A DNA stretch of 29,288 nt from a virus: positions 1-29,288 of IMG/VR virus record IMGVR_UViG_3300028416_001248, one strand, 5' to 3'. This document shows positions 1 through 29,288 of this stretch, piece after piece; position 1 is the stretch's first letter; the number at the start of each line of letters is the position of its first letter. The notes beneath the pieces are model-generated. The model did no database searches, had not been told where the DNA came from, and saw only the letters and a program-made list of their open reading frames with translations. The position numbers and the translations under genes were made by a program.

Positions 1-219
1 TTAGTGTTTTTTAAAGCATCATATTTTTCATTCAATCCTTGTATATCAATTATAACATTTACACATTTGAGCTTCATTATCATAATATACATACCATCAT
101 TGCCCTGCACATATTGGTAACATCCTTATCTTAAAATCATACTTTAAAATAAGAATAGAAACTCAAAACATATAAATTATAAAAAATCATCAAAAGAATA
201 CCTTTTCTACTGTTTTCAT
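1..219 (-). CDS. Small Cys-rich single-pass membrane protein
   Basis: The protein has 72 residues when TGA is read as Gly. I do not recognise a family. Residues about 8-27 form one hydrophobic segment (FFGGFFIIYMFGVSILILKY) after a short N-terminus with two Lys and two Glu. The remaining 45 residues look extracytoplasmic and hold four cysteines (37, 53, 55, 68) with several Gly, Tyr and Lys. The ATG at 217-219 follows a T-tract hairpin terminator by 13 bases, and the TAA is at the window edge. It is the last visible gene after holin-like, CxxHD and endolysin genes, so a lysis-accessory (spanin-like) or surface-exclusion role is possible, but this is inference from position and topology. An alternative start lies at Met17 or Met33; Met1 is preferred because it includes the whole membrane segment. 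Confidence 0.6.
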
Positions 220-232
220 TTTTTATATAAAA

Positions 233-262
233 AAAGAGTAAGTATAAGTTACTTACTCTAAC
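233..262 (-). terminator. Hairpin with T-tract, minus direction
   Basis: On the minus strand GAGTAAGTA and TACTTACTC form a perfect 9-bp stem around a short loop, followed directly by seven T. This is a rho-independent terminator shape for transcripts coming from the endolysin side. As in the repeated cassettes elsewhere in the window, the next ATG follows only about a dozen bases later, so the last gene would be expressed by readthrough or from a promoter not recognised here. Confidence 0.65.
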
Positions 263-282
263 TTGATTCTTTGAATTAAAAA

Positions 283-410
283 GCGGAGAAAGCAACCCCG
301 CTACCCAACTGAAAAATACGATAAAAATCATATAAAACAATGGAAGGTTAACTTTCTCCACTCTTTATACGATTTTTATCTCAAAAATTTATTATTTTCA
401 GTTAAGTAGC
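283..410. repeat. Interleaved inverted repeats in the endolysin/last-gene gap
   Basis: Two inverted repeats are interleaved. Repeat A: 283-297 pairs with 346-361, with a perfect 8-bp core GGAGAAAG/CTTTCTCC (285-292 and 352-359). Repeat B: 300-315 (GCTACCCAACTGAAAA) pairs with 395-410 (14 of 16), and 320-336 pairs with 364-380 (16 of 17). The order A-B-A'-B' is a pseudoknot arrangement rather than a simple nested hairpin. The region lies between the endolysin stop (451) and the terminator at 233-262, so it would be a structured leader or untranslated RNA on the minus strand, or a protein-binding or recombination site. A hydrophobic open frame with a GTG start at 361 crosses it but also runs through the terminator and was not accepted. 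Confidence 0.55.
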
Positions 411-450
411 TTAGATAATATAATAATTTTCCATTTTTTTACAAGCTGTT

Positions 451-963
451 TTACTTTCTCTGATCATAAAGTGTAATTAATTCCTTTATATCAGCAATCA
501 AAGCAGGTCTATTATCAAGATAGTCATTAAATTTAAAACTATTTTCCAAATCTTCCTTTATAAATTTTCAAAACTTAGATTCCTTTAAAAACATATTTTT
601 TTGATATTCCTCACCATTATCCTGAAAGTGAGGTTTGTCTGTTTTCCATAAATCAAATCACCAATCTATTCAGTATTTTGTTGCAACTTCAGCTATCTCT
701 TTCCAACTATAAATATCTTTTGGATAAAGCTCTTTTCATTTAAAAGCTATATCTATCGCTAGTCACTGAGTATGATTGGAATTTAAAGTCCAAGTTACCT
801 TTTTTCACTTCTTAGTTCTAACAAGTGAATATAAATAATTTTGTCTTTCCTGACTCCTCCAACTTTCAGTGATAAATATCTTATCTCAAACATCCTTTAA
901 GAATAATTCAACTTTTTTTCTGAATCTAGGATGTAACTTTTCATAACCTCTGTATAATCTCAT
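451..963 (-). CDS. Endolysin, peptidase M15 (VanY/L-Ala-D-Glu peptidase type)
   Basis: The protein has 170 residues and matches the M15 metallopeptidase fold used by phage endolysins to cut peptidoglycan stem or cross-link peptides. Visible motifs are ESWRSQERQNYLY (33-45), the zinc signature SNHTQGLAID with His64 and Asp71, and GIDWGFDLWKTDKPHFQ with the third ligand His112. The Gly in the zinc signature (THxQGxAxD) is encoded by TGA. There is no signal peptide, so export would depend on a holin; a holin-like gene is two genes upstream in the same operon. Residues 125-170 form a charged extension after the catalytic domain. The ATG is 2 bp past the TAA of the preceding gene. Confidence 0.88.
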
Positions 964-964
964 A

Positions 965-1345
965 TTATTTTTTTATAAAATAAAATTCTTTTCAATATTT
1001 ACATAAAAGAAAAAAACAAATAAATTTAATAGAAAAACGATGAGAAAATTTTGCCCAATGTAGAAGTTTATATATCTTACTAGCAAACTTATAGTTTGAT
1101 TTGTAAAAGCCTTTACTAAAACGGAAATCAATATCATGCTCTACACAAATCATTCTTATATCTTCATATAATTTTTCTGACTTTTTCTTACCAAATCAAG
1201 GAATAATTTCTAAATTATCTTTTAAGATTTTATCAAAACTTATTCCTCACTTTCATCAACAACCATTTACTATTTCTCAATAAAATAAAGCTCCAAGTTC
1301 TTGTTTAGTAAGACTATATTCTAAAATTTTATCTATACTTCTCAT
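965..1345 (-). CDS. CxxHD-motif protein, phage phospholipase A2-like
   Basis: The protein has 126 residues. It starts with a Gly/Cys-rich stretch (NGCGGKGG, 27-34), followed by a central CVEHDID (67-73) that matches the Cys-x2-His-Asp active-site helix of phospholipase A2-like proteins. A run of aromatic and basic residues follows and the C-terminus is hydrophobic (FSIKFICFFLLCKYG, 104-118). The overall order, Gly/Cys start, C..HD..(Y/F), then W/F-rich end, resembles a phage family annotated as putative phospholipase. The aromatic residue after HD is Phe74 where Tyr is usual. The gene lies between the holin-like and endolysin genes, so it could attack host membrane lipid at lysis or act at entry. 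Assignment is by motif only and moderate. Confidence 0.5.
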
Positions 1346-1346
1346 A

Positions 1347-1559
1347 TTATTTTGTAAAAGATTCTAAAATTTTCTCTCAAAAAATTGATAAAATACTAAG
1401 TCATCACATAGCTAGATAAATTCTTTTATTTATAGACTTAATATCAGCAGAATGATTTGTTACATCTTTTTCAAGTCTATTTACTCTTCAGTTAGTTTTT
1501 GTTGTTTGAATTAGTATTTTTTCTAATTTTTCAAATATTAAATCATTATGATTTCACAT
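1347..1559 (-). CDS. Holin-like small membrane protein (XhlA-like topology)
   Basis: The protein has 70 residues. The N-terminal two thirds are predicted coiled coil (LIFEKLEKILIQ, then VNRLEKDVTNHSADIKSINKR), and one hydrophobic segment at about 48-60 (YLAMGGLSILSIFGEK) precedes a short charged tail. This is the layout of haemolysin XhlA-type phage proteins that work with holins, and it sits directly upstream of the CxxHD protein and the endolysin. The ATG overlaps the end of the preceding gene region (stop at 1562), with the TAA 2 bp before the next ATG. It could be the holin itself or a holin partner; no second membrane segment is seen. Confidence 0.55.
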
Positions 1560-1561
1560 AT

Positions 1562-1804
1562 CTAAGTGTTATTAATCGTTAAAATTCTATTAAGTACCTC
1601 AGTTAAAATATTATTTACTACAGTTATCTGTTCTTCAGTTAAATTTGTAGTTCATTCATTCAAAAGAGATTGTATCTGTTCATCTACAGCACCTTTCGCT
1701 ATAAAATAAATCATATCTTTATTTACTTGTATAAATTCAAGTAATTCATCATTAGTCATAAGGAATACAGGACTTGTATCTGATCCTCAAATATCTACTC
1801 ACAT
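1562..1804 (-). CDS. Unknown 80-residue protein
   Basis: I do not recognise this protein. It starts MGVDIGGSDTSPVFLM (three Gly from TGA), and the rest is helical with acidic and hydrophobic heptad character (LLEFIQVNKDMIYFIAKG; LTEEQITVVNNILTEVLNR). There is no membrane segment and no cysteine. It lies between the post-fibre genes and the holin-like gene. The C-terminal half could be a small oligomerisation helix. A tail or lysis accessory role is only suggested by position. Confidence 0.6.
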
Positions 1805-1811
1805 ATTTTTA

Positions 1812-2069
1812 TTAATTACCAACTAAAATTTCCAAAGTACCACTCCCTTTTACTTCTATTGGGAATACATTTGTTTTTTTACCACTTCAAGACTTAATTT
1901 TATTTCTTCTAAGTCTGAATTCAGCTTGTCACTCTCATCATCTATAATCAATATTACTTTTTGTTAATAAGGAATATGATGAGTACCAGACCTTGTTTCA
2001 TTTTCAATCAATTATTACTGGTCTTTCCCATTCTCAAGACATGGTATGTTTATAAGTTGTTTCAATCAT
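1812..2069 (-). CDS. Unknown 85-residue basic beta-rich protein
   Basis: I do not recognise this protein. It is 85 residues long and basic, with alternating hydrophobic and polar residues typical of beta strands (RPVIIDGKGNKVWYSSYSLL; NVFPIEVKGSGTLEILVGN at the C-terminus). It has several Gly codons written as TGA, including two GG pairs (YRGGEGQAEF, about 43-52). It sits between the fibre-associated gene and the lysis genes, with stop and start codons 7 bp apart from the next gene. A small structural or fibre-tip protein is plausible but not shown. Confidence 0.6.
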
Positions 2070-2084
2070 TGTTTAGAAAATTAA

Positions 2085-2498
2085 CTATAAATTTTTAATC
2101 TTTTTTATCTCTTCTCTCTTTATTTTCTCAGCATGTATATAGATCTGAGAATATTCTGAAGCTTTACTCATTATCTTTTCAGCTAACTCTAGAGTTGTTT
2201 CTCACTTTATAACAAGAGATTCTAAAAATTCAGAAGTACCTCATGCTATTACTTTTTCTGACTCTTCTATTTTCGCTTTCCAAGTATCAATCTCAGCTTG
2301 AGAATATCAGGCTGAAAATTGATTTATTCTATCTTGGAATTGTTTATTTATTATTCATATTTTATACTGCTTAATTTCATCTGTTAATACTTCAGGTTCT
2401 TCTAAAACTAACTTACTATCATCATTTATATATGCCTTGTATCACATATCTATTAACCTCTTTTGCTCTTTTGTTAGAGTATCAAAATTTAATTCCAT
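2085..2498 (-). CDS. Tail-fibre-associated protein, DUF4376-like
   Basis: The protein has 137 residues. The central part follows the pattern of a common phage domain encoded just after tail fibres: INKQFQDRINQFSAGYSQAE (about 52-71), then IDTWKAKIEESEKVIAGG, a short acidic or Ser stretch (TSEFLESLVI), and LELAEKIMSKASEYSQIY followed by a basic helix. That is the arrangement of DUF4376-like segments in phage tail or fibre-assembly proteins, and its place immediately downstream of the fibre gene (2 bp from its TAA) agrees. It is probably a fibre chaperone or structural connector. The family name is from memory of the pattern and not checked. Confidence 0.55.
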
Positions 2499-2500
2499 TT

Positions 2501-4717
2501 TTATCTGATTATTACATTAAAAGTACCAGCAGTTCAAGCTGTTCAATTTGTTCAAGCACTTCAAGGCTGTGGACTATATGATCCTGAAACAGTTCATCAA
2601 GCACCTCATGATCATCAAGCACCTCAACTACTTAATAAGTTATAGTTCGCACTATCTAATCCACAGATAATAGCTCAACCTCCACCTCATCCTCATCCTC
2701 ATCAACCTCATCATCCTCAACCTCAACCTGCACCAGAATTTCATCATTTTCATCAAGTTCAACCACTTGCTCATCTAATATCAATAGTTCAACTTCCTTT
2801 TATTTCTCAGGCTTTAATTATGATATTTCATCAGTTATTATCTAATTCTCATCATGCTCATCAACCTCAACCTGCACCATTACTACATCAACCACTTCAT
2901 CAAGCTGAAGTTCAACCTGAATTTTGAGTATATGTTCAATTCCAATTAGCATTTCATCATGGATTTCAATAAGCATCTCATCAAGAATTACTACATGATC
3001 CATATCATCATAAACCTCATGGAAATCAACCAGCACCACCTGAACCTCAGCTTTGTGAATCAGCAGCACCTCAACCTCATCCTCAACCATACCCTCAAGG
3101 ATCTCATGCTCATCAAGAAGCTCAAGCTAGGTATCAGTTTATACTATGACTACCTCAATTTCATCAAGCACCACCTGATCATCAATTTCATGGTGTTAAA
3201 GTAGATCAATTGAATAAAACAATATTTCAATTATTTCAGAGTCATACTACATTTATAGTTCATTCAATATTACAAATCCTACTACAATTTAACTCTAAAA
3301 CTCAATCACTACCTGTTACTTGTAAAGTAGCTCAAGAAGCAACGGTAATACTTGAATAATTATATTGTCAGAATGCTAAGTTATATGTTCATGATAAAAC
3401 TTCTAGATCTCAATCTCATCAATTTCAATAAAAAAGATCTATTCATAAAGCACTGGAATCAAATGAGATTTCAGTTTCACTTATAGCTCTGAAATCATTT
3501 CAAGTTGTTAAATTTCAAGTAGAAATGTCATAAGTATAATAATTTCAGGTTACTAATCCTGTTTGATGCTTATCATATCAGGTATTAACTTTCTTAAATT
3601 CTCATGCATTTCAATCAGCCTGAAGTATTCAAATAAAGTTAGTTCATCAAGGAATAATAAGTTTATATCATGGTAATTTAAGATATAAATCTGCAGTCCA
3701 TAAGTTCCAATTTAAACTTTCTCTAACGATTAAATCTCATATAAAATTAGCTCATGTTTCTTTTTGTGCAGTATAGTAATTTACATCAGATAATGAGTTG
3801 GTTCTTTTTAAAACAATCCAATATTTTGTTTCTGCAACTAATATTGGTGCAGAAGAAAAACTAAAGATTTCTTCTGTAAAACTTCAAGATAGATTTATAT
3901 AATCTATAATGTCTGATATCCCGTTAGTAACTACTGATCAACTTGGCTCTCAATTATTATCAGTTTGTATTTCGATATAAATTCAATCATCAGGACTTCC
4001 AACGATTCTTACACTTAAAATCAGACTACTTATATCTACATTTTGAGCATAAAAACTTTGAGCAATAATATCTCTAGTATTATTTCAAAATGAAACATCA
4101 CTATCCGTTTTTATTTGCTCATAATCCACTAAACTCATTGCTTTTCAAACAGTAGTATTTTGACCTAGCATATAATTTAAACTTGCACTATTAACTTCAG
4201 CTTGTAATCAAGTAATATTACTTCAATCAAGAGCTGGAAGTTTTCAGTTCTCATCTGTTTTTACTAATTGATTCACTCAATTAAAAACATTTCACATTTT
4301 TGTTACTGATGGATTTTTCAAGTCTATAAATACTCTTTCATCTGTAATTACTCAAGAATCTATTGAAGCTAATTTTATAAAATTGCTAGTAGGATAACTA
4401 CCAGCTGTTTTTATCTCTCATATTCAAGTTCAATTTGAATTATTATTGATTCAATCATCTATATTTGCTTGATTTATTTCCATAAAAACCTTTTTAGTTC
4501 AAGTTGTATCAATAACCACATCAGTTGTATTTTGAAATAACACAGGGAAAGTTTCTGAATCTCTAGTCACATCAATAAATCAGTAACCTGCTGTTACTTT
4601 TCAAGATTGCACTTCTAATCATTCAACTACTCAAGAACTAGCAAGTGATTTAAAAATTTTTGCTAAATCATAGTCTTGGTTTATATTTTCTCAGTTTAAT
4701 AAAGCTACTCTTTGCAT
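2501..4717 (-). CDS. Tail fibre or adhesin with polyglycine C-terminal domain
   Basis: The protein has 738 residues. The N-terminal about 500 residues are beta-rich with repeated Asn, Thr, Ile and Gly, as expected for a fibre shaft and baseplate-attachment part. From about residue 508 to 730 the chain becomes glycine-rich, with Ala, Ser and Asn between Gly pairs and an uninterrupted run of more than ten Gly near the end (plus coordinates about 2675-2710). Most of these glycines are encoded by TGA. Polyglycine helical sandwiches form the receptor-binding domain of some phage adhesins such as gp38 of T-even-like phages, so host recognition is a reasonable inference. The gene follows the Tal-like hub and precedes the DUF4376-like gene. 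A repeated stem-loop cassette ends 12 bp before its ATG. Confidence 0.8.
2530..3197 (-). repeat. Low-complexity Gly-rich coding repeat
   Basis: The plus strand shows a dense irregular succession of catcaa, cctcaa, cctcat and catcat, which on the minus strand are TTGATG, TTGAGG, ATGAGG and ATGATG. In the gene frame these resolve to TGA and GGN codons. It is a degenerate codon-level repeat, not a fixed-unit tandem array, and it makes many short open frames on both strands that are not genes. Such sequence is prone to slippage, so length variation between related phages is expected. Confidence 0.75.
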
Positions 4718-4728
4718 TAACTAGATAT

Positions 4729-4783
4729 AAAAAAATAACTGTAAAAATATTACAGTCATCTTTTTTCCCCTCAAGGTCTTTTA
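4729..4783 (-). promoter_or_regulatory. Repeated stem-loop cassette, copy 1 (before fibre gene)
   Basis: The minus strand reads TAAAAGACCTTGAGGGG (4783-4767) followed by an A-rich hairpin (ACTGTAA/TTACAGT, loop about 5) that ends in seven T. The TAA at the start of the motif is the stop codon of the Tal-like gene. The fibre ATG follows 12 bp after the hairpin. See the finding on the six-copy cassette. Confidence 0.75.
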
Positions 4784-5809
4784 TATCTCAAGATTTTTGG
4801 TTCTATTCTTTAAATCTTGTATTGTTTCAATTAAATTTAAAGTTTTAATATTTCATTTGCTCAGCTTTATTTTTACTTTATTTAGTTCTCATGATCTGAA
4901 CTCTTTTTCAATAATTTTTAAATTAGAATCAAATTGCATTATATCATTTCAAGCATCAATAAAAACTTTCACTGTATCTCATAGATTTGCTACAAAAAAG
5001 TCATAACTTATAGGAGTTATTTCAAGTTCTCTTATAGAATCCTTTCTATCAGATAACAAACTATATTTATCTCATGAAATAAAATATTTTTCTTGTCTTC
5101 AAAATTCATTAATACTTGGTAAGTCTTCACTATTTCAAGTATCTTTTGATATTACTGCATTACTAATATTTTCACTATCATACTCAAGCCTTGCTGTATC
5201 TATAGTTCTACTTCATGGGAAGTTTATATCATAAGAAAACTCTATAAAATTGGTTCAACTTGTTTTATCTTCTCATATGGAATTTAAAAAATATAAAATA
5301 TTATTTTTTATTTCAAACTCATATCAATTCAAAGCTAGATCCTTTAAAATATCAAAAAAAGTTTGTCATTTTTTGTAAGTTTTAGTTACCTGATCTAATA
5401 TATCTGAATTCAATATTATTCATGTATCATACCTAGAATTTATTGCATCAAGTACATCAATTAAGATAGATTTAATCTGAGTATTGGTATATGATTTATC
5501 AGTATATAAAATCTTATTTTTAAGTAAAAATATCTTATCATTTAAAATTACTTTAGTTTTACTCAAATCGGCTTCTACTCACCTTATAATTCCATCAAAT
5601 ATTAATTTCTCATTATTATTTTCTATCTTGTATATCAAAACTTCATTAAATTCTTTAAAATTAGCATATGAGTTTGATTTATGAGTATTTGATACTTCAA
5701 AACTAACACTAGAAATATCATTTAATTTTTGTCTTACTTCTAGTTTATTTACTTCAAATATCTGAGTTTTTTTGTTTCACTCATGATCATTTACATAAAT
5801 TATAAACAT
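4781..5809 (-). CDS. Tail hub/baseplate protein (Tal- or gp37-like)
   Basis: The protein has 342 residues. It begins with a beta-rich domain (MFIIYVNDHEGN, then FEVNKLEVRQKLNDISSVSF) typical of siphovirus tail-associated or baseplate hub proteins of the ReqiPepy6 gp37 kind. A middle region TFFDILKDLALNGYEFEI is the usual hub-domain segment, and a C-terminal part (TPISYDFFVANLGDTVKVFI) returns to beta structure. The sequence ends in a short coiled coil (LIETIQDLKNRTKNLEI). The ATG overlaps the TAA of the Dit gene, so the two are translationally coupled. Order tape measure, Dit, hub, fibre is the canonical one, which supports the role more than any single motif. Confidence 0.65.
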
Positions 5810-6681
5810 TATAAAAGTGAATTACGGAAATAAATATTTATTAAAAAATCATTAAATGGTATATTACCATCTTTATCTTCTATTAGTAGCTTTGTAGTTT
5901 CTAAAATCCTAATCCACATACTTCCTACAATCCTATTTGATAGTATGTTTTCTCAGTTCTTAGTTACTGTATAATTTTCTGAATCAATAATTATTTTATC
6001 TCAAGCTACTGCATCTATATCAAGTCAGAAATATGTATTTTTTGTTAAATCTCTTATCATTAATGGTTTATTAATATCCCCATTTGCTATTATTTCTATT
6101 CTTGCAGGTGTATCTATATTTCAGGTAGTATTACACTCTATAATATTATCAATTTCATTAAAAGGATTTGATAATTTATAAGATAGTTTAAATCCTCAAT
6201 AATTTCACTCAAGTGAAGTATTTAATATCTCATTTAAGCTTTTATATACTGGTTCTTTAGTGCTTTCTAATACAACTCTCCATTTCCAATAACTTCAGAC
6301 AAATGATTCATCTCACTCTACAATTTCAAGAGGTTCTTTTATTTTTACTTTCAAAGTCCACTCATTATCATACATATCTTTGATATATAATTCTTTTTCT
6401 TCTAGACTCACTAGACTTCATTGCAGTGCAAATATCTTTTGTAAATATTCTATTGAGTTTTGATCTTCTAAGGGATTTCAAACTCTATCACTAATTCACT
6501 CTAGAGTTATTATTCTGATTCTTGCATAAGTAGGACTCACATTCCTCCCATGTATTCAATCTATATTTTCTGAATCATCACTTACTGTTAATTTTCTCCA
6601 ATCTTTAAAGGTATAAATAATTCATGAATCATTATTTTTTAAGATATCATCTCAGTTTAATTTTGCTATTTTAAAATCCAT
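5809..6681 (-). CDS. Distal tail (Dit-like) protein
   Basis: The protein has 290 residues and is beta-rich. It contains the usual Dit features: an N-terminal half with GIHGRNVSPTYARIRIITLEG (about 43-63, pattern G..R....YA.R.I...G), a strand pair around WTLKVKIKEPLEI, and a second galectin-like half with TPARIEIIANGDINKPLMIRD (about 193-213). It lies directly after the tape measure gene and before the hub gene. Dit forms the hexameric ring that ends the tail tube and connects it to the baseplate. The family call rests on gene order plus strand pattern. Confidence 0.65.
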
Positions 6682-6691
6682 ATTTTATATA

Positions 6692-9592
6692 TTACATTCT
6701 AAATTTTAACTTATCAAAGAATAGTTCTAAATCTATGCTATTTGCTACATTAATATTTCATACATCTACCTTTTTTGAGTAATCATTTTGCACCGATCTT
6801 CCTTGTCTTATAAGTTCAAGTTCAGGAACTATATTTGGCATTTTTTGTATCATTTCTTGATTTAAAACATATTCTCATTTGTGTACTACTCATGCTACTT
6901 CATGCTTTGCTCAATCTCATGTATAACCTCACTCAGCAAATCCATTAAAACTACTATTTCTAAGAGCATTTAATCTTTTTTGTGCAGAAATTGCACTATT
7001 AATTTGAGAGATAAGACTTTTATAAGATGTAGATAAAATTGCTACATTTTTATTCAATATAGATGTAGTCTTATTTGATAATAAAATAGTCGCTTTATTA
7101 ATTTCTATTTGTAGTTCTATAGCTTCATCTTTTTGTCTTGTAAGAGCTTCTTTTTCTCTTGCTAGTTTAAGTATAAGTCCTTGCTCCTCTTCAGATAATC
7201 TTAAAAACCTTTCATCTTTTATAATAGTATCTATTTCTTTTTCAGTTATTCTTTTCTTTTCAGCAAAAAACTCATAAAATTGTTGTTTTCTCTCTAATGC
7301 TTCTTTTTCTGTATTCAACTCATTTTCTGCATCCAATTCTTTTTGATTAGATTTAGATATTATTCTTTGTTTTTCTTTTTCCTGATCTATTAATATCTTT
7401 CATATTTCAGAAGCTTCATCATATTTTCTAAGTCTATCTAATACTTTCTGATCTACTATTTCTTGAGCCTGTAGTTCTTCTTTTATGAGAGCATTTAGTT
7501 CTTTTTGTAAGGCTATCTTTTCTTCAGTACTTTCAGTATCTTCTTTGATTTGCAATTGAAGTTCTTGTTTTTCCTTTTCTATTTCAAGTAATCTTTCAGC
7601 TATTTTCTCCTGAGCTGAGTTATCATTTTCCCCAAGTCTTTCTTCTCTCTCTTGTTTAATAAGTTTTATAGTTTCTTCATATTTCTTTTTATTTTTCTCT
7701 AAAGCATTATTTACTTTTCTAAGTCATGCTTCAATTTCATCATTATATTTTTTAGTATTTTTGGCTAGGCTTTCGTTCAATTTCTCAGATTCTTTTATTT
7801 TATCATTATAGTCTTTATAACTATCCTCTAAATCTTTCATATTATCTTTGATTTCTTGTGTTGCACTAGCTCATGCTTTTCACATATCTTTCGCTTTTCC
7901 TCAAACTTTTTCAAAGCTAGATCAAAGCCCATCAATAGTAGTATTTATTTTATCAAATACTCAGGTACTACTTTTACCTGTATCAGCTATATCGGTTTCA
8001 TAAGCATCAATATTTTCTAGCATTCTATCAAATGCCTTAGAATTATTATTTTTGATCTTATCCCATGAATCTGTCCAAGCTTTTTTTGTATTCTCTAATC
8101 ACTTACCATTTTTTAAAACAAGCTCTTCCATTTCAGTATTTACTTCCTTTATTTGAGCTATGGTATTTCTTCATAAAAGTTCTAAAACTATATTTATTTT
8201 ATCTATTGCTGAGTTTATAATTCCAATCACAAAATTAACTGATTTTTTACCTGCCAACTGAACTATATTTAAAGCAGATCAGAAAAAGTTACCAAGTCAT
8301 GTCCCAAGTGTTTTTATAGCTCAGAAAATACTTCATAAAACTGTATTTATAACAATATAAACAGCTTGAAAACCATTTGATATTGCCATTGCTAAAAACT
8401 TAAATAATTTGAAATTATCCTGAACTTGTTTTTTATTTTCTCAGGTTAGTATTCAAAATGCATCAGTTATTATTTCAAATACACTTGTAAATATCTGAGC
8501 TATCGCTTTTCATATATTGATTACATTTGTTGCTATATCACTTCAAAAATCAATAATAGAAGCCATATTATTTTGCAAAAAGTTATTTATAGTTCCTATA
8601 ATTCACTTTAAAGTATCTGATATATTAAGTCACATCTTTGATCCTGCTATCTCTACATTATCTACCAAATTACTCCACATACCTGTTAGAGTTTTAGATT
8701 GCTTTTCCATACTTCAGGCAAATTTTTCATTTAATCCTGTAAGTATAGCATTTACAGCTGTAGCTGAATCAATTCCTTGATTTCATAAATCTCAAAGCTG
8801 TGCTTTAGTAAGTCATAATTGCTCTTCTAAAACTTTAAAAATTGGTAACCCTCTCTCAGCCATTTGCAATACCTCTTCAGTAGATAGTTTTCATTTAGCT
8901 TCTATTTGTCATAATGCTAGAATAACTCAGTTCAAATCATCTTGTCATCTACCTACAGCACTTATTGAATCTCATAAAACTTTCACAGTAGCAAGAGCCT
9001 TTTCTCACTCAAATCAAAATCATATAAGTTGTTGTATTGATTTCGTTAGACCTAGCTTATTAAATGGAGTCTGAGAAGCTAATTCATCAATATCTTGAAG
9101 CATCTGAAGTGCTTTTTCTTCTGATCCAAGTAATGTTTCAAAACTTATTTTTGCTTGCTCTACTTCAGCTCCTAGTTTTGATATTCATTTTATAAAATTT
9201 CAAATAGCATAAATGCTAAATGCTCATGCTATAGCTCCTCAAATACCTTTAAAAAATCATCATAGCTTTGATGTTTTATTTGTTACTTTTAAAAGCTCTT
9301 TTTCAGTTTTGTTTATTTCTTTTTGTAATTCTTTAAATCTCTTACTTCATATTTTAGTATCTTCTAGTTCATTATTTAAATTCTTTAATTTAGAGTTTAA
9401 TCATCATATAGTTTTCGTAGTTTTTTCTGATTCAGTTTTTATTTCTTTTAATCATTTTTTTCAAGAACTTCCTAGCTCCTTTTCAATAGTATCTCAGGCT
9501 TTTTGAAACTCACTTTTAATTTTTAAGGTAGAATTCTTTATACTATTTTCATCTACTGATAATCAAACTCTTAGTTCTCATAGGTTAGACAT
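6692..9592 (-). CDS. Tail tape measure protein
   Basis: The protein has 966 residues and is the longest in the window. Residues about 20-100 are coiled coil. Next is a classic tape-measure domain with FETLLGSEEKALQMLQDIDE, SQTPFNKLGLTKSIQQLIGF and an ERGLPIFKVLEEQLGLTK segment, ending TGMWSNLVDNV. Hydrophobic stretches fill the middle (about 310-480). A long charged coiled coil (about 600-880) follows. The C-terminus has GYTGDGAKHEVAGVVHKGEY, a signature often seen at tape-measure ends. It sets tail length and is ejected with DNA. At roughly 0.15 nm per residue the tail would be near 145 nm, an inference. Its ATG overlaps the stop of the upstream tail-assembly gene by 8 bases. Confidence 0.92.
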
Positions 9593-10037
9593 TTTTCTTT
9601 ATATTATTTTTTAAAGCAGTTAGTTTTTTCTTTGGATCTTTTCTATCTTTGTCATATTTTTCTTCTCAGGCTATAACTTTGATATCTTCTAGTAAATCAT
9701 TAAATACTTTTAAAGGTGTAGTCATTGTTTGTCAGTAAGAATTACTAAAAAATTTCATAAAAAATCAGATCTTTATATGAAAATCTTTAAGAGGTTTTTC
9801 TTGTTTCTTTTTGGTATTTAGTAAGTTATCCAAGTCCTCTGATTCAATCTCAAACAATTTTTGTATAAGCTGTTTTAATTGCTTTTCATCTAATGCAGGA
9901 ATAGTAGGATTAAATTCTAGGAATATCTCTTCTATAAACTGTTCTATATCTGATAAAGCTAGGAAATACCCTCATACAGTCAGTTCTCAGACTCTATAAT
10001 CTTTATTTCAGTATTTCACTTTTATTTTTCTTCTCAT
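9585..10037 (-). CDS. Probable tail assembly chaperone, second gene
   Basis: The protein has 150 residues and no clear family motif. It has a helical acidic middle (ALSDIEQFIEEIFLEF; LKQLIQKLFEIESEDLDNLL) and a very basic C-terminus (DPKKKLTALKNNIKKNV). Two small genes between the major tail protein and the tape measure are the usual place of tail assembly chaperones (lambda G and GT). In contrast to lambda, this gene is not fused to the previous one by a frameshift: a stem-loop cassette and its own ATG separate them. The tape measure ATG overlaps its last codons. Confidence 0.55.
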
Positions 10038-10046
10038 AGGCAATAA

Positions 10047-10104
10047 AAAAGATTTAATCTATAATTTAGACTAAATCTTTTAGTGTTCCTCTCAAGGTCT
10101 TTTA
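10047..10104 (-). promoter_or_regulatory. Repeated stem-loop cassette, copy 2 (before tail assembly gene)
   Basis: On the minus strand TAAAAGACCTTGAGAGG (10104-10088) is followed by a 14-bp stem (13 matched) with a 7-base loop at 10047-10081 that ends in T6. The ATG of the second tail-assembly gene is 9 bp downstream. This copy has GAGAGG in place of GAGGGG. Confidence 0.75.
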
Positions 10105-10106
10105 TT

Positions 10107-10370
10107 TTAGGAGAATTTATAAGTAAAATAACTAAGTAATCATATAATATCTTCTTTTAAAACTACTACGATGTCATTTTCTCTCTGAAGTAGCTTTTTA
10201 AATATTTTTATCCATGTTCAAATTAAATCTTTTTCTAAATCTATTACTTCTAGAGAATTTTTAAAATAAGTTTTATCAGCTTCACAGAAGCTATATTTAT
10301 ATTCTATTCCTCAAAGAGAAAATACATCAGTTTCTTGTTTTTTAAATTTATTTAGATCAAGAGTTTCCAT
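10107..10370 (-). CDS. Probable tail assembly chaperone, first gene
   Basis: The protein has 87 residues. It begins METLDLNKFKKQETDVFSLG and continues with a mostly helical body (LEKDLIGTWIKIFKKLLQRE; VVVLKEDIIGLLSYFTYKFS). I recognise no conserved motif. Its ATG overlaps the stop of the major tail protein gene (TAATG), and the next small gene and then the tape measure follow, which is the position of the lambda G analogue. The stop TAA lies 3 bp before the conserved motif of cassette copy 2. Confidence 0.5.
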
Positions 10371-11137
10371 TAGCTAACTGCTTGTTCATCAAAAATTTCA
10401 AAGATATTATTGTTACCATCAGGATATCCTATAAATTCTACTGGAATACTTGCTACTGATTCAAGATCATCATCTTCAGGGAAATCAAAAGCAAGATTGC
10501 TTGTTGCATAACCTTTATATATTTTGATACCGAATTTTTTACCATTTTCATCAGTATTTTCAAATGTAACTTCGTATAAATTAAGAGCCTTAAGTACATC
10601 TTTATAGATTACAGCTTTTGAAACATTAGGAGTGTAAGTATATGTTACAGTTATTTCTCCAGCTTGAGCTGATTTAAATAAAATATATGTTTCTCCTAGT
10701 TCTCAATTTTCTCCATCTCAAACATAAGTTGAATATGATGTAGATGTAACTGTAGTTCCATCAGCTTTTACATTTGTAATAGTAATAATACTATCATCTC
10801 CATTCTTATTAGTAAGTTTAAAAGGAGTATAAGCTATACCAACTGCTCAATAACTTTCATCAGTTACTGTTGTAGGTGTTCCTGCTGTATTTACTAAATC
10901 TCCGATTCCATCTACTTTTGCAATGTTATCTAAAAATAATTCAGCAAGTTCAGCATTAAATTTAACCTGATCTATCTTTTTTCTTGGTGGTAGCTTAGAA
11001 TTAGCAAATTTTAACTGAGCTATCAAGAATGACACTTCTAGTCATGCTCCTTTCAATGCTCATACATTTACTCCATCTAATTTCAGAATACCATTTCACA
11101 TTCTGATAGAATCAGATCTTTGCACAGGTGTTTGCAT
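10370..11137 (-). CDS. Major tail tube protein
   Basis: The protein has 255 residues. It begins with a strand-rich tail-tube region (ILKLDGVNVGALKGAGLEVSF), and contains a Thr/Val/Ile-rich insertion at about 120-180 (ITITNVKADGTTVTS; AGEITVTYTYTP) that looks like an added Ig-like beta domain displayed on the tube. The C-terminal part ends in a strand pair (IPVEFIGYPDGNNNIFEIFDE). It lies just upstream of the two small tail-assembly genes and the tape measure, the standard place for the tube protein. Few Gly are encoded by TGA here compared with neighbours; GGA and GGT dominate, as in the capsid gene, which may reflect selection for fast decoding in abundant proteins (inference). Confidence 0.75.
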
Positions 11138-11152
11138 ATTTTATATTGGTTA

Positions 11153-11206
11153 AAAAAATAATACCTGTATAAACTACAAGTATTATTTTTCCCCTCAAGG
11201 TCATTT
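11153..11206 (-). promoter_or_regulatory. Repeated stem-loop cassette, copy 3 (before major tail gene)
   Basis: The minus strand has AAATGACCTTGAGGGG (11206-11191) followed by the hairpin AAATAATACTTGTA/TACAGGTATTATTT and T7. The major tail ATG is 16 bp after the hairpin. Here the motif is 57 bp beyond the upstream stop codon, separated from it by the terminator of the cargo gene, which shows that the motif belongs to the downstream gene and not to an upstream coding sequence. Confidence 0.75.
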
Positions 11207-11222
11207 CGGTTTTAAAAATGCT

Positions 11223-11248
11223 TGAAGCCCCCAATTAAGGGAGCTTCA
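11223..11248 (-). terminator. Rho-independent terminator of the cargo gene
   Basis: On the minus strand TGAAGCTCCC and GGGGGCTTCA form a 10-bp stem (one G-T pair) around TTAATT, followed by AGCATTTTT. The stem is far richer in G and C than the other hairpins in this window. It ends the foreign-looking gene 15 bp after its stop. Confidence 0.8.
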
Positions 11249-11262
11249 GGTTAGAGAGGAAT

Positions 11263-11655
11263 CTATGCAGTAACGATAGAATCCTCTTTTTCGAAAGGCT
11301 GGAAATTTCCAGTGACGCATTTAACGACTTCGTCCCAGCGATTACTTTGCATATTGCCAAGAATCGTTGAGTTTTCGCCGTGTTCTTTTGCCACTTCTTC
11401 CTGGTTCATAACCGTTGCATTGATGTAGAAGCGACCAGATTCATTGAATCGCTTACTGGTAGTTTCGATGATCTGACCATCAACATCGAACTTGGCGGTT
11501 ACCAGATCAAAGAACTGAACTGCAAAGCAGTTTTGCGGAATATCCAGCTCTCCGAGCTCTCGGTTCTTCACCTTTTTCACTGACTCCTCTGGATAGAATG
11601 AGCCAGGAAATAACAAAGTTGCATAGGTTGTTTTACTCGAATCGATCATCTTCAT
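11263..11655 (-). CDS. Foreign-looking cargo gene (moron), standard-code type, unknown function
   Basis: The protein has 130 residues and I do not recognise it. It starts MKMIDSSKTTYATLLFPGSF, has mixed charged and aromatic residues (FNESGRFYINATVMNQEEV; SNRWDEVVKCVTGNFQPFEK), two cysteines and no signal peptide or membrane segment. It differs from every other long gene here: there is no in-frame TGA at all, its glycines are GGx, it uses codons such as CTG, CGC, ACC and GTT freely, and its base composition is clearly richer in G and C. A strong Shine-Dalgarno (AGGAGA, 6 bases before ATG), a sigma70-like promoter and a GC-rich terminator frame it. It sits between tail completion and major tail genes, a typical spot for independently expressed phage morons. 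It looks recently acquired, most likely from a standard-code bacterium or its phage; an assembly chimera must also be considered. Confidence 0.75.
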   Translation of the reverse strand: MKMIDSSKTTYATLLFPGSFYPEESVKKVKNRELGELDIPQNCFAVQFFDLVTAKFDVDGQIIETTSKRFNESGRFYINATVMNQEEVAKEHGENSTILGNMQSNRWDEVVKCVTGNFQPFEKEDSIVTA

Positions 11656-11690
11656 GGTGTATCTCCTGTATATACGGGTTTAATCTTCAT
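11652..11690 (-). CDS. Possible 12-codon leader peptide overlapping the cargo gene (ATGA)
   Basis: An ATG just after AGGAGAA opens MKIKPVYTGDTP and closes at TGA, which overlaps the cargo-gene ATG as ATGA. This is the usual architecture for translational coupling, but only if TGA is a stop. In code 25 the ribosome would read on in this frame. The overlap is therefore a sign that the cassette evolved in a standard-code genome. It could also be a chance frame. Confidence 0.4.
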   Translation of the reverse strand: MKIKPVYTGDTP

Positions 11691-11711
11691 TTCTCCTACG
11701 AGAGTATTTAT

Positions 11712-11740
11712 ATTCTACATTAAAAGTAACATAAAATCAA
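11712..11740 (-). promoter_or_regulatory. Sigma70-like promoter of the cargo gene
   Basis: On the minus strand TTGATT (11740-11735) and TAGAAT (11717-11712) are spaced by exactly 17 bp. Transcription would begin near 11705, about 50 bp before the cargo-gene ATG. It lies in the gap after the tail completion gene stop (11756). It is the best matching promoter in the window and gives the cargo gene expression independent of phage regulation. Confidence 0.65.
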
Positions 11741-11755
11741 ATAAATAGCCTGTTT

Positions 11756-12109
11756 TTAAAACTTTTGATCTTTAAAAACAAATCTAAAAGTTAGTGGCTT
11801 ACGGAATAAATTCTTTTCAGGATTAGACATATCAGGTCATATAGTATCAAGCTGTGATCTAACTCAATCATCTATTGATCTGTTAAATAATCAAACTACT
11901 AAGTCTTTTATTTCTTCGAATTCTTCCATATTAGTAGCCCATATATCAATTTGATATAGAACTTTCCTAATTCATAGATTATTTGTACTTCATCAAATTT
12001 CACTGTAACTAATAAAAGGCTTGTCCATTCATTTTATGGTTTCCTGATCTCTGCACTTTATATTTTCAGGTCATCAGATTTTTTGTATCAGGTTTACATA
12101 GTTTGCCAT
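11756..12109 (-). CDS. Tail completion/tail terminator-like protein
   Basis: The called protein has 117 residues. It contains DKPFISYSEIGG, VLYQIDIWATNMEEFEEIKDLV and a C-terminal PLTFRFVFKDQ, the alternating strand-helix-strand pattern of tail terminator proteins (DUF3168 or gp17-like) that cap the tail tube. It lies after the gp10-like gene and before the major tail protein, as expected. The ATG at 12107-12109 leaves a 42-bp gap after the previous stop. An earlier ATG at 12164, overlapping the gp10-like gene, opens MIEYSELGFIDIRK in the next frame and would fuse naturally to IYDRMANYV if one base were skipped, so the true N-terminus may be longer. Confidence 0.6.
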
Positions 12110-12150
12110 TCTATCGTAAATATATTTCCTGATATCTATAAATCATAATT

Positions 12151-12606
12151 CGCTATATTCTATCATCAGTATTTTTTTAATAATTTACTAAAATTTTGTT
12201 TTAAAACAAGCACCAATTCCTTGTGGTTTCTTTCAAGTCAATCTCTTAAATAACTTCTTTCTTCTATATCATCAGTTCAAAATTCTAAAACTCTTCAATA
12301 TTCCTCTGTAACTCATTGATTTACTCCTACTACATATCTTCATTCTCATATTTTTTGCATTCAAATACTTCTTTTCAAGTTTCATGTAACTCATTCATAC
12401 CAATGCCCATCTATTTGCACTGGTTTATAATGACTACTTCTCTCAGGAGCTTTCAGGTCCTTTCTATCTATATTATTCTTTGGTAATCTATCCTTATCTC
12501 TAGGAGTTATTTCTCTTACTTTACTAGTAAGTATATTTGATGTAATCTGTACAGATTCATCTATACTCCTTTTCAAAGCTATAGTATTTAAATTAAATTC
12601 AGCCAT
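12151..12606 (-). CDS. Head-tail joining protein, HK97 gp10-like
   Basis: The protein has about 151 residues. Features of the gp10 family are an N-terminal amphipathic helix (LNTIALKRSIDESVQITSNIL), a middle SSHYKPVQIDGHWYEGVTGNLKRSI-like stretch (about 58-82; pattern of p..tG.Lk.SI), VGVNQGVTEEYGRVLEFGT (about 93-111; pattern Y...lEfGT) and a C-terminal helix starting RSYLRDGLERN. This component joins head and tail and belongs to the neck. The key glycines of TGNL and EFGT are TGA codons. The last residues depend on the T-run near 12170, so the exact stop is a little less certain than for other genes. Confidence 0.75.
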
Positions 12607-12609
12607 AAC

Positions 12610-12960
12610 TTAATTAATAAATCTTAAAATACTTTTGTTGTGATCATGTTTTCTATTCATGTACACTTTTTCTACAAAGATAACTTCAAAAATATTTCAT
12701 TCTAGAGTAACTTTATCTCATTTATTTGGTAAGATATCAGATTTACTATAAAGTTCATACTCCTTAGATGTAAAACCTAATTGTCATGCACTATCAAGAC
12801 TGTCATCGTTTATGGATTTTCATCTCTCTAAAATTATTCACTTAAATAAAATCTGAGTTGAAGAGTCTTTCACTTTCTCTCAATATTTATTCAGACCTTT
12901 AGTAATGCTTTCTAGAGTAATATCTTGAAAAGCAAAGCTAAAATTATCTATAAAAGCCAT
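12610..12960 (-). CDS. Putative head closure/head-tail protein
   Basis: The protein has 116 residues. It begins with a helical part (FQDITLESITKGLNKYG) and ends in beta strands (KGDKVTLEGNIFEVIFVEKVY, about 80-100, then SILRFI). A small, C-terminally beta-barrelled protein between the gp6-like adaptor and gp10-like gene is typically the head closure (stopper) protein. No decisive motif is visible, so the call rests on order and fold pattern. Its TAA is 4 bp before the next ATG. Confidence 0.5.
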
Positions 12961-12967
12961 AAATTTT

Positions 12968-13561
12968 TTAAATTATTCATTTAAAAGATTTATACTTTGA
13001 AATTATCATATCGAAGTTTTGTTTAATAGCTATATTAAATCTATCTTTAATGTTAGATTCTCTCTCAGACTCTCAGAAGTAAGTCACAGAAAGGCTTCCA
13101 AGCTTCTGAGTTTTTATATTTTTATTCTCTAAACTCTCGCTATTATCTCCACTTATTCATAAATCGATTGATAAATTAATGCATAAATCTAAACTCATTT
13201 TTTCTATGTCAGAAGGAACTGTGTCAAATCAAATATTATACTTAATTTCTATATTTTTCTTTCATTTTCTAGTCTTTTCTTCTAAATATACTATATAATT
13301 ATCTATGTAATCTACAGTATAGTTATAAGACTCATTTTTAAGTTTTATATATTCAATATTATTAGCTTTATGATCTAAGTATATCTTATTACTTCAAGTT
13401 CCATCTACTCTTGCAATTATATCTTGTTTTCACAAGTTATATCATATTTTTGAGTCTATCATATTCGTAGCTTGCTCTATAATTAAAAGAAGCTTTGAAT
13501 CACTACTATTATCAGTAATTCAAAGCTTATCTTTTAAGCTACTTAAAGTAGTATAATTCAT
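12968..13561 (-). CDS. Head-tail adaptor (gp6/connector-like)
   Basis: The protein has 197 residues. It begins LSSLKDKLGITDNSSDSKL followed by IIEQATNMIDSKIGYN, which is the usual start of phage head-tail connector adaptors (a short helix, D-x-x-L repeats, and a helix with I/D residues). A beta-rich middle (IIARVDGTGSNKIYL; NYTVDYIDNYIVYLEE) and a C-terminal helix bundle (IEKMSLDLCINLSIDLG) follow. It comes after the capsid and SAP-like genes, where adaptors that dock to the portal are encoded. The ATG is 7 bp after the previous TAA. Confidence 0.65.
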
Positions 13562-13567
13562 TGTTTG

Positions 13568-13978
13568 TTATATTAATCAATTATCTGTAGCTAAATTTTT
13601 AAGTCCCTCATCTGTTTTTCATTCTAGTTCTGATTCATCTAGTATTCACTCATTAACTAATAGTTCTCAGTAGTTTGTAGTATCTGAATCTGTATTATCA
13701 GTTATTTTTCCTGCTTCAAATTCATCTACTAGTTTATTTAGTTCAGCAACTCTCAGTTTTTTATCATACTCTATTCAAGCATGATCTAGAATTTCTTTAC
13801 ACTCTTTTCAAGTTCTCTGATTATCATTTTTTACTATATTTTTCTTCTCAATCTTTTCTTTTACTACTGAGAATCAAGCTTGTAAATAATCATCTAGTTT
13901 TGATTTATCTACATCTAAAATTTGTCATTTTTTAGCTCAGTTGTAGATTCTATTTTTATTATTTATAACTCTAACCAT
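13568..13978 (-). CDS. Small protein with HeH/SAP-like motif
   Basis: The protein has 136 residues. It has a beta-like start (MVRVINNKNRIYNGAKKGQIL) and a Lys-rich linker, then two helix-extension-helix type segments: GKECKEILDHAGIEYDKKLRVAELNKLVDEF (about 57-88) and GELLVNEGILDESELEGKTDEGLKNLAT near the end. HeH/SAP/LEM-like motifs of this kind occur in phage proteins next to the capsid gene, and may bind DNA or act in head assembly. The gene starts 20 bp after the capsid stop. Role in the head is inferred from position. Confidence 0.55.
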
Positions 13979-13997
13979 ATTAAATTATATTAAAAAA

Positions 13998-15209
13998 TTA
14001 AGTTGTTTTATTATTTTTAACAAGCACTGTAGCTTCAGGATTTTCTATTAAAATATCTAGTTTCATTTTATACCAGAAGTTATATCCATCAGGTGCAACT
14101 CTTTCAGGTTCAAGTTTTAAGTCAGTTTGGATTCAGATAATTACATTTTTAGGATTCGTTCCTATAATATCAGCACCATCTAAGATTACTTTATCAACTT
14201 TCATTCCAGCTTCTATATCATAGATTAATGGTGTAGTTGTTGTAATAGAATTTGCATCTATTGAAGCTACTATATAAGTCATTTGAGTAGCATTACCATA
14301 ATCTACAGTTATACTATCTCCAGCACTTATATCTCCTGTTAAATCAGTATCTATAAATATACCTGAAGTTCCTGCATTTTGTGGATTTGTAATATTAGCT
14401 GAAACTCATGTTTTTACAGGATTCTCATTTATCATCAACGATACTTCATTAATTTTAGTTCCTGCAATTCTATTTTTATTAGTTTCTCCATCTCATCTAT
14501 TACCATTTGGATCATTATATAATTCATCAAGGTCTATTTGAGTATCAGGATCATGGAAGAATTCTATTTCTTTTTTATATTTATTAGCTAGGGCTTTCTT
14601 TGCTTGAACATATTTTTTTCTAGTAATATCTCTACCTGTAAACACATTCGTATCTGATCCATCTAACACATTACCATCTTTTTCAATTTGGTACTTAATA
14701 CCATCAAACATATTTAATATTCAATTATCAGCTGATGGATTTTCTAGTTTTCTACCATATATTGCTGTTTCTACTAACTCATTAGCAATCTTTTTAGCAA
14801 TAATTCTTTTCATATGTTCTTCAAAACTTTTTCATTCGATGTTATCATCAATTTCATCATCTGATAAGTAGAAGAATCATTCTACTTTCTTTGAACTTAA
14901 AAATATTGAATCAGTTTGCACTTTATATCATGCTTTACCTGTTTGACCATGAGTTCTTTTACCAGCACCTCAAGGCATCAGAAATTTTCAAGGAGCAATC
15001 AATTTTGCAATTTCTTTTGTTGGTCATGTCATTGTAATCACTCTGAATTTCTTTAGTAATCCTTGTGATTCATCTTTTACATAATCAATAAACTGTTTAG
15101 CTTCATCATTTTTCCAATGGAAATTTACAGGAACTCAGTTTGAATCTAAAGTGAAAGCCTTTTTTAGATCCTCTGTTTTTTTAGTCCTTTTCTTTAGTTG
15201 TATAGGCAT
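13998..15209 (-). CDS. Major capsid protein, HK97 fold
   Basis: The protein has 403 residues. It begins with an N-arm (MPIQLKKRTKKTEDLKKAFT), then segments of an HK97-type capsid: an E-loop-like region with GAGKRTHGQTGKAGYKVQT (about 96-114), a spine-helix region EEHMKRIIAKKIANELVETAIYG (about 145-167), and a C-terminal P-domain or A-domain part with ERVAPDGYNFWYKMKLDILIENPEATVLV. A Thr/Ala-rich insertion (about 245-320) may be an extra surface domain. It follows the scaffold gene by 23 bp. Gly is mainly GGT/GGA, with fewer TGA than in low-abundance proteins. Capsid identity is supported mainly by size and position. Confidence 0.75.
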
Positions 15210-15232
15210 ATTTAGTGAGTTATAATATAAAA

Positions 15233-15649
15233 TTAATCTATTTTTGAGATCCTTTGATCTTTTAAAACTTTTTCCATACTTTCAACTCTATCAATAGTAG
15301 AATCTAGAGCTTCAGATACTGTTTTATCATCTTCTTCTTTTTCTTTTTTTATTTTTTCTATATCTCCTGTTAATTCTTTAAGTTGTCACATAAAATTTGT
15401 TACATCATCAGAAGATAAATACATATCTACATATTTTTTGATAGCTTCTTTTCATTGCTCTGACTCAAAAAACTTTTTTACATCTTCCTCAGAAGTAGTT
15501 TCAGTTTCATCTTCTACCTCTTTAGAAAGTTCAGCTTTCATTTCAGAAGCTTCTTCAAATTTCTTAATTGCTTCCTCTGATTTATCTTCTTTTAATAGAG
15601 ATATACCATCAGAAAAAACTCCAAAAAATTTTTCTAGTAGTTCTTTCAT
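15233..15649 (-). CDS. Capsid scaffolding protein
   Basis: The protein has 138 residues, strongly acidic and almost wholly helical: EDKSEEAIKKFEEASEMKAE, KEVEDETETTSEEDVKKFFE, then coiled coil LKELTGDIEKIKKEKEEDDK and LDSTIDRVESMEKVLKDQR. Composition and coiled coil together with its place immediately before the capsid gene fit an internal scaffold that is removed on maturation, probably by the XkdF-like protease two genes upstream. The start MKELLEKFF is chosen; a longer upstream frame would run through the stem-loop cassette copy 4. Confidence 0.7.
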
Positions 15650-15665
15650 ATAAATAAATTTAAAA

Positions 15666-15714
15666 TATAAACAATTACAGACTAGTTTCTTTATTATTCC
15701 CCTCAAGGTCATTT
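15666..15714 (-). promoter_or_regulatory. Repeated stem-loop cassette, copy 4 (before scaffold gene)
   Basis: The minus strand contains AAATGACCTTGAGGGGAA (15714-15697), followed by a region with only weak pairing (AAAC/GTTT and AATA/TATT around a 12-base loop) and then the scaffold ATG. The motif is intact, but this copy has the weakest stem-loop of the six. It lies inside the 3' end of the preceding small gene if TGA is read as Gly. Confidence 0.6.
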
Positions 15715-15873
15715 CAAATTGGATAATATTTTGTTTAATTTTTCTTTGTTTTTATTTTTCTTTACTGTTTTAAATAATGCGAATTTATTCTCAGCTTGCT
15801 CTACTGCAGGTGTGTTATCTTTTGTTACTAGACTAATTCCATCTACAAACACATTTTTTATATCTCTAGGCAT
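15694..15873 (-). CDS. Small basic protein of unknown function
   Basis: The protein has up to 59 residues: MPRDIKNVFVDGISLVTKD, then APAVEQ-like helix (TPAVEQAENKFALFK) and a very basic tail (TVKKNKNKEKLNKILSNLK). It resembles small phage proteins found between the protease and scaffold genes, but I cannot name a family. The C-terminal residues GPGGE are encoded by the conserved cassette motif; reading the first or second TGA there as a stop would remove them. Its ATG is 11 bp past the TAA of the protease gene. Confidence 0.6.
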
Positions 15874-15883
15874 CTTGTTTTTA

Positions 15884-16252
15884 TTAAACTATAAAATATC
15901 ATTCCATTGATACTCAGACAAAATCTCAGGCTTTTACACTTTTGTATAATTCATTATCTAAGAACTTAACTCAGACATACCAACTTCATTTTTTTACAAT
16001 AGTTTCTCATACTATGATATCATTTGGAGCTATGAAATTTTCCACAAATTGATATTTTGTTTTTTCTATTTCAGTATTTTCTTCATGATCTATATTTAAA
16101 AATTTGTTTTGCATATTAGCACCAAAATCATGAGCTGTCTTTATTATTTCTTCAGCTGTTATCACATCTCAGTTTCTATCCTCAATATCAGGTGTTAAAA
16201 TACAAAAACTCACAGTCTTATGTATATCATCTGTTTTTAAAAGTTTTATCAT
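15884..16252 (-). CDS. Phage serine protease, XkdF-like
   Basis: The protein has 122 residues. It follows the XkdF family pattern closely: ILTPDIEDRNGDVITAEEI (18-36), a helix ending in AHDFG, FLNIDHEE with candidate catalytic His56, VENFIAPNDIIVG, KKGSWYVGVKF and finally AGDFVGVSMEGYF with candidate catalytic Ser115. XkdF-like enzymes are putative prohead proteases that trim scaffold and capsid. Its place after the MuF-like gene and before scaffold and capsid agrees. The gene begins 12 bp after stem-loop cassette copy 5, with ATG preceded by GTG (GTGATG). Confidence 0.82.
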
Positions 16253-16274
16253 CACAGTTTTTTAGGAAATAAAA

Positions 16275-16326
16275 AAAACACTACTTTATAGTCTAGTAGT
16301 GTTTTGATTCTCTTTAAGGTCTTTTA
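16275..16326 (-). promoter_or_regulatory. Repeated stem-loop cassette, copy 5 (before protease gene)
   Basis: The minus strand reads TAAAAGACCTTAAAGAGAA (16326-16308), the most divergent motif, followed by a perfect 10-bp stem AAAACACTAC/GTAGTGTTTT with an 11-base loop and a run of eight T in all. The protease ATG is 22 bp downstream. The upstream gene already ended at TAA 2 bp before the motif, in a different frame, so the motif is not coding here. Confidence 0.7.
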
Positions 16327-16327
16327 A

Positions 16328-16432
16328 TTACATTGCATCGTGAAGTAGTTCTATATCATCATCATCTAAATCATCAAATGACATTCAAAATTCTTCCTCA
16401 ACCTCCTCTCTCATTACTTCATTCTCATCCAT
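16328..16432 (-). CDS. Tiny acidic protein (34 residues)
   Basis: The frame encodes MDENEVMREEVEEEFGMSF followed by DDLDDDDIELLHDAM: more than half Asp or Glu, one Gly from TGA. It lies between the MuF-like gene (stop 16484) and the protease gene. Such acidic peptides can be DNA mimics, scaffold helpers or antitoxin-like, but nothing here decides. Codon use is like the neighbours and the frame ends just before cassette copy 5, which supports it as a real gene. Confidence 0.55.
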
Positions 16433-16483
16433 AATATAAGTTTTAATTAATAAATTCTTTATAAGAATACTCAAAAAATATAA

Positions 16484-17251
16484 TTATTCAATTAATCAAC
16501 TCTCAGGATTTACTATACTGTAATCAGTATAACATCTACAATTAAATCAATGAGGTGCATGATCTGTATTAGTTCATGGAAATAGCTCATTTTTAGCTAT
16601 CCATCAAGCTTCTTCATTTTTTAGATGACTTTCTCTAGCATTACTATCTCCTTGAGTTTTACTTCTTTTGTATCAAGTTACTCAGAAATTTTTAGTATAT
16701 TCATCATGCTGTTTTCTTGATCAGTATTCGTATGCATTTCATACTTCCATTACAGCAATTAAACTTGATCTATAAGTAGAATATTTTAAGAATTTATCAT
16801 CAATCTTTTTAGCAATTTCTTGGAGAGTATCTCATTTAGATATTCAATATTCTATTATTTTTCATATTTCTTCTCTCGTTGTATCATCTATTTCTGATAT
16901 AAGTTCTCAGGCTCTATTTTTTGCATATTCTAACTGATATTCATTACTTATTCAAATATCTAAAGTAAGTCATATATTTTCAAGCTCTAATTTACTTTTT
17001 TGCTCTTGCTCTAACTGTCATAATAAAACTACAGCTGAAAGTTTCTCTATTAATTCTTTATTAATTTTTGGATCTGTAGATTTCTTAATATTCTTGTTAT
17101 CTTTTAGTTCTTCTATATATTTTTTAGCTTCTTGCTCAAAATATTTATTAAAGTGGTTTATAAAGTCATAGAAATACTCCATAAACTCTTTTGATTTTAC
17201 TTTTTCAAAATCATCTATTATTTTCTTTACTAGTTTTATTTGTTTTTTCAT
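16484..17251 (-). CDS. Head morphogenesis protein, Mu F-like
   Basis: The protein has 255 residues. The N-terminal half is helical (IIDDFEKVKSKEFMEYFYDF; EQEAKKYIEELKD). The C-terminal half carries the MuF core: RSSLIAVMEVGNAYEYGS-type helix, GVTGYKRSKTQGDSNARESH (R and H of the conserved D..R..H), a GWI segment, and the closing TDHAPHGFNCRC with the Cys-Arg-Cys end. MuF-type proteins sit at the portal vertex inside the capsid and help DNA ejection or head assembly. The ATG overlaps the portal stop by 16 bases, and portal-MuF is a standard pair. Confidence 0.85.
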
Positions 17252-18507
17252 AATCAGATTTTATTTAAAAATTTTCACCATTTTGAGTAATTTTTCTCTA
17301 GACTTTTTTCTACTTCATCTAATTCTATATCTTCTTTATTATCAAATTCTGATCATCATGATGTTAAAAGCTCATCTCCTCAAGGTAGTGGATCAAGTCA
17401 AAGAGATTCTCTTTGCTCATTAGCAGTAGTAATACCTGCTTTCTTGTATCAAACTGCTATTTTCATTTCATCTACTCAATTTTTCAAATCTACTTTATTA
17501 AAATCAATCTCGTTTATTTCATCTTCAGAAATTTCTTTTAAAACTATATCATCTTCTTTTACTTTTTTCCAAGATAGAAGCTGAGCTTTTAATTGTCTTA
17601 ATATTTTATTTTGAAGTGGTATAATAATATCAGCATATAAACTCTCTAGAGCTACATTACTTGTAGCTTTATTTGAATTCTTTGAAGACAATAAGTCAAA
17701 AGGAATATTTGTTGATATAGCTATATCTTCTTTTAACTCTCTTTTAAGTGCTATAAACTTATCAGGATCTATTCTTGTTGATAGGTCTATTTTTCCTATC
17801 TTTCAAGTTAAAAATAAAGTATTATGAGAATTATCTATTCCTGATATTTTATCTTTTATCATCTCTTCAATCTTTTCTACTTGCTCAGTTGTTAAATTTC
17901 AAAGTTCATCATACAAGATATTTGGCTCTATATTTCCTCACTTAAAAAAATTCTTATAGTATTTAGTTATAAAAGCTAAGAGTACTACTTCATCAATACA
18001 AGAATGGAATAAGCTATCTCAATAATGTTTATCTCCAAGTGATCATCTTTTGAAAAATAATACTTCATCATTAGAAAAAGGAACTTTCTTGATTCACTTC
18101 TTAGACCTTTGATAATATGCTACTTTTTTGTTGTTTTTAGAGGATTTTCTGATTGTAGGAGTCAAAATTGTTTCAAATTCTAATAAACTCTCTTTATTAC
18201 CATTTTTTAGTCTTTCTGAGAAAGAATTTCAAAAAGTAAGTAGGTTTTGAGCTATGATATCAATATCCAAGTTATCTAGTAGATTATCTAGCTCTTCATT
18301 GTCTGTTTTTATAAATCAACTATCTACTTTTGATGATATTTTTTTAATAATTCAAGATATAATGGAACTATTATCATAAGCATATAATAATTCATCAAAT
18401 CATACTTCAGGTTCTATTACTCAATCATTTGAACTGAATAGTTCATCAGATCTATCATCAATCTGTTTTGATACTCATGATTTAAATAATTTTATTTTAT
18501 CTGACAT
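17236..18507 (-). CDS. Portal protein, HK97 family
   Basis: The protein has 423 residues. Portal features are: the start region SSIISGIIKKISSKVDSGFIK (about 48-68), LTFGNSFSERLKNG (about 89-102), GIKKVPFSNDEVLFFKRGSLGDKHYGDSLF (about 137-166, the common 'vi H.k.......yG.SpL' pattern), ISGIDNSHNTLFLTGKIGKI, SRIDPDKFIALKRELKEDIA-like segment and IPFDLLSSKNSNKATSNVALESLY (about 275-298, the typical 'fgVPp.lLg......ysn.e' pattern). The C-terminus has KKAGITTANEQRESLGLDPLPGGD, the clip or crown turn seen in most portals (TxNExR..LGLxPlpGGD). Many of these Gly are TGA. It forms the dodecameric DNA channel. The ATG follows stem-loop cassette copy 6. Confidence 0.93.
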
Positions 18508-18523
18508 AATTTTTAGCAAAAAA

Positions 18524-18575
18524 ATAAAGACTAGATTTAGTATCTAATCTTTATCTTTCCCCTCAAGGTCTTTTA
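18524..18575 (-). promoter_or_regulatory. Repeated stem-loop cassette, copy 6 (before portal gene)
   Basis: The minus strand has TAAAAGACCTTGAGGGGAAA-type motif (18575-18559), then a 13-bp stem (12 matched, ATAAAGATTAGAT against ATCTAGTCTTTAT, 18524-18554) and T7. The portal ATG is about 16 bp downstream. It is the first copy in transcription order, just after the double-HTH gene. Confidence 0.75.
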
Positions 18576-19051
18576 TGAAGGTTTCTATTTAATTCAATTA
18601 TATCATGCAGACTTGCAACATACCATCTAATTTGGTTTCATTCAGGTTCTGAAAAACCATATAATTTTAAAAGCTCTCTTAGATAATATGAATTAAACTT
18701 TGGTGCTACATCTCAAGCTTCGATCCTTGTAATCTCTCTTTCAGTTCACTTAATCATCTTTGCTACTTCTTTTTTTGATAATTTAAGTTTTTCTCTTCTA
18801 GTTTTAAGTAAATTTCATAGTACACTTTCATCACTCTTTAACCATTTTTTCATATTTTCACTATAAAACTTATCTTTTTTCAATTCGAAGAATTCATACA
18901 AGGTATCAAGAGTTTGAGCTGTATATTTTTTGTTTCTATGTCAGTTCTTAATTGAGTAAATAGCCTTACATCATATTCAAGTTTCTTGTCTTAGCTTTTT
19001 CATATTATTCTTTTCAAGAAACTCTTTAATTCTTTGTTGTATTAAACTCAT
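18551..19051 (-). CDS. Double helix-turn-helix (XRE-type) regulator between terL and portal
   Basis: The protein has 166 residues and two HTH domains. The first (about 16-60) has KKLRQETGIGCKAIYSIKNG then TAQTLDTLYEFFEL. The second (about 79-136) is a clear XRE domain: LLKTRREKLKLSKKEVAKMI, TEREITRIEAGDVAPKF and LRELLKLYGF. A short tail follows. The gene starts 11 bp after terL and ends at cassette copy 6; its last residues RPGGER are encoded by the cassette motif. Regulators are rarely found in this exact spot, between large terminase and portal, and the position at the head of the late structural block suggests it controls these genes, possibly through the repeated cassette. That link is inference. 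Confidence 0.75.
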
Positions 19052-19061
19052 ATTACACAAA

Positions 19062-20537
19062 TTAAAAAGTTCTAATCTCTCATCAAGCAAAAGGAGTAAA
19101 ACTAAAAACCATACTATCAACCATATCATCATGTTCTCATCATGGGAAAGCAAGTAGCTGATTTTCTAAGGCTCAAACCTTTTTACTATCTGAACTAAAT
19201 TTTATAAGTCATCTTTCAAATTCTCATTGGAATTCTCTAAGTCTTGTGACTTTGTCTTTTTCTGAGTTAATAACTATTACGGCTAATCATCTCTTTTTTA
19301 ACATCCTAGCAAGAATAAGTCATCAGTTATTTTGTTCTATGTAAATCAGAGAGCATTTGTATTTATTATACAGTTCTACCACAGTATTGCAGAATTTATC
19401 CTCATCTTTATCAGTTCACTCAAATGCAATTGATTCAAGTATATACTTGTGGATTTCTCAAGTGTATTTTTCTTGAGCTGTTATTGTTAATCACATTGCA
19501 TCTGTTCAAGTCTTTTCTGAAAAAGCAGGATCAATTCAAAATACTATTTTATAACTCTTTGGTAGCTTATAAAAATACTTAATATCTGATCTTTTAATTA
19601 TACTTTGACCATTTTTGTAAGGGATTAAATTAAAGTTTTGATTATAAGCTATTAATCAATCTCTTCTTTTTGTCTGCAGAGATATAAATTTATAAGCATC
19701 ATCAGTGATGTCTTTATTTTTTTCTCTAGCCTCTTTGTCAGTAGAAACGAATCTACTCCAACTAATATTTCACTTGATCCTGATAGGTATCCAATAAACT
19801 TTGAAATCCTTGTTATTTGTAAAGAATTTCTTAAGTCTTGGTATTCTACCATCTTCATTAATAACATTTCATAGGAATATTTTTTGTGCAAACGAGTTCA
19901 ATCATCCAAATACTTCTCAAGTTAGGAATCTCATATCAGCTTCAATCAGCTCGGAGTTTTTAGTATTTTTATTTGTATCTATATCATCAAATCATACTAA
20001 GTCAGGTCTATGAGTTCTTCCATCTCTTCATAAAAACTTCTTTCATCTCGGACTTTTTCATATACTCATTGCTTGAACCTTTATATTTCAATCTATCATA
20101 AATTCTCAGATTGTTTTTTTAGTTGGCTCATTTTGTTTTCTTCATTCAGGAGGAATGTATAAGTTTCAAAAGTCATGTATCAATAATTCATTTGTTTGCA
20201 AGATAATTATAATATCAAGCAATATTGATTTAGATTGTTCTATCTCTGAATTATAATGCATTATGTATCTTCTTTTCTTATAAACTATACAATAAACATA
20301 GTAATAAGTCAGAAACATAGTTTTTGCACACTCTCTGAATCAAACAAAAAATATATTTATCATTGCTTGTAAGTCATCTACATAGTCTTTATGAAACTGA
20401 GCTAGTGGATGAGTAAATTCATTTGGGAAATAATACAGACAAAAAGATAGGAAATCTCATTTAAAATATTCTTTTCTTAAAAAACTTTTACTGGTGTTTG
20501 TAAAAAGATAATTTAAAAGTTCTCTATCTCTCTTCAT
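19062..20537 (-). CDS. terL: Terminase large subunit
   Basis: The protein has 491 residues. The ATPase half shows an atypical Walker A, GFRECAKT (66-73), followed by a long hydrophobic strand-helix, and a Walker B at LVGFDDID (180-187). The nuclease half has IVFGIDPAFSEKTGTDAMG (about 333-351, first acidic residue Asp), LIYIEQNNGG with the second acid, and the C-terminal FPGGEHDDMVDSMV (about 468-481) with the third pair Asp-Asp. The glycines of GFRECAKT, FGID and PGGE come from TGA. TerL cuts and pumps DNA into the prohead through the portal. It follows the small terminase-like gene by 3 bp. Confidence 0.93.
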
Positions 20538-20540
20538 ATA

Positions 20541-21029
20541 TTATAAATTATTATTTTCTAATATTTGGTTATATCTAACCTTGTCCTCTTTAGACATTAT
20601 TGGTTTATCTCAATTATGGATTTGTAGTTTGTTCATAAAGTCTTTATCCTTTACCATCAACCACCATTTTGAGTCAGCAATATCTCACTTCTTGACACTT
20701 CATCAAACATTAAGTCTAGCTTGTAAAGAAATACTATCTTTTAATATCCCTTTTTCCTCCAGAAAGTCAGGATTTTCTCTTTGATATTCATATAGTAGAC
20801 TCTCCGAGATTCCGCAGAAGTAACAGGCTTGAGCATCTGTCATACCTACTGAAAAATATAGCCTGAGTTTCTGGAGATTGACATCTGTCATTTTTCAAGG
20901 TCTACCAAATCATGTTTTGGTATCCTTTTTCTCTTTTTCAGGTATATTTTCTACTATTTCTTTTACAGCTTCAGACTTTTGTCTCAAAGTTACTTTTTTG
21001 ACTTTCTTTTGGTACTTTTTGCTAGTCAT
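20541..21029 (-). CDS. terS: Small terminase-like HTH protein
   Basis: The protein has 162 residues. After a basic N-terminus (MTSKKYQKKVKKVTLRQKSE) comes GFGRPGKMTD and an HTH unit with VGMTDAQACYFCGISESLLY (about 60-79) and YQRENPDFLEEKGILK. The pattern G.t...Ac...gIs..tly.w....pef is that of phage DNA-packaging small subunits with an HTH. The C-terminus is ADSKWWLMVKDKDFMNK, common in this group. It recognises packaging sites in phage DNA. It overlaps the methyltransferase stop by 8 bases and precedes terL, as usual. The symbol is given by synteny and HTH pattern. Confidence 0.75.
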
Positions 21030-22359
21030 TTAATATCAGGTTAATATCTAAATTTTTATTTAAACATCTGATTTCCTTTTTTCATTTTGTTACATCATGG
21101 TATCTTTTTATAATAGTTTGAACGAATATAGGATCTAACTCCATCATATAACATTTTCTTTGTTTCTTTTCTGATGCTATAAGAGTTGATCCACTTCATC
21201 AAAATAAATCTAGGATATTATCTCAAGACTTACTGCTATTATTCAAAGCATATTCTATTAGCTCCACTGGTTTTTGAGTAGGATGTACATATTCATTCAC
21301 ATTTGCTCTTTTCATACTCCATATAGTTGTTTTTCACTCAGACTCAGCCTGTTTAGCTCTCTTTAAAATATTTAAAAGTTGCTTATCTGATTTTCACTCT
21401 AGTGTTTCAATAACTGTTGAATGTGTTCTATCTCAGTAAAAATTAGTAGAGCTACCAGAAATTCAGCAATAAAAAAAAGGCTCATGTTTCCACCTATAAT
21501 TTCCCCAGCCTAGTGCCGAGCTTGGTTTATTCCAAATTAACTGATTTTTAATATCAAATCCATTATCTACTAGTGCTTTTTCAAAAATACTAGCTGTAGA
21601 GGTAGAATGAAATACATACACTCATGTTTCCTTAATACAAGATTGTTTATATACATCAAAAGTGTCATTTAAGAAACATAGGAAATTTTCATCACTCATA
21701 TTATCATTTTCTATTTTTCTATCAGTTCCTGTTATCTTCCCTTGTCATTTATAATTCACATTGTAAGGTGGATCTGTAAAAATCATATGAGCGAGTTCGT
21801 GGTTCATCAATGTATCTACTTCTTGTTTCTTAGTAGAATCTCAGCACATCAACCTATGTTCTCAAAGTTGAAACACATCTCACTTTTTTACCACTATCTT
21901 TTTATTATCTAAACTAGGAACTTCATCTTCTTTTTCTTCATCATAAGATTCTGATTGAAATAAATTTAAACCTACATCAAAATTTAAATGTCATATAATA
22001 TCACTAGAGAAATCTCATAATCACTCTAGATCTATTCTTAAATTTTCAAGGTGAAAATCAGCAAGTAGAGCTGTAGTATTATCTCTTATACGATAATCTC
22101 TTTTCTGTAATTCATCTAATCAAGATATTCTAACTACTTCTACTTTCTTAAATCATATCTTTTCAAGTGCTAGAGTTCTTCAATGACCTGCTAGTATAAG
22201 GTTATTCTCATCAACTACTATGGGAGAAATATATCAATCTTTTTCTATTGATTTTACTAGTTCTCATACATCTTTATCTGTATGAATTTTATTATTATTC
22301 TCATACGGAATAATCTCTTCGAGTTTAAGTTTTATAAACTCTCTTTTTAATTTTTTCAT
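21022..22359 (-). CDS. ParB-domain/DNA methyltransferase fusion
   Basis: The protein has 445 residues. Residues about 10-70 are a ParB-like nuclease or CTPase-type domain: IHTDKDVGELVKSIEKDGYI, then ENNLILAGHGRTLALEKIG with GHGR at 58-61. Residues about 155-440 are an N6-adenine or N4-cytosine methyltransferase of beta type: FQLGEHRLMCGDST, DPPYNVNY with the catalytic DPPY at 196-199, then the SAM-binding end HPTQKPVELIEYALNNSS and ILDLFGGSGSTLIASEKK. The Gly of FGGSG are partly TGA. Such fusions are common orphan phage enzymes that modify phage DNA against restriction; no cognate nuclease is next to it. It is in the replication block, directly before the terminase genes. Confidence 0.9.
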
Positions 22360-22360
22360 G

Positions 22361-23182
22361 TTATAAAATACTGTTAATCATATTATTTAATGTTCACTCA
22401 GTTAACTCTTTATGTGGATTTGTTAATTTCCAAGTATTAATTATTTCTTTTACTTTTTTTTGCTGTTTATCTGTTAAAGGCTCAAATGCTTTTCTAATCA
22501 TTTGATGATCTCATTTAATATCAACCACAGGAGAATGGATAAATCCTTTAATCTCCTTATATAAATATATAACACTATTACAGTTTTTTTGCTTAAAGTT
22601 ATCTTCTAAAACTCATTTAAGTCTAGCAATAAAGTTTTCTTTTCAGTTTCTCTTGATAAAATCAACAAAGATTTTTCAATACTTTCTTTGTACTGCTTTT
22701 GATTCTTTAAATTCATCTATTCAAACTGCTCTAAATAAAAGCTGTAAAACTGCATTTATTTCAGGATTTCAATATTCTTTGATTTCATTTTTTCAAACTT
22801 TTACAATTTCAGACTTCTTTAACTCTTTAGAGTTATTATTAATACTTGTATTATTATCTCTCACATTTTTGTTAATGGTCGAATTGCATTTTTGTATATG
22901 GTCGGTTAATGTTTTTGTTAATCGTATTTCTCGCTTTATAATCTCACTTCCTCTATATTTATATTCAATATATATAAATCATAGTTTTTCTAATTTTTTG
23001 ATCTTTCTACTAATAGTATTTTCATGTATCTTGAGTCTATCTGAGAAATGCGAATTACTTGCAAAACAAAAACCTTTTTCAGCTGTTAAACTGGATATAT
23101 ATAATAATAAAGGAAGCTCACTTTTTATTTTTTTATTAAAAATCCAATCATTATCACATATTGCATATCAATTTTTAAGCAT
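22361..23182 (-). CDS. Replication protein with N-terminal winged helix
   Basis: The protein has 273 residues. The N-terminal domain (about 15-90) is a winged helix: LPLLLYISSLTAEKGFCFAS, NSHFSDRLKIHENTISRKIK (recognition helix) and KLEKLGFIYIEYK. A charged linker rich in Asn (IINNN-like) follows, then a helical C-terminal region with KNFIARLKGVLE-type segments and a final helix KVKEIINTWKLTN. This layout is that of phage replisome organiser or initiator proteins (DnaD/RepA-like) that bind the origin. No helicase or DnaC-like ATPase is visible nearby. The gene begins 2 bp after the preceding stop and ends just before the methyltransferase start. Confidence 0.65.
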
Positions 23183-23184
23183 GT

Positions 23185-23599
23185 TTAGATCTTGTTATTA
23201 TAATATTCAAGCATCCTTTTTTCCTCAGGATCAGGAATATTCAAACTCAAGAAATCTCTAGCCCAAACTCTTATTTTTTCAATAAATACTGTCATTTCTC
23301 TAGTATCTAATTGTTTTGTTGGTTTTATATATGTAGTTCTTAATGTATAAGAATAAGTTCTTAAAAACTTGGATTTTAGTATCTCTTTTAACTCATCTTT
23401 ATCATGTCATGTATTTCAGAACTCTTCTATAAATTCAAATATTAAATGTAAATAAGAGTTTTGAGGAATCGAACGGGAACGAGAAAAGGCTTTTAATTTA
23501 TAAAGCCTTTTTCTTGCAGTTTTTAAATATTCTATGATCTCTTCATTAGTTCCTACTTTCAAAGTCGGAAGCTGAGGTTATATGATATTTCAGGATCAT
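23185..23599 (-). pseudogene. NinB-like recombination gene, interrupted by a one-base frameshift
   Basis: From the ATG at 23597-23599 (overlapping the nuclease gene end) one frame encodes MILKYHKPQLPTLKVGTNEE and IIEYLK, then meets a run of six A (minus strand; plus 23520-23525). Past this run the coding signal continues only in the next frame: RKRLYKLKAFSRSRSIPQNS, LHLIFEFIEEFGNTGHDKDE, KSKFL, then TKQLDTREMTVFIEKIRVWA and LNIPDPEE before TAA. The second part shows the NinB-like pattern (R..Q...H...., K..FL, S.t.L.t.emt.yIe.i..wA). Taken with five A the gene would be one frame of about 137 residues. Possible explanations are a sequencing error in the homopolymer, a true mutation, or programmed +1 shifting. 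NinB-type proteins assist recombination, and the neighbours are a Sak4-like ATPase and a nuclease. Confidence 0.65.
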
Positions 23600-24602
23600 G
23601 CGATTCCTCAAAGCTATGTTTTAGCTCATTTACTGATACCATTTCTTGTTTGTAGTTACTCGTTATAGTTTCTTCTTTGGATACTATATCTTCAGGATAA
23701 ATCCATTTTTTCCTTGCCATATAAAAGAAGTTTCAAATTCATTCTTTTTTGAAGCTTGTTACATCATGTTTTCTCATATCCTTATCAATCTCTTTTTTAA
23801 GTTCTTTTTGCCTTACTTCTATATTTTTCCTTGCACTTTCTAATCAAGCATATTCCTCATAAATATCTTCATTCAAATTTTCTTCTCAATCTTTTGATTT
23901 TATCCAAGTTTCATAGGCTTCTTGCATTTCAGCAAAAATCTTTGGAACTTTCTTTTTCATACTCTCTACTTTCTTTGGATCTATTTTTACTTCGAATGTT
24001 TGTATTTCTCATGTTGGTATAATATTACCATTTTCATCATTTGAAGTTACTATCCAATCAAGATATGCTTTTTGTGGAATATATCAGCTTTGAGCTTCTA
24101 TAAGCATTGCATAAAAATATAGTTGTCAGTGATTTTCAGCTCTCTCTTGAGTCCATGCAGTTTTTCCTGTTTTAAATTCTCTAAATGCATGTAGTCAATC
24201 TGTTACTATATCAGGACTGTTATCTATAAATCCTAGACAGCAAATTCAATCAATAAATTGTTGTAATTTTTGCTCATAGGTAGGATATAAATCAAATTGC
24301 CAATCCATTAGTTTCTCACAAAAATCAGAGTTATCTGATACGATGTTTACTATATTTCTATATTGTTTTTCTTTATTATCTTCTAGTGCTTCAAATTCTC
24401 AATTTCTATCTTTTGATAATGCTTTTATAATTACATCTTCATCAAAATCTCTCTCTTCAATCATAGTTCCAAGCACCTTTCCAAATGCTATTTCTTTAGT
24501 TTCAAAGAATGGTGCTTCTTCAAAGTATGTTTTTATAAATTGTGATCTAAAATTTTCAAATGAATATATTTTAGACCAACTTAGACTTTTAATTTCTGCC
24601 AT
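23580..24602 (-). CDS. PD-(D/E)XK nuclease (RecB/Cas4-like phage exonuclease)
   Basis: The protein has 340 residues. The catalytic core is visible as GFIDNSPDIV (Asp127), then HAFREFKTGKTAW with Glu142-x-Lys144, followed by ENHGQLYFYAML with Gln160, the usual order of the RecB-family motifs D, ExK and QhxxY. The N-terminus has the SLSWSKIYSFENFRSQFIK start common to these proteins. The C-terminal third is charged and helical. It would resect DNA ends for recombination, working with the single-strand annealing/ATPase protein encoded just upstream. The gene starts 20 bp after the ATPase stop. The Gly of NHGQ is a TGA codon. Confidence 0.85.
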
Positions 24603-24622
24603 AGTTATTTTATTAAAATATA

Positions 24623-25504
24623 TTATTTAGATTCTAAAGATTTTTTCATATCTTCTTTTAGCTGTAGAATATCAGCTTTTTGAGATTCTGATACAAAATC
24701 CTTATTCGTTTTCATTTCTTTTTGAAATTCTAGGAATCCTGATTTCAGAGTATTTAGTGTTTTTACTTTCCTAAGTTTATTATATATCTTTTGAAAGTTT
24801 TTTGTTTGCTCATCTCATAATCCATTATATTCTAATACCTGCTTTTCCTCTCAGATTTCTATTTCAGCTAATTTACTTACCCATACCTGAAAGTCTGCTC
24901 ATGTAGTATTTCATATAAGCCCTGTCCTATCTTTTGATAGTAGTTTCGGATTTGATAATGTTTCTATCACATGTTCTCATGTTCATAATACCTCCATATG
25001 TCATACTATATCCATAAAGTATGCAATCTTAGTTGCACTTTTTCAGTTCAAGCTAGGCACTATTTTTGAGATTCTACCCTCATCATTAATCTCTTGCTCT
25101 TGAGCTATAAAAAGTACATGCATATCTAATCATCTAAATTCTCTTAATATTCATTCAATTTGTTTTGCTACTACAGCCCAATCTTGAAGCTGTAATGCTC
25201 TTCATCTTGTACTTTCTAGTTCTGCTTTGATTATGTCATTTATCTCACTTATTGAATCAATTACTACAGTTTCGTAGTTATGTTTTTGATTTTTTAGATA
25301 TAAAAGTAAATCTCTTAGGTCTTTTAGTGACTTTATTTCTGCATAATCAATTTCTTTATTTCCTACAGATAGTAGTCATGCTTCAGCTGAAGCATATATA
25401 ACATTATTTGCTGTTGATCAGAAAGTTGTTTTTCAACTTCATGATGCTCAATATATCAAAGCCTTAATCTTATGAGATGTAGGCTTAAATTTCTTAATTT
25501 CCAT
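24623..25504 (-). CDS. RecA-like ATPase, phage Sak4/AAA_24 type
   Basis: The protein has 293 residues. It begins with a strand then a Walker A GASGSGKT (19-26), in which three of the glycines are TGA codons. The Walker B strand is HNYETVVIDSISE with Asp83. Further RecA-core segments are GLDMHVLFIAQEQE and RISKIVPSLNGKSATKIAYF (about 147-166). The C-terminal part is a coiled coil (EEKQVLEYNGLGDEQTKNFQ; KKSLESK end). Sak4-like single-strand annealing ATPases are typical partners of phage exonucleases; the PD-(D/E)XK nuclease gene follows immediately. A stem-loop-bearing gap separates it from the early genes. Confidence 0.85.
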
Positions 25505-25635
25505 AATATTGACTTAATGTAATAAATTAATATTATGTATTAACTTATTTATTTGTAAAAGTAAATGAGTGTTCACGGATTGAGCTTCTTTTATTAGAAG
25601 CTCTTTCTTTTCATTTATTTTTCATAAAAAAGCTA
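25505..25635 (-). other. Gap with perfect hairpin and a possible 26-codon ORF
   Basis: GAGCTTCT and AGAAGCTC (25582-25589 and 25596-25603) form a perfect 8-bp stem with a 6-base loop. On the plus strand it is followed by a T-rich stretch, but on the minus strand, the direction of the flanking genes, there is no T-tract. An ATG at 25625 opens 26 codons to TAA at 25545 (MKNKGKERASNKRSSIREHS, start), with the hairpin inside it. Either a structured leader of the ATPase gene or a very small gene is possible; I cannot decide. Confidence 0.4.
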
Positions 25636-25800
25636 TTACATATTATCTTTGTAAACATCTTCCATGATTGAGATTTTATCTCATATCTCTAGAAGTGGTT
25701 TATAGTCTAGATCACTCATTCGAGTCTGATCTATAAGTTCACAATAAGTTTTAGATAACTTATCAAATAACTTTTTCTTAGATTTAAAATTATATATCAT
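25636..25800 (-). CDS. Small early protein, unknown (54 residues)
   Basis: The protein is basic at the start (MIYNFKSKKKLFDKLSKTYC) and acidic and helical after it (DYKPLLEIGDKISIMEDVYK). One Gly is TGA. I recognise no family. It has an ATG and TAA in good packing with neighbours (11 bp after the previous stop), so it is probably real. It belongs to the block of short early genes before the recombination genes. Confidence 0.55.
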
Positions 25801-25811
25801 ACAGTTTTAAA

Positions 25812-26036
25812 TTAAGAATTAAGTTTTGTTTCAATCTCTCTCATCCTTTCAAGATCAAATTGTATAAAAGTATTAATACAGTATTTTGTATTTACTTTTG
25901 CTCTAGAATCTTTAAGTTTATCTACAAATTCGATAAATTTTATAAATCTATCATCATTAATGGTAAACTTAAGAAGCTCTATTTCACTTTTCATAGACTC
26001 ATATTTTTCTAAGTCTACTTGGATTTTGGCTCACAT
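25812..26036 (-). CDS. Small early coiled-coil protein (74 residues)
   Basis: The protein is mostly helical and charged: MGAKIQVDLEKYESMKSEIE, LLKFTINDDRFIKFIEFVDK, then KYCINTFIQFDLERMREIET. I recognise no family. The start at 26034-26036 is chosen because Gly2 is a TGA codon and the upstream helix continues smoothly; the shorter start at 25994 is possible only if TGA is a stop. Its role is unknown; the position suggests an early takeover or regulatory protein. Confidence 0.6.
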
Positions 26037-26080
26037 GGAATTTTTCAGTTACAATATAAAATATTTGCACATCTTTCCAT
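26015..26080 (-). CDS. Possible 21-codon Cys-rich microprotein
   Basis: An ATG directly after GAGGTG (the clearest Shine-Dalgarno-like site in the early region) opens MERCANILYCNGKIPCEPKS and one more Lys before TAG, overlapping the next gene start. Three cysteines in 21 residues, spaced as in a zinc knuckle, make it worth noting. The 86-bp stretch upstream to 26166 shows no other feature. Evidence is thin. Confidence 0.25.
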
Positions 26081-26166
26081 CACCTCAGTGTTGTAATCAA
26101 TACTCCCTACCAATAGAATTAATAGTATTACTATAATAAGTATATAAATATTATAGTTGCATTTAG

Positions 26167-26403
26167 TTAGCTTTCTTCTCATAATTCATCATTATTAGCA
26201 AATAAATCAAGTATGTTATATTTTTCAGATCTTGGTCTTTTCTCGATCTTATTTACTGCTTTAGTAAAGGCATCTTTAGTATTCCAATTCGGATTTTTTG
26301 CCTTATTGATATGTCTCCTTATAACATAAGCAGGCTTATCTAAATGTTTGGCTATTAATTCAACCAATGTTGGATCTAATATTTTCTTATCAATTAATCT
26401 CAT
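26167..26403 (-). CDS. Small early protein with possible HTH (78 residues)
   Basis: The sequence MRLIDKKILDPTLVELIAKH, LDKPAYVIRRHINKA, WNTKDAFTKAVNKIEK and a tail NILDLFANNDELGEES has a helix-turn-helix-like middle (LVELIAKHLDKPAYVIRRHI, 13-32), the pattern of a small DNA-binding or replication-associated protein. No family is certain. It is second in the minus-strand early operon that begins at the divergent control region. Confidence 0.55.
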
Positions 26404-26413
26404 TTTTATTAAA

Positions 26414-26578
26414 TTAAGTGTTATTATTTTCTATTTTTTGTAGGAATTGAATCAATTTAAATATGTCATTTCTCACACATTCATTTTGTAAAGCTTCTTT
26501 AATCTCGTTCTCATAAAATGGTTCATCGAGATAAAAAGCACAATTGATCCACCTCCATTTTTTCTCTTTAGTTTCCAT
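26414..26578 (-). CDS. First early gene, unknown (54 residues)
   Basis: The protein is METKEKKWRWINCAFYLDEP, then FYENEIKEALQNECVRNDIF and KLIQFLQKIENNNT. Rich in aromatic and charged residues, with no Gly at all. It is the first gene transcribed leftwards from the divergent region and 10 bp from the next gene. In temperate phages this is where a Cro-like or antirepressor gene lies, but no HTH is visible. Function unknown. Confidence 0.55.
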   Translation of the reverse strand: METKEKKWRWINCAFYLDEPFYENEIKEALQNECVRNDIFKLIQFLQKIENNNT

Positions 26579-26849
26579 AAAAATCAATTTATTAACTATT
26601 TTTACCTAATTACTATATAATGAAGATCAAAAAAATATTAGTTTTCTACTTATCGGATTATTTTAAAGAGCATTGCTTAAGTGCAAGTACACTATATACA
26701 GTTTTAGTTAAAATGCAAAACTTTTTATACAAATCTTAGAGCTATTATCGATGTTCTTTATACTTTTTTGCGACTTTTCTTTGACTTTCCATCTTTTTTG
26801 TATACACTGTTACCTAAGTTGTATACAATTTAATTTTTTACACCTAACA
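26579..26849. promoter_or_regulatory. Divergent immunity control region with TTGTATACA repeats
   Basis: This 271-bp AT-rich gap separates the leftward early genes from the rightward repressor and holds no gene. TTGTATACAC (26798-26807) and TTGTATACAA (26819-26828, a perfect palindrome) are 21 bp apart, two helical turns; related TATACA sites occur at about 26694 and 26725. They look like operators for the adjacent XRE repressor. TTGTAT and the second TATACA could also be a -35/-10 pair (18-bp spacer) for the repressor gene, giving autoregulation. A good leftward promoter was not identified. Confidence 0.55.
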
Positions 26850-27299
26850 ATGTATAAGGAAAAGGTAGTTAATATTGAAGTGATATGTAAATATTTATGA
26901 AGAGAAATTTATAAATATTTAGAAAGTAAAGATCAGACAATTACAGCCCTTGCTGAGACTATCTGAAAATCTACTGCATATATCACAGATCTACTAAATG
27001 GTAGAAGAAATACCTCTAATTTAGAGGTATATAAAAGAATGGCTCTTACTATTTGAATGAGTGAGAAAAAATTCGCACAGTTATATAGAGATGCTAAAAA
27101 ACATGAGTATTCAGTATCTACTTGAGAAGACTTATCAAACACTTTTTCTCTAGATGATTTTAAGCTAGAAGATTTAAAACTTGCCCTTTCGAGAGAATAT
27201 GGAACGAAAGATGAGCAGGTTTTAGATGATATTATGGCTTATGCAAGATTCAAGATAGAACAAGGTGATACAAAGTTTTTGAAAAACTTACAAAAATAG
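26850..27299 (+). CDS. XRE-family HTH repressor
   Basis: The protein has 149 residues. Residues about 29-75 form an XRE HTH: QTITALAETIGKSTAYITDL, LNGRRNTSNLEVYKRMALTI and MSEKKFAQLY. The remainder is a helical dimerisation-type tail (DDFKLEDLKLALSREYGTKD; VLDDIMAYARFKIEQ). Next to an ImmA-type peptidase and integrase, this is the expected immunity repressor that keeps the lytic genes silent, and ImmA would cleave or inactivate it on DNA damage (known for the ICEBs1 pair). Three Gly of the HTH are TGA. The palindromic TTGTATACAA sites upstream are candidate operators. Confidence 0.8.
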
Positions 27300-27397
27300 A
27301 TTTTTCTATCAGAAAATTAATGAAAAATTAATATGGTATAGATATAATTCATTTTGATGCCCTAAAAAGCATATTTATTTTCGTACCCAATTTATAT

Positions 27398-27844
27398 ATG
27401 AATGAAGTACTAGAAAAATACAAAAGTAGTTATTTACCGATTGATATAGAATGAATTATATCTGATTTTTGATTGTCTTTAGATTACTTTGATTTTAGTA
27501 CTATCAATGGTTTTATAGCCTGAAAACATATAGCGGTTAATAAGTCACTCTGTATTGCTGAACAGAGGTTTGTTATAGCTCATGAGTTATGACATTTCCT
27601 AGATGGAGAGATATGAGCTTCAACTGAATTATTTTCTACCACTGACCCAAAAGAAAAAATAGCAGATCAATTTGCTATGGATCTTTTATGTCCGACTTTC
27701 AAAGTAAGAGAGTTATGGGAAAAATATGAAAATATCCCAACTCTTTCACAGATTTTCCTTGTATCAAATGAAGTTATTGAGAAAAAATTAAAACAAGTTT
27801 ATAAATCTAGCAGATATTCTTATGAGAGCAGTAATTTATTGTAG
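27398..27844 (+). CDS. ImmA/IrrE-type zinc metallopeptidase
   Basis: The protein has 148 residues. It has the family core RFVIAHELGHFLDGE with HELGH at 62-66 (His62, Glu63, His66) and the downstream third-ligand helix PKEKIADQFAMDLLCP (84-99). The Gly of HELGH is a TGA codon, so under the standard code the active site would be cut. ImmA peptidases degrade the adjacent phage repressor to allow induction. The gene lies between repressor and recombinase on the plus strand, and its 3' end overlaps the recombinase start by 23 bases. Confidence 0.88.
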
Positions 27845-29288
27845 AAAATCAACCGATAGAGATGATATGCAAGTACAATCACTTGATACTCAACTTAAAT
27901 GGTGTCTTGATTATACTAATGAGTATAAATTCAATATTGTAGAGACTGTAGTTGAGGCAAAAAGTGCAAAACAACCTTGAAGAGAAGGTTTTAACAAAAT
28001 GATCATGATGCTTGAAAAATGAGAAGTTGATACAATAGTGACTCTTCATTTGGATAGACTTACGAGAAATGCAGTAGATGAATGAACTTTGAAGTGGTAT
28101 GCTCAAAATAGAAAAATTAAAGAGATTCATTGTAAAGAATGAATTTTTACTGGTGATCAAGTTTTAATGCTCTCTATTCATTTTTGATTTTCTAATCAGT
28201 ATCTTGTTGATCTTAAAAAGAAGGTAGTTGAATGAATAAACACAAAAGTAAAATCATGAGGGATTGTTTCGAGAGTTCCTCTTGGTTATGTAAATAACAA
28301 AGAGACAAGATGAGCCGATTTGGATGAGGATAATTTTCATTATATAAAAAGAATTTTTGAAATGAGATCTGAATGACATAGTTATGATCTTATAACTGAT
28401 GTTATTACTCAGGAGTGATTTAGAACTAAAAAGTGAAATAATGTACCAAGATCTGTTATAGAGCAGATGATTAAAAATCCATTTTATTATGGTGTGATTC
28501 AATATGCTTGAGAGTTATATGAATGAAAACATAGAGCTATTATTTCAAAAGAATTATGGGACAGAGCGAATCAATATGGAAGAGGGATTACTTATGTACT
28601 CAATAGAGATTTAACTCCCTTAAAATGAAAAATAAAGCATAAAGAGACCTGAGAGACTATGTGTACTTCGTTACTCAAAAAGAAGTACATTTACTTTCAT
28701 ATACATTGAAGGAAAACTAAAAAGACTTGAGTAAGGATTCGGCATAATCAAAATGAAATTATCAAGGTATTTGATAAAAATATTTGGTTATACAGTGTGC
28801 CAAAAGAACACAAAGAAGATGTTAAAAATGGTCTTAGGGATTTCTATACTGATAAGGTGGTATATAACAAGAAGAAAAGAGATGCTTTGAATAAAAAATT
28901 ATCTAAAGCTGAGAATGAAAAAATCTCACTTATTAAAATGAGATCCAGTGAAGAAATTACAGCTGAAGAATTTAGTGATATGAAAAATTGATTGATTGAG
29001 GATATAGCGAGCTTAAAAGATCAGATTATTAAAATCGATAAGGATGATAAGGATATTTTGGAGAACTTTGATAATATGGTCGAACTCCTTGTAGAGCTGT
29101 CTGATAAGCGGAAAACTAAAAAACCTAAAGAAAAGGTCTGAATCATCAATTCTATCGTGGTCGAACTCCAAATAGACAACAAAAAAAGGCTTTACATTGA
29201 GGAAAACCCCTTTTTCAAAGCCCTTCAAAAGGTTAATTATCATAAATGGTGGGTCATCCGGGGCTCGAACCCAGGACCTTCTCCTTAA
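27822..29288 (+). CDS. Large serine recombinase (phage integrase)
   Basis: The frame has 488 codons plus stop. The resolvase domain starts AVIYCRKSTDRDDMQVQS with catalytic Ser10, and LDRLTRN holds Arg79 and Arg82. The recombinase domain has SRVPLGYVNNKETRG, ITQEGFRTKKGNNVPRS and VIEQMIKNPFYYGVI (about 180-260). A zinc-ribbon-type region with CTSLLKKKYIYFHIHG follows, in which the second Cys pair is not apparent, then a long coiled coil (KRDALNKKLSKAENEKISLI, about 360-380). The last 14 residues (KWWVIRGSNPGPSP) are not native protein but the reverse of a tRNA gene. The enzyme integrates and excises the prophage. Confidence 0.9.
29247..29288 (-). tRNA. 3' part of a tRNA gene, probably tRNA-Lys, at the attachment end
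   Basis: The minus strand ends TTCGAGCCCCGGATGACCCA then CCA at 29249-29247. The T arm (CTGGG-TTCGAGC-CCCGG), the acceptor 3' strand ATGACCC, discriminator A and encoded CCA are clear. Upstream, anticodon-stem GGAGA is preceded by TTAA, so the anticodon ends in TT; with acceptor GGGTCAT this fits tRNA-Lys (CTT or TTT) best, Asn less well. Its 5' half lies outside the window. Convergent with the recombinase, it probably carries the attR or attP core. Confidence 0.75.

Follow-up and report, generated by a model that had tools for sequence, protein, structure and literature searches.

The window analysed here (the whole stretch of 29,288 nucleotides) is a fragment of a phage that uses genetic code 25, in which TGA means glycine, and in its tail-gene region it carries a cargo gene that is foreign to this phage lineage, with the codon and start-site signals of a standard-code genome. 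The segment of about 544 bp that encloses the gene is very probably a transferred moron. This would be an accessory gene equipped with start signals and a terminator of its own, lodged at the boundary between transcription units, behind the tail-terminator gene and directly ahead of a putative control element for late genes. Its source would be a standard-code phage or the bacterium that such a phage infects.

With TGA read as a sense codon, ORFs cover 0.76 of the window, against 0.04 under code 11, and TGA accounts for 473 of the 674 glycine codons (70%). PHROG matches on the minus strand identified terminase, portal, head-tail adaptor, tail terminator, tape measure and Dit genes. The window also contains a gene (2501-4717, minus strand) for a 738-aa protein with 155 glycine codons, 112 of them TGA, and without a PHROG match, which is perhaps a glycine-rich tail fibre. 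The cargo gene is placed between the tail terminator gene and a late gene whose product, judged by position only, is probably the major tail protein. The features of the locus are the following:

10370-11137, minus strand: flanking late gene, 255 aa, without PHROG or Pfam match
11149-11203, minus strand: phage-own element GACCTTGAGGGGAA with hairpin and U-run, present in the empty-site phages (alignment and folding)
11210-11217, no strand: TTTTAAAA, downstream border, direct repeat of the upstream border copy
11210-11753, minus strand: whole insert, about 544 bp, missing from three sister phages (sister alignments)
11223-11248, minus strand: terminator hairpin of the cargo gene, -18.3 kcal/mol, z = -4.0
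11263-11655, minus strand: cargo gene, 130 aa, stop TAG, without in-frame TGA (sequence and relatives)
11652-11690, minus strand: 12-codon leader ORF MKIKPVYTGDTP, whose TGA stop overlaps the cargo gene start (ATGA)
11663-11667, minus strand: Shine-Dalgarno motif AGGAG ahead of the cargo gene, such motifs being present at 0 of 32 other gene starts of the window
11693-11697, minus strand: Shine-Dalgarno motif AGGAG of the leader (sequence)
11712-11740, minus strand: promoter-like TTGATT-17-TAGAAT, 9/12 match, not above chance
11754-11761, no strand: TTTTAAAA, upstream border, direct 8-bp repeat overlapping the tail-terminator stop region
11756-12166, minus strand: tail terminator gene, phage backbone, flanking the insert (phrog_78, E = 5.7e-6)

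Composition and expression signals of the cargo gene

A preliminary description of this DNA had reported 130 codons without in-frame TGA, a richer G+C content and a different codon use, and all of these traits were verified. The GC content of the cargo gene is 0.431, against a mean of 0.277 in the 34 other genes, and its GC3 is 0.477, against a mean of 0.165 and a single-gene maximum of 0.290. Arginine is encoded by CGN and AGR codons in a ratio of 4:0, compared with 13:274 elsewhere (p = 8e-6). When codon likelihoods were calculated without the glycine codons, E. coli use scored 0.37 log units per codon above phage use, whereas every other window gene tested preferred the codon use of its own phage. 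This E. coli-like pattern is compatible with the proteobacterial codon use suggested earlier, although it does not by itself demonstrate a proteobacterial origin. The shift in base composition is sharp at both borders of the insert, and the flanking genes are unlike the cargo gene in base composition and codon use.

At the average TGA rate of the window (70% of glycines) a TGA-free cargo gene has a probability of 2e-4. If the rate is taken instead from structural genes of the window that are poor in TGA, this value rises to 0.06-0.12, and the absence of TGA alone is therefore weak evidence of foreignness, since it could be due to chance in a TGA-poor gene.

The two starts of the cassette have Shine-Dalgarno motifs (AGGAG, AGGA), as had been claimed, while none of the 32 other starts of the window has even a 4-base motif. 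Likewise, 0 of the 12 native starts checked on another code-25 contig (L004, described below) has such a motif, the HU start among them being uncertain. The phage's own translation initiation thus seems, from these start regions, to be Shine-Dalgarno-independent. The ATGA overlap between the leader and the gene start is also present as described. Under code 25, however, the leader stays open as far as 11499, forming an out-of-frame ORF of 63 codons. Since its TGA stop would be lost in a code-25 cell, the coupling probably fails there and the cargo gene would rely on direct initiation. No conservation of the leader was found in the L004 homologue.

The GC-rich terminator was recovered as a stable hairpin, and expression of the cargo gene would be independent of its neighbours. 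The proposed promoter fared less well: the site exists, but the 3-kb region holds 16 promoter-like sites scoring 9/12 where 15.8 are expected. This site overlaps a block, TATTTGATTTTATGTTACT (about 11725-11743), that is common to the upstream regions of the window gene and of the L004 homologue, with a similarity of moderate significance that 24 of 2000 shuffled pairs also attained. Similarity between the terminator sequences of the window and L004 was rejected as real, being at chance level (1736 of 2000 shuffles).

The insertion site in sister phages

Sister phages were retrieved with the major capsid protein as query. In three of them (L032, L035 and L036, 77-86% identical in DNA) the site is empty and the alignment passes straight from window position 11754 to 11217; the end of the tail gene, AAGTTTTAA, is followed within a few bases by TGAAATGACC. 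By comparison with the sister phages the insert, at about 11210-11753, is slightly larger than the cassette described at 11223-11740. Both borders carry the 8-bp repeat TTTTAAAA (for two places picked at random the chance is about 6e-4), which is a target duplication or microhomology, and entry would have taken place by illegitimate recombination at this sequence.

The phage L031, 93% identical to the window, contains a different cargo of 2.4 kb at the same site (L031 9289-11670), which makes this site a cargo hotspot that takes varied genes. The L031 cargo includes an AstE/AspA-type amidohydrolase-like gene (PF24827), and its flanking ORFs look by eye like acetyltransferases, without a Pfam match. 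Its genes have a phage-like composition, are rich in TGA and lack Shine-Dalgarno sites. The last ORF of this cargo is apparently split (11160-11438 and 11493-11669). No family member of the cargo protein was found in the six sister records searched, and its absence from the sisters suggests that the gene may be dispensable to the phage.

The conserved element at 11149-11203 closely follows the insert and precedes the next late gene. It is based on the 14-nt sequence GACCTTGAGGGGAA, with window copies at 4758-4779, 11182-11203, 15690-15711 and 18550-18571 (all on the minus strand) and 4-5 copies each in L031, L032, L035 and L036 (3 in the L031 piece). The sequence is invariant in 18 aligned copies from the window and three sisters, an invariance that is partly selection as the copies were picked by exact motif. 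A longer form of the element gave four matches in the window and none in 100 shuffles. A hairpin and a U-run usually lie 3' of GACCTTGAGGGGAA, roughly 40-70 bases before late-gene starts across this phage group; the hairpin varies in sequence with the stem kept, and the copy at 15710 has no stable hairpin. The element, a candidate late promoter or leader RNA controlling termination, gave no Rfam match. The position of the hotspot at the boundary just before this candidate element may explain its tolerance of insertions.

Relatives of the cargo protein

Scans of the cargo protein or its relatives against Pfam, NCBIfam, PHROGs and PADLOC gave nothing significant, but the homology search suggested in the preliminary description did yield a small family of relatives. 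The closest is a homologue with 54% identity on contig JALZVK010000133.1 (L004), placed between rplA and frr. L004 is a chromosomal code-25 contig (rplA, frr, recJ and a gene with a riboflavin kinase domain) inside a code-11 Saprospiraceae MAG, a case of mis-binning in a genome that is publicly available. Among 395 genomes of the phylum of that bin the family was found only on the L004 contig itself; the genome-contig scan used a single sequence as query, and distant bacterial members may be missed.

Like the cargo gene, the L004 homologue has no TGA (0 of 7 glycine codons), its own terminator and a similar upstream block. A homologue with TGA-encoded glycine in another code-25 genome, which would have spoken against a transfer, was not seen, L004 carrying the sole code-25 homologue found. 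It differs from the cargo gene in having neither a Shine-Dalgarno site nor an ATGA-coupled leader, in its setting among bacterial housekeeping genes rather than in a phage, and in its partly adapted codons, which are mildly atypical in use, with a GC3 of 0.262 that lies near its background of 0.201. Codon likelihood suggested that the L004 copy had a Bacteroidota donor, but this was rejected as indistinguishable from partial adaptation.

More distant relatives occur on four standard-code viral contigs (L007, L022, L023 and L038). They are only 26-34% identical to the window protein and have a GC content of 60-65% where measured. They share with it an N-terminal PGxFF-like stretch and, near the C-terminus, NMxxNxW followed by GN(F/W)QPFE. 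The family is supported by L038, which was scored by the profile at E = 2.9e-24 although it had been left out of it. Pattern hits on L020, L021, L037, L039, L040 and L042-L045 were rejected as family members. With tblastn nothing was obtained from phage records for four members, or from plasmid records for three. The only standard-code homologues found are these distant viral ones, and the searches turned up no donor closely matching in DNA. In a tree the two code-25 copies group together (support 99/99), but with six rows and long branches it fits either one or two origins of these copies, which could not be separated.

A structure model from two sequences was poor, and one from five sequences reached a best mean pLDDT of 88, the other four models being at 52-57. 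The fold search with the predicted structure gave no convincing match, and neither library nor fold searches produced a match pointing to a biochemical activity. We give an even chance to the idea that the product acts in the infected cell, e.g. in host takeover or rival-phage exclusion, and not in the virion.

Origin of the insert and its significance

Morons are accessory genes with their own promoter and terminator found between late genes, and were first described in lambdoid phages. The insert resembles them in being a single gene of atypical composition with its own terminator, placed between genes of the late region and missing in close relatives. It differs in that it crosses a genetic-code boundary, that its promoter is only a candidate and that the fragments show no sign of lysogeny. 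Neither the window nor five sister records, all of which are fragments, yielded an integrase, and a role as a lysogenic moron is therefore unsupported.

The sharp composition change at both borders is also what would be expected if a standard-code fragment had been joined into the phage contig during assembly. Such a chimera is extremely unlikely, because the locus recurs with the same junctions in two IMG/VR contigs of other assemblies, 3300024313_000126 and 3300024221_000828, which are 100% identical to the window over 12,837 and 13,452 bases, and because the insert interval holds a different cargo in L031. No misassembly junction was seen at the cassette edges in these other assemblies. It is very unlikely, too, that we are dealing with a native code-25 gene which is highly expressed and for that reason has few TGA and unusual codons. 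Native TGA-poor genes do exist, such as HU on L004 (0 of 10 glycines as TGA) and the late gene 10370-11137 (6 of 23), but their GC3 stays low (0.10-0.11), they have no Shine-Dalgarno site, and the sister phages lack the cargo gene altogether.

The gene might instead be code-neutral and kept free of TGA by selection, its DNA being expressed also in a standard-code partner cell, e.g. a bacterium hosting the code-25 host. Both code-25 copies lack TGA, and dual-code phages that bacteria of both kinds target with their spacers are on record (PMC10746230). The rest of the phage, however, is dense in TGA-encoded glycine (70%) and could not run through its full cycle in a cell with the standard code. 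These facts are equally accounted for by a recent arrival, and with seven glycine codons per copy there is little power. We consider this explanation unlikely.

For the transferred moron, the transfer proposed in the preliminary description is supported by the empty sites, the different cargo in L031, the recurrence of the locus in two other contigs and the codon use, and a recent acquisition by this phage is the best reading. With four distant standard-code relatives on viral contigs, a phage donor appears as likely as a bacterial one, or likelier, in a search made mostly in viral contigs. With its TAG stop and no TGA, the gene reads as the same protein in both codes, and would for this reason work in its present phage.

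Liu et al. 2023 reported that prophages of code-25 genomes use code 25, and described compatibility with both codes for some of the phages whose predicted hosts use code 25 (PMC10746230). The dual-code phages of Gracilibacteria and Absconditabacteria (PMC10746230) are like the cargo gene in that their TGA-free genes give the same product under codes 11 and 25. In those phages, however, whole genomes lack TGA, while here it is one inserted gene within a TGA-rich phage. The present locus adds to Liu et al. 2023 a gene-level transfer into a code-25 phage.

With its empty sites, the locus offers a clean case of a standard-code gene moved into a genome where TGA means glycine. The difference in code would be no bar to gene flow for a gene free of TGA whose stop codon is TAG or TAA. 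Genes of this type may provide a handle for finding donors, and through them the bacteria that live with code-25 hosts or the phages they share, and the hotspot is open to survey for further genes. More tentatively, and with somewhat less than even confidence, we suggest repeated entry of one uncatalogued phage gene family into code-25 genomes, each time out of a standard-code source: recently in this phage, and earlier in a code-25 chromosome near frr. If this is true, what crosses the TGA barrier is a ready-made gene, and its TGA content and codon use could date the crossing.
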